Assembly: GCF_029502005.1 (NCBI RefSeq)
Contig: NZ_JAMQOT010000005.1
Location: 1-64,000 of the forward strand
Direction: 5' to 3'
DNA: 64,000 bases
Source of the DNA: Natrinema salsiterrestre
GTDB lineage: Archaea; Halobacteriota; Halobacteria; Halobacteriales; Natrialbaceae
A program made the position numbers and the translations under genes. The notes below the pieces were generated by a model. That model did not search any database and was not told the DNA's origin. It saw only the letters and a program-made list of their open reading frames with translations. Of this stretch, positions 1 to 64,000 are shown in pieces; the first letter of the stretch is position 1, and every line of letters begins with the position of its first letter.

Positions 1-69
1 GTCCGCTCACGCTCCCAAGATTCATCAAATTCCGTCGCGTAGCACTCGCTGAGCAGGTCTGCGAGCATT
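1..69 (-). CDS. Transposase, N-terminal fragment (runs off the window)
   Basis: An ATG at 67-69 opens leftward and stays open to the window edge, reading MLADLLSECYATEFDESW and onward. It lies about 56 bases inside an insertion sequence end (see the element ending at 125), which is where a transposase start is expected. The same first codons recur in the MITE at 10567-10640, which confirms that they belong to the element. Too little is visible to name the transposase family. Confidence 0.5.
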
Positions 70-125
70 GTCCCAAACAAACTCTACGACCTGCTCACTT
101 CTCAAGCTGGCCTAACTAGACACTG
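1..125 (-). mobile_element. Terminal part of an insertion sequence
   Basis: Read on the minus strand, the element begins CAGTGTCTAGTTAGGCCAGC at 125 and continues with TTGAGAAGTGAGCAG, a spacer and the transposase start. The MITE at 10567-10640 begins CATTGTCTAGTTGAGTCAAT followed by the same TTGAGAAGTGAGCAG, so the two share terminal repeats. The insertion truncates tnpB, whose reading frame ends in a stop inside the terminus. The far end lies outside the window, so target duplication cannot be judged. Confidence 0.6.
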
Positions 126-460
126 CCGTCTTCTTCGTCGCCCCAGTAGCGGGGTAGTGACGGTTTCTCGTTGAGTTTCCCAGCGTGGTATTTCTCGTTG
201 AGGCTGAAGAACGACCGCCATGCTTCGCTGTTCTTGCGGATTATTTGCTGAGCGACACTACTACTGAGGACGCCTTTGTACTTGCCTTCGAGTCTACCAG
301 TATCGGCACTCCAAACAGATTCGTCGTTGAGGAACTTTTGACGGCGAGCGTAGTTGGTTTCGTTCCAGAGACTGGCAGAAGCGTCCAACCAGCGTATGAC
401 CACCCGACGCTTCTTCTGCGAAGCAGGGCGGACGCTAAACTCGTTGGAACGCTTCATCAC
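116..460 (-). pseudogene. tnpB: Truncated TnpB (IS200/IS605 RNA-guided nuclease), N-terminal part only
   Basis: The product is about 114 residues and begins MKRSNEFSVRP. It carries the usual N-terminal region of haloarchaeal TnpB, including VAQQIIRKNSEAWRSFF and a GYWG-like step (RYWGDEEDG). Complete TnpB proteins have about 350-430 residues with RuvC-like DED residues and a zinc finger; all of that is missing. The frame ends in a TAG supplied by the end of the inserted element (116-125). It is therefore an inactive remnant. An AT-rich stretch just upstream (about 475-492) probably held its promoter. Confidence 0.75.
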
Positions 461-555
461 ATTTGAGTACGTGAGGAGTATATGTAAAATTATTGTTTGA
501 CGTGGGAGACTCAGCCTGCTGTCTCGCGTGGATTGTGTCGTCCTTCGTCGGATTC

Positions 556-770
556 ATTCCACGACTAAAGTCGTGGGCTTTCTCCTTGCTCTCGTGTAAT
601 TACAGCGAGAACGAGGACGGATCCGAACCGCGGCGGAGGACGCTGATCCGGCGCTGGCAATCCCCCGAGAGGGGAACGGTGGAGTCGACTCCGTTCTGGA
701 TGCGACCCCTCCGGCCGACGCCGGGGGTCAGCAGGAACCCCGCCGTTCACGGCGGCGAGGGTGACAGCTA
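556..770 (+). mobile_element. IS200/IS605-type end remnant with two hairpins
   Basis: At 559-576 there is a perfect hairpin, CCACGACT-AA-AGTCGTGG, followed by GGCTTTCTCC. At 740-755 there is a second, CCGCCG-TTCA-CGGCGG, followed by GAGGGTGACAG. From memory, hairpins of this form flank haloarchaeal IS200/IS605 (IS1341-type) elements, and the sequence between them resembles tnpB 3' ends and their guide-RNA region. No intact tnpB or tnpA lies between. It may be a non-autonomous (PATE-like) copy or the relic of a second element. A BLAST against ISfinder would settle the boundaries. Confidence 0.4.
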
Positions 771-795
771 TACCGTTGGCGTGCGTACTTGTATC

Positions 796-1605
796 ATGAT
801 ATCGAGTGCTGCGAAGACACCGCTCGAGGACATCGGGTACCTCGCGCGGTCGGACCACCGCGTGGCCGCGCTCGATGCACTCACCGAGCGCCCCCGTAGC
901 AGGACCGATCTCCGGGAGCTGACCGGCGTTTCCCAGTCGACGATCCGACGGACGCTACGGACGTTCGAAGACCGCCACTGGATTCGGAAGGACGGCCACC
1001 AGTACGAGGCGACGGCGCTGGGTGCGTTCGTTGCCGCGGGAATGCGAGACCTGATCGACAGGTTCGAAACGGAACGGAAGCTCCGCGACGTCTGGCAGTG
1101 GCTCCCGATCGAGGCGAGCGGATTTCCGATCGGGATCGGTTCAGATGCGGTCGTCACGGCGGCCGAGGTCGATGACCCGTACCGCCCGGTGAATCGGTTC
1201 GTGTCGCTGCTCCGTGAGACGGACCGATTTCGATTCGTCGGATTCGATCTGGGGCTCCTCGAGCCGTGCAGGGACGAACTCGCCCGTCGAATCGTCGACG
1301 GGATGGAGACGGAGATCATCGATCCGCCGCGCGTTGCCGGCTACATCCTCTCGACCTACCCCGAGCACTGTTCCGGACCTCGTGAGAGCGATACTCTCAC
1401 CGTCCGGTTGCACGACGACTTGCCGCCGTACGGCGTCGCCATCTTCGATCGTCGAATCGCGATCAGCGGCCACGATCCCGAGAGCGGGACGGTTCGAGTA
1501 GTGATCGATACCGGCGCGCCGGAGGCACGCGAGTGGGCGGAGTCGATGTACGAGAGCTACCGGCGCGACTCTCGACCGCTCGTTCCCGAACTGGTCGCGG
1601 AATGA
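796..1605 (+). CDS. Winged-helix transcriptional regulator, haloarchaeal HTH plus C-terminal sensor domain
   Basis: The protein has about 269 residues. I chose the ATG at 796 because the reading frame further upstream runs through transposon debris. Residues 10-75 form a winged helix (repeated RSDHRVAALDALTERPRS, then LTGVSQSTIRRTLRTFEDR as the recognition helix region). The remainder is the conserved alpha/beta C-terminal domain found in many haloarchaeal MarR/IclR-like regulators; its ligand is unknown. The protein at 3382-4179 is a paralog with the same architecture. Its target is not evident; no operator was recognised upstream. Confidence 0.75.
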   Translation: MISSAAKTPLEDIGYLARSDHRVAALDALTERPRSRTDLRELTGVSQSTIRRTLRTFEDRHWIRKDGHQYEATALGAFVAAGMRDLIDRFETERKLRDVWQWLPIEASGFPIGIGSDAVVTAAEVDDPYRPVNRFVSLLRETDRFRFVGFDLGLLEPCRDELARRIVDGMETEIIDPPRVAGYILSTYPEHCSGPRESDTLTVRLHDDLPPYGVAIFDRRIAISGHDPESGTVRVVIDTGAPEAREWAESMYESYRRDSRPLVPELVAE

Positions 1606-1842
1606 CCGCGCGACGCGGTGAACCCGGAGGCGGCCGCTGACTCCCGTCACCGCCCGCTTCGATGGCCACTCTCCGGGAGTACGCCGATCGCCGCGAACGC
1701 GATGATCTCGTGAGCGCCCCTCCTTCGCCGCCAGCCGGAGACCATCGGTCAGCGGCTGCACGGACGTCACCGACTGCACGGACTCCACTAGATGCCTACA
1801 CGATCCCCCGACTCGTATCCGCTTTTGCCGGGAGGCGAAACC

Positions 1843-2076
1843 ATGACCGACGATATGCAATCGCAAGACAGTACGATGGGCCTACAGGTAGCGTGTGACA
1901 CGGCGGTTTCCGGCTGCGTGTTCCGCATGCGGACCGAGGAAGACGACAGGGAACGACTGCTCGAGGTGACGCGCGAACACGTCCGAGAGCGACACGGGCG
2001 GGATGTCACGATCGAGGAAATCGAAGATCAACACGTGGAAACGGTCGAGGTCCCGCTCGAGGAGCAGGTCCGATGA
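1843..2076 (+). CDS. DUF1059 family small protein
   Basis: A 77-residue acidic protein. It has the DUF1059 pattern: a Cys pair-like N-terminus (VACDTAVSGCVFRMRTE), a helical middle, and HVRERHGRDVT, which matches the H-x(4)-HG motif of this small family of unknown function. I chose the ATG at 1843; an upstream in-frame ATG would add residues lacking family character. It overlaps the following membrane protein gene by four bases (ATGA), so the two are probably co-translated. Confidence 0.7.
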   Translation: MTDDMQSQDSTMGLQVACDTAVSGCVFRMRTEEDDRERLLEVTREHVRERHGRDVTIEEIEDQHVETVEVPLEEQVR

Positions 2077-2612
2077 GTGTGAACCGGCCGACGGCTGACG
2101 GGTACGAGACCGAGTACGAACTCGAGCGGGGAACCCGGATCGGCTCGCTCCTGATGGCGTTCGCGGGCGTCGCCTTCGTCGGCTACGGGGTCGTCTTCCT
2201 CGCGAGGACGTTCTTCGGCACCGGCTTCGAACTCGGCGTCGCGACGTTGAACGGGGTCACTCCTGCGGACCTCGACGCGATCGATCCGGCCATCATGCAC
2301 TACATCAACCACCTCCACGTCGCCACCGCGGCGTTCATCATCGCCACCGGGATCGCCATCACGGCGCTCGCGTGGTACGGCGTCCGAAGCGGACAGCTGT
2401 GGGCGTGGGCGACGGCGATCGTCGCCGCCGTAATCGGGCTCGCGATCGCGCTCCCGATGCACTACGCCGATCTCTTCGCCCACGACTGGGTGACGCACCT
2501 CGGTCCGATCTACCTCGCGACGATCGTGTTCGTGGTCGGGGCCGCGCTCTCCTACCGTGGCATCAGATCCGGCCCCCGAACGGCGAAAACCGGCGAGAAC
2601 GTCGAGGCGTAA
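2073..2612 (+). CDS. Four-TM membrane protein, unknown function
   Basis: A 179-residue protein with an acidic N-terminus (about 20 residues) and four predicted membrane helices at roughly residues 24-46, 82-103, 108-127 and 140-160. Histidines occur near the second helix (MHYINHLHVATA) and before the fourth (MHYADLFAHDW), and could bind metal or haem, but there is no recognised motif. The gene starts inside the stop codon of the DUF1059 gene, so the two products may work together. I do not recognise the family. Confidence 0.7.
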   Translation: MSVNRPTADGYETEYELERGTRIGSLLMAFAGVAFVGYGVVFLARTFFGTGFELGVATLNGVTPADLDAIDPAIMHYINHLHVATAAFIIATGIAITALAWYGVRSGQLWAWATAIVAAVIGLAIALPMHYADLFAHDWVTHLGPIYLATIVFVVGAALSYRGIRSGPRTAKTGENVEA

Positions 2613-2756
2613 CCGTTCCTCTTTTCGAGAGTCGATCGAACGACCTCGTCCGTCGCCCCGGAATCGCATAGCGAACCGTCGCTCGACTACCGACGGCGAC
2701 CGCTCGAGAACGGTGACGGGTATTTTCGGCCGACGGTACCCGCGGCGGACGCGCGA

Positions 2757-2984
2757 TCAGTCCCGATCCGTCTCGCTCCAGTCGCACTCCTGGCACTTCC
2801 AGCCGGTGACGAGTTCGGTGACCGACGGCATGTACACCACTTTCAACACGTTTTCGCCGCAGTCCGGACACGCTTCGTCGGCCTCTTCGATCGAATCGAC
2901 TTCCATCACGGAGTCGCCTTCGACGAGCTCCGCGAGCTTTTCGGCCGTGACCATTCGCCCCTGAACGACGCGATTCTCGCTCAC
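2757..2984 (-). CDS. Small zinc-ribbon protein (DUF5795-like)
   Basis: A 75-residue protein with a GTG start at 2984. It carries two CxxC pairs, ACPDCGENV and WKCQECDW, forming a one-zinc ribbon, and ends in WSETDRD. The N-terminal VVQGRMVTAEKLAELVEGD is highly regular in haloarchaeal homologs as I recall them. The role is unknown. The next gene on either side is convergent or distant, so it appears to be a single-gene transcript. Confidence 0.65.
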   Translation of the reverse strand: MSENRVVQGRMVTAEKLAELVEGDSVMEVDSIEEADEACPDCGENVLKVVYMPSVTELVTGWKCQECDWSETDRD

Positions 2985-3381
2985 ACTCGAGAGTCCGAGC
3001 GCAACGCCCTAAGCGTTTCCCGAACCGATCGCCGGCACGGCTCGAATCGATCGTCGACCGCCGTCCGTCCGTCACCGTCGCGGGACGACCACCCGAGGCT
3101 TCGCCGGGATTTCGCGAGACAAAAGAGAGAACTCCGAGACGATCGGTACCAGAACTCCGCGGCGCAGGGACCGGTCGGTCGCGGCCCGTCGGTTGACACC
3201 CCTCCCCATCCGTCGGCCGTCAGCGGCGTGCGACAGCGTGGTCACCGGCGTACCACCTACCGCATCGTACGCTTCGATTCGAAGGAGTATCAGTGTATGC
3301 CACACAGCGTGTGCATACCATGCACACCGCTCCCCGCCCCGTCCCGATCACCGACTCGAGTCCCATCTCGGGCCGAGACGC
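2985..3381. other. Intergenic region with one imperfect palindrome
   Basis: About 400 bases separate the zinc-ribbon gene from the regulator that ends at 3382. I see no convincing gene. At 3296-3319 lies GTATGC-CACAC-AGC-GTGTG-CATAC, an inverted repeat with 10-bp arms and one bulged C. It could be a terminator-like stem for the regulator or a protein-binding site. The start of the zinc-ribbon gene probably has its promoter at the left edge. Confidence 0.4.
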
Positions 3382-4179
3382 TCATTCCGCGATATCGATC
3401 GGCTCTGAGCGACGCTCGAGCGCGTCGAACCGGTCGATCGCCCACTCTCTGACGCGCTTGTCGGTCGACTCGAGGAGTGCAGTCGGCACGCCGTTTTCGT
3501 CGTAGACGGCGATCTGAACGGTTTCGTCCAGGACTCCCAGATAGAAGGAGATGCCGTCCTCGGCGACCGAGACGGTCATCGAATCGGCGTCGGCGATCGC
3601 CGCGAACGAATCCGAGACGAGCGGGTCAGTCCGCACCGTCTCCGCGACCGCCTCCGTGACGACCACCTCGAACACGGCACCCGAATCGATGGCCCGCCGC
3701 GATTGTTCGAGCTGGTTGGCACCCGTCGCCGGCAGTGCCAGTCTTGCGTGTTCGACCCCGGAGAGAGACGCGACGTGACGTTCGACCGGTCCGTACGGGT
3801 TCGCAGGGGTCGATTCGACGACCGTCGCATCGGCCAGCCGGTTCGGATCGAATCCGAGCGCGTCCGCCGGCAGTCGCTCGAGCACCGGCCGCAGCCGGAC
3901 GGCAGCGCCGACCCGTTCCAGCGCCGTCGACAGTCCGGCGGCGACCAGGGACCCGGCCGACGTCAGCTCGTAGCGCCGGTCCCGTTCCCGGATCAATCCA
4001 CGTTCCGCCAGCCCGATCAGGTTCCGCTGTAGCGTCGTTCGAACGACGCCGGTCTCGGCCATCAGCGATTCCCTCGAGACGGCCCCCTCGGCCGAGAGCG
4101 TCTCGAGGATTCGAACTCGGTTCTGCGATCGCGACACGTACTCGAGCGTCTCGATCGCGAGTCCGTTCCGGTCGCTCAT
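3382..4179 (-). CDS. Winged-helix transcriptional regulator, paralog of the protein at 796
   Basis: The protein has 265 residues starting at the ATG at 4177-4179 (MSDRNGLAIETLEYVSRSQ). Residues 8-75 are a winged helix (VRILETLSAEGAVSRESL, then VVRTTLQRNLIGLAERG). The C-terminal two thirds correspond domain by domain to the protein at 796-1605, with the same closing pattern of a variable aspartate-rich stretch followed by W-A-x(2)-R/Y. The 48 extra in-frame residues upstream are arginine-rich and look non-coding. Target genes are unknown; the neighbours are unrelated. Confidence 0.75.
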   Translation of the reverse strand: MSDRNGLAIETLEYVSRSQNRVRILETLSAEGAVSRESLMAETGVVRTTLQRNLIGLAERGLIRERDRRYELTSAGSLVAAGLSTALERVGAAVRLRPVLERLPADALGFDPNRLADATVVESTPANPYGPVERHVASLSGVEHARLALPATGANQLEQSRRAIDSGAVFEVVVTEAVAETVRTDPLVSDSFAAIADADSMTVSVAEDGISFYLGVLDETVQIAVYDENGVPTALLESTDKRVREWAIDRFDALERRSEPIDIAE

Positions 4180-4357
4180 CACATCACGTCCTCTGAGCGA
4201 GCCCACTTTACCGCACCGGCCGCGACGGGAACCGGCGGCGTTCGCGAAAGCGATCCCAGTGACCGACGCGAGTGGTCGCCGCCCCCGACCAACGCGTCGT
4301 AACCGGCCTGTGTCTGCGGGCACAACCGTATAGGCCGTGACGCTCGAACGACGGTGT

Positions 4358-4687
4358 ATGGAGACGCGATGGGCGACCGTCGACGGTGTTACCCTCGAGT
4401 TACCGGCCGACAGTACGGTCTGTGAACTCCGAGACGGACTCTACAAACCCGATGACGCTGTGCTGATCGCAGTAACGGGTGACCTCGTTGCTGTCGTCCA
4501 CGACGAGGACCGACCGCTGTCGGAGCTCGTCGCCGGCTGTGCGGACACCTACTACTTCCGTCGACCGGGCGAACCCGACCGAAACGAACTGATCGCCAGA
4601 TTGGACCTCGAGGACACATTGGACCGGTCGGAACACGATCGAGAGGGGGCCGAAACGACGTTCCAGCGGCCGGGAATCGATCACTGA
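4358..4687 (+). CDS. Small haloarchaeal protein, unknown function
   Basis: A 109-residue acidic protein starting at METRWATVDGVTLELPADST. The first 65 residues suggest a compact alternating strand and helix fold (VDGVTLELPADSTVCELRD, then AVLIAVTGDLVAVV), loosely like a beta-grasp (ubiquitin-like) domain. There is no C-terminal Gly-Gly, so it is not an obvious ubiquitin-like modifier. The tail is polar and probably disordered. It overlaps the convergent MOSC gene by seven bases at the stop codons. Confidence 0.55.
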   Translation: METRWATVDGVTLELPADSTVCELRDGLYKPDDAVLIAVTGDLVAVVHDEDRPLSELVAGCADTYYFRRPGEPDRNELIARLDLEDTLDRSEHDREGAETTFQRPGIDH

Positions 4688-5457
4688 GTCTCGACGGTCT
4701 CGACCGGATCGTCAACGCGAAGGCGAGTGCCGCGATCGCGGTCGCGAACCCGCGTGATGATCATCAGCGAGTAGTAGTGATCGAAGGCGTCCGCGTCGGC
4801 CCACTCGGGGAAGGTTACCTCCCGCTTTCGGACGAACTGCTCCCGAAACCCCTCGATCGGCTCCCCGGTATCTGGATCGCGCTGTGGGACCACGCAGCGA
4901 CCGCAGGGGGTGACCCCTTCGAACCGGACGTCACCGATCTCGAACGCCGGCGCGTCCGCACCGACGAACCGATCCTCCCAGAACGGATCGACGCCGCCGA
5001 CCTCGATATTCGCCCGCAGTCGGCGGCGTGCGCCCTCGAGCGTCATCTCGTCGAACCAGGACGCGACGGTTTCGAGCGTGGCAGTGCTGACCACCGACGG
5101 CCCCATCTCGCGGCGGTCTACGAACCCGAGTGAGGCGTCCCGCTCGAGCGAGAGGTCCTCGTCGAAGAAGTCGCTGAACCAGGACTCGGCGCGTTCTCGA
5201 TCCGCGTCGAGATCGAATTCCCGCGTCTCTCCGTCTGGCGCTTCGACGAGAAGCACCGACGTCTCCGAGTCGAAATCGGTCTCGAGCGCGTGTACTCGAT
5301 CGGTCCGTTTCCCGTTGAGAACGTCGCCGGCCGCGTCGAACAGGGCGAACTCCCTGTCGCGGGCCACCGTGCCGCCCTCGAGGACGTCGGCGCTCTCGAG
5401 ATCGATGCCGTCGAGGCCCTTCACCGGATAGACGGTGAGCCGCTCGAGTCGTGCCAT
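4681..5457 (-). CDS. MOSC domain-containing protein
   Basis: A 258-residue protein with the N-terminal beta-barrel domain (MOSC_N: RLERLTVYPVKGLDGIDLES) and a C-terminal MOSC domain. The MOSC motif TPCGRCVVPQRDPDTGEP carries Cys185 and Cys188; a conserved cysteine in this family is thought to bind the molybdenum cofactor or to carry sulfur. Relatives are YcbX and the C-terminus of molybdenum cofactor sulfurase, which act in detoxifying N-hydroxylated compounds or in cofactor sulfuration. No molybdoenzyme gene is nearby, so the substrate cannot be inferred. Confidence 0.8.
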   Translation of the reverse strand: MARLERLTVYPVKGLDGIDLESADVLEGGTVARDREFALFDAAGDVLNGKRTDRVHALETDFDSETSVLLVEAPDGETREFDLDADRERAESWFSDFFDEDLSLERDASLGFVDRREMGPSVVSTATLETVASWFDEMTLEGARRRLRANIEVGGVDPFWEDRFVGADAPAFEIGDVRFEGVTPCGRCVVPQRDPDTGEPIEGFREQFVRKREVTFPEWADADAFDHYYSLMIITRVRDRDRGTRLRVDDPVETVETQ

Positions 5458-5616
5458 CGGGTGGACGTTCCCGCCGATCCCCTATCAGTGTTCGTTCGAA
5501 CGACCCAGCGACCGGAACGCGATCGCGGGACGGTCCACATGGGGGCAGTCGGTAGCCGATGCCTGGCCGAAACTGTGGACGAACGGCAGACCGGAAGATC
5601 GAACGACGGATCTCCG

Positions 5617-5871
5617 TCAATCGATCGTCACGAGGGGGACGTCACTCCCGTCGAACTCGACTGTCACCTGATGGCCCACGTACCTGAAGCTGATCCGGCC
5701 GGTTCGCTCGCCGCCCGACACCGTCGTCGCAAAGATCGCTGTGAGCGCGTCGGGATCGACTGCGCCGAACAGGGGCGGTAACGCCGTCGGGTCGACTCCC
5801 TCGAGCGCCGCAACCCCGGTGACGATTCGTTCGTGCACCGCGTCGGCATCGACTGCGAGGGAGTGTGTCAT
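5617..5871 (-). CDS. HalOD1 output domain protein
   Basis: An 84-residue protein consisting of a single HalOD1 domain: AVHERIVTGVAALEGVDPTA, LPPLFGAVDPDALTAIF, and a closing ISFRYVGHQVTVEF. HalOD1 is a haloarchaeal domain found alone or at the end of signal-transduction proteins and is presumed to be an output module; no activity is established. I chose the ATG at 5871 because a TATA box lies 24-33 bases upstream (5894-5903). A decayed second HalOD1 reading frame occurs at 25756-26028. Confidence 0.8.
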   Translation of the reverse strand: MTHSLAVDADAVHERIVTGVAALEGVDPTALPPLFGAVDPDALTAIFATTVSGGERTGRISFRYVGHQVTVEFDGSDVPLVTID

Positions 5872-5893
5872 TATCAGGTAACCCCACACCGAT

Positions 5894-5903
5894 CTATTAA
5901 TAG
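5894..5903 (-). promoter_or_regulatory. TATA box of the HalOD1 gene
   Basis: The palindromic CTATTAATAG is centred 27 bases from the ATG at 5871, which is the spacing of a leaderless archaeal transcript. It fixes the start at MTHSLAVD rather than the in-frame ATG 18 bases upstream. Confidence 0.6.
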
Positions 5904-6148
5904 CTTCTGAACGTTGGGTTATTTACAAAAAACAGCATACGATATTGATCCGACAGCTCGGACTGGGGGCCGACGGTCCATCGCGTTCGATACAGGGCGT
6001 ACGGCCGGTCCGTCCGTGCTGACCGGTGTCTGAGTCTCCGCAACCGGCTCGAGGTCGACTACGGTCTCGGGAACACCCGCACTCAGGTCAGGTCGAAACG
6101 GGGCGATCGTCGACCGTTGTCGCCACCGATCGCGTCGGCGGACGCCGA

Positions 6149-6451
6149 TTATCGAACCGACAGATCATCGCCACCGCTCGGTTCCGTGAACTCGAGTTCG
6201 ATCTCCAACTCTCGGTCGCTGTGCTCGGAGAACTCGATTTCGACTTCGACCGGATCGCTGTAGTCGAAGGGGATCTCCCACTCCGAGGCGGAGATCGTAA
6301 ACGAGGACCCGGCCTCGAGTTGGTCGGCGAGATCGTGCAGGAACGCCGCCGTCTCCTCCCGCGAGAGATACACTTCCCGTTCGAAGAAGCCGCTCGTGAT
6401 CGTCCGCCGATCGTCGGTCCGGTCGTCCGGGAACTCCACGCGGTCGTTCAT
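6149..6451 (-). CDS. amphi-Trp domain-containing protein
   Basis: A 100-residue acidic protein starting MNDRVEFPDDRTDDRRTITS. Residues 24-90 match the amphi-Trp domain (FFEREVYLSREETAAFLHDL, then LEAGSSFTISASEWEIPFDY, ending in repeated acidic strands VEVEIEFSEHSDRELEIELE). The domain is a small module of unknown function found in haloarchaea and some bacteria. It stands alone, convergent with nothing obvious; the upstream bases give no clear TATA box. Confidence 0.75.
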   Translation of the reverse strand: MNDRVEFPDDRTDDRRTITSGFFEREVYLSREETAAFLHDLADQLEAGSSFTISASEWEIPFDYSDPVEVEIEFSEHSDRELEIELEFTEPSGGDDLSVR

Positions 6452-6590
6452 AGGGGGATCTGCCACGACGAGGCGAATAAAGCCCCGTTCACATCGTTCG
6501 ACACGTCGTGGCACCGGCCGGCCTTGAACCGGGATCATCTAGACCGATCGCCGAAACCCTTCTTGTGGCCAGAGAGTGTCATTTAGTGGC

Positions 6591-6887
6591 ATGAGTCTGC
6601 TCGAGGCCCTGGGAAACGGAACGCGACTCGCCGTTCTCAGAGAGCTCTCCCGGGAACCGATGTACGTCTCGGAGCTCGCGGACGCGACCGGAATGGACGG
6701 GAAAACGGCAGTTCACCACCTTTCGACCCTCGAAGAGGCCGGGTTGGTCTCTCACTACCGACGCGGGAACAGGAAGTACTACGAGCTCGTTCGGAGCGTC
6801 GAATTGCGAATCGCGCCGCCGCCGGAACGGACCTTCATTTTACAGGCCGACGACGCCGACGAAGCTGACAGCCACACACGCGGCTAG
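6591..6887 (+). CDS. ArsR-family winged-helix regulator
   Basis: A 98-residue protein. Nearly all of it is one winged helix: SLLEALGNGTRLAVLRELSR, then ADATGMDGKTAVHHLSTLEE as the recognition helix, then a wing ending SHYRRGNRKYYELV. There are no cysteine pairs typical of metal-sensing ArsR proteins, so its signal is unknown. I started at the ATG at 6591; a few in-frame residues further upstream add nothing recognisable. It precedes the exchanger-like pair by 144 bases and might regulate it. Confidence 0.75.
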   Translation: MSLLEALGNGTRLAVLRELSREPMYVSELADATGMDGKTAVHHLSTLEEAGLVSHYRRGNRKYYELVRSVELRIAPPPERTFILQADDADEADSHTRG

Positions 6888-7031
6888 CCGGATCGGTCCC
6901 CGATCGTCGGATCCCGCCGCGTCCAGTCGGAGTGCCCGTGAGCGGCGAGATTCCGTGCGTGTATAGATTTCCAACGGACATTCCTCTCCGCCCTGTTAGA
7001 TATATGTGAACAGGTGTCGTGAATCAGGGAC

Positions 7032-8135
7032 ATGATCGAAGCGGTCCTCGAGGGGCTCGTCGAGTCTCAGGGCACGTGGTTCGCGTATCTGGTGCTCGCC
7101 GTCGGCGCGATCGCCCTGACCTATAGCGTCGAAAAGCTCATCAGTTACCTCACGCGGGCGGCGATGGGGCTCGGCGTCTCGATATTCGCGCTCGCGATCG
7201 TCTTCACGGGAATCGAGTTCGACGACACCGTCGTCGCGCTCGTGTTCGGTGCCGGCGAGCTCGAGCAGGTTGCGCTCGGGACTGCACTCGGAACGGCCCT
7301 CGCCATCACCGGGATCACGCTGGCCGCCGCGGCGATCTACAGACCGTTCCCGGTCGACGTTCCCCGCGACTACCTGGCCCTCCTCGCGATCTCTCCGCTG
7401 GTTCTGGTACCGTTCGTCTTCGTCGATCCGCTCGCGCTCGGCCACGGGATCGTCCTGGTCGTGATCTTCATCCTGCTCTTCGGGTACATCGTCTCCCGGG
7501 AGGTTCAGCGCGACGTTCCCGTCTTCAGGGACTCCGAGATCGCAGAGCGAATCGAGGCCGACGGCGGCGTGCCGATCGACGAACTCGCGATCGAAGACGT
7601 CGATAGCAGAACCGTCCTCGAGGAGATCCCCGAAGATCGGTACGTGGGCGAGCGGTCGTACGAAGGCGTCTTCTGGCTCGGATTCGCCGCCGTCGCACTG
7701 CTCGGCATCGTGGCCGGGGCCATGCTCCTCGAGGCGGGATCCGAGGCGATCGTCGAATCGTGGGGGATCGAAGAGACCGTCTTCGGGGCGACAGTGCTGA
7801 CGCTCGTGTTGACGATCGAGAACCTCCTGTTGACGATCGAGCCGGTCCGCCGGGGGATTCCGGAGATCGGAATCGGTCACGTCATCGGCAGTGTCATCTT
7901 CTCGGTAACGGCCAACGTCGGCGTGATCACGTTCGTCGCCGACGTGACCATTCCACGAGACGTTCTCCGCTTTCATCTCCCGGCCGTCGTCGTTCTCACC
8001 GTCGTCTCCGCCGCGTTCATCTCGAGCGGGCGGCTCCGGCGACGGCACGGCTACGTCCTCCTCGGTCTCTACGTCGCCTACTGGCTCGTCTCGCTGCTCG
8101 TCTTCGGTGGCGTCCCGATCCCCGAGGCGCTTTGA
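7032..8135 (+). CDS. Cation/Ca2+ exchanger-like membrane protein (divergent), copy 1
   Basis: A 367-residue protein with about ten membrane helices in two halves separated by an acidic cytoplasmic loop (about residues 155-205), the layout of the CaCA (sodium/calcium exchanger) superfamily. The second alpha-repeat is recognisable (TVFGATVLTLVLTIENLLLT, then IGHVIGSVIFSVTANVG) but the canonical T-S-L-P-E has become LTIEN. The first repeat is weaker still. Thus the fold is supported, the transported ion is not. A TATA-like TTAGATATAT at 6996-7005 sits about 30 bases before the ATG. A paralog follows. Confidence 0.75.
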   Translation: MIEAVLEGLVESQGTWFAYLVLAVGAIALTYSVEKLISYLTRAAMGLGVSIFALAIVFTGIEFDDTVVALVFGAGELEQVALGTALGTALAITGITLAAAAIYRPFPVDVPRDYLALLAISPLVLVPFVFVDPLALGHGIVLVVIFILLFGYIVSREVQRDVPVFRDSEIAERIEADGGVPIDELAIEDVDSRTVLEEIPEDRYVGERSYEGVFWLGFAAVALLGIVAGAMLLEAGSEAIVESWGIEETVFGATVLTLVLTIENLLLTIEPVRRGIPEIGIGHVIGSVIFSVTANVGVITFVADVTIPRDVLRFHLPAVVVLTVVSAAFISSGRLRRRHGYVLLGLYVAYWLVSLLVFGGVPIPEAL

Positions 8136-8243
8136 TCGGAACCGGTCCGCTCCGGTCGTTCGTTCCTCCGAATCCGGACACGTCTTCGCGTCTCGTGGTA
8201 CCGAGACCCGAGCATAAGTACGACGACGGTGTATTCCGACGAT

Positions 8244-9299
8244 ATGGTCGTTCCGGATTCTCCGGTCACCCTCGTCACCCTCTTCCTCGTCGGCGTCGTG
8301 CTGGTGATCTGGTGCGTCGAGGTCTTCATCGGGGCCGTCGCGCAGAGCGCCGTTTCGCTCGGGATGTCCGGGTTCTTCCTCGCGGTCGTCTTGGCCGGCG
8401 TCGACCTCGAGAACGCGGTCCTCGGCGTGACCGCCGCGTTCGTCGACCTGCCGGCGCTCGCGCTCGGGACGGTGTTCGGTGAGTCGCTGTTCGTCCTCGC
8501 CGTCGCCGTCGGGCTCGCGGCGATCCTCGTCCCGTTCCGAATGGACGTCCCGCGGGCCTATCTGCTCATGCTCGTTCTCGTCCCCCTGCCCGCGTTCGCG
8601 CTGTCGATCGGCGGGGCGATCGACCCGCTCGAGGGCGCGGCCCTCCTCGCCCTGTTCGTCCCGTTGCTCGCCTACATCTTCTGGCACGAGAGCCGGTCCG
8701 AAACGACCTACCTGCTCTCGGAAGAAGTGACGGCGGTCGTCGACCTCGAGCCTCGATCGGCCGGGGAAGCGCCGGACGGCGGCGACGAACCGGGCGGCTG
8801 GTCGGAACGGGACGTCGACCTCGATCTCGACGAACTCGTTCCGTCGTTCGAGCACCGGAGCGGGCTCTTCAATCTCGGCGTGGCCGTCCTCGCGGTCGTC
8901 GGGATGACCATCGGGTCCGGAATTACGGTGGTCAGCGCCGAGGGGATCTTCGTCGCGCTCGGAATCACTGAGCTGGCCTTCGGCGCGACTGTGTTGAGCT
9001 TCATCGCCTCGATCGAGGAACTGGCGCTCACCGTCGAACCGGTTCGGCGGAATCGGCCGGAACTCGCCGTCGGGAACGTCGTCGGCAGCACGGTCTTCTA
9101 CATGACGGCGAACGTCGGACTCATCGCCGTTTTCCACCCCGTTACCACCGGCGGCGACGTCCTGGCGGTCCACTGGCCGTTTCTCGCCGCCAGCCTGCTC
9201 GTCGTGACCGCCATGCTCGCACGCGGCCGCGTCACTCGCGTCGGCGGAATCGCCCTGTTCGGACTCTACGTCGGCTACTGGATCGCAAATTACCTCTGA
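8244..9299 (+). CDS. Cation/Ca2+ exchanger-like membrane protein (divergent), copy 2
   Basis: A 351-residue tandem paralog of the gene at 7032, again with two transmembrane halves split by an acidic loop (DGGDEPGGWSERDVDLDLDE). Its second alpha-repeat is closer to the CaCA consensus: ELAFGATVLSFIASIEELAL followed by ELAVGNVVGSTVFYMTANVG, keeping the GNVVGS element and a glutamate where T-S-L-P-E has one. I prefer the ATG at 8244 because CATAAGTAC lies 24-32 bases upstream; an in-frame GTG at 8229 is the alternative. The two copies could form a heteromer or serve different ions. Confidence 0.75.
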   Translation: MVVPDSPVTLVTLFLVGVVLVIWCVEVFIGAVAQSAVSLGMSGFFLAVVLAGVDLENAVLGVTAAFVDLPALALGTVFGESLFVLAVAVGLAAILVPFRMDVPRAYLLMLVLVPLPAFALSIGGAIDPLEGAALLALFVPLLAYIFWHESRSETTYLLSEEVTAVVDLEPRSAGEAPDGGDEPGGWSERDVDLDLDELVPSFEHRSGLFNLGVAVLAVVGMTIGSGITVVSAEGIFVALGITELAFGATVLSFIASIEELALTVEPVRRNRPELAVGNVVGSTVFYMTANVGLIAVFHPVTTGGDVLAVHWPFLAASLLVVTAMLARGRVTRVGGIALFGLYVGYWIANYL

Positions 9300-9431
9300 G
9301 ACGCACCTGCGACGGGTTCGGGAACCCCGACTGACCGCAGACCTAGCAAGTGGAAAACCGTCTCGAGACGGGCATCCAACTCCGTCCTCGTGTCCGGTCG
9401 TCTCTATCGGCGTCTCGACGCCGACGGACGA

Positions 9432-9887
9432 TCACTCCGTGTCGAGCTCGAACTGCTCGTTTTCGGAGACCGCGTTGAGGACGATGCTCGTGTTCGACTG
9501 GTTGATGTCCGGATCGGTGATCAGCGTCTTGATCTGATCGTTCATATCGTCGGTGTCTCTGAACTTCCCGATGGCGATCACGTCGTAGTCGCCGGTGACC
9601 TCGTAGACGGAGATCATCTGCCGGTGGTCTTTCAAGGTCTCCGTGATTTCGGGAAGCGCGTTTCCTTCGGCTTTGAGCTGCATAACGGCGGTGACGTCGT
9701 AGCCGACCGCATCGTAGTCGACCTTCGGCGTGTATCCTTCGATCACGCCCTCCTCCTCGAGATCGGAGAGGTGGTTCGAAACGGTCGTCACGGAGACGTC
9801 GAGTTCTTCGGCGAGGCTGCGGAGACTCGCGCGGCCGTCGTCGAGCAGTTCGTTCACCAGATCGGAGTCAAGGTGTTCGTATGTCAT
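9432..9887 (-). CDS. Lrp/AsnC-family transcriptional regulator
   Basis: A 151-residue protein with an N-terminal helix-turn-helix (residues about 5-55: [40 protein letters not shown]) and a C-terminal RAM/AsnC ligand-binding domain (residues about 65-145: [20 protein letters not shown]). Such proteins bind amino acids and form octamers. Haloarchaeal genomes carry several; the neighbours here give no clue to the regulon. A TATA-like CTAATAAGAGG on the minus strand lies about 25-35 bases before the ATG. Confidence 0.85.
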
Positions 9888-10151
9888 TGTGTGGTATGAA
9901 TCCCTCCTCTTATTAGGAGTTTACGAATATCCAGTTCTATCCGATTCTGTTGAGTCGGTGTTGTGATGGGGAGATCCTTTCTATGCGAGGCGTGAATTAA
10001 CTCAGAACGTTCGAACGCCTGCCGGAAAAGCTGTTTCTCGCGTTTCCGGGACCATCGAACGGTTCAGTACAGCAACGTTCGTTCTGATCGATATCCGGGT
10101 TTCGACGACCAATGAACGATTATCCGCCGTCTCCGGGAGGCCAACCCGTTA

Positions 10152-10566
10152 TCAGATCGAGTACGGACTGAACTGGAGCGAATAGTGGACGAGAACGAGC
10201 TGGATCGAAACGAGGACGGCGATCGCGAGCGATCCACGGACCCTCCACGCATCGCCGGATTCGGTCGCGGGGAGGAGAATCGCCGCGGACAGCGTACTCG
10301 AGCCAAGAAGCGCGAACGGGAGCATCCGGTAGGGAACGCGGAAGTACTCTATGAGCGGCCAGTATCGATAGAGTATCGCGTACGGTGCCCACTCCGAGAA
10401 CGGCCCCCACGCCAGGATCAGGCCGATACCGAACAGGAAGACGAACGGAACCAGTTGCCGTTGGCGACTGGGTGTCGTCGTCACGAGGACGACCGTTCCA
10501 AGGAAGAGGAGGCCGAGTCGGATGAGCATCTGGAGCGGAGTGTCGGCGGCGAAGAAGACACCGGGG
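10152..10566 (-). pseudogene. C-terminal fragment of a multi-spanning membrane protein, cut by a MITE
   Basis: About 138 codons of hydrophobic sequence remain: several membrane helices and a loop YWPLIEYFRVPYRMLPFALL. The loop resembles the P-x-R loops of YfhO/GT-C-type membrane glycosyltransferases, but this is too short to assign. The 5' part has been replaced by the 74-bp MITE at 10567-10640. Beyond the MITE lies a different gene rather than the missing half. The fragment has no start of its own apart from codons contributed by the MITE. Confidence 0.6.
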
Positions 10567-10640
10567 CATTGTCTAGTTGAGTCAATTTGAGAAGTGAGCA
10601 GATCTGCGAGCATCTAACCAATTCACTCAACTAGACAGTG
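10567..10640. mobile_element. 74-bp MITE related to the insertion sequence at the window start
   Basis: It begins CATTGTCTAGTTGAGTCAAT and ends with ATTCACTCAACTAGACAGTG, so both ends are inverted repeats of about 20 bp. Inside, TTGAGAAGTGAGCAG from one end is fused to TGAGCAGATCTGCGAGCAT, which is the start-codon region of the transposase at 1-69 in reverse complement. It is thus an internally deleted copy of that element. Flanks CGGGG and CTACC do not match, so no target duplication is visible. Confidence 0.75.
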
Positions 10641-10644
10641 CTAC

Positions 10645-11175
10645 CTACGTCGATGTCTCGGCCGACGATATTACGAACGTTTCTTCGGCCGACGAGTCTC
10701 GATTCTGCTCATCCGGCGTATTGATGCTCACCGAGAGATCGAACTCACCGTCCGCGAACGCTTTGCCGTCGAACTGAATCTGGTACGCGAGGGCGTCCCC
10801 GCCGTTGACGCCGTATCCGACATCGTCGCGTTCAGACTCGAGCGCGATATCGAGGGACGTCTCGAGTTGTTTGATATTGATCGTCTCCTTAGTGACGCCG
10901 GAGCTCCGCACGTCCAGTACGGTTCCGTCGGGAGCGAACGTGACCGTCACCGACTCCCCGGTATCGGTCATGATGACTACATTCAAACTATCGACATCGA
11001 CCGGATCCGATCTCGTATCGACGACGGCGTCGAACGACGCCCGTTCGTCGGGCGTCACCTCCGACGGTCCGTCGACCGTGATATCGACAGCCGTAGCTGG
11101 CTGTGCCAGCACCAAGAGCGATCCAGCGACGAGCACCGTTACCACGAGCGCAACCAATTCGAGATCTCTATTCAT
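10645..11175 (-). CDS. Secreted protein with Ig-like fold, unknown function
   Basis: A 176-residue protein with a Sec-type signal peptide at residues 1-29 (LELVALVVTVLVAGSLLVLA, then QPATAVD). The mature part is acidic, beta-rich and looks like one or two immunoglobulin-type sandwiches (TVDGPSEVTPDERASFDAVV onward). There are no cysteines and no C-terminal anchor such as PGF-CTERM. Its stop codon lies only four bases from the MITE, so the original C-terminus may have been altered. It may belong to the surface-glycan region that follows. Confidence 0.6.
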   Translation of the reverse strand: MNRDLELVALVVTVLVAGSLLVLAQPATAVDITVDGPSEVTPDERASFDAVVDTRSDPVDVDSLNVVIMTDTGESVTVTFAPDGTVLDVRSSGVTKETINIKQLETSLDIALESERDDVGYGVNGGDALAYQIQFDGKAFADGEFDLSVSINTPDEQNRDSSAEETFVISSAETST

Positions 11176-11333
11176 TCATTTGTCACCGGACCCGTTGATC
11201 CTAGTTCCGTTCGTCGAGAAGCGCACACACAAAAGGATCGGACAGTTTTGGCCGGTAACCGAGGACAGATCCGCTGTTTCAGTCCGAAACGCGTGACTGG
11301 CCGGAAACAGAAATCGACTCTTTGATCCAGACA

Positions 11334-13238
11334 TTATCGATCACCGACCGATCGAGATGCCGGTATATCGGTACTTTCGTCCTCTCGGTCGGCCGACTCC
11401 GACGCGACTTCGCGCCCTTCTTTCACCGCCGTCACGAGCGAGACGTTGAACAGGAGCGTCGAACCGACGCCACCGGCTAGCGTCACGAAGTTTTTCACCG
11501 CGTGATCGACGACCGCGGCCGCGAGAGCGACGCTCCAGCCGACCGGTGTGAGCGCAACGATGATGAATGCGAACGCGCCCTCGTAGAGCCCGACTCCGCC
11601 GGGCGTCAGCGGAAGGACCTTCGCTAGGTTGCCGACGGAAACGGCGAAAAAGCCGACCGCGAGGAGCATCCAGAGCGGGAGATTGACCCCGAAGGCGACG
11701 AACACGAGCAACGCCGTCAGGACGTCGATCGTCCAGATGACGGCGCTCAACAGCCCGACGCGCACGAACGCGCCCCGGTCTCGAGCGATCAGTTGCAAGT
11801 CGCTTACGAACCCTTCGATCGCATCGCGTAGCGATTCGACGGACGGTCCGCCGCTGATCCGACCGATCGTTCGATGAACGTAGTTCCGATCCGACCGCGC
11901 CGTCGTAACCAGACCTGCGACGGTAGCGAGCGTCCCCACGGCGACCGCTGCGGCGGCGACAAGTGCTGTACGTCCGGTTTCACCCGTCGTCGAGGCGCCG
12001 CCGGTGGCATCGCCAGCCCAGAAGACCGACACGTCGGTCCCACCGAGCGCGAGCACGCCGAACATCACGCCTGCCATGACCGTGATCACGAGCAGGTCGA
12101 AGACCCGTTCGATCGCGAGCGATGCGAACCCCGACGAATACGGGATGTTTCGCCGTGCTTTGAGTATGTACGCACGGATGCCGTCGCCGGCACGGGCCGG
12201 AAATACGAGGTTTCCGGTCTGACTAATAAACACCGCGCCGGTGAGAAATCCGGTCCGCTCGGAGAAATCCAGCTTCGCGAGGATGTCTCGATACCGGAGC
12301 CCGCGAATCGGCCACGACAGAAAATACGCGCTGGCGCCGAGAGAGACGAGCCCCGCATCGGCCGATCGAACTGTCTCGAGGAGGACCATCGGATCCAGGA
12401 ACATTCCGGCGAGCAAAAAGAGTCCAACGGTCGCTAATATCCCGGTTATCGATTTGGTTCGAGCGGTTACCCGCGGGCTGACCGACCGCTCCCACCACAA
12501 CCGGAATATCTGTGATCCCATCCCGAACACGTCTCGGGTGATATCGACTTTCGAATCCCCTTTCGGCTCCCAGTCGACCGGAAACTCCTTGACGTCGTAC
12601 CGCTGTTGTGCCCGGACGAGCACCTCGGTGTCCCAGAACCAGTGGTCGCCCTTGACATCGTCTAGCAGTTCGAGCATCACGTCTCGATCGAACGCTTTGA
12701 ATCCACACTGGTGGTCGCGGAGGTCCGATCGGAGGAACAGCCGGACGAGTCCGTTGTACCCTTGGGAGAAAACCTGCCGCTTCAACGGTCGATCCGCCAT
12801 GTTCTCCGGTAACAGACGTGATCCCGTCACGACGTCGTACTCGGCCGACCGAACGCTTTCGACCAGTTCCTCGAGGTGGTGAAGATCCGTCGCGAGGTCG
12901 GTATCGAAGTAGACCAACACGTCGCCGTCGCCCTCCTGGAAGGCCCGTTTGAGCGCCCCGCCGCGTCCGAGCCGCTCGTCGCTGTGGAAGTGGCGAACGC
13001 GGGGGTCTTCGCTCGCGATTCGCGACGCGATTTCGGGTGTCCGATCATCGCAGCCGTCTTCGGCGACGATGATATCGAAGCCGCCTTTCGGCAAGAATTC
13101 TGCGAGCGTCTCTCTCGTTACTGCGATCGTTCGTTCGATCGTCTCGGCTTCGTTGTACGCTGGCAGGACGACGCTCACCTCTGGCGCTTCCAAATCCGTG
13201 CGGTCCGGCGGATCGGGTTCAGGCTGGCGATAACGCAT
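11334..13238 (-). CDS. aglD: AglD-type glycosyltransferase with fused flippase-like domain
   Basis: A 634-residue fusion. Residues 20-245 are a GT2 glycosyltransferase of the dolichol-phosphate-sugar synthase kind (VSVVLPAYNEAETIERTI; DxD motif DTD at 112-114; GHWFWDTEVL-like acceptor region). Residues about 263-610 are a multi-helix lysylphosphatidylglycerol-synthase/flippase-like domain (UPF0104), recognisable by FPARAGDGIRAYIL and LPLTPGGVGLYEGAFAF. Haloferax volcanii AglD has this same fusion and is needed for the last sugar of the S-layer N-glycan. A TATA box TTTTATTAA at 13257-13266 supports this start. Assignment to AglD itself rather than a paralog is an inference. Confidence 0.85.
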   Translation of the reverse strand: MRYRQPEPDPPDRTDLEAPEVSVVLPAYNEAETIERTIAVTRETLAEFLPKGGFDIIVAEDGCDDRTPEIASRIASEDPRVRHFHSDERLGRGGALKRAFQEGDGDVLVYFDTDLATDLHHLEELVESVRSAEYDVVTGSRLLPENMADRPLKRQVFSQGYNGLVRLFLRSDLRDHQCGFKAFDRDVMLELLDDVKGDHWFWDTEVLVRAQQRYDVKEFPVDWEPKGDSKVDITRDVFGMGSQIFRLWWERSVSPRVTARTKSITGILATVGLFLLAGMFLDPMVLLETVRSADAGLVSLGASAYFLSWPIRGLRYRDILAKLDFSERTGFLTGAVFISQTGNLVFPARAGDGIRAYILKARRNIPYSSGFASLAIERVFDLLVITVMAGVMFGVLALGGTDVSVFWAGDATGGASTTGETGRTALVAAAAVAVGTLATVAGLVTTARSDRNYVHRTIGRISGGPSVESLRDAIEGFVSDLQLIARDRGAFVRVGLLSAVIWTIDVLTALLVFVAFGVNLPLWMLLAVGFFAVSVGNLAKVLPLTPGGVGLYEGAFAFIIVALTPVGWSVALAAAVVDHAVKNFVTLAGGVGSTLLFNVSLVTAVKEGREVASESADREDESTDIPASRSVGDR

Positions 13239-13564
13239 ACGATGGTTCCTCGAACGGTTTTATTAACCAGTCAGGACCGTCTCGAGGGAGAAGACGATTT
13301 TAACAGCGAAACTGTATTATGGGTATTTTTATAAGTAATAGCCGAAGCAAACAAATAGGAAGTTTATTATCAAAGATGAACAACCGCGCCCTCAGGTAAT
13401 TTTTATTGGTCATGGCCGTAAGTAACCAAGTCGCAGTTTATGTCTGAGAGGGAATATGGAGGTGGATTGATGAATGGGAAATCATTCAATAAATAGGTAG
13501 TCAAAGCGAACTCTATAGGCTACAGATACTGGGCTATAACACGGCTAGCACCGTGATCCGGTGC
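13239..13564. promoter_or_regulatory. AT-rich divergent promoter region
   Basis: This 326-bp gap is far more AT-rich than its surroundings. It separates aglD (leftward) from the FAD-dependent enzyme (rightward). The aglD TATA box is at 13257-13266. On the right, CTATAAC at about 13534-13540 lies 25-31 bases before the ATG at 13565. Between them (13300-13500) are A/T runs without any gene. Such low-GC divergent regions often mark surface-glycan genes in haloarchaea. Confidence 0.55.
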
Positions 13565-14917
13565 ATGATCGGAATCGTCGGCGGCGGGATCGCGGGGCTT
13601 TCGGCTGCGTACCGTCTCCAGCAGAACGGGTACGATGTTCGGGTGTTTGAAGCGTCCGACGACATCGGCGGCCTCGCAGCGACGTACGAGACGAGCGGAG
13701 ACTCGATCGAGAAGTTTTACCACCACCTCTCGCAGTCGGAGGAGACGATTATCGAACTCGCCGAGGAGTTAGGACTGGGAGACGCCGTCGAGTGGCGCCA
13801 CAAATCCGACGCGTTCTACGTTGACGGCGACGTCTACCCGATGGACACTATCTGGGAGATCGCGACGTTCCCTCACCTCTCGCTGTACGACAAGTTCCGC
13901 CTCGGGATGTTGACGATGGAGGTCGACGTGCGCGGGGGCCTTCCGTCGTTCGACACGTACGACGATTTCACCGATTTCGAATACGTCCCCGTTACTGACT
14001 TCTTACTCCAGCACACGACGGAAAACGTCTACGAGACGTTCTGGGAGCCGCTGCTTGACGCGAAGTTCGGCTCTCGGAAGGACGACGTCAGCGCCGCATG
14101 GCTCCTCGGACGAATCAAGTTCCGGGGCGAACGCGACATACTCCGCGGCGAGCAACTCGGCTACTTCGAGGGTAGCTTCGCCCGGCTCCTCGAGGCGCTC
14201 GTCGAGGCCGTCGGACGGGAGAACATCGTCACTGGTGCCCGCGTCTCCGACGTCCAATACGCGCGCGGGGCAGTGGAGTCCCTGACCGTGAGGAGGAGCG
14301 ACGAGACGGAAACCCACGACGTCGAGACCGTCGTCGTCGCGACGATGCCGAACGTACTCGAATCGCTGACCAATTACGAGTGTGAGATCGATTTTCAGGG
14401 GACCGTCTGTGCCGTCGTGAGTATTCCTGAACAGTTGACGGACACGTACTGGCTCAACATCGTCGACGACGCACGATTCGGCGTCCTCATCGAACACACG
14501 AACTTCGTCCCCACCGACCGGTACGGCGGCGAGCACCTCCTGTACCTCGCGAGCTACGTCCAAGATCCCACCGAACCCCTCTGGCAGATGAGCGACGACG
14601 AGGTACGATCGTACTGGTTCGAGGGTATCCGTGACCTGTTTCCGTCGTTCGATCCGGACGCCGTCAACTGGATTTCGGTCGCACGAAACCCGCGGACCGC
14701 ACCGATATATGAACAGGGCTACCTCGATATGGTTGTCCCGTACGATCTCTCGGACGAAGTCGCCGATGGTGTCTACTATGCTGGGATGGCGAGTCGCGCG
14801 CAGTACCCAGAGCGGAGCCTCAACGGCGGAATCGAGGCAGGTTACACCTGTGCGGAAAAAATCGACGAAAACGAGGTCGCAGCTCGTAGAGAGGCGACGA
14901 TCCCTCGAGAGACGTGA
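13565..14917 (+). CDS. FAD-dependent amine-oxidase/UDP-galactopyranose-mutase-like oxidoreductase
   Basis: A 450-residue protein starting with an FAD-binding Rossmann motif (IGIVGGGIAGLSAAYRLQQN, residues 2-21, then FEASDDIGGLAATY). A C-terminal FAD loop follows the usual pattern (GVYYAGMASRAQYPERSLNG, near residue 410). Proteins of this subgroup, often called protoporphyrinogen-oxidase-like, are common in archaeal and bacterial glycan clusters next to GT2 enzymes; some resemble UDP-galactopyranose mutase. It is divergent from aglD across an AT-rich promoter, which supports a role in sugar or polyisoprenoid processing. The substrate is unknown. Confidence 0.7.
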   Translation: MIGIVGGGIAGLSAAYRLQQNGYDVRVFEASDDIGGLAATYETSGDSIEKFYHHLSQSEETIIELAEELGLGDAVEWRHKSDAFYVDGDVYPMDTIWEIATFPHLSLYDKFRLGMLTMEVDVRGGLPSFDTYDDFTDFEYVPVTDFLLQHTTENVYETFWEPLLDAKFGSRKDDVSAAWLLGRIKFRGERDILRGEQLGYFEGSFARLLEALVEAVGRENIVTGARVSDVQYARGAVESLTVRRSDETETHDVETVVVATMPNVLESLTNYECEIDFQGTVCAVVSIPEQLTDTYWLNIVDDARFGVLIEHTNFVPTDRYGGEHLLYLASYVQDPTEPLWQMSDDEVRSYWFEGIRDLFPSFDPDAVNWISVARNPRTAPIYEQGYLDMVVPYDLSDEVADGVYYAGMASRAQYPERSLNGGIEAGYTCAEKIDENEVAARREATIPRET

Positions 14918-14948
14918 GGTCCTCTCCGTCCGATTCGAGGCGGCGACG

Positions 14949-16784
14949 CTACTGCGCGAGGTCCGTCGCGAAGAGACACCAGGTGCCGTCTGGCAACAGC
15001 ATGTAGAGCCCATCGCCCGATCCGTCGTCGGTATCGGTGTACTGGACGAGGTCGCCGGGCTGCCAGTCGTCGGCCGCCGGCCGCTCGCCGGTACCCGACG
15101 CCACACCGATCCCGCTTCGGGTCACGCAGTCGCGATCGATCCGCCAATTCTGGTTCATAACGTTCCGCGTGACGACGCTCTCGAACGCGATCGGCGTCCC
15201 CGTCTCGCCGGCGCCGCTCGCGAGAGAAATACCCTCTGTTAGGTCCTCGAGGACGAGTTCGTCGAAGCGGACGTTCGAGAGATCCACGCTACCATCGATC
15301 CAGACGCCGTCCCATTCGCCGGTGCCGACGACGCGGATGTCTCGCCAAGTCACGTCGCGCCACGTCCCACTCTGGACTTCCCACTTCGCTCCGGGTTCTG
15401 TCAGCCACGGGTTCTCGTGTGTGATATCCGAGAACGTCGCGCCCACGAGTTCTCCGCCCTGATCGTCCTGGTAGAACAGTTGTCCTCCGCTCTGGATCTG
15501 ACAGTTCGACACGGCGACGTTCTTCACGTACGCAGGGTGTCCATCAACTGCGTTGTGGTTCCAGAAGTGACCGTACACGTTCGTGGCGGCGAAGTTCGAG
15601 ATGGAAACGTTATTCACGTGACCCCACGTCCGGACGATATCATATGTGTGATCACAGGTGCAGTTGGAGACGGTGATATTCTCGAGTTGTCCGTAGTCGG
15701 ACGTCCCACCGGAGTCGTTGTTGTTCATGAGCTTGATCTCTCCGCCGTTGTACCCGTGATAGTCGGTGACCGAGACGTTCCGAATCACCGTATCATTCTC
15801 AGTATACAGGCGGACGAACGGTCCGTGTCCCGTCTCGTTCGTCTCGTACTGATACATAACCCCGCCGCGGTATGCCAAAGTACTCAGATCGCCCCCGTCG
15901 CCCGCGAGCAGGTCGCTCTCGGACCAGTCGAGAGCGCTGTAGGCCGTCACGAAGTCGTCGTTGACCGTTCCAGCGAGGTTCGACATGATTCCGCGCTCGC
16001 CCGGACCGGCAAACGAGATGCCGTCCTGATTGTCGTGGGAATCGTCCTGTGCGATGAAGATGTCGTGGACGAACGCGTCCGTGAAATCCTCGACTATGCC
16101 GCCCCAACCGGCTGTGGGACCGAGCGTAAATCCGCCGACGCGTAGCCGTTCGACGTTGTGAAAGACGAATCCGTAGTGTTCGCTCACCTCGGGTTCGTTC
16201 CTGCCGGCGTCGTTCTCGTAGGGACGATTCTGTCCGGCGGCGTTGCCGTCTAGCCTCGCGGCCCCCCGCCCGACAACGGTGATGTCTTCGTCGCGATCTT
16301 TCGTGTTCTGGAACGCGAGTTCGTTCCGCAACAAGTTCGTTCGGGCGGCGTCGTCGAGGAACAGGTAACTGCCGTCGAGAACGAGCGTCGTCTCGGACGG
16401 GATGGTGACGGCATCGGTAACCAGCCACCCGTCGGCGCGCTCGCTGTGATCGTAGCCCGCCAAGTCGTCCGGACCTTCGGCGGGGACGACGACCGTTCCG
16501 CGGACTCCGTCGAGATCGTCAAGCGCCGCCTGAATCTGCTCACCGCCGTTGGCACCGTCGAACCGCGTCGCGTATACGACCTGGCTCCCGAGGGTCGGTC
16601 GTTCGCCGTCGACAACGAGCGAACCGAGTTCGAGACGGTCGCCGTTTTCGTCGAAGCCCCCGAGGAGCCGATCAAGTTTTTCGAAGTCAGTCCGGTGTTC
16701 CCACGATTCGCCGTTATCGAACAACTGGAACCCGTGGTTACTGGTGAAGGAGGGCATTGGGCACCCTTTCGAATCGAACGTCAT
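14949..16784 (-). CDS. Right-handed beta-helix protein, GH28/pectate-lyase-like
   Basis: A 611-residue protein with repeated short strands typical of a parallel beta-helix from residue 80 to 540 (repeats such as LENITVSNCTCDHTYDIVRT and VKNVAVSNCQIQSGGQLFY). NQDGIS (about 252-257) and NDDFV (about 275-279), followed later by GGEIKLMNN, resemble the N-x-D, D-D and R-I-K motifs of family 28 polysaccharide hydrolases. No Sec or Tat signal is visible, which is odd for a polysaccharide-degrading enzyme; tail-spike proteins also lack one. I chose the start at 16784 because TTTAAG (16812-16817) sits about 30 bases upstream. Confidence 0.65.
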   Translation of the reverse strand: MTFDSKGCPMPSFTSNHGFQLFDNGESWEHRTDFEKLDRLLGGFDENGDRLELGSLVVDGERPTLGSQVVYATRFDGANGGEQIQAALDDLDGVRGTVVVPAEGPDDLAGYDHSERADGWLVTDAVTIPSETTLVLDGSYLFLDDAARTNLLRNELAFQNTKDRDEDITVVGRGAARLDGNAAGQNRPYENDAGRNEPEVSEHYGFVFHNVERLRVGGFTLGPTAGWGGIVEDFTDAFVHDIFIAQDDSHDNQDGISFAGPGERGIMSNLAGTVNDDFVTAYSALDWSESDLLAGDGGDLSTLAYRGGVMYQYETNETGHGPFVRLYTENDTVIRNVSVTDYHGYNGGEIKLMNNNDSGGTSDYGQLENITVSNCTCDHTYDIVRTWGHVNNVSISNFAATNVYGHFWNHNAVDGHPAYVKNVAVSNCQIQSGGQLFYQDDQGGELVGATFSDITHENPWLTEPGAKWEVQSGTWRDVTWRDIRVVGTGEWDGVWIDGSVDLSNVRFDELVLEDLTEGISLASGAGETGTPIAFESVVTRNVMNQNWRIDRDCVTRSGIGVASGTGERPAADDWQPGDLVQYTDTDDGSGDGLYMLLPDGTWCLFATDLAQ

Positions 16785-16961
16785 GGGTACGTGGCTGGAC
16801 ACCTTCCACCTTTAAGCCGAATCATCGTCGTCCGAACTGTCGTTTCGTCCGATATTGTCCGAACCGACGAAAATGACGCACCGTCGGTAGTACGCTCGTC
16901 CTACAGTCGGATGGAACCTGTTCGAGCAGCAAGCACGAGTTGCATCCAGTGTCCCGGTTCG

Positions 16962-19900
16962 TCAGTCCATTCTCCTCGACGATCGAGTGATTCGGTCGGC
17001 TGCGCCGGTTTCGTCCTCCGGATTCCGCTCGAGGACGACCGTTATCCGCTCCAGTTCAACGGTGGCGGTGGGATCCAGCAGACGGCCGCGGAATTCGACG
17101 TCGCCGCGGGTTCGCTTGAGGTCGAACTCCTGGGTCACCGCCCGGAGTCCGTCCGTCTCGTTGACCGTCTGGTTCGCGAGAACCTCGGCTTCGGTCTGCC
17201 CCCGAACCATTCCGGCGGTCGTGTCGAGGGCGACGGCACCATTTTTGCTCTCGGTTCCGCCCGAGACGTCGAGGTAGTACGTCACCTCGTAGGTTCCCGG
17301 GTGGAACAGATCTCGCGGACCGTACCACGCGAAGTCGCGAGCGCCGGTCGCGACGAGCCGACCGTCCTTGAGCTCGGCCGACGAAGCAAGTGGCCGGAAG
17401 TCCGCCGGTTCGTACCGATATCGTTCGGTTATCTCGTAGGTCCCGTCGTATTCGAGTTCGTCGTGATCGATTTCGTAGATCGTGACCGCGTCGTTTTCGT
17501 AGGCGATGGAGACTCCCTCGAGTTCCGTGAAGGGCCGAACCTCGCCGTATCGGTCCTGCTCGAGCGGGCCCGCGTGGACGTACTGGACGTCGTACTTCTC
17601 GAGGATGTCGACGCGTTCGGCGGGCGTTCCCTGGTAGAGCGCGTCGACGTCGTGGGTACGCTCGTAGTAGGCGGTTTCGTCACGGTATACGCGCTGGTGT
17701 TCCCAGCCGACGACGGTGGGGATGCCGGTCAGGCTCGAGGGAGCGCTGTCCCAGCGCCACCGGCCGCCGGGCGCCGACGCCATCGTCGGCTGTCCCTCGA
17801 CGTGGTCATCCAGCCAACTAATTGCGTCCATCTCCGCCGGGTGCAACGCCTTCGCGTAGAGGTGGCCGTCCAGCGTCGGATCCTCGTCGTTGACGGTGAC
17901 GCCCGATCGGCCGTCCAGCGTCTCGAGATGCGTGACCGACACCGACTTAAGCCGTATCGTCGCGTTCTCCTCCTCGAGTTCGCCGGCGACGACGACGTTC
18001 TCGTGCGTGCGATTGATTCGCACTGTCGTCGACACCCGTTCATAGCCGTCGGTTTCACCGATCGGCATTGTTTCGAATCGGGTCTGCTCGCGTTCGTGTG
18101 GAATCCGGCCCTCGACGGCGACCGTCCCGACCCGTTCGTCTTCGTCCTCGCTCTCGGCAGTCGCGTTGACGACGGCAACAATCTCGTAGACGCCGGGCTG
18201 GAGCCACGTGTACGGGCCAGACCACACCCGTCTCTCGGCACCCGAGGCGACGATTTCGCCGTCGATAATGCCACTGCTGAGCGTCGTATCGAAGTCAGTC
18301 CCGCTGTACGTTCTGGTCTCGTGGACGCTACTCACCTCTAATCCGGGCGGTTCGTGGCTGTAATAGCCGGTGTTATCGGGCGGGGACGTCGATCCGTGGA
18401 CGAACTGAGCGAAAGCGATTCCTCCGTATAACGACGTCATGACCAGTACTACTGCGACTAAAACGGCGCCTCCGTTCACCGGCCGATCTCGCGACGGGAG
18501 TCGATCGCGAGTGAGGAGACGCGCTGATAGCACGCCAGCGGCGATTCCCCAGAGAACCCAGGTCTGGAAGTACGCCCTGAAAAGGGTGTTCGTTCGGCCG
18601 ACCACGATCGGGTCCGGGTCGTCGAGGTAGACGAACTCGATCGTCAGCAGCATCACCGAAACGGCAACGAGCAGCACCATCGCGAAGTTATCGTCCTCGC
18701 GAGCGGTCCACCACGCGAGAACGAGGAGCGGGCCGAATATGACGCCGGCCGCAAGATCGATCGTGAGCCAGAGGAGGAGAGCGAGCACGGCGGTGCCAGC
18801 AAGTTCGAGTCTGCGCAGACTCGTCTCCCGATTGAGCACCGGGATCGTCACGGTCCGAGTCCGCTGCGTTCCCCCGTCAGTCGATTGATCACCGCCGACG
18901 GTGGAGTCGACTCGGTCGACCACGACGAAGTAGACGATCGTTACACCCGCGAACGCACCGTACAGGAGGACGAGTTGGGGACCGGTGGTACGTTGGTCAG
19001 AACCGATTAGCGCGACGGTTCCGCTTTCGACGCTGATAGTCGCGAACAGGGGCGCCGAACTGGCGACCGTCAACACACCGATCGCGATCACAGCGACAGT
19101 GGCACGGAGGACCGACGACAGTTCGGCTACCAGCCGGTCTTCCGTTTCCGAACCATCCGCTCGACGGAGACGAGCAGCGACGTTGGCTCCGGCGGAGTCG
19201 AACGCCACGACGAGCCAACACAATCCAAGTGCCGTCGGGAGCGTCCAGACGTCGATAACGGTTGTCGTTCCGATAGCGATCGGAACCGCGGCGAAGAGGA
19301 GTGCTCGTCGGCGACGTCGATCCTCCAGTGGCGTCCGGTAATAGGCGTACAAGAGCGCGGCCGTGAAGACGAGAAACGGCGCGCTCGAGAGGTGTGCGTG
19401 GAGTTCACCGTGTAGCGCCTCGAGTAACGGAACGGGCGTCAGTCCTTCCTCGATCAGGAACTTCGGATCGTCGTACCGGAATTCGGATAAGCCGTCCCAC
19501 AACAGCTCTGCCCTAGCCCACGTCAGGTGGGGAGCGAATATCACGAGTAGCGGCTCCGCAATCCTGTCCGGGACCCGGGACGTGACGACGATGAGCGGGA
19601 CGAAGAGGTTGCCCGCGATACCGACGAAGAACGCGCCGAGGAGACCGGCGAGGCGGCGCGATCGATCCCGAGCTACCGCGATTGAGCCGGCGAGTTCGTA
19701 CGATCCAGTTACCAGCAGCGCGTAGACCGTCGCGACGGCGAGATTGTGCCCGTAGCGCGGATCGACGCCCGACAGTTCGACCAAGATCGCCGATAGGAGA
19801 GGGCCGCCGTAGTGATATTGAATCGGCTCCCCGGCGAACCACGGGTCCTCCGGTGGGAGCGTCTCACCTCTGAGTATCGACTGTAGGATCGAATGGTTCA

Positions 19901-20270
19901 AGAAGTGTTCGTGCTGAGGCAACAGACTCGGATTCAGCGAGAGAACGCCGACGATGAACGCGAACGTGGCCGCGAACACGAGCGCCGACTCGACTGTCGC
20001 GCGACGGTCGATCGGAACACCTCGAGCGACGAAGAACACCGTCGCGATCGCGAGTATCGCGACGGCGGCAACCACCGTCATGCCCCCGAATCGAACGTGG
20101 CCGAACCAGAAGACGAGGAAGCCGACGATCGTCAGCGACGTCGGCAACGCGAAGCCGGCCCCGCGCCCGGGAAGCGACGCGAACAATACGCTCGCAACGG
20201 GGACGCCGAGACCGAGCAACACTAGCAGGACGAAAAACCAGCGGCCGACGATCGCGAGGTCGCCGATCAT
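16962..20270 (-). CDS. DUF2298 (Chlor_Arch_YYY) membrane protein, copy 2
   Basis: A 1102-residue protein. The N-terminal 600 residues hold about thirteen membrane helices with the family's conserved loops (SLNPSLLPQHEHFLNHSILQ; PPEDPWFAGEPIQYHYGG; GELHAHLSSAPF). The C-terminal 480 residues are an acidic, presumably extracellular beta-rich part with repeated carbohydrate-binding-like segments (YGPRDLFHPGTYEVTYYLD). DUF2298 proteins are thought to be GT-C-type membrane glycosyltransferases, but this is not proven. The start overlaps the stop of the upstream paralog by four bases (ATGA). An 839-bp block is nearly identical to that paralog. Confidence 0.8.
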   Translation of the reverse strand: MIGDLAIVGRWFFVLLVLLGLGVPVASVLFASLPGRGAGFALPTSLTIVGFLVFWFGHVRFGGMTVVAAVAILAIATVFFVARGVPIDRRATVESALVFAATFAFIVGVLSLNPSLLPQHEHFLNHSILQSILRGETLPPEDPWFAGEPIQYHYGGPLLSAILVELSGVDPRYGHNLAVATVYALLVTGSYELAGSIAVARDRSRRLAGLLGAFFVGIAGNLFVPLIVVTSRVPDRIAEPLLVIFAPHLTWARAELLWDGLSEFRYDDPKFLIEEGLTPVPLLEALHGELHAHLSSAPFLVFTAALLYAYYRTPLEDRRRRRALLFAAVPIAIGTTTVIDVWTLPTALGLCWLVVAFDSAGANVAARLRRADGSETEDRLVAELSSVLRATVAVIAIGVLTVASSAPLFATISVESGTVALIGSDQRTTGPQLVLLYGAFAGVTIVYFVVVDRVDSTVGGDQSTDGGTQRTRTVTIPVLNRETSLRRLELAGTAVLALLLWLTIDLAAGVIFGPLLVLAWWTAREDDNFAMVLLVAVSVMLLTIEFVYLDDPDPIVVGRTNTLFRAYFQTWVLWGIAAGVLSARLLTRDRLPSRDRPVNGGAVLVAVVLVMTSLYGGIAFAQFVHGSTSPPDNTGYYSHEPPGLEVSSVHETRTYSGTDFDTTLSSGIIDGEIVASGAERRVWSGPYTWLQPGVYEIVAVVNATAESEDEDERVGTVAVEGRIPHEREQTRFETMPIGETDGYERVSTTVRINRTHENVVVAGELEEENATIRLKSVSVTHLETLDGRSGVTVNDEDPTLDGHLYAKALHPAEMDAISWLDDHVEGQPTMASAPGGRWRWDSAPSSLTGIPTVVGWEHQRVYRDETAYYERTHDVDALYQGTPAERVDILEKYDVQYVHAGPLEQDRYGEVRPFTELEGVSIAYENDAVTIYEIDHDELEYDGTYEITERYRYEPADFRPLASSAELKDGRLVATGARDFAWYGPRDLFHPGTYEVTYYLDVSGGTESKNGAVALDTTAGMVRGQTEAEVLANQTVNETDGLRAVTQEFDLKRTRGDVEFRGRLLDPTATVELERITVVLERNPEDETGAADRITRSSRRMD
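17051..17889 (-). repeat. 839-bp near-identical block shared by the two DUF2298 genes (copy in the downstream gene)
   Basis: This block aligns without gaps to 20845-21683. Stretches of more than 100 bases are identical, for example the region around 17441-17550 against 21238-21347. Outside the block the genes diverge sharply, both in the transmembrane half and at the 3' end. The pattern is that of recent gene conversion or duplication of the extracellular module. Confidence 0.8.
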
Positions 20271-23200
20271 GGCGGATCAGCTCCCGTCCCAGTGGGGACG
20301 AGTTCTCGTCGTCGGTCGACATTTTCGCCGGGCCGATCCGGGTGAGTCTGCCTCGGTACACGAGCGGCTTGAGAAGTCGAGTTAGCCGCCGGTCCGGTCC
20401 GCTCGACGACGACCGACTCGAGCAGCTCCGCTCCGTTCCCGGGACCCACGATCCCCTCGAATCCGACGTCCGTCGTGGTTTCGTTCAACCGGAACTCTGT
20501 GGTGACGTTCTGCGATCCGTTCGCCGCTTCGATCGGCGCCGTCTCGAGCGTCTCGAACGTGGCACTCGGCGTCTTCCACCCCCTCGTTACTCCGACCTGG
20601 CTGATCGATTCGTCGTCGCTATCGGCGGCCGTTTCCAGTTCGAACGTTGCTCCGTACGTCTCTGGCCCGAACGCCTCGTACGGGCCGGCCCACGCTCGTT
20701 CCTGCGACTCGTTCGATTCGTTACCCCTCGCGACGATTCCGTCGTCCGTTCGCTCTCCGGCATCGATGGCGACGAGAGCGTCGGGATCTACTCGCCGCGG
20801 ATCGTCGTCTCCGAGCCCGTCCTCGCGAACGACGTCGATCCCGGCCAGTTCGACGGTGGCGGTGGGGTCGAGCAGACGGCCGCGGAATTCGACGTCGCCG
20901 CGGGTTTGCTCGAGGTCGAACTCCTGAGTCACCGCCTGAAGTCCGTCCGTCTCGTTGACCGTCTGGTTCGCGAGCACTTCGGCCTCGGTCTGACTCCGGA
21001 TCATTCCGACCGTCGTATCGACGGCGACGGCACCATTGTCGCTCTCGGTTCCGCCCGAGACGTCGAGGTAGTACGTCACCTCGTAGGTTCCCGGGTGGAA
21101 CAGATCTCGCGGACCGTACCACGCGAAGTCGCGAGCACCGGTCGCGACGAGTCGACCGTCCTCGAGTTCGGCCGTCGGCGGGTGGCCCAACAGCGTCTCC
21201 GGTTCGTACCGGTAGGTCGTGTCGATCTCGTAGGTCCCGTCGTATTCGAGTTCGTCGTGATCGATTTCGTAGATCGTGACCGCGTCGTTTTCGTAGGCGA
21301 TGGAGACTCCCTCGAGTTCCGTGAAGGGCCGAACCTCGCCGTATCGGTCCCGCTCGGGCGGGCCCACGTAGACGTACTGGACATCGTACTTCTCGAGGAT
21401 GTCGACGCGTTCGGCGGGCGTCCCCTGGTAGAGCGCGTCGACGTCGTGGGTGCGCTCGTAGTAGGCGGTTTCGCCCCGGTATACGCGCTGGTGTTCCCAG
21501 CCGACGACGGTGGGGATGCCGGTCAGGCTCGAGGGAGCGCTGTCCCAGCGCCACCGGCCGCCGGGCGCCGACGCTAGCGTCGGCTGACCGTCGACGTGCT
21601 CGCCCAGCCAGTCGATCGCGTCCATTTCGGCTGGATGGATCGCTTTTGCGTAGAGGTGGCCGTCCAGCGTCGGATCCTCGTCGTCGATATCGACGTTGGA
21701 ACGTCCCGCTAGCGTCTCGAGGGGAGTGACGGTTACAGACTCAAGCCGCATCGTCGCGTTCTCGTCCTGAAGGTAGCCGCGAAAGACGACGTTGTCTCTG
21801 GTTTGATTGACCCGGATCACGAGCGATATCCGCTCGTAGCCGTCGGTTTTGTTCACCGACGTGCCGTTCAGCACCTCGAAGTCGTGTTCCATTCGTTCCT
21901 GGCCTTTGACCGTTATCCCGCCGACTGGATCGTCATCGCCGGTCGCGTTTACGACGATGGTGACTTCGTAGACGCCCGGATAGAGCCACGCGTACGGTCC
22001 CGACCACACTTGCCCCGTATTGTTCGCGGCAAATACGTCGCCGTCCCTGATCGCGGTATCACCGAGCGGAACGAAATCAGCTCCATCGTACGTCGTCGGC
22101 TCGTGAACGCCGCTCACGTTCAGCCCCGGCTGGTCAGTCGTGTAGTAGCCGGTCGTGTCGGGCGGCTCTGTCGCTCCTTCAACGAACTGGCCGATTACGA
22201 GAACGCCGTAGATCGAAGTCGTCAGGAGTACCACCGTCACCAACGCGACAGTCGCCGTTCGCTTTGCTTTCCGACTCGAAAGCCAGTTCCGATCCAGCAA
22301 CTGGAGCGAAAAGACGCCCGCGATAGCCCCCCAAACGATCCACGTCTGGAAGTACGCCCGGAAGACGGTGTTCGTTCGGCCGACGAGAATCGTCTCCATA
22401 TCGTCGAGATAGACGAATTCGATCGTGAGCAGAATGCCGACCACGCCAATGAGAAGGACCATCGAGAACTCGCCGGTCGCTCGAGCACGTATCCAGCTGA
22501 CGTACAGCAACGGCCCGAACAGTATCGCTGCGGGAAGATCGAGAGCGACCCAGAGGAACACACTGAGTAGCCCCGTTATGATCAATCCGATCTTCCGTCG
22601 ATCCAGTTCCCGTCCCAATACGGAGGGAGCGTTTCGCTGGTCGATCACCCCTCCGTTCGTAGCGAAGAGGTGTTGTCTATACGCGAGGAGGTATCCCACC
22701 GTGATAGTTACGAACGCTCCGTACAGAATAACGAGCTGAGGAACCGTGGTGCGCTGGTCAGAACTGACGAGCGCGATTCCCTCTCCCCCGCCGACGATCG
22801 TACCGAAAAACGGCGTCAAACAGACAACCGAAAGAACTCCGACTAGTATCGCAGAGACGATCCCACGGTATATCGTCGATACTTCGCGCGTCACCCAGTC
22901 GGGCGCGTTCGTTCCTACTGCCCGTCTAACGACCGGTTGAACGGCGTCTGACGTGGTTCCAAACGTCACTGTGAGCCAGACAAATCCGACCGACGTCGCA
23001 AGTGTCCACGTGTCGATCAGCGTCGTCATCGCGATACCGAGCGGCAATGCGACAATCAGGAGCAGCCGTCGATGAAAGTGATCGTCCGAGGGAGTCGTGA
23101 AATACGCGTAGAGCAATCCGATGATCAGCACCAGAAACGGCCCACTCATCAAATGCGGGTGAAGCTCGCTGTGAATCCCCGCCAGGAAGGGAAACGAAGT

Positions 23201-24037
23201 CAATCCCTCTTCAAGAATAAATACCGGATCGTCGTAGCGGAACCGAGCGAAACCATCACGCAGTAACGCGGCTCTCCCGTCGGTCATGTGGGGTGAGAAT
23301 ATCGCGATAATGGGCGCCGCAAGCTCGTTCGGGAGCCATGTAGTAATCAGAATAAGCGGGACGAACAGATTGCTCGCGATGCCGACGAAGAACGCGCCGA
23401 GGAGACCACCGAGTCGGCGCGACCGTCCCTTCGTCGCAGCGATCGAACCGGCGAGTTCGTACGATCCAGTTACCAGTAGCGCGTAAAATGTTGCGACGGC
23501 GAGATTGTATCCGTACTGTGGTGAAATCCCTGTCAGCTCGATCAGAATCGCAGTGAGAAGCTGCCCACCGTAGTGGTAGCGGACCGGTTCACCAGCGAAC
23601 CATGCGTCTTCCGGTGGGAGCGTGTTTCCCTCGAGAAGCGATTGCAGAATAGCGATGTCGAGAAAGTGTTCGTGCGAGGGCATAATACTCGGATTCAGTG
23701 ATAGAATACCCAACAAGAGCGCGAATGCAGTCGAGAATACGACCACGGATTCCGCCGTCGCTCGACGGTCGATTAAATCCACACCATCACGGTACACGCG
23801 ATACCCTCCCAGCGCCGTGAGTATCCCGATGGCGAGCAGGACGACGCTGTGACTGAAACGAAGGTGGCCGAACCAGAACACGAGGAGACCGACGATCGTT
23901 AGCGACACCGGTAGCGCGAAGCCGGCACCGCGCCCCGGGACTGAAGCGAATAACGCGCTCGAGAGCGGGAGTCCGAGACCGAACAGCACCAACAAAACGG
24001 CGAACCAGCGGGCGACGACTGTGAGTTCGCCGATCAT
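20267..24037 (-). CDS. DUF2298 (Chlor_Arch_YYY) membrane protein, copy 1, with extra C-terminal module
   Basis: A 1256-residue protein starting MIGELTVVARWFAVLLVLFG (ATG at 24037; 19 upstream in-frame residues look non-coding). It has the same layout as its neighbour: about thirteen membrane helices (PGRGAGFALP; SLNPSIMPSHEHFLDIAILQ; PPEDAWFAGEPVRYHYGG) and a large acidic C-terminal part. It adds about 150 residues at the C-terminus (PRRVDPDALVAIDAGERTDD onward), another beta-rich repeat of the kind seen earlier in the protein (WAGPYEAFGPETY resembles WSGPYAWLYPGVY). The membrane half has lower GC than most of the window. Role: probably cell-surface glycosylation. Confidence 0.8.
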   Translation of the reverse strand: MIGELTVVARWFAVLLVLFGLGLPLSSALFASVPGRGAGFALPVSLTIVGLLVFWFGHLRFSHSVVLLAIGILTALGGYRVYRDGVDLIDRRATAESVVVFSTAFALLLGILSLNPSIMPSHEHFLDIAILQSLLEGNTLPPEDAWFAGEPVRYHYGGQLLTAILIELTGISPQYGYNLAVATFYALLVTGSYELAGSIAATKGRSRRLGGLLGAFFVGIASNLFVPLILITTWLPNELAAPIIAIFSPHMTDGRAALLRDGFARFRYDDPVFILEEGLTSFPFLAGIHSELHPHLMSGPFLVLIIGLLYAYFTTPSDDHFHRRLLLIVALPLGIAMTTLIDTWTLATSVGFVWLTVTFGTTSDAVQPVVRRAVGTNAPDWVTREVSTIYRGIVSAILVGVLSVVCLTPFFGTIVGGGEGIALVSSDQRTTVPQLVILYGAFVTITVGYLLAYRQHLFATNGGVIDQRNAPSVLGRELDRRKIGLIITGLLSVFLWVALDLPAAILFGPLLYVSWIRARATGEFSMVLLIGVVGILLTIEFVYLDDMETILVGRTNTVFRAYFQTWIVWGAIAGVFSLQLLDRNWLSSRKAKRTATVALVTVVLLTTSIYGVLVIGQFVEGATEPPDTTGYYTTDQPGLNVSGVHEPTTYDGADFVPLGDTAIRDGDVFAANNTGQVWSGPYAWLYPGVYEVTIVVNATGDDDPVGGITVKGQERMEHDFEVLNGTSVNKTDGYERISLVIRVNQTRDNVVFRGYLQDENATMRLESVTVTPLETLAGRSNVDIDDEDPTLDGHLYAKAIHPAEMDAIDWLGEHVDGQPTLASAPGGRWRWDSAPSSLTGIPTVVGWEHQRVYRGETAYYERTHDVDALYQGTPAERVDILEKYDVQYVYVGPPERDRYGEVRPFTELEGVSIAYENDAVTIYEIDHDELEYDGTYEIDTTYRYEPETLLGHPPTAELEDGRLVATGARDFAWYGPRDLFHPGTYEVTYYLDVSGGTESDNGAVAVDTTVGMIRSQTEAEVLANQTVNETDGLQAVTQEFDLEQTRGDVEFRGRLLDPTATVELAGIDVVREDGLGDDDPRRVDPDALVAIDAGERTDDGIVARGNESNESQERAWAGPYEAFGPETYGATFELETAADSDDESISQVGVTRGWKTPSATFETLETAPIEAANGSQNVTTEFRLNETTTDVGFEGIVGPGNGAELLESVVVERTGPAANSTSQAARVPRQTHPDRPGENVDRRRELVPTGTGADPP
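20845..21683 (-). repeat. 839-bp near-identical block shared by the two DUF2298 genes (copy in the upstream gene)
   Basis: Partner of 17051-17889, of the same length and without gaps. It encodes the segment from the DPTLDGHLYAKAIHPAEMDA motif to DPTATVEL in the predicted extracellular domain. The most variable part inside the block is about 21170-21230. Confidence 0.8.
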
Positions 24038-24878
24038 CGATCGACTCCGGGGTGATCGGTCACTACCGATTGGAGAGCAGGTCGCCACGGCCACCGAGGC
24101 CGATTAGAGTTGATATGTCCGATGACGGCACGGAGACACCCACCCGTCTCGTCGGTCGAAATCACGAGATCCGTATCGAACCCGTCACTGATTCGATCTA
24201 CTGTTCGCTCTGCTGCCAAGGCCCCACACTCGACGATGGCCCAGGGATTGGCCTTGATCGCGTGTTCGGTGTCCGTTCGACGTCGATTCATTACCATCAA
24301 GAGAAGTAATTCCTAAGTCCACCGACCGGACCGGCGGTTAGAAAACGAGTTGTCGGTTTCGCGAGGAAACGTCAAATGGAACGGTCAGTCGATTGACTAC
24401 ACTACTGTAGGATATCGTTTCGAATCGACTGTGGCTCAGGATTCAGTCGACCGATCGTCCAGCCGTGGACGGACGTAGATATGGATTTTCCCTTCACCGG
24501 TTTCAGCGGGGACCATGCCTGGACGAAGGGTGTCTACGCTTTCTCGAAACGGCAGACGAGCTTGGGACGGAAAGAGGACGCCGATTCGCGCTTGAGTTCC
24601 GGTCGATCCCGATCGATGGTCCGTCACGTTGCCGTAAACTGTCGTAACAAGATGTTACCAACGGAGGACGCTCGGACAAATGAATCGGATCCATGGAAGT
24701 TCGTATCCCGGTCAGCAGATCTACCGTTTCGTCGGCCGGGCGAACGTACTGCCCTCTCCCGGCAGGATCTGTTCAGGATTCGCTACTGATCGTCACAGCT
24801 CACTCTCAGTCCGGTACCCTTTAAAACGCTAATACGTCCACCCGCGGATAGATAGCTCGACGTGAACGTAGCTGTGTC
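24038..24878. other. Long gap without a convincing gene
   Basis: Short open frames exist on both strands but none shows a known family, a haloarchaeal acidic composition or a plausible promoter. The best is a leftward frame of about 85 codons ending at 24034 (MNRRRTDTEHAIKANPWAIV), which overlaps the DUF2298 start by four bases and is not recognised. The right part holds the promoter of the following secreted protein (TTTAAAACG near 24821 and an AT-rich step near 24848). The region may be decayed DNA. Confidence 0.4.
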
Positions 24879-25745
24879 ATGCCCGACGAGAAGTCTGGAA
24901 TGACGCAACGGCCACTCGATCGCTCGAGGAGGACTTCTTCACCGGTCGAAACGTTACGTGCGGGCGACGGCGATTCGACGATCGGCCGTCGATCGCTACT
25001 CGCGGTGCTCGGCCTCGCCGCCGTTCCAATTCCCGCCGCAGAGGAGACGAAAGCGGCGACATTTACCGGTTACGGCGAAGCTGGATACGGGACCGGCGGC
25101 TACGGTGGTTCGGACGACAGTAGCAACGAACCGACCGAGCCGGTCGTCGCGACCGGAACACCAACCGACGTAACCGCGTCGTCAGCGACGCTTCACGGCG
25201 AACTCGTCGACAACGACGGTGGTAATACCGTCTCCGTCTCCTTCTCGTGGCGCAAATCTGGGAGCGATACTTGGGAAATGACCGAGGCGCAACGACTCGA
25301 GTCGACCGTCCAGTTCAGCGAGTCGCTTGAGAGACTCTCGAGCGATGCAACGTACGAGGTCCGCGCGGTCGCGGACGCCGGCGACGGTGAGGTGTTCGGC
25401 GGCAGGCGCGAGTTCACCATTGCCGAGGAGTCCACCGACGAACCGCCCGTGATAGATGAGTTCAACGTGACGGCCCACGATACGCCGAACCCACACTCGT
25501 AGCTTCGCATCGACTGGACCGTGTCAGATCAGTACGGTGACCTCGAACGTATCACGCTCGAGGTGTACGACGATTCGAAACCGAACAAATCGATCGATTC
25601 CAAGACGATTGACGCGAGCGGATCGGTCGACTCCGGTGACCGAACCTTCGAGGTCAAGCACGGCGAAGGAAGTCAGTACCGCATCGTCTTCGAAGTCACG
25701 AATGGCAGTCACGTCCGCACGCGGGAGCGCGAGGTTCGCGGGTAG
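24879..25745 (+). pseudogene. Tat-secreted fibronectin-like protein, interrupted by a TAG stop
   Basis: Residues 35-55 form a twin-arginine signal (TIGRRSLLAVLGLAAVPIPA). A glycine/tyrosine-rich linker follows (YGEAGYGTGGYGG), then a fibronectin-III-like domain (VVATGTPTDVTASSATLHGE). At 25500-25502 a TAG ends the frame after HDTPNPHS. The same frame resumes at once with LRIDWTVSDQYGDLERITLE, a second beta-sandwich, and stops normally at 25745. A single nonsense change thus splits one secreted protein of about 288 residues. Either it is a pseudogene or only the first 207 residues are made. Confidence 0.65.
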
Positions 25746-25755
25746 CCCCGCAACG

Positions 25756-26028
25756 ATCACGGTCCACACCGACGTAATATCCTACCAGACCGACAACCCA
25801 GTCTCGCAGGCGGCCGCTTGGGCGTCGTCGACGCGGAGCTCGAGGGTGAGTGATCGGAACCTTCTCCTCGAAATCGTCGGCGTGATCGAAGAGCAGGGAC
25901 TCGATCAGAACGAGTACCAACTGTGCCGAGTAGTCGATATCGAGGCACTCGAACACCTCGTTGACTCTGCAAGCACGGATCTCGAAGTAAGATCCGTTGT
26001 TGGTGAGTTTCGACTCTGCATTACCTAG
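25756..26028 (+). pseudogene. Remnant of a HalOD1 domain gene without a start codon
   Basis: A frame of about 90 codons reads DVISYQTDNPVSQAAAWASS and then LLLEIVGVIEEQGLDQNEYQ, VVDIEALEHLVDSAS and SVVGEFRLCIT. The order helix, E-G-x-D, V-D-x-x-A-L, final strand is that of HalOD1 (compare 5617-5871). No ATG, GTG or TTG opens it at the expected place, since it starts right after the preceding stop. It therefore looks like a gene that has lost its start. The domain assignment is by eye. Confidence 0.4.
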
Positions 26029-26080
26029 CCAACATACCCCCACCCGGACGTTTCTATTCCTATCAAATAGCATACTACTC

Positions 26081-26254
26081 ATGACCGGAAGCGGCACTGT
26101 CGAACGGGTTTTATTGCGCCTGAAGCCGAAGCGGAGATGGGAGAATCGCTATGAGGCATCGGGTTAGAAAGCACAACTCTCCCATCATCTTGGAGACTCT
26201 TGTCTACTCCAGTTGAGAGCGAAGTGAGAATTGCATGACAGCAAGGCCGTCGTA
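26081..26254. other. Possible insertion sequence remnant beside tRNA-Glu
   Basis: A 28-codon frame from 26081 reads ERVLLRLKPKRRWENRYEAS before its stop and could be a transposase tail. Further right, 26200-26236 reads TTGTCTACTCC-AGTTGAGAGC-GAAGTGAG. This resembles the insertion sequence termini elsewhere in the window (TTGTCTAGTT, then TTGAGAAGTGAG) but is clearly diverged. Both pieces are too short for a firm call. tRNA genes are common integration sites. Confidence 0.25.
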
Positions 26255-26330
26255 TGCTCCGTCTGGGATTTGAACCCAGGTCATCGGCTCGAAAGGCCGA
26301 AATGATTGGCCGGACTACACCAACGGAGCA
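26255..26330 (-). tRNA. tRNA-Glu (anticodon UUC)
   Basis: The minus strand folds as a tRNA of 76 bases. The acceptor arms TGCTCCG and CGGAGCA pair perfectly. The anticodon stem is TCGGC/GCCGA with loop CTTTCGA, giving anticodon TTC (Glu). The T-arm is CTGGG-TTCAAAT-CCCAG. No intron and no encoded CCA are seen. A box-A-like stretch TTTTCATTAG (minus strand) lies upstream near 26360-26370. Confidence 0.95.
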
Positions 26331-26466
26331 CGTCTCGCAACTGGTTGTTGCCGAGGGCTAATGAAAAGCGTTCCGTTCCGATCCAGCAGTGGCACGGTAT
26401 CACGCACGCTGACCGATAATATCTCTGACACCGATAGCGATCTCACGCCAGAGGACGTCGACCGTC

Positions 26467-27864
26467 CTACCCGCGCCGAAGCGACGTCCCCTCGAACGGC
26501 ATCGACAACTCACCCTCGAGTCCGAGCAGATCCGCGATCGTCGGGGCCACGTCGATCGCGTCGACCGGCTCGTCCCCCTCGAGCGCGGGTGCTGCCGGAC
26601 CACCGAGCCCGAAACACCCGAACGCGGACTCGTCGACGCGACCGTGGGAGCCGCTCACGTTCGAGGCGTCCAGCGAGACGAGTCCCTCGTCGCCGAAGAA
26701 CAGCTCGCAGGGGTCGAAGCCGGGCTTGGCGTGAATGTCCATCTCGGTCGCGTACGGCGGCGCGTTCGCGCGGTCGTCCCACCAGTAGTACTGAAACCAT
26801 GCGTTCGGCGCTGCGACGAGGACGAACTCCCCGGCGTTCGGGTGGTCGATCTCGCGCTCGGCTTTGCCCGCCTCCTCGAGCACGGTATCGATCCCCTCGA
26901 GCCCCGCGAGCCCCGCGAGCGCGTCGCGAGCGGCCTCGATCGCCCCCTCGTCGACGTAGACGTGTGCGATCTGGTGGTCGACCATGGCGAATGCGTCCGA
27001 GGCGGCGAGATCGACGTCGCCGTCGTCGGCCGTCTCGAGCAGGCCGGCGTCGCGGAGCGCGCGGTTGGGGAACACCGGCCGATCGACCTCGTGAAAGCCG
27101 TACTCGCTGACGAGGGTGAGCAGGGTCTCGTCCCAGCGGTCGGTCGCGGAGAGGAAGTCGAGGAACTCCTCGAGGAGCCCGTCGACGACGTCGAGCTGTT
27201 CGGTAAAGGCGTCGCTCTCGGGGCCGTCGCTCTGGCCGACGTAGTCCAGGTGGGGAACGTAGATCCAGAGGAGATCGGGATCGAACCGATCGATCGCCTC
27301 GCGGGCGGCCGACAAGATCCAGCGGCTTCCCTCCTCGTTCGCCCCGGGGCCCCAGTAGTTGTGCAGCGGGAAGTGACCCAGCTCCGCCCGGAGGTCGTCG
27401 TAGAAGCCGTCCGGGTTCGTCCAGCAGTTCATCTCGAGAATGTCGTTGTTCTCGTCCTCGATCGGCGAGGGGGTGACCGCGACGTCGGCGCTCGTCCCGA
27501 TCAGGTGCTGGAAGTTCAGGACGCCGGTGGTCAGCCCCGCTTCGTCGCTCGCGGTCTCCCAGAGCCGGTCTCGTCCGTCGCGGTCGCGCTCCCAGAACTC
27601 GGCGGCGTCGCGCTCGCGGTCGTACTCGCCGCTCGAGATGTCGCCGTGCTCGCCGGGGCCGCGCCCGGTCCCGAGCGTCGTCTGGGCGGGAACCGTCACG
27701 GCGGGGAACGGCGGCCGGAGGTCGGTCATCGATTCGGTCGAAACGAACGACTCGAGCGCCGGCGTTCGGTCGGCGTCGACGTGTTCGGGCCGGAGGCCGA
27801 CGACGTCGAGAACGATCACGCGGCCTGCAGTGTCAGTCGCGGCGGGAATCGTCGGTTCGGTCAT
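26467..27864 (-). CDS. Alkaline-phosphatase-superfamily phosphodiesterase, EboF-like
   Basis: A 465-residue protein of the type I phosphodiesterase/nucleotide pyrophosphatase group. Metal and nucleophile signatures run in order: VIVLDVVGLRPEHV (first Asp), PAVTVPAQTTLGTGRGPGEH (nucleophile Thr region, residues 55-75), YVPHLDYVGQ (Asp and His pair, near 225), SEYGFHEVD (Asp/His region, near 265) and GSHGRV (His, near 410). It lies 30 bases downstream of the inositol-phosphate synthase in one transcript. In bacterial ebo clusters EboF belongs to this superfamily; the equivalence is inferred from family and context. It may release phosphate from a cyclitol-phosphate or related lipid. Confidence 0.75.
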   Translation of the reverse strand: MTEPTIPAATDTAGRVIVLDVVGLRPEHVDADRTPALESFVSTESMTDLRPPFPAVTVPAQTTLGTGRGPGEHGDISSGEYDRERDAAEFWERDRDGRDRLWETASDEAGLTTGVLNFQHLIGTSADVAVTPSPIEDENNDILEMNCWTNPDGFYDDLRAELGHFPLHNYWGPGANEEGSRWILSAAREAIDRFDPDLLWIYVPHLDYVGQSDGPESDAFTEQLDVVDGLLEEFLDFLSATDRWDETLLTLVSEYGFHEVDRPVFPNRALRDAGLLETADDGDVDLAASDAFAMVDHQIAHVYVDEGAIEAARDALAGLAGLEGIDTVLEEAGKAEREIDHPNAGEFVLVAAPNAWFQYYWWDDRANAPPYATEMDIHAKPGFDPCELFFGDEGLVSLDASNVSGSHGRVDESAFGCFGLGGPAAPALEGDEPVDAIDVAPTIADLLGLEGELSMPFEGTSLRRG

Positions 27865-27894
27865 GGTTTCACTGTGGGCAGGTGGTGGTCGGGG

Positions 27895-29109
27895 TCAGCG
27901 GTACCGCTCGGCGTAGTCGTACAGGCGATTCAGCTGCAGGGAGAAGTCGTGCTCCTCGACGCCGAGGGGCGCTTTGAAGAACGACGCGAGCTGGGGCTGG
28001 AGCCCGCCGTGTCCGTGCTCGTCGGCGTGGGCGATCAGGCGCACCAGATCGAGGACGAGCGGGGCGGCCAGCGCGGAGTCGGATCCCTCCCACGTGAACT
28101 GCATTTTCATCTCCGTCTCGAGGAAGCCCTCGAAGTGGATGTAATCCCAAGCCGTTTTCCAGTCAGCCAGCGACGGCGTGTAGTCGATCCGGACCCGGTT
28201 GTGATCGATGTCGGGCAGGATCGACTCGAGCACGTCGCCCTTGGTCGCGAGCTTCCCCGCGGCGTTGGCCTCGTCCTCGAGGACGAGCCCGTCCGCGTTG
28301 CCGAGGATGTTGTGCCCCTCCCAGCTCATGACGTGGAGGTTTCGCCCGGCGAACATGGGCGCCAGTGCGGACTTGACGAGCGTCTCGCCGGTCTTGGCGT
28401 CGCGTCCCGTGTGGGGGACCTCGTTTTCGGCCGCGAACTCGCGGATCCCGCCGAGGGCGTTGCCCGTACTCGGCGTGAAGTTGACGAACGGATGCCCGCC
28501 GGCGATCGCGGCGTAGGCGTAGCACACGCTCGCCGGCAGGTCGCGGTCGTCCTCGTCGATCGCCCGTTCGAGGGCGTCTCGACTGTCGTATCGTTCCGGA
28601 TCGGGCAGTTCCGGTTCCGTCGAGGCGACGTTGACGACGACGAGCCGCTCGAGGTCGTGGCGGTCGCGGAACGACTCGTAATCGTCACCGATCTGCTCGA
28701 CGACCTCCCGAATCGCCAGGTCTTCGTCTAACCGTTCGCTCTCTTCCGAGAGGGCGGCCCCGCAGTTGATCGCCGTCCCGACCTCGATCCGCTCGTCGAT
28801 TTCGGCGAGGTCGTCTCGGACCGCCTCGAGCGCGTCCGCGTCCGGGACGCCGTTTCGGTCGCGCTGGCGTTCGGCCTGCGCGACGATCGATTCGGGTTCG
28901 ATGTCGTGGCCGCCGAAGACGAGACCCTCGACCGGCGGGAGATCGAGGCTCGAGACCTGCTCGCGTTCCGTGACCATTCCGGTCGTCCCGGTACGCCCTC
29001 GGGCGATCGCGCGGGCACCGACGATCGCCATCGTCGCGACGTTCCCGCGGGCACCGACGAGCCAGACCCCCGTTCGCTCGTCGACCGGTCTATCCGTCCC
29101 CTGACTCAT
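27895..29109 (-). CDS. ino1: Myo-inositol-1-phosphate synthase
   Basis: A 404-residue protein. It has an N-terminal NAD-binding motif (GVWLVGARGNVATMAIVGAR, residues 15-34) and family signatures HTGRDAKTGETLVKSALAPM, WEGHNILGNADG and DIDHNRVRIDYTPS, which build the active site that converts glucose 6-phosphate to inositol 3-phosphate. The reaction is the entry to inositol lipids and solutes such as archaetidylinositol. It leads a leftward transcript with the phosphodiesterase and is divergent from the TatD/isomerase/UbiA genes, suggesting that its product feeds them. Confidence 0.85.
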   Translation of the reverse strand: MSQGTDRPVDERTGVWLVGARGNVATMAIVGARAIARGRTGTTGMVTEREQVSSLDLPPVEGLVFGGHDIEPESIVAQAERQRDRNGVPDADALEAVRDDLAEIDERIEVGTAINCGAALSEESERLDEDLAIREVVEQIGDDYESFRDRHDLERLVVVNVASTEPELPDPERYDSRDALERAIDEDDRDLPASVCYAYAAIAGGHPFVNFTPSTGNALGGIREFAAENEVPHTGRDAKTGETLVKSALAPMFAGRNLHVMSWEGHNILGNADGLVLEDEANAAGKLATKGDVLESILPDIDHNRVRIDYTPSLADWKTAWDYIHFEGFLETEMKMQFTWEGSDSALAAPLVLDLVRLIAHADEHGHGGLQPQLASFFKAPLGVEEHDFSLQLNRLYDYAERYR

Positions 29110-29400
29110 CGCGAATCCTCCCCGCTCGACGGGTAACGGCTATCGAATTGCGACCGCCCGCTCCCCCCGGGATCGATCGCGCGCCACCCGTCGACTCCGA
29201 TCGCTCGTTCGGTCGGGATCATTCCCACGAACGTGGGGACCGTACCGGTTTCGTTATGGCTTCCGTAGCGGAAGTAATTCGGATTTGATCGGCCGTAACA
29301 CCGTATTCCAGCGGAGGAGGAGTCGATCCGTCGGGATCAACGCCGGGTTTGCCGAGCGAACGATCACAGCACCAAACCGTCCGTTCGTCGGACGGCGGGT
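29110..29400. promoter_or_regulatory. Divergent control region of the ebo-like locus with two palindromes
   Basis: This 291-bp gap holds the promoters of both arms. Two perfect inverted repeats stand out: CCCACG-AA-CGTGGG at 29224-29237 and CTTCCG-TAG-CGGAAG at 29260-29274. They could be operators for a shared regulator, or the stems of a leader. No small gene is convincing here; a start inside the region would place extra non-conserved residues before the TatD-type protein. Confidence 0.45.
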
Positions 29401-30201
29401 ATGCGGATTATCGATCCTCACATGCACATGGTATCGCGCTCGGCCGAGGACTACCGACGGGCGCGGCGAGCGGGTGTCGAGTGCTGCATCGAGCCGGCGT
29501 TCTGGAGCGGCCAGGACAAACGCAACGCGGGCTCGTTCTTCGATTACTTCGAGCAGATCATCGACCACGAGACCGATCGCGCGGAACGAGCCGCTAATAT
29601 GGATCACTACGTGACGATCGGCCTCGAGCCGAAGGAGGCCAACTACCGCGACATGGCCGAAGACGTCCTCGACCGCATTCCGGAGTACCTCGAGCGCGAC
29701 CCCGTCGTCGGCGTCGGCGAGATCGGTTTCGATCAGGTGACCGACGACGAGGAGTGGGCGTTCCGCCGCCAGCTCGAGATCGCCGACGACCGCGAGCTGC
29801 CGGTCATTATCCACACCCCACACACCGACAAGCCGTCGGGCACCGAGCGCATCGTCGAGATCGTCGAAGAGATGGGCGTCACGCAGGAGCGGATCATCAT
29901 CGATCACAACACCGAGAACACGATCGATATCTCGACTCGGACGGACTGCTGGATCGGCTTCACGCTCTATCCCGGCAAGATCGAGACCGGGTCGGCGATC
30001 GACCTGCTCGAGGAGTACGGGACCGACAACATGATCTTCAACAGCGCGGCCGACTGGGACCCCTCGGACCCGCTCGCGGTGCCGAAGGCCCGCGACGAGA
30101 TGCTCGATCGGGGCTGGGACCGCGAGGACGTACGGAAGGTGGTCTTCGAGAACCCCTACGAGTTCTTCGACCAGTCGCCGAACTTCGACTACGAGGCCTG
30201 A
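29401..30201 (+). CDS. TatD-family metal-dependent hydrolase, EboB-like
   Basis: A 266-residue amidohydrolase of the TatD type. Metal ligands appear in the family's order: H7 and H9 in RIIDPHMHM, a glutamate in VGVGEIGFDQV (near residue 104), a histidine in LPVIIHTPHT (near 139), a histidine in IIIDHNTEN (near 166) and an aspartate in NSAADWDPS (near 220). Insertions compared with bacterial TatD nucleases suggest a different substrate, as for EboB in ebo clusters. Its stop lies four bases before the next start, so translation is coupled. The exact reaction is unknown. Confidence 0.75.
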   Translation: MRIIDPHMHMVSRSAEDYRRARRAGVECCIEPAFWSGQDKRNAGSFFDYFEQIIDHETDRAERAANMDHYVTIGLEPKEANYRDMAEDVLDRIPEYLERDPVVGVGEIGFDQVTDDEEWAFRRQLEIADDRELPVIIHTPHTDKPSGTERIVEIVEEMGVTQERIIIDHNTENTIDISTRTDCWIGFTLYPGKIETGSAIDLLEEYGTDNMIFNSAADWDPSDPLAVPKARDEMLDRGWDREDVRKVVFENPYEFFDQSPNFDYEA

Positions 30202-30205
30202 ACGC

Positions 30206-31036
30206 ATGCAGTTCGGCTTCTCCACCAACGCCTTCCGGGAGTACCAGCTCGAGGACGCGATCGAGGCCGTCGCCGACGCGGGGTACGACGGCGTCGAGAT
30301 TCTGCTCGACGAACCCCACCTGTATCCCCCCGACTGTTCCCGCGAGGAAATCGAGCGCGTCGCGGACGTCCTCGAGCGCCACGACATCGCCGTCAGCAAC
30401 GGCAACGCGTTCATGCTGACCGCGATCGAGGACTTCCATCACCCCTCGTACATCGAGGTCGACGAAGGGTATCGGCAGAAGCGGATCGACTACACCCTCG
30501 CCGCGCTCGAGACCGCGGCCGACCTCGGTCTCCCGTACATCTCGATCGAACCCGGCGGACCGATTCCCGAGGGGAAGTCCCGCGAGTGGGCGATGGACAC
30601 CTTCGTCGATAGCCTCGAGCGGGTCGTCCCGAGGGCCGAGGAGCTGGGCGTCGACCTCCTCGTCGAACCCGAACCCGACCTGCTGATCGAGACGGCCGAC
30701 GAGCTCCTCGCGCTGCTCGAGCGCGTCGACTCCGAGCGCGTCCGGTGTAATTTCGACGCCGGCCACTTCTACTGCGTCGGCGAGGACCCCGCCGAACTCG
30801 TCGACCCGCTCTGGGAGCACACGAGCCACTACCACCTCGAGGACATCCCGGCCGACCGGAGTCACGAGCACACGCGACTCGGCGACGGGGCCATGGAGAT
30901 CGACGCCTTCCTCGGCGAACTCGAGACTCGCGGCTACGACGGCTTCGTCACCGTCGAACTCTACCCCTACGAGGAGACGCCGGTCGAGACCGCGCGGGCG
31001 GCGATGGACTACCTCGAGGAACGCGGGTGGGCGTAG
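30206..31036 (+). CDS. Xylose-isomerase-like TIM barrel, EboE-like, copy 1
   Basis: A 276-residue sugar phosphate isomerase/epimerase (AP endonuclease 2 family). Strand-end motifs of the barrel are visible: MQFGFSTNAFREYQLEDAIE, GYDGVEILLDEPHLY, ISIEPGGPIPEG, LLVEPEPDLLIE, CNFDAGHFY and YHLEDIPADRSHEHTRLGDG. The acidic and histidine residues Glu, Asp, His and Glu at these ends are the usual divalent metal site. It sits between the TatD-type and UbiA genes (spacers 4 and 1 bases), the arrangement expected of an operon. A paralog follows at 32414. Confidence 0.8.
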   Translation: MQFGFSTNAFREYQLEDAIEAVADAGYDGVEILLDEPHLYPPDCSREEIERVADVLERHDIAVSNGNAFMLTAIEDFHHPSYIEVDEGYRQKRIDYTLAALETAADLGLPYISIEPGGPIPEGKSREWAMDTFVDSLERVVPRAEELGVDLLVEPEPDLLIETADELLALLERVDSERVRCNFDAGHFYCVGEDPAELVDPLWEHTSHYHLEDIPADRSHEHTRLGDGAMEIDAFLGELETRGYDGFVTVELYPYEETPVETARAAMDYLEERGWA

Positions 31037-31037
31037 G

Positions 31038-32009
31038 GTGGCCGGCGGCGCGTCGTCGGACCGCGACGAGCGGGCGAGCGCGGTCGACGACGGCGACCGG
31101 AGCGACCTGCGGGCGATCCTCGGCGGGTACGCCGAACTGGTCCGGCTTCCGAATCTCTTCACCGCGCCGCCGGACGTGATTCTCGGCGCCGCGCTGGCGG
31201 CTCTCGCCGGTGGGACGCCGCTACCGACGAGAGTCGGCGGACTCGCGCTCGGATCGGTGCTCCTCTACGCCGGCGGGACGACGCTCAACGACGCCTTCGA
31301 CGCCCCCGTCGACGCTCGAGAGCGACCCGAACGGCCGATCCCCTCGGGTCGGGTGGCTCGACGAACCGCGTTCGGACTGGGATTCGCACTCCTCCTCGTC
31401 GCCGTCGCGGTCGCGTTCGCCGTCGCGGGCGGTCCGGCCGGCGTCGCGGCCGGGCTGGTCGCCGTCGCAATCGTCGCCTACGACGGCTTCCTCAAGGGAT
31501 CTGCCGCCGGTTTCCTCGCGATGGGAATCACCCGCGGGCTAAACGTCGTTCTCGGGACGACCGCGGTCGGAGCCGTGGTCCTCGAGTCGCCGCGTCGACT
31601 CCTGGCCGTGCCCGCGGTCGTCACCGCCTACATCGCTGCCGTCACGTTCATGGCCGCGCGAGAGACCGAGGGCGGAAATCGGCGCGCCGTCGCGGTCGCG
31701 TCCGCGGGTGCGGTCGCGGCGGTGCTCGCCCTCGGCTGGTTCCTCGCGGGCGTCGAGCCGGCAGCGCTTGAGGCCGCCGTCGCCCTCGCCTTCGCGGGCG
31801 CGTTCTGCTGGTGGGTCGGCCGACCGCTGCGGGCCGCGTTCGCCGATCCGGTGCCGAGTACCGTGGGGCCCGCGGTCGGCGCGTGCGTCCTCGGGCTCGT
31901 GTTGCTCGACGCCGCCTTCGCCGCCGCCGTCGGCGTTCGCTGGGGGCTCGCGGCCGGCCTCGCTCTCGTTCCGGCGGTGGGACTGTCGCGCGCGTTCGAC
32001 GTGACGTGA
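31038..32009 (+). CDS. UbiA-family prenyltransferase, EboC-like
   Basis: A 323-residue integral membrane protein with a GTG start immediately after the previous stop. About eight to nine membrane helices follow a 25-residue acidic head. The first aspartate-rich motif is TLNDAFDAPVDARERPERPI (Asn84, Asp85, Asp88, Asp92), the prenyl-diphosphate site of UbiA enzymes; IPSGRV follows. The second Asp motif is weaker (YDGFLKGSAAGF, near residue 155). UbiA proteins attach prenyl groups to acceptors in the membrane; EboC is the UbiA member of the ebo cluster. Acceptor here might be a cyclitol, but that is an inference. Confidence 0.8.
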   Translation: MAGGASSDRDERASAVDDGDRSDLRAILGGYAELVRLPNLFTAPPDVILGAALAALAGGTPLPTRVGGLALGSVLLYAGGTTLNDAFDAPVDARERPERPIPSGRVARRTAFGLGFALLLVAVAVAFAVAGGPAGVAAGLVAVAIVAYDGFLKGSAAGFLAMGITRGLNVVLGTTAVGAVVLESPRRLLAVPAVVTAYIAAVTFMAARETEGGNRRAVAVASAGAVAAVLALGWFLAGVEPAALEAAVALAFAGAFCWWVGRPLRAAFADPVPSTVGPAVGACVLGLVLLDAAFAAAVGVRWGLAAGLALVPAVGLSRAFDVT

Positions 32010-32413
32010 CTCACCACGTGCGCTGTGATCTCGTGCGGTGTGATGTGAGTAACCGCGTTGCGGTGGCGCGCGCTGAACCGCGGTGAGTCGATGACGAACC
32101 GCGGTTCGACACCGTGTGAGGGACGAGGGAGGGAGCACCGCGACCGACCGAGTCGGTTGGGGAGGGTGTGGAAGTTCCCCGTTGCCACGTAAGTGAGGAG
32201 TCGCGTTCGATTCAGCGCTCCCTGAATAAGATAGCTCTACTCGATCTGGCACCGGGGAATCGTCACGCCCCTCCCCACCCGACTCACTCGCGCAGTATCC
32301 TCGGCCGACAGCGCGCGCCACAGCAAGAGGCCGTCACAGTACGCAGGTCTGACTCCCGGTCGAGAGGGAGGGCCAACGAATTAGTGGCATTTCGGTGTAC
32401 GAGGCACAGATCG
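32010..32413. other. Gap with a 15-bp tandem repeat
   Basis: About 400 bases between the UbiA gene and the second isomerase. At 32017-32046 two copies of a 15-mer lie side by side, CGTGCGCTGTGATCT and CGTGCGGTGTGATGT. The rest has no gene and little structure. A long in-frame extension of the next gene into this region is not family-like. The promoter of the next gene should lie near 32380-32390, but no strong TATA box is visible. Confidence 0.4.
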
Positions 32414-33262
32414 ATGGTCGAACTCGCATTCTCGACAAACGCGTACACGCGCCACTCCCTCCCCGAAGCCGTTCGGCGGATCGCCGACCACGGCTATACG
32501 GGCGTCGAACTCCTCGGTGACGATCCCCACGCCTACTTCCCCGAGTTCGGCGACGACGACCGTGCCGCCCTGCTCGAGACACTCGAGGAGACGGACCTCG
32601 CCGTCTCGAATGTCAACGCGAACACGGCGATGGGGTACTACGACGACGCGCCGCCGTCGTCGTTCTTCGAACCGAGCGTGATCCGCGCCGACGACGAGGC
32701 CCGCGAGTGGCGCGTCGAGTACACCAAACGGGCGATCGATCTCGCCGAGACGGTCGGCTCGCCGGCGGTCTGTCTGGCGAGCGGCCGCCCGCTCCCGGGG
32801 ACGATGCCCGAGGCGGCCCGCGAGTACCTCCACCAATCGCTCCGCGAGATCCTCGACTACGCCGAGCCGCGCGGGGTCGACGTCGGCATCGAGTTCGAGC
32901 CCGAGTTGCTGATCGAGAACACCGAGGAGGTGCTCGCACTCATCGACGAGCTCGGCCGCGACTCGCTGGGCGTCAACCTCGACGTCGGCCACGCGGCCGT
33001 CTACGGCGAAGACGTCGCGGAGAGCATCCGCGCCAGCGCCGGCTCCATCACCGGCGTCCACCTCGAGGACATCGTCGGCGGCCGCCGGGGGAAACACTAC
33101 CATCGGATCCCCGGCGAGGGTGATCTCGACTTTCGGGCGATCTTCGACGCGCTCGAGGACGTCGGCTACGACGGCTTCGCGACGCTCGAGCTCTACACCT
33201 ACCCCGACGAACCGGATCGCGCGGCACGAGAGGCCTACGCGGAACTCGAGGCGTACGTGTAG
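32414..33262 (+). CDS. Xylose-isomerase-like TIM barrel, EboE-like, copy 2
   Basis: A 282-residue paralog of the protein at 30206: MVELAFSTNAYTRHSLPEAV and GYTGVELLGDDPHAYFPEF match the first barrel strands. EPELLIENTEEVLALI, NLDVGHAAVYG and VHLEDIVGGRRGKHYHRIPG follow at the corresponding sites, again giving Glu, Asp, His and Glu as metal ligands. I started at the ATG at 32414, where homology with the paralog begins. It lies outside the tight operon, 404 bases downstream, so it may be a separately controlled or later duplicate acting on a related substrate. Confidence 0.75.
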   Translation: MVELAFSTNAYTRHSLPEAVRRIADHGYTGVELLGDDPHAYFPEFGDDDRAALLETLEETDLAVSNVNANTAMGYYDDAPPSSFFEPSVIRADDEAREWRVEYTKRAIDLAETVGSPAVCLASGRPLPGTMPEAAREYLHQSLREILDYAEPRGVDVGIEFEPELLIENTEEVLALIDELGRDSLGVNLDVGHAAVYGEDVAESIRASAGSITGVHLEDIVGGRRGKHYHRIPGEGDLDFRAIFDALEDVGYDGFATLELYTYPDEPDRAAREAYAELEAYV

Positions 33263-33340
33263 CTCGGCGAATCGCGAACCGACCCCTCGGTCTGACCGGG
33301 TCCTCAATCCTTTTTACCCCCTGCGACCATTCCACCGAGC

Positions 33341-34078
33341 ATGAAATACGTCCGCTTTCGCGATCCGGCCGGTGCGGTCCGCCGCGGCGAGTACGAGAAC
33401 GGGACCGTCCACTTCGCGAACGAGAGCTACGACCTCGCGAGCGACGAGATCGACGTGTTACCGCCGTCGGAGCCGTCGAAGGTCGTCTGCATCGGGCGCA
33501 ACTACGCCGACCACGCCGACGAGATGGGATCGGACCTCCCCGACCGCCCGATGCTCTTCCTGAAGCCGCCGAACGCGCTCGCGGCTCACGGCGATGCGGT
33601 GACCGTTCCCGCGGGCAAGGAGCGGATCGACCACGAGGCCGAACTCGGCGTCGTCATCGGCGAACAGTGTCGCCACGTCTCCGAAGCCGACGCCATGGAC
33701 GTCGTCGAGGGCTTTACCTGCGTGAACGACGTCTCGAACCGCGACGATCAGCGCCGGGAACAGAACTGGATCCGCGGCAAAGCGTTCGACGGGGCGGCGC
33801 CAATGGGACCCGTCCTCGCGACCCCCGACGAAGTCCCCGGCGACGCGTTCGTCCGATCGCGCGTCAACGGCGAGCTCAAACAGGACGGCTCCCGCGAGCA
33901 ACTCATCTTCTCGATTCCCGAACTGATCGCCGAGATTACCACCTATCTCACGCTCGAGCCCGGCGACGTGATCGCGACCGGCACGCCGGAGGGCGTCGGC
34001 CCGCTCGAGGACGGCGACGACGTCGAGATCGAGGTCGAGGGCGTGGGCTCGCTCGAGCACTCGGTTCGGATCCCCTGA
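33341..34078 (+). CDS. Fumarylacetoacetate hydrolase family protein
   Basis: A 245-residue FAH-superfamily enzyme. The signature VVCIGRNYADHADEM opens the catalytic domain, with HEAELGVVIG (metal-binding Glu), GFTCVNDVSNRD and VIATGTPEGVGP further on. Family members hydrolyse or decarboxylate acylpyruvates and similar beta-diketo acids in aromatic breakdown; the substrate here is open. A TATA-like CTTTTTA at about 33310-33316 lies 25-31 bases before the ATG, indicating a leaderless single transcript. Confidence 0.85.
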   Translation: MKYVRFRDPAGAVRRGEYENGTVHFANESYDLASDEIDVLPPSEPSKVVCIGRNYADHADEMGSDLPDRPMLFLKPPNALAAHGDAVTVPAGKERIDHEAELGVVIGEQCRHVSEADAMDVVEGFTCVNDVSNRDDQRREQNWIRGKAFDGAAPMGPVLATPDEVPGDAFVRSRVNGELKQDGSREQLIFSIPELIAEITTYLTLEPGDVIATGTPEGVGPLEDGDDVEIEVEGVGSLEHSVRIP

Positions 34079-34144
34079 CCCGGGACGAGTCGTAGCCGAT
34101 CGCGAGTCGAACACTTTTCGGCCTGCTCGAGAAAGAGTCCGGCA

Positions 34145-34849
34145 ATGACCGTCCGATTCGACGCGGTGACCGTCGACTGGTTCGGCCTCGCGACCGTCCG
34201 TCTCGAGGGACAGACCGGCGCGGTCGTCTACACGGACCCCGGCCCGGAACGGTACGGGTTCCTGGACGACCGCGAGCCTCGAGACGGCGATCTGGTGCTC
34301 GTCTCCCACGATCACCACTACGACCCCGAATCGATCCGGCGGGTGGCTCGCGAGGAAGCGCTGATCGTGCTCCACGAGTCGATCGCCGCCGGCGAAATCG
34401 ATGGTATCGACGAGCAGCCCGAAAGCCTCCCGTTCGAGGTCGAACGCGTCCGGGCGGACGAGTCGTTCGTCCTCGGGCCGCTCGATCTGTTCACGACGCC
34501 GGCGTACAACGATCCCGACGGCCCCCACACCGACGAACAGGGAACGCCCTACCATCCCGAAGGGCGGGGCTGTGGGTTCGGCGTCACTATCGACGGCATC
34601 ACGGCATACTGGCCGGGAGATACCGATGTGCTTCCGGTTCACGAGGAGCTGGACGTCGATCTGTTCCTACCGCCGATCGGTGGCACGTTCACGATGGATC
34701 GCCGCGAGGCCGCGTCGCTGGCCGCCACGATGGAGCCCCAACTCGTACTTCCGGTTCACTACGATACGTTCGACGCGATCGAAACCGACGAGGACGCGTT
34801 CGTCGCCGACGTCGCGAGACGGGCCGTCCCGGTCGTTCTCGACGGGTAG
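34145..34849 (+). CDS. Metallo-beta-lactamase-fold hydrolase (UlaG-like)
   Basis: A 234-residue protein with the MBL metal motif in the form VLVSHDHHYDPES (His55, His57, His58, Asp60), a histidine in PYHPEGRGCGFGVTI, ITAYWPGDTDVLP (bridging Asp) and a final His in LVLPVHYDTFDAI. The pattern is closest to the UlaG-type lactonase/hydrolase group of MBL proteins. It follows the FAH-family gene by 66 bases on the same strand and could share a transcript, but no pathway is evident. Confidence 0.8.
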   Translation: MTVRFDAVTVDWFGLATVRLEGQTGAVVYTDPGPERYGFLDDREPRDGDLVLVSHDHHYDPESIRRVAREEALIVLHESIAAGEIDGIDEQPESLPFEVERVRADESFVLGPLDLFTTPAYNDPDGPHTDEQGTPYHPEGRGCGFGVTIDGITAYWPGDTDVLPVHEELDVDLFLPPIGGTFTMDRREAASLAATMEPQLVLPVHYDTFDAIETDEDAFVADVARRAVPVVLDG

Positions 34850-34985
34850 CGGGCACGGAGAACGGTCGAAACGCGGGGACATCGAGCCATCGACGACCTC
34901 GAGTCGCGCACCGACGGACGGTCCGAACGCGAATCGGAGCTCGGTCGAGTGAAGACAGCGAACGGAGAGACCGTCTCCGACGGGA

Positions 34986-35291
34986 TCAGACCCCCGTTCG
35001 CGACCAGGCGAACACCGCGATCGCGACGAGTACCAGCACCGCGAACGCGGCCCACTGTCCGAGGCCGGTGTCGGCGATCGGCGCCAGGACGTCGACGCGA
35101 CCGGTCCCCTGGAGGAGACCGAGCGCGAGCAGGAGCGTGGCACCGATCGCGATGAGACCGATCGTGACCCCCTCTTTCATCATCCACGCGGTCTCGTCGG
35201 CCTCCTGCGCGCTCGAGGTCGTGGGCTCGTCGATCGCCTCCTCGTCCGGCTCACTGTGCGTCGGCCGTTCGCTGTCTTTGTCGTCGGCCAT
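34986..35291 (-). CDS. Small two-TM membrane protein
   Basis: A 101-residue protein with an acidic, probably cytosolic N-terminal 35 residues and two membrane helices at about 41-61 (EGVTIGLIAIGATLLLALGL) and 77-96 (GQWAAFAVLVLVAIAVFAWS). Family unknown to me. It is transcribed away from the NRAMP-like gene. Nothing suggests a partner. Confidence 0.6.
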   Translation of the reverse strand: MADDKDSERPTHSEPDEEAIDEPTTSSAQEADETAWMMKEGVTIGLIAIGATLLLALGLLQGTGRVDVLAPIADTGLGQWAAFAVLVLVAIAVFAWSRTGV

Positions 35292-35512
35292 ACGAGTCTA
35301 GACGATAGCACTCTCCACAGACGGGAACCGGTTGCACCTGCAGTCACAGGGAATCGGCGGCCAGCCGGTCGTTTTTCCCGGCGAGAGCGACAGCAGGGAA
35401 CGTCGCATCGGTCCATTCCGGTTCTGTGAGCGGTGCGTACCCGAGCGCCGAAAGCGGTCGCCCTCGGCGATTCGCACGATATAAGTGGTCCCTGGGGAAT
35501 TCTTCGACACCT

Positions 35513-35614
35513 ATGATTCGTGTTGGCACAGTAAAACCGATTGATCGTCCCATCGCGCCGGTCTCGGGAACCGAGATGGCTGCACCTGCGACCGGTGATC
35601 ACGATGGCCAGTGA
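35513..35614 (+). CDS. Candidate leaderless 33-residue upstream ORF
   Basis: ATATAAG at 35479-35485 lies about 28-34 bases before an ATG at 35513, a textbook leaderless start. The frame encodes MIRVGTVKPIDRPIAPVSGT and thirteen more residues, and stops at 35614, eleven bases inside the NRAMP-like gene that starts at 35604 in another frame. It may couple or limit translation of the transporter. It may also be fortuitous, with the real function being a 5' leader. Confidence 0.35.
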   Translation: MIRVGTVKPIDRPIAPVSGTEMAAPATGDHDGQ

Positions 35615-36959
35615 GGGGGCGACGGAGGGTTCCAGAGCGGACCTCGAGTATCCGGAACGGGACTGGCGCGGCTTCTTCAGGGAGCATTTCGGACCGTCGA
35701 TGCTGTGGGCGCTGATCAGCATCGGCGGGAGCCACATCGTACTGGCGCCCACGCTGGGCGGCACGTTCGGGCTCGCAGCGATCTGGATGTTCGGCCTCAT
35801 CTACGCCGCGAAGTACGGCGCCTGGGAGCTCGGGATCCGCTACAACTACGGCGTCGGTGCGAACCCGATCGAGGCCTACGATCAGCTCCCCGGTCCCAAG
35901 AACTGGGCGCTGTGGGTGACGATCCTGGTGTTCACGGGCATGTACACGTTCATCACGGCCAGCGTCGGGATGAGCACGGCCGCGTTCGTCGCCGCACTGA
36001 CTCCCGGCTGGTTCACCGCCACCATCGCGTACGTCGTCTTCGTCGGCGGCGCTGGACTGCTCGTCGCAGCGTCTCGCTATAGCCTGCTCGAGACGGCCCT
36101 GATCGCGTTTACCATCGCGCTGGGCGTCCTCGTCCTGCTCGGCGTCCTCGTCGGGCCGCCCTCGGGCGACGTCGTCCTCGAGACGGCCTTCGCGGTACCC
36201 GATCTGACCGGGCCGGTGTTCATCGCGCTGTTCGCCGCCGCCGCGGGCTTCGCACCGACCGGCTTCAGTACGAGCATCCTGATCGGGAGCTGGAGCATGG
36301 CGAAAGGCGAAGGCGCGAGCGAACTCGAGGAACGAGGACTCGATCCCGAGGATCCGAAACACCACGACTACATCCGCGCGTGGATCCGAACCGGTCGCCG
36401 CGACTTCAACATCGGCTACGTGTTCAGCTTTCTGTTGATCGTCGCGATGGTCGTGCTGGCGTCGAACGTCCTCTATCCGGAACCCCCGACGGACGCGAAC
36501 CTCGCCTTCGCGATCGGCAACATTCTGAGCGATTCGTTCGGCGAGTGGTCGTATTACGCCATGTTGCTCGGCGGGTTCGCCGCGCTGTATTCGACCGTCA
36601 TCACGCTACTGGACGGCGCTGCGCGCGCCACCGGTGATATTCTCCCCATGGCGCTCGAGAACGACGATATCGACAGCGAGCGAGTGCGGAAGCTGGTCGT
36701 CCTCGGCGTCGTCGTGGTCAGCAGCGCGATGGTCGTCGCGCTGGGCGAGGTCCCGCTGACGCTGTTGCTCTACGTCGCCGCCGTCCTCGCGGTCACGGAG
36801 ATCTTCTTCTATCCGGCCAACTGGTACGTCGTCGAAAGGAACCTGCCCGGACCGTTCCGCCCGTCGCGGGCCTGGCACGCCTACTACGTCGTCAGCCTCG
36901 TTCTCGTGCTCCTCTTCGGTGCGATGGGTGCGGCGGTTCGGCTCGGACTCATCGGCTGA
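35604..36959 (+). CDS. NRAMP-like transporter lacking canonical metal motifs, copy 1
   Basis: A 451-residue protein with about eleven membrane helices of the NRAMP/APC fold (GGSHIVLAPTLGGTFGLAAI in helix 1; GFAPTGFSTSILIGSWSMAK in helix 6; TLLDGAARATGDILPMALEN between helices 8 and 9). Canonical NRAMPs have D-P-G-N in helix 1 and M-P-H in helix 6 to bind Mn2+ or Fe2+; neither is present, so the cargo may be different. I started at MASEGATEG; the TATA box 120 bases upstream implies a leader of about 95 bases that includes a small ORF. A relative lies at 47008. Confidence 0.75.
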   Translation: MASEGATEGSRADLEYPERDWRGFFREHFGPSMLWALISIGGSHIVLAPTLGGTFGLAAIWMFGLIYAAKYGAWELGIRYNYGVGANPIEAYDQLPGPKNWALWVTILVFTGMYTFITASVGMSTAAFVAALTPGWFTATIAYVVFVGGAGLLVAASRYSLLETALIAFTIALGVLVLLGVLVGPPSGDVVLETAFAVPDLTGPVFIALFAAAAGFAPTGFSTSILIGSWSMAKGEGASELEERGLDPEDPKHHDYIRAWIRTGRRDFNIGYVFSFLLIVAMVVLASNVLYPEPPTDANLAFAIGNILSDSFGEWSYYAMLLGGFAALYSTVITLLDGAARATGDILPMALENDDIDSERVRKLVVLGVVVVSSAMVVALGEVPLTLLLYVAAVLAVTEIFFYPANWYVVERNLPGPFRPSRAWHAYYVVSLVLVLLFGAMGAAVRLGLIG

Positions 36960-37217
36960 CGCCCCGACCGACTTCTCGCCTCCGGGGGAACGGTGCTGGC
37001 TGTTCCACTGAACGAATCGGTCGAAGGAGAGCCGTGACGAACGATCGGTTCCGTTACTCGCCCCGATTACGCCGTCTACGGGACCGGATCCACGGCCGAA
37101 TCGGGACGTTGTACGGCAGAAACTGTAGCGATTTCCTCGAGCACGGGCCTCGGTACGGCACGGAAACAACGGGTACGTGGTCCACCCAGAATTCGGTACG
37201 CGGCGGGAGTCGCCTCG

Positions 37218-38309
37218 CTACAGGACGCCCATGTCGTCCAGTCGGTCGGGCAGATAGGTGTCCGTCACGAAGTCGAGGCCGCGAGCCGCGAGCGACTGCT
37301 GTTCGGACTTCTTCCCGAGATCGAGCTGCAGTTCGATCTGTTCCTCCCAGTAGTCGGTCTGGAACCGCGGATCCTCGAGCTCGCTCTCCAGAGCGTTGAC
37401 GTCCGAATCCGACAGCGGGTCGGACGGCAGGTCGTACTCGACGATGTCGGCGGGCTGAATGCCGATGAAGTCGGCCTCGGGGGTCGCGAGGTACTCCGAG
37501 AGGTGGGCGGACTTGATCGAGCCGTAGGCGACGGAGCCGTAGATGCGGTACGACCACGGGTCGCCGTCCGTAAACACCGTCACGGGAAGCCCGAGCTCGT
37601 CGTGGAGTCGCTTCGTGATTCGACGGGTCGCCCGCGCGGGCTGGCCCTTGAGGTGGACGATCAGGGCGTTGTACTCCTCGTCGAACCCGTTCTCGACGAG
37701 CCGGTCGCGCATCCCACCGGTCTCTACCGCGAGGATGAAGTCGGCGTCGTTGTCGAGGAACTCGATCGTGTCGGGGTTGTTCGGGATCTGGTAGCCGCCC
37801 TCGCCGACGTCCTCCTGGCAGTGGATCTCGCGCTCGCCCCGTCGGGTCTGCTCGCGGAGGAACAGCGGCCCCATGATGGTCGCCCCCGATTCCTCCGGGC
37901 GCATGTGGAAGTCCTCGCGGGTGACCCCCGAGACGATCTCGAGGTCCTCGACCATGCTGTTCGACTCGTCCTGATCGTTGAACTGGGCCTCGTTATTGTC
38001 CCAGCTCTCCGAGAGGTAGTAGAGCTCACGCAGGGTCGACGAGCGGTCTTCCTCGAGTTGCTCCGAGAGGAACTCGATCGTGTAGATCGCCTTCAGGAGC
38101 TTTCGCGCGCCGCGAACGGAGTTGGCCGAGCGGGTCGACTCGCGGTCGCCGTAGACCCAGACGTCCATCTCCTCGTCGTACTCGATGTTGTTCTTCGTCC
38201 GCGTCGGCACGGACATGTGGGGAATCTCGCCCAGTTCGAACTGGTCGTAGAACTGCGCCGCGAGATCGATCAACTGCTCTCGTGCCTCCTGGGTATCGTC
38301 CGTGCTCAT
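37218..38309 (-). CDS. top6A: DNA topoisomerase VI subunit A
   Basis: A 363-residue Spo11-like protein. The DNA-cleaving tyrosine lies in [13 protein letters not shown] (Tyr97/Tyr98). The Toprim domain follows, with an acidic glutamate in [10 protein letters not shown] and the D-x-D in [13 protein letters not shown]. Subunit A cuts the DNA gate; with subunit B it forms the A2B2 type IIB enzyme that relaxes and decatenates DNA. Its start overlaps the stop of top6B by four bases. Length is normal for the family. Confidence 0.95.
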
Positions 38310-40780
38310 TGTTTCACCGTCAACTTCTCGCTCTCGACGCCTTTGACGTCCAGATCGAACGTCGCGTCGTCCGGTATTTCGTATTCGAGTGCCGCCTCGT
38401 CGTCGCTCGAGACCTCGGGTTCCCACTTGACGAACCACTCGCCGTCCATCTCGACGACGGTCGCGCCGTCGGAGAGGTTCCGCGGCTCGGCCGAGACGAT
38501 GTCGGTCACTTCCAGCGACTCGTTCGTACTCGAGTTGTTCTCGACGACGACGGAGACGGCGGTTCCGTCGCCGTTCGCCTCGGTGTGGCGCTCGACGAGG
38601 ACGTTGTTCATGATGCGCGCGATCGCGTCGTCGATGTCCGGCTCCTCGCGGCCGGTGACTTCGGCCACCTTCTCGGCCATCTCCGGGAGGATCTTCCCGA
38701 GGACGTTCTGTTTCTTCCGGCGCTGTTGCATCGACCGGCGCTTGTTGAGGTAGCTCTTGAGCTCTCGAGCCGCCTCGCGAATCGCGAGCTCGATCTCGTC
38801 TTCGATCTCGGGGACGTTCGCGACGGCGTCTTTCGATTCGCTGGTGAAGGGAACGTTCGTCGAGGCGACGTGGACCATGATCACGACCGGCCCGTTGGGC
38901 AGGCCGGAGCCGCCGGGCTGGTCGAGGCCGTAGTTCCGCCAGCCGATCGACTTGACCACGTCCGTCGTCGCACAGGCACCGCGCTGGTAGACCAGCGGGA
39001 CCCGATTCGCAAAGCGCATGACTTCGCCGGTTCCCTCGGCGGGGAGGTCGCCGCCGTACGCGATTCCGGCCTCGACGATGAACGGATCGCCGCCGGAGAC
39101 GCCGGCGTCCCGCGTCGCGGATGCGTAGAAGTCGGCGTCGAACTCCTTCTCGAGGCCGGCGGTGATGAGGTCCTCCGAGATGGGGGCGAGACACCGCGTC
39201 GGCGGTGCCATGATGTCGGTCCCGCGCATCGCGTCGACGAGGTTGCTGGTGGCGTCGCGGTCGCCGTCGAGTTCCCGGACGAGCGGCGGGTCGTCCGGCA
39301 CGGTGGCCATCACGTCCCAGATCGCGTCGGTGACGTTTTCGCGGGCCGTCTCGCCGAAGGAGACGTCGTCGTACTCCTCGGTGAGATCGGCGGCGCGATC
39401 GACGTGGTCCCGAAGCCGCTTGTGGGTGAGCCGGTGGCGAACGTTCCCGTCGTCCTCGTCGCCTCCCTCGAGTTCGTCCTCGAACTTGGCCGCGAGCCGG
39501 TCCGCGAAGGCGTCGATGACCGCGTCGTCCTTGCGAGTGCTCGTCGCGTCGTCCGCGAGGTCGTAGAGGTCGGCGACCAGTCGCGAGTCGACGTCTCCCT
39601 CGGACTCGTCGCTATCGTCGGCTTCGACGGCGTCGATCAGCTCGAGCCAGACGGCCTCGACGGCGTTTTCGCGGACGGTGTCGCCGAAGGTCGTTCCGTG
39701 GTCGTCCTCGACAGCCTCGGCGGCCGACTCGACGGCCGCGACCAGTTCGTGGTGGGCGATGCGGTCGGCGTCCGCGACCGCCTCGGCGACGGCGTCCGCG
39801 AACGCGGCCGTCGCGTCGGCTCCCTTGTTCGCCGTCGCGTCCTCGACTGCGGCGTGGAGATCGACGGCCTCGTGGCTGGCTGGCGGCCGCCAGCGCATCT
39901 CGCGGCCGTAGTGGCGGTCGCGGAACTCGTCGATGATCGACTCGGCGGTCTTCTTCCCGACGCGGGTGAACTCCTCCTGGACGAACCCCGACACCGTCTG
40001 GGAGTCCGTCGCCGCCAGCATCTTCATCACGGTCCCGAGTTCGACGCCGTGGGGATGGGGACGGATCTCCTCGGTTTCCTCGGGGAGCTGGTCGGTCGCG
40101 CGCTCGAACTTGAAGTGTTCCTGGGGTTCGCGCAGCTCGAGGCGGGCGTGGGGGTTGACGACCGCCGTGTGCTTGATGTAGTCGTGGAGCTGCTGGCGGG
40201 CGCGCATGTTCGCTTCCATCTCGAGTTCGATGCGCGTCCCGTGGGGCCGATCCCAGGTGGTCGTTTCCTCGACGCTAATCTCGGGCTCGTTGTTGTCGGT
40301 ATCGACGATGAGCTCGAAGTACTCGGCCTCCTCCGAGCCCTGGGTTCGACTGGTGATCTTGGCGGGTTTCCCGCTGGTCAGCTGGGCGTAGAGAACGGCG
40401 GCAGAGATACCGATCCCCTGCTGACCGCGGGATTGTTCGCGCGCGTGAAAGCGAGAGCCGTAGAGTAGTTTCCCGAACACTTTCGGGAGCGATTCCTTCG
40501 TCAATCCCGGTCCGTTGTCCTCGACGATCAGGCGGTAGTAGTCGCCGGCTTCCTGAATTTCGACGTAGATGTCCGGGAGAATGCCCGACTCCTCGGCGGC
40601 GTCGAGGGCGTTGTCGACGGCCTCCTTGACGGCCGTGACGAGGCCTCGAGCACCGCTGTCGAAGCCGAGCATGTGCTTGTTCTTCTCGAAGAACTCGGCG
40701 ATGGAGATCGACTGCTGGCTCTCCGCCAGCTCCTCCGCGATCCCCGCATCCTCACCGAGCGTCGACTGGAACGACGTCAT
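38306..40780 (-). CDS. top6B: DNA topoisomerase VI subunit B
   Basis: An 824-residue protein. GHKL ATPase motifs occur at the N-terminus ([38 protein letters not shown]). A helix-two-turn-helix segment follows, then the transducer domain ([30 protein letters not shown]), and a C-terminal Ig-like domain. Between helix-two-turn-helix and transducer lies an acidic insertion of about 230 residues rich in Ala, Asp and Glu, absent from the 530-residue crenarchaeal protein. A TATA-like CCTTTTAGCC at 40806-40815 indicates a leaderless start. Operon with top6A. Confidence 0.95.
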
Positions 40781-40901
40781 CGTTGCCCCATACTAACGGA
40801 GAGGCTAAAAGGTGTGTGCTACCGGAGTGAAAGTGAATCCGCAACGGGTTTTTCGGTGATCCGCGGACGACGACGGCCCGCTGTCGGCTTCGCACTTCCG
40901 A

Positions 40902-41258
40902 TTAGAAGGTGATGATCTCGTAGTCGTCGTCGACCAGCGAACGGATGCTCGGGTGACCGTCGTTCTCGTCGATGGTGACGACGCCGGCGTCGTTGATCGC
41001 CTGGTCGACGCCGAACGCGCCGGCACAGTGGTCGCAGGCGGCCGCTTCGTTGCTCACGGACTGATAGAGATCGTGGTAGTCGTGGTCCTCGTCCTCGAGT
41101 TCCGGGATCCACTGCGTTCCCGCGCCGTCGAAGATGAGTTCGAGTTCGTCCTCGGCGTTGTCGGCGAACTCCTTGGCCGCTTCGAGTCCGTTGACGAGAC
41201 GGCCGAGGTCGCTGTGAGATTCGGTACCTGCCAGAATGATAACTGCTGCTTTCGTCAT
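40902..41258 (-). CDS. DsrE/DsrF-like family protein
   Basis: A 118-residue protein with a DsrE-type alpha/beta fold: KAAVIILAGTESHSDLGRLV at the start, a central LELIFDGAGTQWIPEL, and a cysteine pair in ACDHCAGAFGV, at about residues 74-77. Relatives take part in sulfur transfer or peroxide response, with the cysteine as a carrier. A TATA-like CTTTTAGTAT at about 41283-41292 supports a leaderless start. It lies between top6B and a disulfide reductase, and redox function for both is plausible. Confidence 0.75.
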   Translation of the reverse strand: MTKAAVIILAGTESHSDLGRLVNGLEAAKEFADNAEDELELIFDGAGTQWIPELEDEDHDYHDLYQSVSNEAAACDHCAGAFGVDQAINDAGVVTIDENDGHPSIRSLVDDDYEIITF

Positions 41259-41409
41259 TACGGTCGATATACACGATGTGATACTAAAAGGGGAGTGCGG
41301 TCGTGTGCAACGAATGCACCTCCGTCGCCCGCGCGTGATTGTAGCGCGGTACTGCCGCGTCGCGAACGCCGCTTCCCAGTCCCGTTCCGATCCGTCGGGA
41401 CCGTACCGA

Positions 41410-42846
41410 TCAGTGATCGTGACTGTGGTCGGGAGAGCCGCCGCGAGTGAACTGCCCGGAGAACGCGCGCTGGACGACTTCCGAGAGGGCGGGATGGATG
41501 TGGACCGACTGGCGGATGTCCTGGACCGTTCCGGAGCCGGCCGTCATCGCGACGACGACCTCCTGAATCAGATCCGAGGCTTCGGGCCCGATGATGTGAC
41601 AGCCGAGGATCTCGCCGTCGAGGTCGATGATCGGCTTGACGAACCCCTCCGCTTTCATCGCGCTCCCGCGGGCCGTCTCCTCGTAGCGGTAGGTCCGCTT
41701 GGCGTATTCCCGATCGCTCGCGCGGAGTTCCTGTTCGGTCAGTCCGACGCCGGCGACTTCCGGCGACGCGAAGACGGCGAAGGGCATCGCGGAGTAGTCG
41801 ACCGGCTCGAGGTCGTCCCGGAAGAGGTTGCGCGTGACGGCCTGTGCCTCGTGATTCGCGTTGTGTTTCAGCAGGTACTCGCCGACGATGTCGCCGAGCG
41901 CCCAGACGCCGTCGGCGGTCGTCCGCAGGTACTCGTCGGTCTCGACGAACCCGGCCTCGTCGGTTTCGATGCCGGCGGCCTCGGGGTTCAGCGTATCGGT
42001 GTTGGGCACGCGACCGGCCGCGACGAGCAGTTCGTCGCCGGTGACCGAGACCGGGTCGTCCGAGTTCGCGTCGCCGCCATCGCCGTACGTGTAGGGGTTG
42101 GCCTCGACGGTGATCGAACCGTCGGATTCCGAGACGTTCGCGGCCTCGTAGCCGGTGTACAGGTCGAACCGGTCGGCGTAGCGCTCGGTGAACGCCTCGG
42201 CCACCTCCTCGTCGGCGTCGGGGAGCAGGTTCGGTCGCCGGCCGACGATCGACACGTCGCTGCCGAACGTCCCGAAGAACTGGCCGAGTTCGGCGGCGAT
42301 GTAGCCGCCGCCGACGATCACGAGGTGATCCGGAGGGGACTGCAACTGCAGCGCTTCCTTGCTGGTGAGGTAGTCGACGGTCTCGATGCCGTCGATCGGC
42401 GGAATCGCCGGACGGGTGCCCGCCGCGACGAGGACGGTGTCCGCGGCGAGTCGCTCGCCGTCGTGGTCGCCGCCGGCGAGTTCGATCGTTCGGTCGTCGA
42501 CGAATCGGCCCTCCGCGTCGTACAGGTCGTGGCGATCGGAAGACGTCAGTCCGCGCCGGATCGAGTCCGAACTGTCGTGAACGTCCTCGGTGACCTCCCG
42601 AACGATACCGGCGAAGTCGACGTCGTTCACCGTGGCGTCGATCTGGAACTCGTCGGCGCGCTCGATCGTCTCCATGACGTCGGCGTGGTACAGCAGCATC
42701 TTCGAGGGGATACACCCCCGATTGAGACAGGTCCCGCCGAGTCGGCCCTTCTCGACGACCGCGACCGATTGGCCCTGATTCGCCGCCGCGTTCGCCACGT
42801 CGAGACCCGACCCGGACCCGATGACGAGAAAGTCGTACTCCTCCAT
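41410..42846 (-). CDS. Pyridine nucleotide-disulfide oxidoreductase, candidate bis-gamma-glutamylcystine reductase
   Basis: A 478-residue class I disulfide reductase. It has FAD-binding FLVIGSGSGLDVANAAANQG, redox-active cysteines Cys40 and Cys45 in GGTCLNRGCIPSKM, a NAD(P)-binding LVIVGGGYIAAELGQFFG, and the active-site HIHPALSE at about 449-456. The H-I-H-P form is shared with mycothione reductases. Haloarchaea use gamma-glutamylcysteine as main thiol, and a Halobacterium protein of this family, formerly called MerA, was shown to reduce its disulfide. This gene is a candidate for that role, but dihydrolipoamide dehydrogenase paralogs are an alternative. The tail SPDHSHDH could bind metal. 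Confidence 0.75.
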   Translation of the reverse strand: MEEYDFLVIGSGSGLDVANAAANQGQSVAVVEKGRLGGTCLNRGCIPSKMLLYHADVMETIERADEFQIDATVNDVDFAGIVREVTEDVHDSSDSIRRGLTSSDRHDLYDAEGRFVDDRTIELAGGDHDGERLAADTVLVAAGTRPAIPPIDGIETVDYLTSKEALQLQSPPDHLVIVGGGYIAAELGQFFGTFGSDVSIVGRRPNLLPDADEEVAEAFTERYADRFDLYTGYEAANVSESDGSITVEANPYTYGDGGDANSDDPVSVTGDELLVAAGRVPNTDTLNPEAAGIETDEAGFVETDEYLRTTADGVWALGDIVGEYLLKHNANHEAQAVTRNLFRDDLEPVDYSAMPFAVFASPEVAGVGLTEQELRASDREYAKRTYRYEETARGSAMKAEGFVKPIIDLDGEILGCHIIGPEASDLIQEVVVAMTAGSGTVQDIRQSVHIHPALSEVVQRAFSGQFTRGGSPDHSHDH

Positions 42847-42960
42847 GGGGAGGAGTGGGTTCGGAGCGCAAAGAATCCTCCACCCCGTTTCCGCGTGAAT
42901 CGACCTGAATACATCCGATACGTCGTCTGAACCGACCGCGGGGACGCGACCGACGGCGGT

Positions 42961-43965
42961 TCACTCTTCGACGGGCGGCCACTCCCACGCGTCGGCTTCG
43001 ACCACCGCGAGGAGTCGCCGCCGTCGATCGGTCACCTCGGCGAGGGCCTCGGCGAACTCCCGATCCGAAACGGTCGGGATACCGTCGTCGCGCAGGCGCT
43101 CGAGGTCCGGGGCCCGCGGAACGGACGGCGCGGGCTCGATGAACGCCGTGTCGAGCGTCTCGAGGTAACTCTGCGCGCTCGAGCGGCCGTTCTCGATGGT
43201 CGCGGGGTCGAGGCTGTGTTCGTCCGGAACGGCGTGTCGAAAGAGCATGAGCGCTTCGTCGAAGATGGGGACGGCCACGGCCGAGGCGCGGTCGTCCTGT
43301 TCGCTGTGGTAGTAGTGCAAGATCGGGTAGGACTTGTGTTGCTCGGCGAGGGTGCTCAGCTCGGAGGCCAGCGTCTCGAGAGTGAGTTCGAGCCCCTCGA
43401 AGTCCTCGCCGGTCCAGCCCGTTCGCACGAGCGCCTCGCTTCGGTGTCCCAGCCCCGTGACGGTGCTGGCGAAGGAGCGTTTGTCGGAGACCGCGCCGAG
43501 AACGGTGAGGACGTAGGAGACGCCCAGCGTGACGAAGGCCATGCCGGAGGCCGTCGTGAACGCGCTGGCGACCTCCCAGATGTCGCCGCCGTAGACGGGG
43601 GTGTAGTCGCCGTTCCCGTCGGTGAACATCGTGTAGGCGACGTAGTAGAACCGTCCCCACCAGTCGGCGGGACCGCCGGTACGCGTGTTGACCACGGCGA
43701 GGGATTCGCTCGAGAAGACGATCGTCCAGCCGATCCAGATGAGACCGATCCACGTCGCGAGCGTGAGGACGAGAATGAGCGGGCCGGCGATACTGAGCGC
43801 CCTGTTGCGATCGCCGGTCGCGATGCGGAGCCCCTTCCAGACTGCGGTCGTGAGCCGACCGGAGACGGGACCGGATCCGCCGTCGACCCAGAGGGTCGTC
43901 CAGATGATGTCCACGATCGCGGCGACGAGGATACCGATTCCGACGACGAGATAGACCGGATTCAT
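42961..43965 (-). CDS. Two-TM ion channel protein with unusual filter
   Basis: A 334-residue protein. N-terminal helices at about 4-22 and 58-85 precede a pore region FYYVAYTMFTDGNGDYTPVY and a helix at 133-158. The pore segment aligns with the K+ channel filter T-V-G-Y-G-D as T115-D-G-N-G-D120, with the V and Y changed to D and N. The C-terminal 170 residues are soluble and acidic. The gene begins four bases inside the stop of the SGNH-like gene, so the two are co-transcribed. Selectivity cannot be deduced. Confidence 0.7.
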   Translation of the reverse strand: MNPVYLVVGIGILVAAIVDIIWTTLWVDGGSGPVSGRLTTAVWKGLRIATGDRNRALSIAGPLILVLTLATWIGLIWIGWTIVFSSESLAVVNTRTGGPADWWGRFYYVAYTMFTDGNGDYTPVYGGDIWEVASAFTTASGMAFVTLGVSYVLTVLGAVSDKRSFASTVTGLGHRSEALVRTGWTGEDFEGLELTLETLASELSTLAEQHKSYPILHYYHSEQDDRASAVAVPIFDEALMLFRHAVPDEHSLDPATIENGRSSAQSYLETLDTAFIEPAPSVPRAPDLERLRDDGIPTVSDREFAEALAEVTDRRRRLLAVVEADAWEWPPVEE

Positions 43966-45221
43966 TCCACGATGGCTCGCTCTTCGACGACGCCCGCCAG
44001 CACCTGCGCGATCTCCGCGTTGGTCTCGGGGCTGTAGTGGCCTCCTTCCCCGCGTTCGACGTACAGCGACTCGACGTCGCCGTCCTCGGGAGTGAGGTGA
44101 GTCGCCATATCGATCGTCGTCAGGTCGTCGTAGCGCTCGTCGAGGCGGTCCATCAGGTCGCCGTAAATCGGTCCGTGTTCCGACTCGTACGTCGCGTACC
44201 GGAGCTGCTGGACCATCACGAACGTCGGCTCGAAGTCGTGTTCGTCCGCGTAGTCGACGAACCGCTCGATGAGCGCGTCGAAGAGGTACTCGTGCGTGTC
44301 GAACAGTCGCTCGTGGTACCGGACGCGGGGTTGCTCCAATCGCAGCGCGGACTGTGTCTGAGCTAGATCGAAATCGATGCCCGGGATCGAGCGCTCGAGT
44401 CGGCGCTCTAGCTCCTTTCCGGCCGTATACGCCGCGTACCGGACGTGTTCGTTCTTCTCGAGGAAGTCGGTCGTGTACGGACGCGACGCGAAGTGCGGCT
44501 CGAACCAGTGGTCGTAGTGAAAGTCGTACTCGCGGAGGAAGTCGGCCTTCGACTCGAGGTCGAGCAGATCCTCTTTCTCGTCGACGGGGCTTTCGACGCG
44601 CCGGAGGTCGCCGTCCTCGAGGACGTATCGGGGTTTGACCGCGAGGATGTTGCCGAACTCCTGGTAGTGTTTCCAGACGCTGAGGATGCGCGCGATCGAG
44701 GAGGCGGTGACGACCACGAAGACGTGATCGGTCGGGTCGTCGGGATACTGGCGCTCGAGTCGCATGAGCGCTTGATCGAGGCCGTAGTTGCCGCCGCCGT
44801 AGTTGGCCACGTGGGTATCGAGCTCCCCCGCGAGGTAATTCTGGAACGTCTCGTCGTTGTCGACCTCCCGGCAGAAACAGTAGGAGTCGCCGTACGTCGA
44901 GACCGTCACGTCGGCGTCGGGATCGCGGTCTCTGGCGGGACAGACCCGACTCCCGTACTCGTCGGTCGAGTACGTCACGACGCTGCGGAGCTCCTCGCCG
45001 GGGAGGTGATCGCCCGTGTCCTTCTGTTTCTCACGGTTCGGCTGTGGGCACCAGCCCAGTTCGGCGTCGAAACTGCTGAACTTCCCCAGTAATTCGCGGT
45101 CGATCTCGGGGAACTCCTCGGTCGCAACCGACGGAATCCGTTCGAGGGCCCGGTACGACACGATCTCGAGAACCACCACGCCGACGACGAGAGCGAGCGC
45201 GGTCGCGACGAGCGGAAGCAT
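43962..45221 (-). CDS. Membrane-anchored SGNH/GDSL-like protein
   Basis: A 419-residue protein with one N-terminal membrane anchor (residues 2-22). The catalytic serine candidate is in STYGDSYCFCREV (Gly111-Asp112-Ser113). ANYGGGNYGLDQALMRLE follows as the block II-like region, and a C-terminal GGHYSPETN supplies the histidine of an SGNH site. Such proteins include esterases and sugar O-acetyltransferases such as AlgX and DltD. The soluble domain is predicted outside or inside depending on anchor orientation, which is unclear. First gene of a pair with the channel protein. Confidence 0.65.
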   Translation of the reverse strand: MLPLVATALALVVGVVVLEIVSYRALERIPSVATEEFPEIDRELLGKFSSFDAELGWCPQPNREKQKDTGDHLPGEELRSVVTYSTDEYGSRVCPARDRDPDADVTVSTYGDSYCFCREVDNDETFQNYLAGELDTHVANYGGGNYGLDQALMRLERQYPDDPTDHVFVVVTASSIARILSVWKHYQEFGNILAVKPRYVLEDGDLRRVESPVDEKEDLLDLESKADFLREYDFHYDHWFEPHFASRPYTTDFLEKNEHVRYAAYTAGKELERRLERSIPGIDFDLAQTQSALRLEQPRVRYHERLFDTHEYLFDALIERFVDYADEHDFEPTFVMVQQLRYATYESEHGPIYGDLMDRLDERYDDLTTIDMATHLTPEDGDVESLYVERGEGGHYSPETNAEIAQVLAGVVEERAIVE

Positions 45222-45330
45222 CGGACCACCATACCAGAACGGGGGATAAGTCGATTGGGCCGGAGTATGCCACTTTCACGATTGCGAAGAGGAACGGCCT
45301 CAGAGCGATCCGTCGACGGGAATCGGCGGT

Positions 45331-45519
45331 TCAGGTCGCCGTTCGTCGCACATCGACCTGCCGACGGCGGTCGCGGATCGCGTAGGCGCTGTAGGTGCTG
45401 ACGGACGTTCTGTCGCGGCCGGTCAGTTCGTCGTCACCGCGACCGTCGTGTTCGGACGCACCGTCTTCGTCGCCCGGCCACGGGGTATCGCGGTTCTCCG
45501 TGCCGTCGTAGTCGCTCAT
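45331..45519 (-). CDS. Possible small acidic protein
   Basis: A frame of 62 codons starting MSDYDGTENRDTPWPGDEDG and ending in a basic tail (RDRRRQVDVRRTAT). The first part is strongly acidic as in real haloarchaeal proteins, but no family is recognised and no TATA box is clear. It lies between the SGNH-like gene and the stress protein. It may be a chance frame. Confidence 0.3.
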   Translation of the reverse strand: MSDYDGTENRDTPWPGDEDGASEHDGRGDDELTGRDRTSVSTYSAYAIRDRRRQVDVRRTAT

Positions 45520-45623
45520 CGTCGGTCTCGACTCGACGATCGGCATCGCTCACGCAAAGGTTCGCTGCCCGTGTATGCAGGCTCTTGTGACGGAGGTAAC
45601 GGGAGATTCGACACGGCGTCCCC

Positions 45624-46052
45624 TCACCGAACCACGGTAACAGGAACCGGCGAGTGGCGGACGACGACTTCGGCGACGCTCCCGAGCACGATTCGTGCGA
45701 CGCCGGATCGACCGTGACTGCCGATGACGACGTGGTCGATGGGGTTCCGTTCGACGTACTCGAGGATTTCCTGCGCCGGCGTCCCCGTCCGAGTCCGCGT
45801 TTCGACGTCCCTGCCGCGTTCGTCGGCGATGGTCTCGGTTGCTGTCCGGTCGGCAGTGGCTTCGCTCGGACCCGTCCGGGCGTCGTCGCTGGCTCCGGCA
45901 TCGCCCGCGGCGTTCGGAATGTACGAGACCGAAGCGGTATCGATGACGGTCAAGACGACGACGTCGCCGTCGGGAAACAGGTCGAAGGCGTACTCGAGGG
46001 CGTCGGCGGCGGGCTCCGAATCGTCGAACGGAACGAGGACCCGTGGCGTCAT
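45624..46052 (-). CDS. Universal stress protein (UspA family)
   Basis: A 142-residue protein with the UspA fold. It starts TPRVLVPFDDSEPAADALEY and ends with the nucleotide-binding motif VIGSHGRSGVARIVLGSVAE and SPVPVTVVR, the G-x(2)-G-x(9)-G-S/T pattern of the ATP-binding class. The middle (residues 45-75) has an acidic, low-complexity insertion. Haloarchaea have many such genes; this one may be a single transcript. Confidence 0.85.
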   Translation of the reverse strand: MTPRVLVPFDDSEPAADALEYAFDLFPDGDVVVLTVIDTASVSYIPNAAGDAGASDDARTGPSEATADRTATETIADERGRDVETRTRTGTPAQEILEYVERNPIDHVVIGSHGRSGVARIVLGSVAEVVVRHSPVPVTVVR

Positions 46053-46159
46053 GGGTTCGTCCGTCTATCCGCGTCCCCTTCAGTCTGGTTCAGGCGAGTT
46101 CACCGTTGCCGGGGACCGGTCGGAAACGACGATCCGGGGATCAGTGCTCGATTCGGCGG

Positions 46160-46939
46160 TCAGAGGGCGAGATAGGGGCCGACACCGAGCAGGACGACGC
46201 CCAGACCGACCTTCAGCCGCTCGGGATCGACGACGTGAGCGACCCGCCAGCCGATGACGACGCCGAGCAGGAGCGGCGTCCCGACGACGACCGCGACCGG
46301 AATCGAGACGTTCCCCTGCAGGAAGTAGCCCGAGGCCGCGAACGTCGCGATAAAGATCGACTGGACCTGTGCAGCGGCGACGGCGAGCAGCATCGGTACC
46401 CCGACGAGCACCAGGGCGGGGACGGCCAGTACAGGGCCGCCGATCCCGAGCAAGCCGCTGCAGACGCCGAGCACGAACCCGAGCCCGCCCAGGACGATCC
46501 GGCCGGACCGAGTCAGCGGCTCGAGGTCGTAGATCGGTCGAAATCCCCGGCGCTCGCGGTAGAGAATGATACCGCCGACGGCCATCGCGACGCCGCCGAG
46601 CAAGAGCCCGAACAGGGCGCGCGACACGAAGGAGTTCGCGTACGCGCCGACGAGCGCGCCGAAGACGCTCGTCGCGCTGAGGACGATCGCGATGGCACGG
46701 CCCTCCCCGGTGCCCATCTCGCCGGAGTACACGTAGGCGGCGCTCCCGACGAGTCCAGTGACCACGAAGGTCGCGTGAGCGGTGCCGGCGACCTGACTCG
46801 AGGCCAGCGGCGTCAGCGAATAGAGGGCGATCGTCACGAAGATCCCGCCGGGGCCGATGGTTGTGATCCCGATCCCGGAAAAGAACGCGATCGAGACGAG
46901 CAACAGCGTCAGCGAGAGGTGGAAGGGGAGTTCGAACAT
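46160..46939 (-). CDS. TauE/SafE-family membrane transporter
   Basis: A 259-residue protein with about eight membrane helices. Two halves carry the family's G-x-G-G-G-like turns: FFSGIGITTIGPGGIFVTIA in the first and GVCSGLLGIGGPVLAVPALV in the second. TauE/SafE (DUF81) proteins export or import organosulfur or sulfite-like anions. The start at 46939 (MFELPFHLSL) is preferred; the upstream in-frame stretch is arginine-rich and not protein-like. It lies 68 bases after the NRAMP-like gene on the same strand and might share its transcript. Confidence 0.8.
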   Translation of the reverse strand: MFELPFHLSLTLLLVSIAFFSGIGITTIGPGGIFVTIALYSLTPLASSQVAGTAHATFVVTGLVGSAAYVYSGEMGTGEGRAIAIVLSATSVFGALVGAYANSFVSRALFGLLLGGVAMAVGGIILYRERRGFRPIYDLEPLTRSGRIVLGGLGFVLGVCSGLLGIGGPVLAVPALVLVGVPMLLAVAAAQVQSIFIATFAASGYFLQGNVSIPVAVVVGTPLLLGVVIGWRVAHVVDPERLKVGLGVVLLGVGPYLAL

Positions 46940-47007
46940 GGAGGGACGGCGTTGTTCACGTGTCCGTCCCGGCACGCCTGACTCTTCTGGTCGGACCCGG
47001 TCTGATC

Positions 47008-48246
47008 TCAGAGGAGTTCGACGATCGAGCGAGCCAGCGATTCGGCCGTCACGAGCGACGTGAGGAACACCAATACGACGACCGCGAGGAAGATCACGCG
47101 CTCGAGTCGACTCGGCTCGACGTACCGTTCGATCGCGGCGAACAGTGCGAGCGCCGTGATCGGCAGGCCGACGACACCGTTGACTGCGGGCATCAGTAGT
47201 GCGAGCCGCACTGGCGTAAACTCGGTAAAGGCGAGGATCGGGATCGCGAGGAGGACCGACAGTCCGATCAGGAAGTGGACGGTCCGCCGGAAGTGCATGT
47301 CGCCGAAGTGGGTCGTCAGTTCGTAGGATTGCGGGACCATGAAGCCGGCGGCGAACAGCGTTCCGGTCGCGCTCGTGAACGACGCAGCGCCGACGGCGAG
47401 GACGAACACCGAAAGCACCCACGGGCCGATCATATCGGTGAGCGGTTCTGCGGGTGCGGTCAGCGTGAGCGTCCCGTCGGGGATGGCCATGGCAGCCGCG
47501 ATAATAACCGTCGCACTGAGGGCGACGACGGCGGCCAGGCCGACCGTGTGGTCTTTCCGATATCGAGAGACGGCCGTCCAGTCTTTCTCGTGTTGCATGC
47601 TGGTCTGAATGAAGAAGTTCGGATAGTAGACCGTCGTCCCCAGCAGTGCGATGATCATCGTCAGGTAATTCAGGTCGGCGGAGATCGTCGGAACGAACCC
47701 GAGAGCCACGCCACCGAGCGGGGGCTGAAGGTTCGCGACGATGACCAGATAGGACGCGAAAATCGCCAGCACGAGCGCCGCGATGACTCCCTCGATGCGG
47801 CTATAGACGCGGAGTTCGACGAGCGAGATACCGAGCGCCGCCGTGATGATGATACCCACGTACAGGTTCGAAACCGGGGTGAGAAAGACCAGCGCAGCCC
47901 CTGCGAGTGCGTAGTTGGCGACGCTCCAGAACTGCATGATGAACGCGATGCCGATCGCGAACGGTTTCGCAGCCCGCGGCCCGATCACGTCCCTGATGTA
48001 GTCCATCAACGGTTCGTTCCTCGCCGCCAATCGAGCGGACATCTCGTGCATCGTCAGTCCGACGCCGAGGGTCAGCGGCAGGACCCATAGGAGGCCGAAC
48101 CCGAAACTGACGCCCGCCTGTGTCAGAATGTAGACGGACCCGGCTCCGAAAATATTCGCCGCAAAGAGGAGTCCGAGCCCGTACTGGTGAATTGTTTCTT
48201 TAGCCTTTTCGACAGGAACGTCGACCGCGGTACTGTGTTCTTCCAT
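47008..48246 (-). CDS. NRAMP-like transporter lacking canonical metal motifs, copy 2
   Basis: A 412-residue protein starting MEEHSTAVDVPVEKAKETIH, with about eleven membrane helices. Helix 1 reads AANIFGAGSVYILTQAG in place of the D-P-G-N motif, and helix 6 reads LLGTTVYYPNFFIQTSMQHE, aligning with A-x-V-M-P-H-N but with YYPN instead of MPHN. The NRAMP fold is thus clear while the Mn2+/Fe2+ ligands are altered. I chose the start at 48246; longer in-frame starts at 48330 and 48372 lack family-like sequence. Two palindromes lie upstream (48340-48362). Confidence 0.75.
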   Translation of the reverse strand: MEEHSTAVDVPVEKAKETIHQYGLGLLFAANIFGAGSVYILTQAGVSFGFGLLWVLPLTLGVGLTMHEMSARLAARNEPLMDYIRDVIGPRAAKPFAIGIAFIMQFWSVANYALAGAALVFLTPVSNLYVGIIITAALGISLVELRVYSRIEGVIAALVLAIFASYLVIVANLQPPLGGVALGFVPTISADLNYLTMIIALLGTTVYYPNFFIQTSMQHEKDWTAVSRYRKDHTVGLAAVVALSATVIIAAAMAIPDGTLTLTAPAEPLTDMIGPWVLSVFVLAVGAASFTSATGTLFAAGFMVPQSYELTTHFGDMHFRRTVHFLIGLSVLLAIPILAFTEFTPVRLALLMPAVNGVVGLPITALALFAAIERYVEPSRLERVIFLAVVVLVFLTSLVTAESLARSIVELL

Positions 48247-48739
48247 GTGTCGTAGTCTCCCGAAAAGCTCGGTTGTCGGATTCCTCGAGCCCGCGACCGA
48301 TCCCGCGATTCGAGGGACTGCCAGGTGCATGTCATCCGTGTACTGTAGTACGGAATTCCGTAGCAGATGCAACGACCGGGATTCGGTTGAGGGGAAAGCT
48401 TGAGATAGCAGACACCCCTTCCCATCCGGGGTCGGGTAATATCGAAGTTGCTCGAACCGGCTACGACAGCGGCGGCCGAGCCTCGTGCGACGGCGAATAC
48501 GCGATCGGAAAACGGGAGCCGGCGCGAAAGGAATTCGGGTGTCTCGGATAGCTACTCCGCCCCTAGATCGGAGACGTCGGCCCTATCAGGGGGGTCCGTT
48601 CGTCACGATCGACGCGCTCGAGAGTGTGCGGGCAGTACGTTCTTGTCGCTCCGGATCGAACCGACCGGTGGAGAGGAAGTTGCCTTCAGAAGAAGGCCTA
48701 TATATTTCTATCCCTTACCAGAGGTGAAGACCGAAATCT
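48247..48739. promoter_or_regulatory. Divergent gap between NRAMP-like gene and psmA, with palindromes
   Basis: A 493-bp gap without a convincing gene. At 48340-48351 GTACT-GT-AGTAC and at 48349-48362 the perfect 14-mer TACGGAATTCCGTA overlap to form a compact palindromic cluster about 95-115 bases before the transporter start. This could be an operator for a metal regulator. The right end holds the psmA promoter. The middle (48400-48690) shows nothing clear. Confidence 0.45.
48698..48728 (+). promoter_or_regulatory. psmA promoter and Shine-Dalgarno-like site
   Basis: CTATATATTTC at 48698-48708 is a strong TATA box 32-42 bases before the psmA ATG, predicting a start of transcription near 48730. 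The GAGGTGA at 48722-48728 would then lie at the edge of the leader, so it may not act as a ribosome site. Confidence 0.55.
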
Positions 48740-49486
48740 ATGCAAGGACAATCCAATCAGCAGGCGTACGACCGCGGGATCACCATTTTCTCCCCGGACG
48801 GACGCCTCTATCAGGTCGAGTACGCCCGCGAGGCCGTCAAGCGCGGAACCGCGAGCGTCGGACTCCGCACGCCCGACGGCGTCGTCCTCGCCGCCAACCG
48901 GCAGGTGAGCTCGCCGCTCATGGAACGCGAGAGCGTCGAAAAGATCCACAAGGCCGACGATCACGTCGGCGTCGCGAGCGCCGGGCACGTCGCCGACGCC
49001 CGCCAGCTCGTCGACCTCGCCCGTCGCCGCGCGCAGGGCGAACAGCTCCGGTACGGCCAGCGGATCGGCGTCGAAACGTTGACGCGAGCCGTCACCGATC
49101 ACATCCAGGAGTACACCCAGACCGGCGGTGCCCGCCCGTTCGGCGTCGCCCTCCTCGTCGGCGGTATCGACGACGGCGAACCGAAACTGTTCGAGACCGA
49201 CCCCTCGGGGACGGACTACGAGTGGAAAGCGGCCGCCATCGGCGGCGACCGCGACACGATCCAGGGTTACCTCGAGGAGCACTACCGCGAGGACCTCGAC
49301 GTCGACGCCGGTATCGAGCTCGCGCTGAGCGCGCTCAGCGAAGCCGAAGAGGAAGTCGTCGATCCCGAAGACGTCGACGTCGCGACGATCACGACCGAGG
49401 ACGAGTCGTTCCACTCGGTCGAGACGGACCACCTCGAGTCGATCGTCGCCGAGATCGACCAGCCCGAGGAGGAGACCGATGAATAA
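48740..49486 (+). CDS. psmA: Proteasome subunit alpha
   Basis: A 248-residue alpha-type subunit. It begins with the conserved YDRGITIFSPDGRLYQVEYA (residues 10-29) and AREAVKRGTASVGLR, which form the H0 helix and gate of the alpha ring. K-x-D-D-H-V-G-V-A-S-A-G-H-V-A-D follows as expected. The C-terminal 30 residues are acidic. It opens and lines the entrance of the 20S proteasome, together with PAN-type ATPases encoded elsewhere. It overlaps psmB by eight bases, implying coupled, equal synthesis. Confidence 0.95.
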   Translation: MQGQSNQQAYDRGITIFSPDGRLYQVEYAREAVKRGTASVGLRTPDGVVLAANRQVSSPLMERESVEKIHKADDHVGVASAGHVADARQLVDLARRRAQGEQLRYGQRIGVETLTRAVTDHIQEYTQTGGARPFGVALLVGGIDDGEPKLFETDPSGTDYEWKAAAIGGDRDTIQGYLEEHYREDLDVDAGIELALSALSEAEEEVVDPEDVDVATITTEDESFHSVETDHLESIVAEIDQPEEETDE

Positions 49487-50198
49487 CTGGACCCAGCCGT
49501 CGACGCCGCAGGGGAACGGCGATCCGTCGCCGTACGAGCCCGAACTGGGTTCGCTCCCCGACGGGAGTCAGGGAAGCGACGACTACGGCGAGAACGTGAA
49601 CTCCACGGGGACGACGACCATCGGGATCACGACCGACGAGGGCGTCGTCATCGCGACGGACATGCGCGCCAGTCTGGGCGGCCGGTTCGTCTCGAACAAG
49701 GACGTCCAGAAGGTCGAGCAGATCCACCCGACCGGCGCGCTCACGCTCGTCGGCTCGGTCGGCGGCGCGCAGTCGTTCATCCGAACGCTGCGGGCCGAGG
49801 TCAACCTCTACGAATCGCGCCGCGGCGAGCCGATGCCGATCGAGGCGCTGGCGACGCTCGCGGGCAACTTCGCCCGCGGCGGCCCGTTCCGGGCGATCAA
49901 CCCCATCCTCGGCGGCGTCGACACCGAGGGCAGCCACGTCTACAGCATCGATCCCGCCGGCGGCGTCATGGCCGACGACTACACCGTCACCGGCAGCGGG
50001 ATGCAACTGGCCTACGGGCTCCTCGAGAACGAGTACGAAGACGACCTCTCGCTTGAGGAAGCCCAGTCGGTCGCCGCTCGCGCTATCAAGAGCGCGGTCG
50101 AGCGCGACACCGGCTCCGGGAACGGCGTCTTCCTCGCGGAGGTCACCGACGAGGGCGTCGACATTCGGGGCCACAACGACTTCGACGACGTCATCTAG
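49479..50198 (+). CDS. psmB: Proteasome subunit beta (precursor)
   Basis: A 239-residue precursor. The 44-residue propeptide ends in VNSTG, and autocleavage before TTTIGITTDEGVVIATDMRA would expose Thr45 as catalytic Thr1; the Asp17- and Lys33-equivalents fall in ATDMRA and SNKDVQK. GSGMQLAYGLLE is the usual conserved region. A purine-rich GAGGAGGAG at 49466-49474 just before the ATG looks like a ribosome site inside psmA. In some haloarchaea psmA and psmB are apart, as I recall for Haloferax volcanii; here they overlap. Confidence 0.95.
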   Translation: MNNWTQPSTPQGNGDPSPYEPELGSLPDGSQGSDDYGENVNSTGTTTIGITTDEGVVIATDMRASLGGRFVSNKDVQKVEQIHPTGALTLVGSVGGAQSFIRTLRAEVNLYESRRGEPMPIEALATLAGNFARGGPFRAINPILGGVDTEGSHVYSIDPAGGVMADDYTVTGSGMQLAYGLLENEYEDDLSLEEAQSVAARAIKSAVERDTGSGNGVFLAEVTDEGVDIRGHNDFDDVI

Positions 50199-50257
50199 GC
50201 TCGCATCGTTTTCCGGCATTGGATCGTTTCGGTTCGCGCTCGCGCGCGTACACGTGA

Positions 50258-50267
50258 CTTTTATTAG
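50258..50267 (+). promoter_or_regulatory. gyrB promoter TATA box
   Basis: CTTTTATTAG lies 32-41 bases before the gyrB ATG at 50299, preceded by a CG-alternating stretch (GCGCTCGCGCGCGTACACGT, 50236-50255) that could adopt a Z-DNA-like or supercoil-sensitive form. The box supports a short leader. Confidence 0.5.
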
Positions 50268-50298
50268 GGGCGGACTGCTATCCGAAAGCAGGTTTTAC

Positions 50299-52230
50299 AT
50301 GTCCCAGGAAAGCGAGTACGGAGCCGGGCAGATTCAGGTCCTCGAGGGCCTGGAAGCGGTCCGAAAGCGACCGGCGATGTACATCGGCTCTACCGATTCT
50401 CGAGGCCTTCACCATCTCGTCTACGAAGTGGTGGACAACTCGATCGACGAGGCGCTGGCCGGCCACTGCGACGACATCACCGTCACCATCCACGAGGACG
50501 GCTCGGTGAGCGTCGCGGACGACGGCCGCGGTATCCCCGTCGACACACACGAAGAGTACGACCGCCCCGCACTCGAGGTCATTCTGACCGTCCTCCACGC
50601 CGGCGGCAAGTTCGACAACAAGTCCTACCAGGTCTCCGGGGGACTCCACGGCGTCGGGGTTTCCGTCGTGAACGCCCTCTCCGAACGCCTCGAGGCCGAA
50701 GTCAAACGCGACGGCGGCGTCTTCCGCCACGCGTTCGAGGCCGGCGAACCCGTCGGCGACATGGAGCGCGTTCGCGACATGGAGCCGGACGAGGAGACCG
50801 GGAGCCAGATCACGTTCTGGCCCGATACGGGCGTCTTCGAGACGGGCGACGTCTCGTTTTCGACCCTGTCGAACCGGCTCCGGGAACTGGCCTTCCTCAA
50901 CTCGGGCGTGCGCATCACGCTTCGAGACGAGCGCGAAGCGACGGACGAGGGCGACCCCGTTTCCGAGACCTACGAGTACGACGGGGGCATCCGCGAGTTC
51001 GTCGACTATCTCAACGAGACGCGCTCGGCGATGCACGACGACATCATCTACTTCGAGGACGAGGAACAGAACATTCAGGTCGAAGTGGCGATGCAGGCCA
51101 CCGAGGAACTCCAGGGTTCGATCCACGCCTTCGCGAACAACATCAACACCCGCGAAGGCGGCACCCACCTCACCGGGTTCAAGACCGCGCTGACCCGGAC
51201 GGTCAACGACTACGCCAACGACAACGACCTCCTCTCCGACCTCGACAACAACCTCAAAGGAGAGGACATCCGCGAGGGGCTGACCGCGGTCATCTCGATC
51301 AAACACCCCGATCCCCAGTTCGAGGGCCAGACGAAGACGAAACTCGGCAACTCGGAAGTCCGAGGCATCGTCGAGAGCGCCATGCACGAGGGCCTCGGTA
51401 CCTACTTCGAGGAACACCCAGACACCGCCGAGGCGATCGTCGCCAAAGCGGTCGAAGCGGCGAAGGCACGTATGGCCGCCCAGAAGGCCGAGGAACTGAC
51501 CCGCCGGAAGTCCGCCCTCGAGTCCACCTCGCTGCCGGGGAAGCTGGCCGACTGCCAGACCAAAGACCCCGACGAGGCCGAACTGTTCATCGCGGAGGGT
51601 GACTCCGCGGGCGGCAGCGCGAAACAGGCCCGGAACCCCGAGTTCCAGGCCGTCCTCCCCATTAAGGGGAAGATCCTCAACGTCGAGAAACACCGGCTCG
51701 ACCGCATCCTCGAGAACGACGAGATCCGGAACATGATCACCGCGATCGGCGCGGGGATCGGCGACGAGTTCGACGTCGAGGACGTCCGCTACAAGAAGAT
51801 CATCATGGCGACGGACGCCGACGTCGACGGCGCGCACATCCGGACGCTCCTGCTCACGTTCTTCTACCGGCACATGCGGCCGCTGCTCGAGGGCGGCTAC
51901 GTCTACGCGACCCAGCCGCCCCTGTACCGCATTCGGTACCGCGGCGAGACGTACGACGCGATGACGGAGGCCGAACGCGACGAGATCATCGAAGAGAAGT
52001 GCAACGGGAGTCCGTCCCAAGTCCAGCGGTTCAAGGGGCTCGGCGAAATGAACCCCGAGCAGCTCTGGGAGACGACGATGAACCCCGACAACCGCATCCT
52101 CAAGCAGATCACGATCGAGGACGCGGCCGCGGCGGACAAGATGTTCTCCGTCCTGATGGGCGACGCCGTCGAACCCCGCAAGCAGTTCATCAAGGATCAC
52201 GCCCCCGAAGCCGAGTGGATCGACATCTAA
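50299..52230 (+). CDS. gyrB: DNA gyrase subunit B
   Basis: A 643-residue type IIA topoisomerase ATPase subunit. GHKL motifs are present (YEVVDNSIDEALAGHCDD; VADDGRGIPVD; GGLHGVGVSVVNAL). The Toprim part has LFIAEGDSAGGSAKQARN and TDADVDGAHIRTLLLTFFYR, with the catalytic Glu and D-x-D. The C-terminal tail QRFKGLGEMNPEQLWETTMN contacts GyrA. Starts at 50299; the open frame upstream runs through psmB in another phase. Gyrase introduces negative supercoils; its target drug site (novobiocin) lies in the N-terminal domain. Operon with gyrA, 166 bases apart. Confidence 0.97.
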   Translation: MSQESEYGAGQIQVLEGLEAVRKRPAMYIGSTDSRGLHHLVYEVVDNSIDEALAGHCDDITVTIHEDGSVSVADDGRGIPVDTHEEYDRPALEVILTVLHAGGKFDNKSYQVSGGLHGVGVSVVNALSERLEAEVKRDGGVFRHAFEAGEPVGDMERVRDMEPDEETGSQITFWPDTGVFETGDVSFSTLSNRLRELAFLNSGVRITLRDEREATDEGDPVSETYEYDGGIREFVDYLNETRSAMHDDIIYFEDEEQNIQVEVAMQATEELQGSIHAFANNINTREGGTHLTGFKTALTRTVNDYANDNDLLSDLDNNLKGEDIREGLTAVISIKHPDPQFEGQTKTKLGNSEVRGIVESAMHEGLGTYFEEHPDTAEAIVAKAVEAAKARMAAQKAEELTRRKSALESTSLPGKLADCQTKDPDEAELFIAEGDSAGGSAKQARNPEFQAVLPIKGKILNVEKHRLDRILENDEIRNMITAIGAGIGDEFDVEDVRYKKIIMATDADVDGAHIRTLLLTFFYRHMRPLLEGGYVYATQPPLYRIRYRGETYDAMTEAERDEIIEEKCNGSPSQVQRFKGLGEMNPEQLWETTMNPDNRILKQITIEDAAAADKMFSVLMGDAVEPRKQFIKDHAPEAEWIDI

Positions 52231-52349
52231 CGAAATTTTGCTCTGCGGGCCAGCGTAGCTGGCCCTCGGCAAAATTTCGATCAAAAGCACTCCTCCCTCC
52301 CCTACGGGTCGGTCGTCGGCCCGTTCGCGAGTTCGCGGTGCGAACTCGC
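52231..52349. repeat. Two perfect hairpins between gyrB and gyrA
   Basis: Hairpin 1 (52231-52279) has outer arms CGAAATTTTGC and GCAAAATTTCG and inner arms GGGCCAGC and GCTGGCCC around GTA, all perfect. It starts directly after the gyrB stop. Hairpin 2 (52327-52349) has perfect 10-bp arms GCGAGTTCGC and GCGAACTCGC around GGT. Possible roles are attenuator or processing site in the gyrBA transcript, a cruciform that senses supercoiling, or a dispersed palindromic repeat family. Confidence 0.75.
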
Positions 52350-52396
52350 TCACGGATGCAGTGCCTGCCAACCAACCGACAAAAACCAGTGAACGA

Positions 52397-54886
52397 ATGA
52401 GTTCAGACGTACCCGATCCGACGGACGTAGAGGCACGGTCAGTCGAAAACGTCCGTATCGAAGACGAGATGGAGCAGAGTTACATCGACTACGCGATGAG
52501 CGTCATCGCCGGTCGCGCCCTCCCCGACGCCCGCGACGGGCTCAAACCCGTCCACCGGCGCATCCTCTATGCGATGCACGAGATGGGCGTCTCCTCCGGG
52601 AGCAGCCACCGCAAGTCCTCCTCGATCGTCGGGGAGACGATGGGTGACTACCACCCCCACGGCGACAGCGCGATCTACGACACCCTGGTCCGGATGGCCC
52701 AGGACTTCTCGATGCGGTATCCCCTCGTGGACGGTCAGGGGAACTTCGGCTCGATGGACGGCGACCCGGCCGCCGCACCCCGATACACGGAGGCCCGGAT
52801 GGCCCCCGTCGCCGAGGAGTTACTCGAGGACATCGACAAGGACACGGTCGACTTCTCGCCGAATTACGACGACCGCCTGCAGGAGCCGGACGTGCTCCCG
52901 GCGGCGTTCCCGAACCTCCTCGTCAACGGTTCCTCGGGGATCGCGGTCGGGATGTCGACGAACATCCCGCCCCACAATTTGGGCGAGGTCATCGACGCGA
53001 CGATCGAGCTGATCGATAACCCCGACGCGACCGTCGACGACCTGATGGAGCACGTCAAGGGGCCTGACTTCCCGACGGGCGCGAACATCGTCGGCCGGGA
53101 CGCCATCTACTCGGCGTACAAGACCGGCCGCGGCCGCATCCGCGTCCGCGCCGAGTTCGAAGTCGAGGAGTGGCAGTCCAACCGGGAGCGGATCGTCGTC
53201 ACCGAACTCCCCTTCCAGGCCAACAAGGCCCGCCTCGTCGAGCGCATCGCCGAGGACGTCAACGAGGGCGAGATCGAGGGCATCTCCGACCTGCGCGACG
53301 AGTCCGACCGCGACGGCGTCCGCGTCGTCATCGAACTCAAGCGGGGCGCGAACGCCGACGTCGTCAAGAACAAACTGCTCGAGAACCACCTGGAGCGGAC
53401 CTTCGGCGTCATCAACCTCGCGCTGGTCGACGGCCAGCCGCGGGTCCTCTCGCTGAAGGAGACTCTTGCGGAGTACATCTCCCACCGCCGCGAGGTCGTC
53501 CGCCGACGCAGCGAGTACGACCTCGCGGAGGCCGAGGACCGAGCCCACATCCTCGAGGGCCGGCTGACCGCCGTCGAGAACGCTGAAGACGTCGTCGAGC
53601 TGATCCGCAACAGCGAGGATCGGTCGGCGGCGAAGGACGCGCTGCAGGAGGCCTACGACTTCTCGGCGGATCAGGCCGACCACATCGTCCGGATGCAACT
53701 CGGGAGCCTCACGTCCATGGAGGCCGCCGAGATCGAGGACGAGTACGAGGAGGTCCAGGCCGAGATCGAACGCCTGACCACGATCCTCGAGAGCGAGTCG
53801 GAACTGCTGACCGTCATCAAAGACGAACTCCGGGAGATCAGAGACGAGTACGCCGACGACCGCCGGACCTCGATCATCGAGGACCAGGGAACGGTCACCC
53901 ACGAGGACCTCATCCCAGAGGAGGAGGTCTTCGTCGTCATGACGGAGGACGACTACGTCAAGCGGATGCCGATCGAGAACTTCGACCCCCAGGGTCGGGG
54001 CGGCAAAGGGATCATCGGCGCGGACGTCAAGGAGGACGACCGCGTGTCGACGGTCTTCCGGGCCAACACGCACGATTACCTGCTCTGCTTCACCAATCAG
54101 GGCGAGGTCTACCGGCTCAAGACCTACGAGATCCCGGAGATGGGCCGGACCGCCCGCGGCAAATCGGCGGTCAACATCCTCGATCTCGATCCCGGCGAGG
54201 ACATCACGGCCATCGTCGACACCGACGCCTTCGGCGACGACGAGTTCGTGACGATGGCCACTCGGAACGGCTACGTCAAACGCACTGCCGGCGAGGAGTT
54301 CGACAACATCCTCTCGACGGGCATCATCGCGGCCGACCTCGAGGAGGGCGACGAACTCGTCGACGTCGAAGTCACCGACGGCACGCAGGATCTGGTCATC
54401 GCGACGGAAGGCGGGATGACGATCCGCTTCGACGAGGACGAGGTCCGTTCGATGGGGCGGAACGCCCGCGGCGTCAACGGGATCAAATTACAGGACGACG
54501 ACGCCGTGGCGGGGCTGGTCGCGACCGACGAGGGCGACGAGCGGGCGCTGCTGACGGTCACCGAAAACGGCTACGGCAAGCGGACGCTGCTCGCCGAGTA
54601 TCGCACCCAGTCCCGGTACGGAAAGGGGCTGATCGACATCAAGACCGGCGAGCGCAACGGTCCCGTGACGGCCGTCAAAGCGGTTGCAGACGACGATCAG
54701 CTCGTCCTGATGAGCGAGCGCGGCCAGATCGTCCGGACCCGGGTCGACGAGATCTCGACCGTGGGCCGGAACACGATGGGCGTCATCGTCATGGAAGTCG
54801 AGGACGGCGACGCGGTCGCCGCAGTCGACGACATTCCGGCGGCGGCGACCGCGGACGCCGACGGCGCAGTCGAGGAACCGAACTGA
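52397..54886 (+). CDS. gyrA: DNA gyrase subunit A
   Basis: An 829-residue type IIA breakage-reunion subunit. The catalytic tyrosine is Tyr130 in [10 protein letters not shown]. The quinolone-region helix reads [20 protein letters not shown]. The tower and coiled coil follow, and from about residue 510 a C-terminal DNA-wrapping beta-pinwheel has repeated blades, one containing [14 protein letters not shown], the GyrA box. The presence of that box marks a true gyrase rather than topoisomerase IV. The tail is acidic. The start at 52397 gives the usual N-terminus before [19 protein letters not shown]. Confidence 0.97.
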
Positions 54887-54982
54887 ACGGACCGTCCCGT
54901 TTCGAGAGCGATTTTCCGATTCGGTCGACGACGGAGAGCAGACGCTAGAAGGATAGAGAGAGAGATAGCCGGCTGCTGCGGT

Positions 54983-55516
54983 TCAGTGGGCCGGTTCCTC
55001 GGCGGGCGCGACCATGTCGTCGATCCGCAGGATGATGATGTTGTTCGTGTCGTCTTTCCCGTCGACGGTCCCCTCGATGACGAGTTTCGAGAGCGGCGTC
55101 GGGCCGACGGTGACGGAGTCGTCTTCGTGAATATCGCTGAGCGTGCCCTGAATGTGGATCTCCGCGCGGCAGAGTTCGGGGTGGTGAACGCTCGAGAGAT
55201 CGATCTCCTCGATGATCATGTCGTCGATGGGCTCCCCTTCGTGTTGCATCGGGACCGCAGCGGGCTCGTCCATCTGCTGGATCTCGAGGGCCTCGTAGGC
55301 CGTGGCCGTGGGCTTGTACCCCCCTTTCGGTCCCGGTACACCCTCTACCAGTTGGAGGGCTTTGAGACTCTGCATCTGGTTTCGGATCGTCCCCGGATTC
55401 CGGTCGACCTGTTCGGCGATATCCTCCCCTTTGATGGCGTCTTCGGTCTCTTTGTGAAGGTTCGTGAGCGCACGGAGGATTTTCTTCTGGCTCGGTGTGA
55501 GTTCGATTGATGACAT
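54983..55516 (-). CDS. Helix-turn-helix regulator (Rrf2-like), haloarchaeal
   Basis: A 177-residue protein. Residues 5-75 form a winged helix (LTPSQKKILRALTNLHKETE, IAEQVDRNPGTIRNQMQSLK, then a wing GVPGPKGGYKPTATAYEALE). The C-terminal 90 residues are a beta-rich domain (CRAEIHIQGTLSDIHEDDSV, VGPTPLSKLVIEGTVDGKDD) conserved in haloarchaea, lacking Fe-S cysteines of bacterial Rrf2 proteins. It is often annotated as Rrf2 family, but its ligand and targets are unknown. It is convergent with gyrA. The start is followed upstream by AATATATACC (about 55519-55528), which fits an AT-rich promoter. Confidence 0.7.
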   Translation of the reverse strand: MSSIELTPSQKKILRALTNLHKETEDAIKGEDIAEQVDRNPGTIRNQMQSLKALQLVEGVPGPKGGYKPTATAYEALEIQQMDEPAAVPMQHEGEPIDDMIIEEIDLSSVHHPELCRAEIHIQGTLSDIHEDDSVTVGPTPLSKLVIEGTVDGKDDTNNIIILRIDDMVAPAEEPAH

Positions 55517-55797
55517 AGGTATATATTCGTATTTGGTTTCCTTAAACCCGGCGGGTGAGCCGGATCGGTTTCCTCGTATTGGGACGTTTCACTCCGGTAC
55601 GGGAAGGTGTTTCTCTTCGTTTTTCCGGGCGAGTACCATCTTTCTTGTCGATCACTGGTGTCTAGAAACACGACCACTGCCGAGTGAAACGCCGCTGGGG
55701 AGATATCGAGGGATCCGATGAGAACTGTCGGCGCACTCCGTGACGGTGAGACCCTCTTGAACCCTCGAGAGCTGCTGTGAATCGCGAAACCTTCCGG

Positions 55798-56478
55798 TTA
55801 CGGTTCGGGTTCCGCGGGCGGGACGACCCACACGTGGCTCGCGACTGATTCGGGGAGCGAGACGGGGTCGTCGGCCTCGCTCGAGCGGGCGGTCACCATT
55901 CCGAACGGTGCGATCTCGATGATCTCGAGTTCGACGCCCGGTTCGACGCCGTGCTCCGCGAGATAGGAGAGGACCGCCGGATCGTGGTCGGCGACTTCGG
56001 CGACGGTGACGACGGTTCCCTCCTCGAACTCGGCGATCGACTCGCCGTCGGGACGCGTCGGTGGCTCGAGGTCTGCGCTGGGGATCGGGGAGCCGTGCGG
56101 GTCGACGTCGGGCTCGCCGAGGGCGGCGGCGACGCGCGCTTCGAAGTCCTCGCTGATGTGGTGTTCGAGCCGGTCGGCCTCCGCGTGGACTTCGGACCAG
56201 TCGTAATCGAGGTGTTCGGTGAGGTACGCTTCGAGGAGGCGGTGGTGACGGACGATCTCGAGGGCGACGGTTTCGCCCTCGTCGGTCAGGGTCACCCCGC
56301 GATACTTTTCGCGGTCGACCAGCTCCCGCTCCTCGAGCTTGTCGAGCATGCTGGTGACGGTCGGCGACGTGACGTCCAGTTCGGCCGCGATCTCGGAGGT
56401 CTTGATCCGATCGTCGGTCTCCCGCTGGAGCTGATAGATCGCTTTGAGATAGTCCTCCATCACGTCGCTCAACATCAT
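55798..56478 (-). CDS. DtxR/SirR-family metal-dependent regulator with FeoA-like domain
   Basis: A 226-residue protein starting MMLSDVMEDYLKAIYQLQRE. The winged helix runs to about residue 60 (IAAELDVTSPTVTSMLDKLE). The dimer and metal domain has RHHRLLEAYLTEHLDYDWSE and ADRLEHHISEDFEARV, with histidine and glutamate ligands for Mn2+ or Fe2+. A linker of about 30 residues leads to a C-terminal FeoA/SH3-like domain (VAEVADHDPAVLSYLAEHGV, APFGMVTAR). It would repress metal uptake genes when metal is plentiful. A 14-bp palindrome in its own promoter (56491-56504) suggests autoregulation. It is divergent from arginase. Confidence 0.85.
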   Translation of the reverse strand: MMLSDVMEDYLKAIYQLQRETDDRIKTSEIAAELDVTSPTVTSMLDKLEERELVDREKYRGVTLTDEGETVALEIVRHHRLLEAYLTEHLDYDWSEVHAEADRLEHHISEDFEARVAAALGEPDVDPHGSPIPSADLEPPTRPDGESIAEFEEGTVVTVAEVADHDPAVLSYLAEHGVEPGVELEIIEIAPFGMVTARSSEADDPVSLPESVASHVWVVPPAEPEP

Positions 56479-56490
56479 TCTGTGCCGGAT

Positions 56491-56504
56491 TTAGAGACGT
56501 CTAA
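56491..56504. promoter_or_regulatory. Candidate DtxR/SirR operator
   Basis: TTAGA-GACG-TCTAA is a 14-bp inverted repeat 13-26 bases before the regulator start. TTAG and CTAA arms are typical of archaeal DtxR-type operators. Bound repressor would cover the promoter of its own gene and lie about 70 bases before the arginase start, so it could affect both. Confidence 0.5.
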
Positions 56505-56574
56505 CCCTAAAGCTATCGCCAGCGAAACGGCACCGAATCGTCACGATCAAATCGGCCGTCGACGTATCGAAACT

Positions 56575-57495
56575 ATGGAACGGAACGTCAGGATAATCGG
56601 TGCGCCGATGGACTACGGTGCGAATCGGCGCGGCGTCGACATGGGGCCGTCCGCGATCCGGTATGCCGGTCTGGCCGACGGCCTCGAGCGGGCGGGCGTC
56701 GAACCGATCGACGACGGTGATCTATCGATGCCTCGGGCGGAGGAGCGAGATCCGGACGCCGACCAGCCCAGCAGCGGGAACGCGAAGTTCCTCCGGGAGG
56801 TCCAGGACGTCTGTACGCGGGTCGGCGATCGGGTCGCGGCGACGCTCGCTGACGGCGAGTTCCCGCTCGTGCTGGGCGGCGATCACTCCGTTGCGATCGG
56901 ATCGCTCAACGGCTCGTCGCGGGGAGCAGACCTCGGTGTCGTCTGGTTCGATGCCCACGCCGACCTCAATACGCCCGAGACCTCTCCCAGCGGGAACGTT
57001 CACGGAATGCCGCTGGCTGCGTCCCTCGGCCGCGGCGCGTTCGGCGAAACGGACTGGGCCCCCGCGCCCGATCTTCGGGAGTCGTCGATCGCCTACGTCG
57101 GCCTTCGGAGCATCGACGAACGGGAGCGCGAACTGATCCGGGACAGCGACATGACCGCCTTTACCATGTCCGATATCGACCAGCGCGGGATCTCTGCGGT
57201 CGTCGAGGACGCGCTCGCGGTCGCGACCGACGGGACCGACGGCGTCCACGTCAGCCTCGACCTCGACTGGCTCGATCCGAAGGAGGCACCCGGGGTGGGT
57301 ACCCCGGTCCGGGGCGGCGTTACCTACCGAGAGGCCCACGCCGCGCTCGAGGCCCTGTCCCGCCGCGACGAGGCCGACGGGATTCTCCGATCGATGGACG
57401 TCGTCGAAGTGAACCCGATCCTGGACGAGGCGAACGAGACGGCGACCCTGGCGGCGGAACTGACGGCGAGCACGTTCGGCAAACGGATCCTCTGA
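56575..57495 (+). CDS. rocF: Arginase
   Basis: A 306-residue ureohydrolase. Mn ligands sit in GGDHSVAIGS (residues 101-110), WFDAHADLNTPETSPSGNVH (residues 125-144) and LDLDWLDPKEAPGVGTPV (near 225). The SGNVHGMP element fits arginase rather than agmatinase. It cleaves arginine to ornithine and urea. A TATA-like GATCAAATC at about 56543-56551 lies 24-32 bases before the ATG. It is divergent from a metal regulator, which is notable because arginase needs Mn2+. Confidence 0.85.
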   Translation: MERNVRIIGAPMDYGANRRGVDMGPSAIRYAGLADGLERAGVEPIDDGDLSMPRAEERDPDADQPSSGNAKFLREVQDVCTRVGDRVAATLADGEFPLVLGGDHSVAIGSLNGSSRGADLGVVWFDAHADLNTPETSPSGNVHGMPLAASLGRGAFGETDWAPAPDLRESSIAYVGLRSIDERERELIRDSDMTAFTMSDIDQRGISAVVEDALAVATDGTDGVHVSLDLDWLDPKEAPGVGTPVRGGVTYREAHAALEALSRRDEADGILRSMDVVEVNPILDEANETATLAAELTASTFGKRIL

Positions 57496-57606
57496 GGGAC
57501 GTTTCGGGGCGATCCGCTTCGTGACTGCGGATAAACAAGTGTGAATCTTTTGCACACCGATACTCGTTCCAACACCTTTGTATCATAGTGATTCCCAGTG
57601 TGGGAT

Positions 57607-58776
57607 ATGACTGAGAACGTCGTCGTGCTCGGTGCGGGATACGCTGGCACCGGGACGATCAACAGGCTCCAGTCGGAGCTCGGGGGCAACGCGCGGCTAA
57701 CGTGGATCGCCGACGTCGATTATCACCTCGTCCTACACGAGTCCCATCGTGCGATCCGGGACCCGGATGTCCGCTCGGACATCACGTTCCCGATCGATCA
57801 GATCGCGGATCCGTCGACCCAGTTCATCGAGGACGAAGTGACCGGTCTCGACGTCGACGAGCAGGTCGTCGAACTCGCCGACGGCGACGACGTCGACTAC
57901 GATTACGTTCTCGTCGGCCTCGGCAGCCAGACCGCCTACTACGGAATCCCGGGCCTCGAGGAGCACTCCCTGACCCTGAAGAGCCTCGACGACGCCCTCG
58001 AGATTCACGAAGCCGTCAGCGACGCCAGTCAGGAGGCGACTCGCGGCGAGCCCGCCCAGATCGTCATCGGCGGTGCCGGCCTCTCCGGCATCCAGACGGC
58101 GGGCGAGATCGCCGAGTTCCGCGACGAGCACCGCGCCCCGATCGAGATTCACCTCGTCGAGGCCCTCGAGGAGATCTTCCCGGGCAACGATCCGGAGGTC
58201 CAGCAGGCCCTTCGCGACCTGCTCGAGGAAGCGGGCGTTCAGATCCACACGGACGACCCGATCACGGAGGCCACCGAGGACCACATCGAGTTCGACGAGG
58301 GCGAGCCCCTCGATCACGACGTCCTCGTCTGGACCGGCGGGATTACGGGTCGCGACGCGATGGACGACGCCGACCTCGACAAGGAGCACAACCGCGTCAA
58401 CACGGGGGCCAATTTCCAGACCTCCGACGAGCGCGTGTTCGCCATCGGTGACTCGGCGATCATCGATCAGGGCGACCAGCCCGCGCCGCCGACGGCACAG
58501 GCCGCCTGGCAGGCCGCGGAAGTCGCCGGCGAGAACATCGCGCGTGCGATCGAGAACCGGCCGCTCAAGACCTGGGAGTACGACGACAAGGGGACGGTCA
58601 TCTCCGTCGGCGAGAAGGCCGTCGCCCACGACGTCAAGCCGGCCTTCGGCATCTCGCTGCCCGTCGACACCTTCGGCGGCTTCCCGGCCCAGAACCTCAA
58701 GAAGATGATCGCCGCCCGCTGGATCGCCGACATCACGTCCTGGAACGTCGCGCGCAAGTCCTGGTCGTCGCTGTAG
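57607..58776 (+). CDS. Type II NADH dehydrogenase (NDH-2-like)
   Basis: A 389-residue flavoprotein with two dinucleotide-binding folds: VVVLGAGYAGTGTINRLQSE (FAD, residues 5-24) and IVIGGAGLSGIQTAGEIAEF (NADH, near 150). ERVFAIGDSAIID near 285 binds the FAD ribose, followed by TAQAAWQAAEVAGENIARAI, the quinone-side motif of NDH-2. It would pass electrons from NADH to menaquinone at the membrane without pumping. The start at 57607 fits GTATCATAG about 26 bases upstream. Sulfide:quinone reductases are a related alternative, but no matching cysteines are seen. Confidence 0.8.
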   Translation: MTENVVVLGAGYAGTGTINRLQSELGGNARLTWIADVDYHLVLHESHRAIRDPDVRSDITFPIDQIADPSTQFIEDEVTGLDVDEQVVELADGDDVDYDYVLVGLGSQTAYYGIPGLEEHSLTLKSLDDALEIHEAVSDASQEATRGEPAQIVIGGAGLSGIQTAGEIAEFRDEHRAPIEIHLVEALEEIFPGNDPEVQQALRDLLEEAGVQIHTDDPITEATEDHIEFDEGEPLDHDVLVWTGGITGRDAMDDADLDKEHNRVNTGANFQTSDERVFAIGDSAIIDQGDQPAPPTAQAAWQAAEVAGENIARAIENRPLKTWEYDDKGTVISVGEKAVAHDVKPAFGISLPVDTFGGFPAQNLKKMIAARWIADITSWNVARKSWSSL

Positions 58777-58923
58777 ACCCCCACTCGCGCACCCCCCAAC
58801 GACTTCTTTCGTCTCCGTTTTCGAACTCGCCTTTCGGATCGCCGTTCGCGTCTCCCGGTAGCCGACCCGCAAATCAACGTAGTCGAGCGATACTTCGCCG
58901 CTCGAGTCCGGCCGTCGACTTAC

Positions 58924-59886
58924 TCACTCGAATCCGAGCGAGGCGTCGGGGCTGACGGGTTCGACATCGCCTGCCGCCGCGGCTTCGTTGTAGATGTGAC
59001 CCCACATGGCGAACAGCAGGTTGAGCTGATACGCCACGAGAACGAACGCCAGCGGAACGATGAGGACGATACCGAAGACGGTGATCATCAGGACGAACCA
59101 GACGATATTGACCACGATCGACAGCACGACCGAGAACGCGATGTACGCGAGCACGCCCTTGAGGTAGTGCATCGAGAGCGCGAACTCGAGTATTCGGCCG
59201 TCGGAGAACACTTTCCTCACACTTCCCGTCCCGATCACGACGGGCACGATCGCACCCGTGAGGTAGGATCCGGCCAGCGAGAGGAGGAATCCGAGTCCGG
59301 CGATCGCGATGACGAGCGACGGGGTATCGCTGACCGCGATGATCGCGAGCACGAGCGCCCCGATCGCTGCGCTGAACGCGACCGTGATACCCAGGAGGAG
59401 CCCGCCGAGTAGCAGTCCGTCTCTTCCCAGTCCGCCCCAGTCGTCGAACGACGGCGGGACCTCGTCACCGCGGGCCGCAGCGCGGCCGACCCGATAGGCG
59501 TAGCCGAGAGCGAAGATCAGCGGGATCAACAGAAAGGAACCGAAGAAAACGAGGACGGAATCGATCAGCAACGGTTTCCCGTCCTTGCCGAGGGGGAATT
59601 TGAACGAGAACTCGAGGAGATCCCGGTCGTGTCGTTTCGGCCTCGACTGATCGTCCGCGTCCGTTGCAGCCGAAACCGGGTCTTCGTGTATGCTCGACGT
59701 TGTGTCTCCCCCCGTTGAATCGGTACTCGACCAGCCAGCCGATCCGTCGGCATTCGCGGAGTCGGCGCTCGACCACTCGGACCTCGGCTCCGCGTCGCTC
59801 CGATCCGCTGCGAGCTTCGAGCCGCAATCCGGACAGAGAATCGTCCCCCCTTCGAACCCCTCGTCACAGTCGTGACAGTACGGCAT
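58924..59886 (-). CDS. DUF4013 membrane protein with zinc ribbon
   Basis: A 320-residue protein starting MPYCHDCDEGFEGGTILCPD. The first 25 residues form a zinc ribbon (CHDC and CPDC). Residues 30-90 are acidic and disordered. From about residue 95 the DUF4013 domain follows (FSFKFPLGKDGKPLLIDSVL, then GYAYRVGRAAARGDEVPPSF and five to six membrane helices). The family is common in haloarchaea and of unknown function. The start at 59886 fits a TATA-like CATATACAG about 27 bases upstream, and longer in-frame starts are not supported. Confidence 0.8.
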   Translation of the reverse strand: MPYCHDCDEGFEGGTILCPDCGSKLAADRSDAEPRSEWSSADSANADGSAGWSSTDSTGGDTTSSIHEDPVSAATDADDQSRPKRHDRDLLEFSFKFPLGKDGKPLLIDSVLVFFGSFLLIPLIFALGYAYRVGRAAARGDEVPPSFDDWGGLGRDGLLLGGLLLGITVAFSAAIGALVLAIIAVSDTPSLVIAIAGLGFLLSLAGSYLTGAIVPVVIGTGSVRKVFSDGRILEFALSMHYLKGVLAYIAFSVVLSIVVNIVWFVLMITVFGIVLIVPLAFVLVAYQLNLLFAMWGHIYNEAAAAGDVEPVSPDASLGFE

Positions 59887-60000
59887 AGGCGAAGACTCGT
59901 TCACATCTGTATATGAATTCTGGTTTGAATGATGAGACCGATCGAACGAGTTCTGCATGTCCAGTACTGTACGCACAGCCGTTCTACTGTGCGACATCGA

Positions 60001-60555
60001 CTACTCGGCGGCCGGTGGTTCGTCCTCATCCCCCCGGTCCTTCCCCATCGGCCGGGCCGGGACGCCTGCGACCGTCGTGTCCGGTGGCACGTCTTGGGTC
60101 ACGAGCGAGTTCGCCGCGATGCTGGCCCCCTCGCCGATTTCCACGCCGGGCAGGACGATCGCACCGGCCCCGATCATCGCCCGTTCGCCCACGATGACCT
60201 CACCCGTCCGGTACTCGTCTTGCAGGAATTCGTGACAGAGGATCGTCGCGTCGTAGCCGATTATCGCGTCCGCCCGCACGGTGATCAGGTCCGGCCAGAA
60301 GACGTCCGGCGTGGCCTCGAGGCCCCAGGAAACGCCGTCACCGACCGTGACGCCGATGCGGCGCAGGAGCCAGCGCTTGAGCCGGAGGCTGGGCGATATT
60401 CGGACGAGCCACACGACGACGTAGTTGATCGCGACCCGGAGCGGGTTCCGGGCGGTAGTCCAGTGGGACAGCGAGTTTCGCGGCCCCGGGGTCGCGTGGC
60501 GCTGGACGCGGTCCTGTCGCGGCGTCGTATCGTCGGAAGCTGTCACTGATCGCAT
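60001..60555 (-). CDS. Left-handed beta-helix (hexapeptide) acyltransferase
   Basis: A 184-residue protein. A basic membrane-proximal helix (INYVVVWLVRISPSLRLKRW, near residue 45) precedes a hexapeptide-repeat beta-helix (LITVRADAIIGYDATILCHE, VIVGERAMIGAGAIVLPGVE, IGEGASIAANSLVTQDVPPD, then TTVAGVPARPMGK). This ending is typical of maltose/galactoside O-acetyltransferases and serine acetyltransferase relatives. The acetyl acceptor is unknown. The start at 60555 lies two bases from a 24-bp inverted repeat, a probable control site. Confidence 0.8.
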   Translation of the reverse strand: MRSVTASDDTTPRQDRVQRHATPGPRNSLSHWTTARNPLRVAINYVVVWLVRISPSLRLKRWLLRRIGVTVGDGVSWGLEATPDVFWPDLITVRADAIIGYDATILCHEFLQDEYRTGEVIVGERAMIGAGAIVLPGVEIGEGASIAANSLVTQDVPPDTTVAGVPARPMGKDRGDEDEPPAAE

Positions 60556-60556
60556 C

Positions 60557-60580
60557 GTTTGACGTATCGGTACATCAAAC
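60557..60580. promoter_or_regulatory. 24-bp inverted repeat at the acyltransferase start
   Basis: GTTTGACGTA-TCGG-TACATCAAAC has arms matching in nine of ten positions. It ends two bases before the acyltransferase ATG, so a bound protein would block initiation. The regulator is unknown; the divergent gene at 60842 encodes a winged-helix protein. Confidence 0.5.
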
Positions 60581-60841
60581 CGACCGGTTCGGAAACCGGA
60601 TCGCTCGATCCGGCCGTGCCGGACCGCCGGGACAGCGACGATGGCCCGGTGTGAATCCGCGATCCGGCGATGGAGCCGATCGGTGGTCCGGCGAAACCGT
60701 CGCGCCACACCGGTCCGGCCCTCGAATTCTCGTGCCACAACTACTCCCCGATCGAATTCCGACTATCTCGACCGTGTGTGGACGACAGATCCCTGCTTGG
60801 TTAGGGGATGTCGCTGTCCGGACGGCCGACAACGACGACCT

Positions 60842-61186
60842 ATGCGACAGCCCCACTCGACGCACCTCGAGACGGATACAGTCTTCGCGATTCTGTCGAA
60901 CCCGACGGATCGGTCCGTCGTGCGGTATCTCTGTACGGTTCGGGAAACGACCGTTCGAGAGCTCGCGAGACAGATTGCGACGTCGGAGCGAAACGACGCT
61001 CCCAGCGAGGCGGGACCGACCGCCCGACCGGCCGTCGTCACCGCACTGCATCACAATCACCTCCCGCGGCTCGATACACACGCCGTGGTGTCGTACGACG
61101 ACTCCGCAGACAACGTAACGCGCGGGGCGAACTTCGAGGAGATCGAAGCGTTCGTCGAACCCCTCGAGGCCCGCCACGTCGAATAG
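60842..61186 (+). CDS. DUF7344-like winged-helix protein
   Basis: A 114-residue protein. TDTVFAILSNPTDRSVVRYL is the first helix region, VRELARQIATSERND the second, and VVTALHHNHLPRLDTHAVVS the recognition helix and wing, ending VSYDDSADNVTRGANFEE. This is the pattern of the haloarchaeal DUF7344 winged-helix domain, typically with L-H-H-x-H-L-P-x-L. Function is unknown; it may bind DNA. It is divergent from the acyltransferase across about 286 bases that hold the palindrome at 60557. Confidence 0.65.
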   Translation: MRQPHSTHLETDTVFAILSNPTDRSVVRYLCTVRETTVRELARQIATSERNDAPSEAGPTARPAVVTALHHNHLPRLDTHAVVSYDDSADNVTRGANFEEIEAFVEPLEARHVE

Positions 61187-61261
61187 ACTGGATCGATCGA
61201 ATCGACATCGTAACTGCGAGGCCCGAGCAGCGGTTTTGCCGGGTCTCGGTCGAGACGGTTC

Positions 61262-62071
61262 TCAGACGATATCGGACGCCCCGCTCGAGCGTTCGCCGGG
61301 GAGTCCCACTCGGTCGCGGAACGCGGCACCCGAGAGATCACAGCGATAGGCCGGCTTGAACATCATGTTCGCGCCGCCGGCCTCCACGTTCAACGCGGAC
61401 GCGATCTCCTCGCGCAAATAGTACTGCGCCCGTTCGTTGCCGTCCCTGACGTAGTAATCGCTGAGCCGAATCGGGTCTCGTTCGAAGCAGCCGCCGGGCT
61501 CGCGACCGTCGACGATCACGACCGGCTTCTCGAGGTAAAGGTCGCCGTCCCGGGCGCGTTTCGCGTGGGCGTTGTCCGAATGCGCCTCGAGAATCGCCTC
61601 GCGCTCGGCCGGCGGGGTGTCGGGGCCGACGACGGCCACCTCGTCGACGGTAAAGTAGCCGATCAGGTAGCGATGGGCGCGGTCCCCGCCGGGGCGGCGC
61701 AGGCCGGCGTAGAAGCCGACGACGTCGCCGGGCTCGAGCGCGCCCAGTCGCGAGACGTAGCCGCTGGTCCGGTGTTCGCCGTAAGTCAGCGCCTCGAAGT
61801 TCGGATCGCGGTGGAGCGGCCACGACTCGAGGGCCTCGCCGGTGACCGTTTCGGTCCCGTCGTGGACGGGCTGGGGCGTGATGCGAGTCGTGAGATCCGC
61901 CGCAGTGCCCTCGCCGGTACGGAGCGACCACGAGCCGAGGGTTTCCGACTCGGTCGTCTCGCGGGTTTTCTCCGGGATCGGAACGTACTCGAACCGGCCG
62001 TCGTCGTACAGCGGGGCCAGCGCGCCGACGTTCGTGCTGTCAGCGCCGACGCCGGCGAGAACGACAGTCAT
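61262..62071 (-). CDS. Nmad3-like protein (putative nucleotide modification domain)
   Basis: A 269-residue protein. The start TVVLAGVGADSTNVGALAPL and the phrase DDGRFEYVPIPEKT match, from memory, the N-terminus of the Nmad3 domain, predicted to act in DNA or nucleotide modification. Later motifs include EALTYGEHRTSGYVSRLGAL, DVVGFYAGLR, RYLIGYFTVDEVAVV and NAHAKRA. The second half, from about residue 105, looks like a compact YTH/ASCH-type nucleic-acid-binding fold. No phage or restriction genes are nearby, so a housekeeping role is as likely. The gene stands alone. Confidence 0.6.
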   Translation of the reverse strand: MTVVLAGVGADSTNVGALAPLYDDGRFEYVPIPEKTRETTESETLGSWSLRTGEGTAADLTTRITPQPVHDGTETVTGEALESWPLHRDPNFEALTYGEHRTSGYVSRLGALEPGDVVGFYAGLRRPGGDRAHRYLIGYFTVDEVAVVGPDTPPAEREAILEAHSDNAHAKRARDGDLYLEKPVVIVDGREPGGCFERDPIRLSDYYVRDGNERAQYYLREEIASALNVEAGGANMMFKPAYRCDLSGAAFRDRVGLPGERSSGASDIV

Positions 62072-62145
62072 GGGAGTATTCGTATCCCGAGATGGGATCG
62101 AGGCGGCGATAAAACCGCTGGTCGGCGGCCAGCGGGGACGGTCCG

Positions 62146-62406
62146 TCAGCGATCGGTCGATCGAGCGGCGTAGTAGAGGGGGAGAGCGAGGATCAGAAAG
62201 ACCGACCCCATCGCGACGATGCCGATCCAGACCGTCGACAGCCAGCGTTCGGGAAACACCCCGGCGATCTCGAGGACCCAGAGGAGACTGTAGACGCCTG
62301 CGACGAGGACGATCGCGAGGTACGCCCGCAGGAGCCAGCCGACGACGCGATATAGCGTCGTCTTCGTGACCGACGGCGGGAGCGACTCCTCGAAGCGGCC
62401 GATCAT
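62146..62406 (-). CDS. Small two-TM membrane protein
   Basis: An 86-residue protein starting MIGRFEESLPPSVTKTTLYR. Two membrane helices lie at about 21-45 (VVGWLLRAYLAIVLVAGVYS) and 57-79 (STVWIGIVAMGSVFLILALP). Family unknown to me. It is divergent from the RNase Z-like gene. A longer in-frame extension upstream is arginine-rich and antisense to that gene, so it is not used. Confidence 0.6.
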   Translation of the reverse strand: MIGRFEESLPPSVTKTTLYRVVGWLLRAYLAIVLVAGVYSLLWVLEIAGVFPERWLSTVWIGIVAMGSVFLILALPLYYAARSTDR

Positions 62407-62583
62407 CCCCTCACCGTCGGATCGGCGACGTGCGATTCCATCGAAACGATATCGGAGATGATGGTTCCATTCGCTTGAATCTTTGTGCCGGCTCGAGGCG
62501 TCCCGATCGCCCGTCGACGAGCGGGCGGAGCGGCGACGACGGCGAGCACTACCCTTATCGGGGAGGCCGTTCCAGAGCCGCGT

Positions 62584-63318
62584 ATGCGTGTTACCTTTCT
62601 CGGAACGGGCAGCGCGATGCCCACGGGCGAACGCTATCAGGCGGGAATCCTCGTTCAGGACGACGGGCGAACGCTGCTGGTCGACTGCGGTGCCGGCGCG
62701 CTGCAGCGGCTCCAGCAATCGGGCGTCGGCTACGAGAACGTCTCGACCGTCCTCCTCACCCACCACCACCTCGACCACGTCTCCGACCTGTTGCCGCTGA
62801 TGAAGGCCCGCTGGCTCGCCGGGGAGGAGCACCTCGAGATCGTCGGCCCGCAGGGGACCAAGGCGCTGGTCGACGACCTGCTCGGGGTCTACGAGTACAT
62901 GCGTGACAAACTCGAGCTCCAGGTTCGGGAGGTCGTCGCCGGCGAGTTTTCCGTGGCGGGGTTCGACGTCTCGGCCTACGAGACGCGTCACTCGGTGCCG
63001 TGTCTGGCCTACCGGTTCGACGACCGCTTCACGTTCAGCGGCGACAGCGAGGCCTTCGCCGGGCTCGCGAACTTCGCGGAGGGGTCGGCGATCCTCGCTC
63101 ACGACTGTTCGTTCCCCGACGACGTGGACGTCTCGAACCACCCGACGCCGGAGTCCCTCGGGCGAGAGCTGGCGGGCCGGGAGATCGGCCGCGTCTACCT
63201 GACTCACCTCTATCCCCACACCGAGGGTCGCCACGACGAGATGCTCGAGTCGATCGCCACCCGCTACGACGGGGACGTCCGATTCGCCGAGGATCTCACG
63301 ACGGTTTCCATCGAGTGA
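62584..63318 (+). CDS. RNase Z-like metallo-beta-lactamase-fold hydrolase
   Basis: A 244-residue protein. RVTFLGTGSAMPTGERYQAG opens the fold, and LLTHHHLDHVSDLL carries the H-x-H-x-D-H metal site (His60, His62, Asp64, His65). TFSGDSEAF has the bridging aspartate, LAHDCSFPDDVDVSNHPTPE follows, and VYLTHLYPH supplies the last histidine. It lacks the flexible exosite arm of true tRNase Z, so it is more likely an RNase Z-family hydrolase of another substrate (arylsulfatase or phosphodiesterase type). Single gene, divergent from a small membrane protein. Confidence 0.8.
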   Translation: MRVTFLGTGSAMPTGERYQAGILVQDDGRTLLVDCGAGALQRLQQSGVGYENVSTVLLTHHHLDHVSDLLPLMKARWLAGEEHLEIVGPQGTKALVDDLLGVYEYMRDKLELQVREVVAGEFSVAGFDVSAYETRHSVPCLAYRFDDRFTFSGDSEAFAGLANFAEGSAILAHDCSFPDDVDVSNHPTPESLGRELAGREIGRVYLTHLYPHTEGRHDEMLESIATRYDGDVRFAEDLTTVSIE

Positions 63319-63473
63319 CCGAGAACTGACCGCCCACGGACCTCGGTGTGAGTTATCGTCGACAAACGGACGACGGAACGGTGGAAGCCAGTTCGAGACC
63401 GGGTACCGGTCGTCTCCACCGCCCTGAAAATCGGTGAGACGGAGCGGGCAGACATATCCGCGGCCGTGAAATT

Positions 63474-63506
63474 GTTGTTAGTATTCGACTAACAACAGGT
63501 ATATGT
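63474..63506 (+). promoter_or_regulatory. TetR-style operator and TATA box before the RND-type gene
   Basis: GTTGTTAGT-ATTCG-ACTAACAAC (63474-63496) is a perfect inverted repeat with 9-bp arms. It abuts the TATA-like GGTATATGTTC (63498-63508), about 65-75 bases before the GTG at 63573. The arrangement fits repression by a TetR/AcrR-type protein, usual for efflux genes. Confidence 0.6.
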
Positions 63507-63572
63507 TCCCACGTTTACGAGAAGAGTACAACGAATGCATTCGACGATCAGACCGGTGGACGGTGATCGACG

Positions 63573-64000
63573 GTGAGCCTTCCAGAGCGCATCGCGGACG
63601 TGGTCACGACGCACTCGGCGATCGTCCTCGTCGCACTCCTGTTGACGACGGCGGTGGTCGGCGCGGGAGCGCCGATGGTCGACGACGAGTCGTCCCTCGA
63701 CCAGTACGAGAGCGACTCGCCCGAAGGGGACGCCCTCGAGTACGCACAGGAGAACTTCTCGTCCGACGACCGAGAGAACACGACGACGGTACAGGTGATC
63801 GTCAGGGGCGACGACGTCCTCGCGAAGGAGTCGTTGCGCTCCTCGCTCGAGTTCCAGCAGACGATCCGCGAGAACGAGTCGATAAACGCGACGCTGGTCG
63901 ACGAGGAGCCGATCGTCGGCGTCGAGAACCTCGTGGCGACGACCGCGATCCGCGAAGAGCAGGCCGACGAACTCGCCGACCGCGGGGCCGAACTCGAGGC
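63573..64000 (+). CDS. RND/MMPL-family transporter, N-terminal part (runs off the window)
   Basis: A GTG at 63573 opens a frame that is still open at the window edge (142 codons). SLPERIADVVTTHSAIVLVA is the cytoplasmic head and first membrane helix. The periplasmic-like domain follows: DDESSLDQYESDSPEGDALE and YAQENFSSDDRENTTTVQVI, typical of haloarchaeal MMPL/RND proteins (SSD-like exporters of lipids or drugs). An upstream in-frame ATG is not available because that frame closes early. Control by the palindrome at 63474 is likely. Confidence 0.75.
   Translation, partial: MSLPERIADVVTTHSAIVLVALLLTTAVVGAGAPMVDDESSLDQYESDSPEGDALEYAQENFSSDDRENTTTVQVIVRGDDVLAKESLRSSLEFQQTIRENESINATLVDEEPIVGVENLVATTAIREEQADELADRGAELE

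Follow-up and report, generated by a model that had tools for sequence, protein, structure and literature searches.

Why should a haloarchaeon encode a myo-inositol-1-phosphate synthase (MIPS) beside a UbiA-type prenyltransferase, two hydrolase-like proteins and two TIM barrels, and is such a locus a relative of the bacterial ebo clusters? We addressed these questions in a stretch of 64,000 nt from Natrinema salsiterrestre (GCF_029502005.1, NZ_JAMQOT010000005.1, positions 1 to 64,000, forward strand), hereafter the window. Canonical ebo clusters, eboABCDEF, are found in Nostoc, Bacteroidetes and eustigmatophyte plastids (PMC6282210, PMC5133447), and a requirement for ebo in moving a metabolite across the membrane has been shown only in Nostoc (PMC6282210). 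No product compound is described for any ebo cluster in the ebo literature that we examined. The motifs, profile scores and trees reported here make it near certain that the locus is a relative of ebo, namely a haloarchaeal, MIPS-type variant of the cluster.

An ORF check confirmed the six-gene layout proposed in a sequence-only reading of this DNA, with the EboF-type phosphodiesterase and MIPS genes in a leftward arm, the TatD, TIM1, UbiA and TIM2 genes in a rightward arm, and Pfam matches above cut-off for each (Table 1). The 4- and 1-base spacers claimed for the right arm were exact, at 30202-30205 (TatD/TIM1) and 31037 (TIM1/UbiA). The start of TIM2 was corrected from the mechanical ORF start, GTG 32168, to ATG 32414, because its relatives are ~281 aa in length and homology starts at MVELAFSTN; TIM2 therefore lies 404 bp past UbiA, and the coupling is not tight. 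An alignment of the divergent spacer from 17 loci revealed a conserved block, and we infer that the spacer is a divergent promoter region. The tRNA-Glu(TTC) gene at the left edge adjoins the cluster in 11/11 cluster-bearing congeners, in locus L057 and in Halopiger and Natrialba, and is absent from the other scanned loci. The FAA-hydrolase gene adjoins the cluster in congeners and L057 and nowhere else, bar a looser case (L062), and is probably not part of the cluster proper; as a neighbour it has been retained in the genus plus one further genus of the family.

Table 1. Features of the cluster and its immediate neighbours in the window
Feature	Coordinates	Strand	Match or sequence feature
tRNA-Glu(TTC), left edge of the cluster	26254..26330	-	
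EboF-type phosphodiesterase, alkaline-phosphatase superfamily, 465 aa	26467..27864	-	PF01663, 159 bits
MIPS (myo-inositol-1-phosphate synthase)	27895..29109	-	PF07994/PF01658, 158/111 bits, above cut-off
Putative divergent promoter region	29110..29400	.	Conserved block TTTCGTTATGGCTTCCGTAGCGGAAGTAA at 29249-29277
EboB-type TatD-family metal hydrolase, 266 aa	29401..30201	+	PF01026, 70 bits
TIM1, sugar/cyclitol isomerase-epimerase, 276 aa	30206..31036	+	AP_endonuc_2 PF01261, 152 bits
EboC-like UbiA prenyltransferase, 323 aa	31038..32009	+	PF01040, 62 bits
TIM2, second isomerase-like TIM barrel, 282 aa	32414..33262	+	AP_endonuc_2 PF01261, 153 bits
FAA-hydrolase family protein	33341..34078	+	PF01557, 236 bits

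Motifs and trees bore out the suggested relationship to ebo for the EboB, EboC and EboF types. The EboF-type protein shares the motifs PAVT, YxPHLDY, SEYG (an unusual motif) and GSHG with actinobacterial and Bacteroidetes EboF, is 38% identical to the EboF of the Streptomyces cluster over 431 aa, and is also assigned to this type by the tree. It has the NPP/phosphonoacetate hydrolase fold and has lost several of the canonical metal-ligand positions, so that a role as a plain phosphatase is uncertain, a point that counts against our main reading. The TatD protein carries the EboB motifs DPHxHM, GEIG, HTPH and S(A/S)(A/C)DW, with DPHxHM, HTPH and S(A/S)(A/C)DW in common with bacterial EboB, and over 267 aa it has 45% identity with the EboB of Streptomyces; in the tree, the haloarchaeal EboB clade sits beside bacterial EboB.

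The top profile for the UbiA protein was NF035940 EboC, at 201.7 bits, compared with 67.6 bits for the best non-Ebo UbiA profile. It should be noted that this score is below the NCBI cut-off of 250, as is the 168.7 bits against NF045897 SCO3242 below its cut-off of 260, and that both shortfalls count against the assignment; none of 99 genomes of the order has a UbiA above the SCO3242 cut-off. The tree places the protein on the EboC side of a branch with a support of 100, with digeranylgeranylglyceryl phosphate (DGGGP) synthases opposite. It contains the motifs NDxxDxxxDxxERPERPIPSG and RGLN, and its best bacterial matches are Bacteroidetes EboC proteins, mostly at 33-40% identity. Identity as a DGGGP synthase (55 bits of 296) or a quinone enzyme was excluded by profile and tree, and the host genome's own DGGGP synthase-like gene is located elsewhere (G000:C20).

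The MIPS gene is the only one in the genome, and conservation of all four catalytic lysines of the Archaeoglobus fulgidus enzyme indicates that it apparently encodes an active inositol-phosphate synthase. Its product is 46% identical to the MIPS of actinobacterial clusters, and the haloarchaeal proteins form the sister group of those encoded in actinobacterial and Rokubacterial clusters (support 88). The TIM1 protein groups with the isomerases of MIPS-type bacterial clusters (support 88-91) and is 31-33% identical to the actinobacterial cluster isomerase, which identifies it, by sequence, as a relative of the isomerase adjoining SCO3242. The AF2 model of TIM1 (pLDDT 94.9) gave Art22, ketose 3-epimerases and IolI as top PDB matches. 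MIPS is also paired with a TIM1-type isomerase outside ebo, alongside YcaO and Gfo/Idh genes, as would be expected if the isomerase acts on the MIPS product. TIM2 forms its own haloarchaeal clade apart from EboE; both barrels are epimerase/IolI-like, TIM2 being another of the same kind as TIM1. A reading of either TIM barrel as EboE was dropped, as profile scores of 20-25 bits, versus 424-601 for true EboE, and a tree split from EboE with a support of 100 both speak against it.

The proposal that MIPS stands in for the other sugar-phosphate cyclase of ebo was upheld, but not as an archaeal innovation, since the same swap for EboD occurs in Streptomyces, Nonomuraea, Embleya, a Rokubacterium and Gemmatirosa; the finding that Streptomyces plasmids carry MIPS-type ebo clusters led us to abandon that part of the claim. 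Streptomyces and other Actinobacteria, Rokubacteria and Gemmatirosa (Gemmatimonadota) have the set of MIPS, EboC, isomerase, EboB and EboF in common with the haloarchaea. These bacterial clusters all have EboE, and all except that of Gemmatirosa have EboA. Among the conserved haloarchaeal cluster genes there is no DHQS-like gene corresponding to EboD, and the search for a substitute elsewhere in the genome produced only a 21.5-bit match with NF004852, a related DHQS-like model. The predicted absence of EboA held: an HMM search found none in 42 haloarchaeal loci, whilst the control detected it in 9/9 bacterial loci, and a search of the host genome, which had no positive control, also found none. 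For EboE, the best matches in the genome were TIM2 (22.3 bits) and TIM1 (20.2 bits) against a cut-off of 250. EboA and EboE are each required in Nostoc, and their absence here counts against our main reading. The closest-looking order, TIM1-UbiA-isomerase-EboF in a planctomycete (L109), was set aside when neither of the two ORFs upstream of it yielded a cyclase (one had no Pfam match, the other encodes a THUMP-like methyltransferase); a cyclitol source is therefore not shown by L109.

The gene order was strongly conserved, which, together with EboC being the top profile for UbiA, runs counter to both of the outcomes named as refuting in the sequence-only reading. The identical six-gene order was found at 29/42 haloarchaeal cluster loci (a set in which L066 and L080 are one and the same stretch), and the TatD-TIM1-UbiA order, with UbiA invariant in position, at all 42, an arrangement far beyond chance. 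The cluster is spread over many haloarchaeal genera, and none was found outside the order of the window among 158 sampled genomes of the phylum. UbiA, MIPS and TatD co-occurred in 15/15 relatives with the cluster, versus 0/26 others. Order-wide, MIPS was present in 14/15 genomes with the UbiA cluster and in 2/84 without it (Fisher p ~5e-14, uncorrected for phylogeny), and the two genes co-occur even when unlinked, for example in G058, G097, G105 and G112. MIPS was not found in two cluster-bearing genomes, G098 and Haloarcula pellucida, which counts against our main reading; tblastn located it in L077 and L081. The interval between UbiA and TIM2 varies among some loci, where it holds PAS kinase, GSDH, MgtE or TrmB genes, and this interval therefore yielded no overlooked core gene.

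We estimate a probability of roughly 0.5 that the locus is an ebo relative whose product is a prenylated cyclitol. In the pathway that we envisage, MIPS would form inositol phosphate by cyclizing glucose 6-phosphate, after which the cyclitol or its keto form would be isomerized by TIM1 and TIM2. The membrane enzyme EboC would use the cyclitol, or a compound derived from it, as the acceptor for a prenyl chain, which in archaea is probably geranylgeranyl, and EboF and EboB would remove phosphate or another group. The prenylated cyclitol in the membrane may then act as a carrier or partner in delivering a small molecule to the surface of the cell, in line with the proposal made for ebo in Nostoc. 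Such a role in traffic is offered only tentatively. The lack of any conserved transporter in the cluster counts against our main reading. In other genomes, the molecule may next meet a secreted redox protein: a dehydrogenase-like (GSDH) copper protein adjoins the cluster in 8/15 relatives (expected 0.35), these being genomes other than that of the window, and likewise adjoins ebo in Dyadobacter. It is tempting to speculate, at rather poor odds, that bacterial and archaeal ebo clusters all make prenylated cyclitols, with the ring derived from the unrelated cyclases EboD or MIPS, that the archaeal cluster, lacking EboA and EboE, represents the minimal set of EboB, EboC, EboF, a cyclase and epimerases, and that secreted GSDH/copper redox proteins are the partners of the product on the surface of the cell.

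Acceptors in the UbiA superfamily are mostly aromatic, and it is conceivable, if unlikely, that EboC prenylates an aromatic, quinoline-like acceptor, with the MIPS or EboD cyclitol attached separately or forming another part of the molecule. The Ubi-297 (EboC) enzymes of Maribacter, Zobellia and Algoriphagus farnesylate 8-hydroxyquinoline-2-carboxylic acid; Ubi-297 and its homologues are the only EboC enzymes assayed, and no cyclitol is among their described acceptors, which counts against the cyclitol reading (PMC9235831). However, the acceptors described for that assay were aromatic only (PMC9235831), the conserved set contains no aromatic-pathway gene, and the second Asp motif seen in the compared DGGGP synthases is missing from EboC, which may therefore bind its acceptor or donor at an unusual site.

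A more conventional role for MIPS is the supply of inositol for ordinary archaetidylinositol-type head groups, its place by the UbiA cluster being incidental. This is the published reading of the Haloferax volcanii enzyme HVO_B0213 (PMC8305020), and a MIPS gene on a Halomarina plasmid adjoins glycosyltransferase genes. We regard this explanation as improbable, given that MIPS is missing from 82/84 cluster-less genomes of the order and tracks the cluster even when unlinked, and that the gene adjacency recurs in four phyla. Least probable, and very doubtful in our view, is that the cluster serves to break down sugars or inositol by means of epimerases and hydrolases, with UbiA as a hitch-hiker: the barrels do resemble IolI, IolO and ketose epimerases, and some plasmid-borne copies of the cluster have ThuA, DUF1080, Gfo/Idh and sugar-transport genes as neighbours, but MIPS is anabolic, the conserved set has no inositol dehydrogenase, the ebo-specific motifs of EboF and EboB are present, and the position of UbiA never varies in the 42 loci.

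The presence of MIPS suggests that the ebo product contains a sugar-derived ring, now open to study in archaea, and a cyclase of known chemistry offers a concrete, testable substrate for EboC. The haloarchaeal cluster, in doing without EboA and EboE, also shows which ebo parts are dispensable, and haloarchaea including Haloferax, in which H. massiliensis carries the cluster, represent a new genetic system for the ebo question. Haloarchaeal MIPS, at present interpreted as an enzyme of lipid head groups, is also seen in a new light, as among the genomes sampled it is near-exclusive to those with the cluster.

Several known systems place the locus in context. The A. fulgidus MIPS is, as far as is known, a free-standing enzyme, whereas the window MIPS is tied to a UbiA cluster; 370 residues of the two proteins align, including all four catalytic lysines (PDB 1u1i). 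DGGGP synthases and other archaeal UbiA proteins have the UbiA fold and the first Asp-rich motif in common with the window UbiA, which differs from the compared DGGGP synthases in its RGLN motif and in the loss of the second DxxxD motif. Canonical eboABCDEF shares EboB, EboC and EboF with the haloarchaeal cluster by motif and tree, whereas in the latter MIPS replaces EboD, and EboA and EboE are absent. The MIPS-type ebo clusters of Actinobacteria (the SCO3242-SCO3243 type) likewise unite MIPS, an EboC-like UbiA, an isomerase, EboB and EboF in one cluster, add EboA and a true EboE, and run in a single direction; the haloarchaeal version, in contrast, has divergent arms and a second isomerase-like barrel.

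We found all six genes of the proposed cluster, each above its own Pfam cut-off, on contig C23 of the 4.79 Mb haloarchaeal genome. The predicted 4- and 1-base spacers were confirmed exactly, and TIM2, an isomerase-like TIM barrel, begins at ATG 32414 and is separated from the UbiA gene by 404 bp. A block in the divergent promoter, common to relatives, is possibly a regulator site.

Features of the cluster and of related loci (L, locus; G, genome)
Feature	Position	Detail
Left arm (-): phosphodiesterase, MIPS	within 26467-33262	Pfam
Right arm (+): TatD, TIM1, UbiA, TIM2	within 26467-33262	Pfam
29-base promoter block	29249-29277	TTTCGTTATGGCTTCCGTAGCGGAAGTAA
tRNA-Glu, two DUF2298 genes	left of cluster	
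FAA-family gene, metal hydrolase	right of cluster	topoisomerase VI another 4 kb on
GSDH near UbiA		G031, G040, G003, G015, G018, G019, G022, G024
GSDH, haloarchaeal loci	L073:9958-12432, L074:9974-12502, L077:10087-12159	
GSDH, Dyadobacter	L095:13775-14731 and others	directly after EboF of ebo clusters
Further TIM barrel	L039:13910-14908, L038, L076, L079	adjoins cluster in several haloarchaea
ScyD/ScyE family protein, multicopper oxidase	L177:6626-7825 and 16754-17113	Streptomyces sp. NBC_00028
TIM1-UbiA-isomerase-EboF	L109:8148-12336	Aeoliella
MIPS, Gfo/Idh, YcaO, TIM1-type isomerase	L179:7977-15329, L192:5782-12408	plasmids of Roseomonas and Hymenobacter

The suggested kinship with EboB, EboC and EboF was supported by motifs shared between haloarchaeal and bacterial proteins: DPHxHM, HTPH and S(A/S)(A/C)DW in EboB, NDxxDxxxDxxERPERPIPSG and R-G-L-N/D in EboC, and PAVT, YxPHLDY, SEYG and GSHG in EboF. 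The haloarchaeal UbiA proteins, themselves a weakly supported clade (69), were separated together with EboC and SCO3242 proteins from DGGGP synthase with a support of 100, and none of the EboC-type proteins compared, haloarchaeal or bacterial, has the second Asp motif of that synthase. The haloarchaeal UbiA falls short of the NCBI cut-offs for both EboC and SCO3242, and no counterpart of EboA (whose absence had been foreseen), EboD or EboE was recognised; the cluster is therefore an ebo-related variant rather than a canonical ebo cluster. In every archaeal and bacterial EboF compared, SEYG occupies the position of SDHG, the metal-ligand motif of nucleotide pyrophosphatases such as Xanthomonas NPP, so the metal site is altered alike in both domains. 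As other ligand positions are also missing, EboF may, on these motifs, be other than an ordinary two-metal phosphatase.

The sequence-only reading had also cast a TIM barrel as the EboE counterpart, which did not hold: EboE was distant from both barrels in a tree in which TIM1 joined the isomerase of MIPS-type clusters (support 88-91) and TIM2 formed its own haloarchaeal clade. The predicted TIM1 model (pLDDT 94.9) was nearest to Art22, ketose 3-epimerases and IolI. The Natronococcus copy of the further TIM barrel starts with a Tat-like signal sequence.

Cluster-type UbiA, MIPS and TatD co-occurred in the same 15 of 41 relatives; the remaining 26 have none of the three. Across 99 genomes of the order, MIPS accompanied cluster-type UbiA in 14/15 genomes, versus 2/84 without it (Fisher p about 5e-14, kinship between genomes ignored), and the pairing was kept even when the genes were distant or on separate contigs (e.g. 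G058, G097, G105, G112). MIPS was not seen in two cluster-bearing genomes, G098 and Haloarcula pellucida. Of 42 haloarchaeal loci (one stretch being counted twice), 29 show the identical gene order and all share TatD-TIM1-UbiA; the 42 comprised genome loci (Halopiger, Natrialba, Halorubrum, Halorussus, Haladaptatus, Halococcus, Haloferax, Haloarcula, Halobellus) and plasmid-borne loci (Halocatena, Natronococcus, Halobaculum, Haladaptatus). Twelve of the 25 genomes of the genus carry the cluster, and none was found outside the order in a 158-genome sample of the phylum.

A secreted GSDH-family (PF07995) beta-propeller, which in many cases carries a plastocyanin-like copper domain and in one a Tat signal, recurs at varying positions beside the haloarchaeal cluster. 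Of the 15 relatives that have the cluster, 8 encode it no more than 16 kb from UbiA, against an expected 0.35. In N. salsiterrestre it lies 218 kb from the cluster.

The proposed exchange of the EboD cyclase for MIPS is present here, but is not limited to archaea. Streptomyces plasmids encode MIPS, SCO3242-type UbiA, isomerase, EboA, EboB, EboE and EboF consecutively, with comparable sets in Nonomuraea, Embleya, a Rokubacterium and Gemmatirosa (EboA not seen in the last). Haloarchaeal cluster MIPS formed one clade (100), sister to the actinobacterial-Rokubacterial cluster MIPS (88), in a quick tree with long branches. A limited literature search found no published description of a MIPS-type ebo cluster; SCO3242 and SCO3243 of S. 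coelicolor are listed as a transferase and a MIPS belonging to the CDA region (PMC3610822). The planctomycete Aeoliella has an EboB-like TatD close by, and neither MIPS nor EboD was detected within the stretch retrieved.

MIPS enzymes convert glucose 6-phosphate to inositol phosphate, and the cluster MIPS probably does likewise, since its alignment with the A. fulgidus enzyme spans 370 residues and shows the same four lysines. TIM1 and TIM2 would then isomerise this product, EboC would prenylate it, and EboF and EboB would trim it. The isomerisation step is supported by unrelated YcaO clusters, in which a TIM1-type isomerase also follows MIPS. The Roseomonas and Hymenobacter set is, judged by gene content, another uncharacterised inositol-based biosynthetic cluster.

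For ebo clusters, a lipid carrier was suggested from work in Nostoc (PMC6282210) and an isoprenoid-cyclitol by Yurchenko and colleagues (PMC5133447). Against a prenylated cyclitol or lipid carrier counts the farnesylation of quinoline acids by EboC enzymes in vitro (PMC9235831). In NBC_00028, the ScyD/ScyE family protein immediately preceding the MIPS-type ebo cluster and the multicopper oxidase behind it resemble the scytonemin locus.
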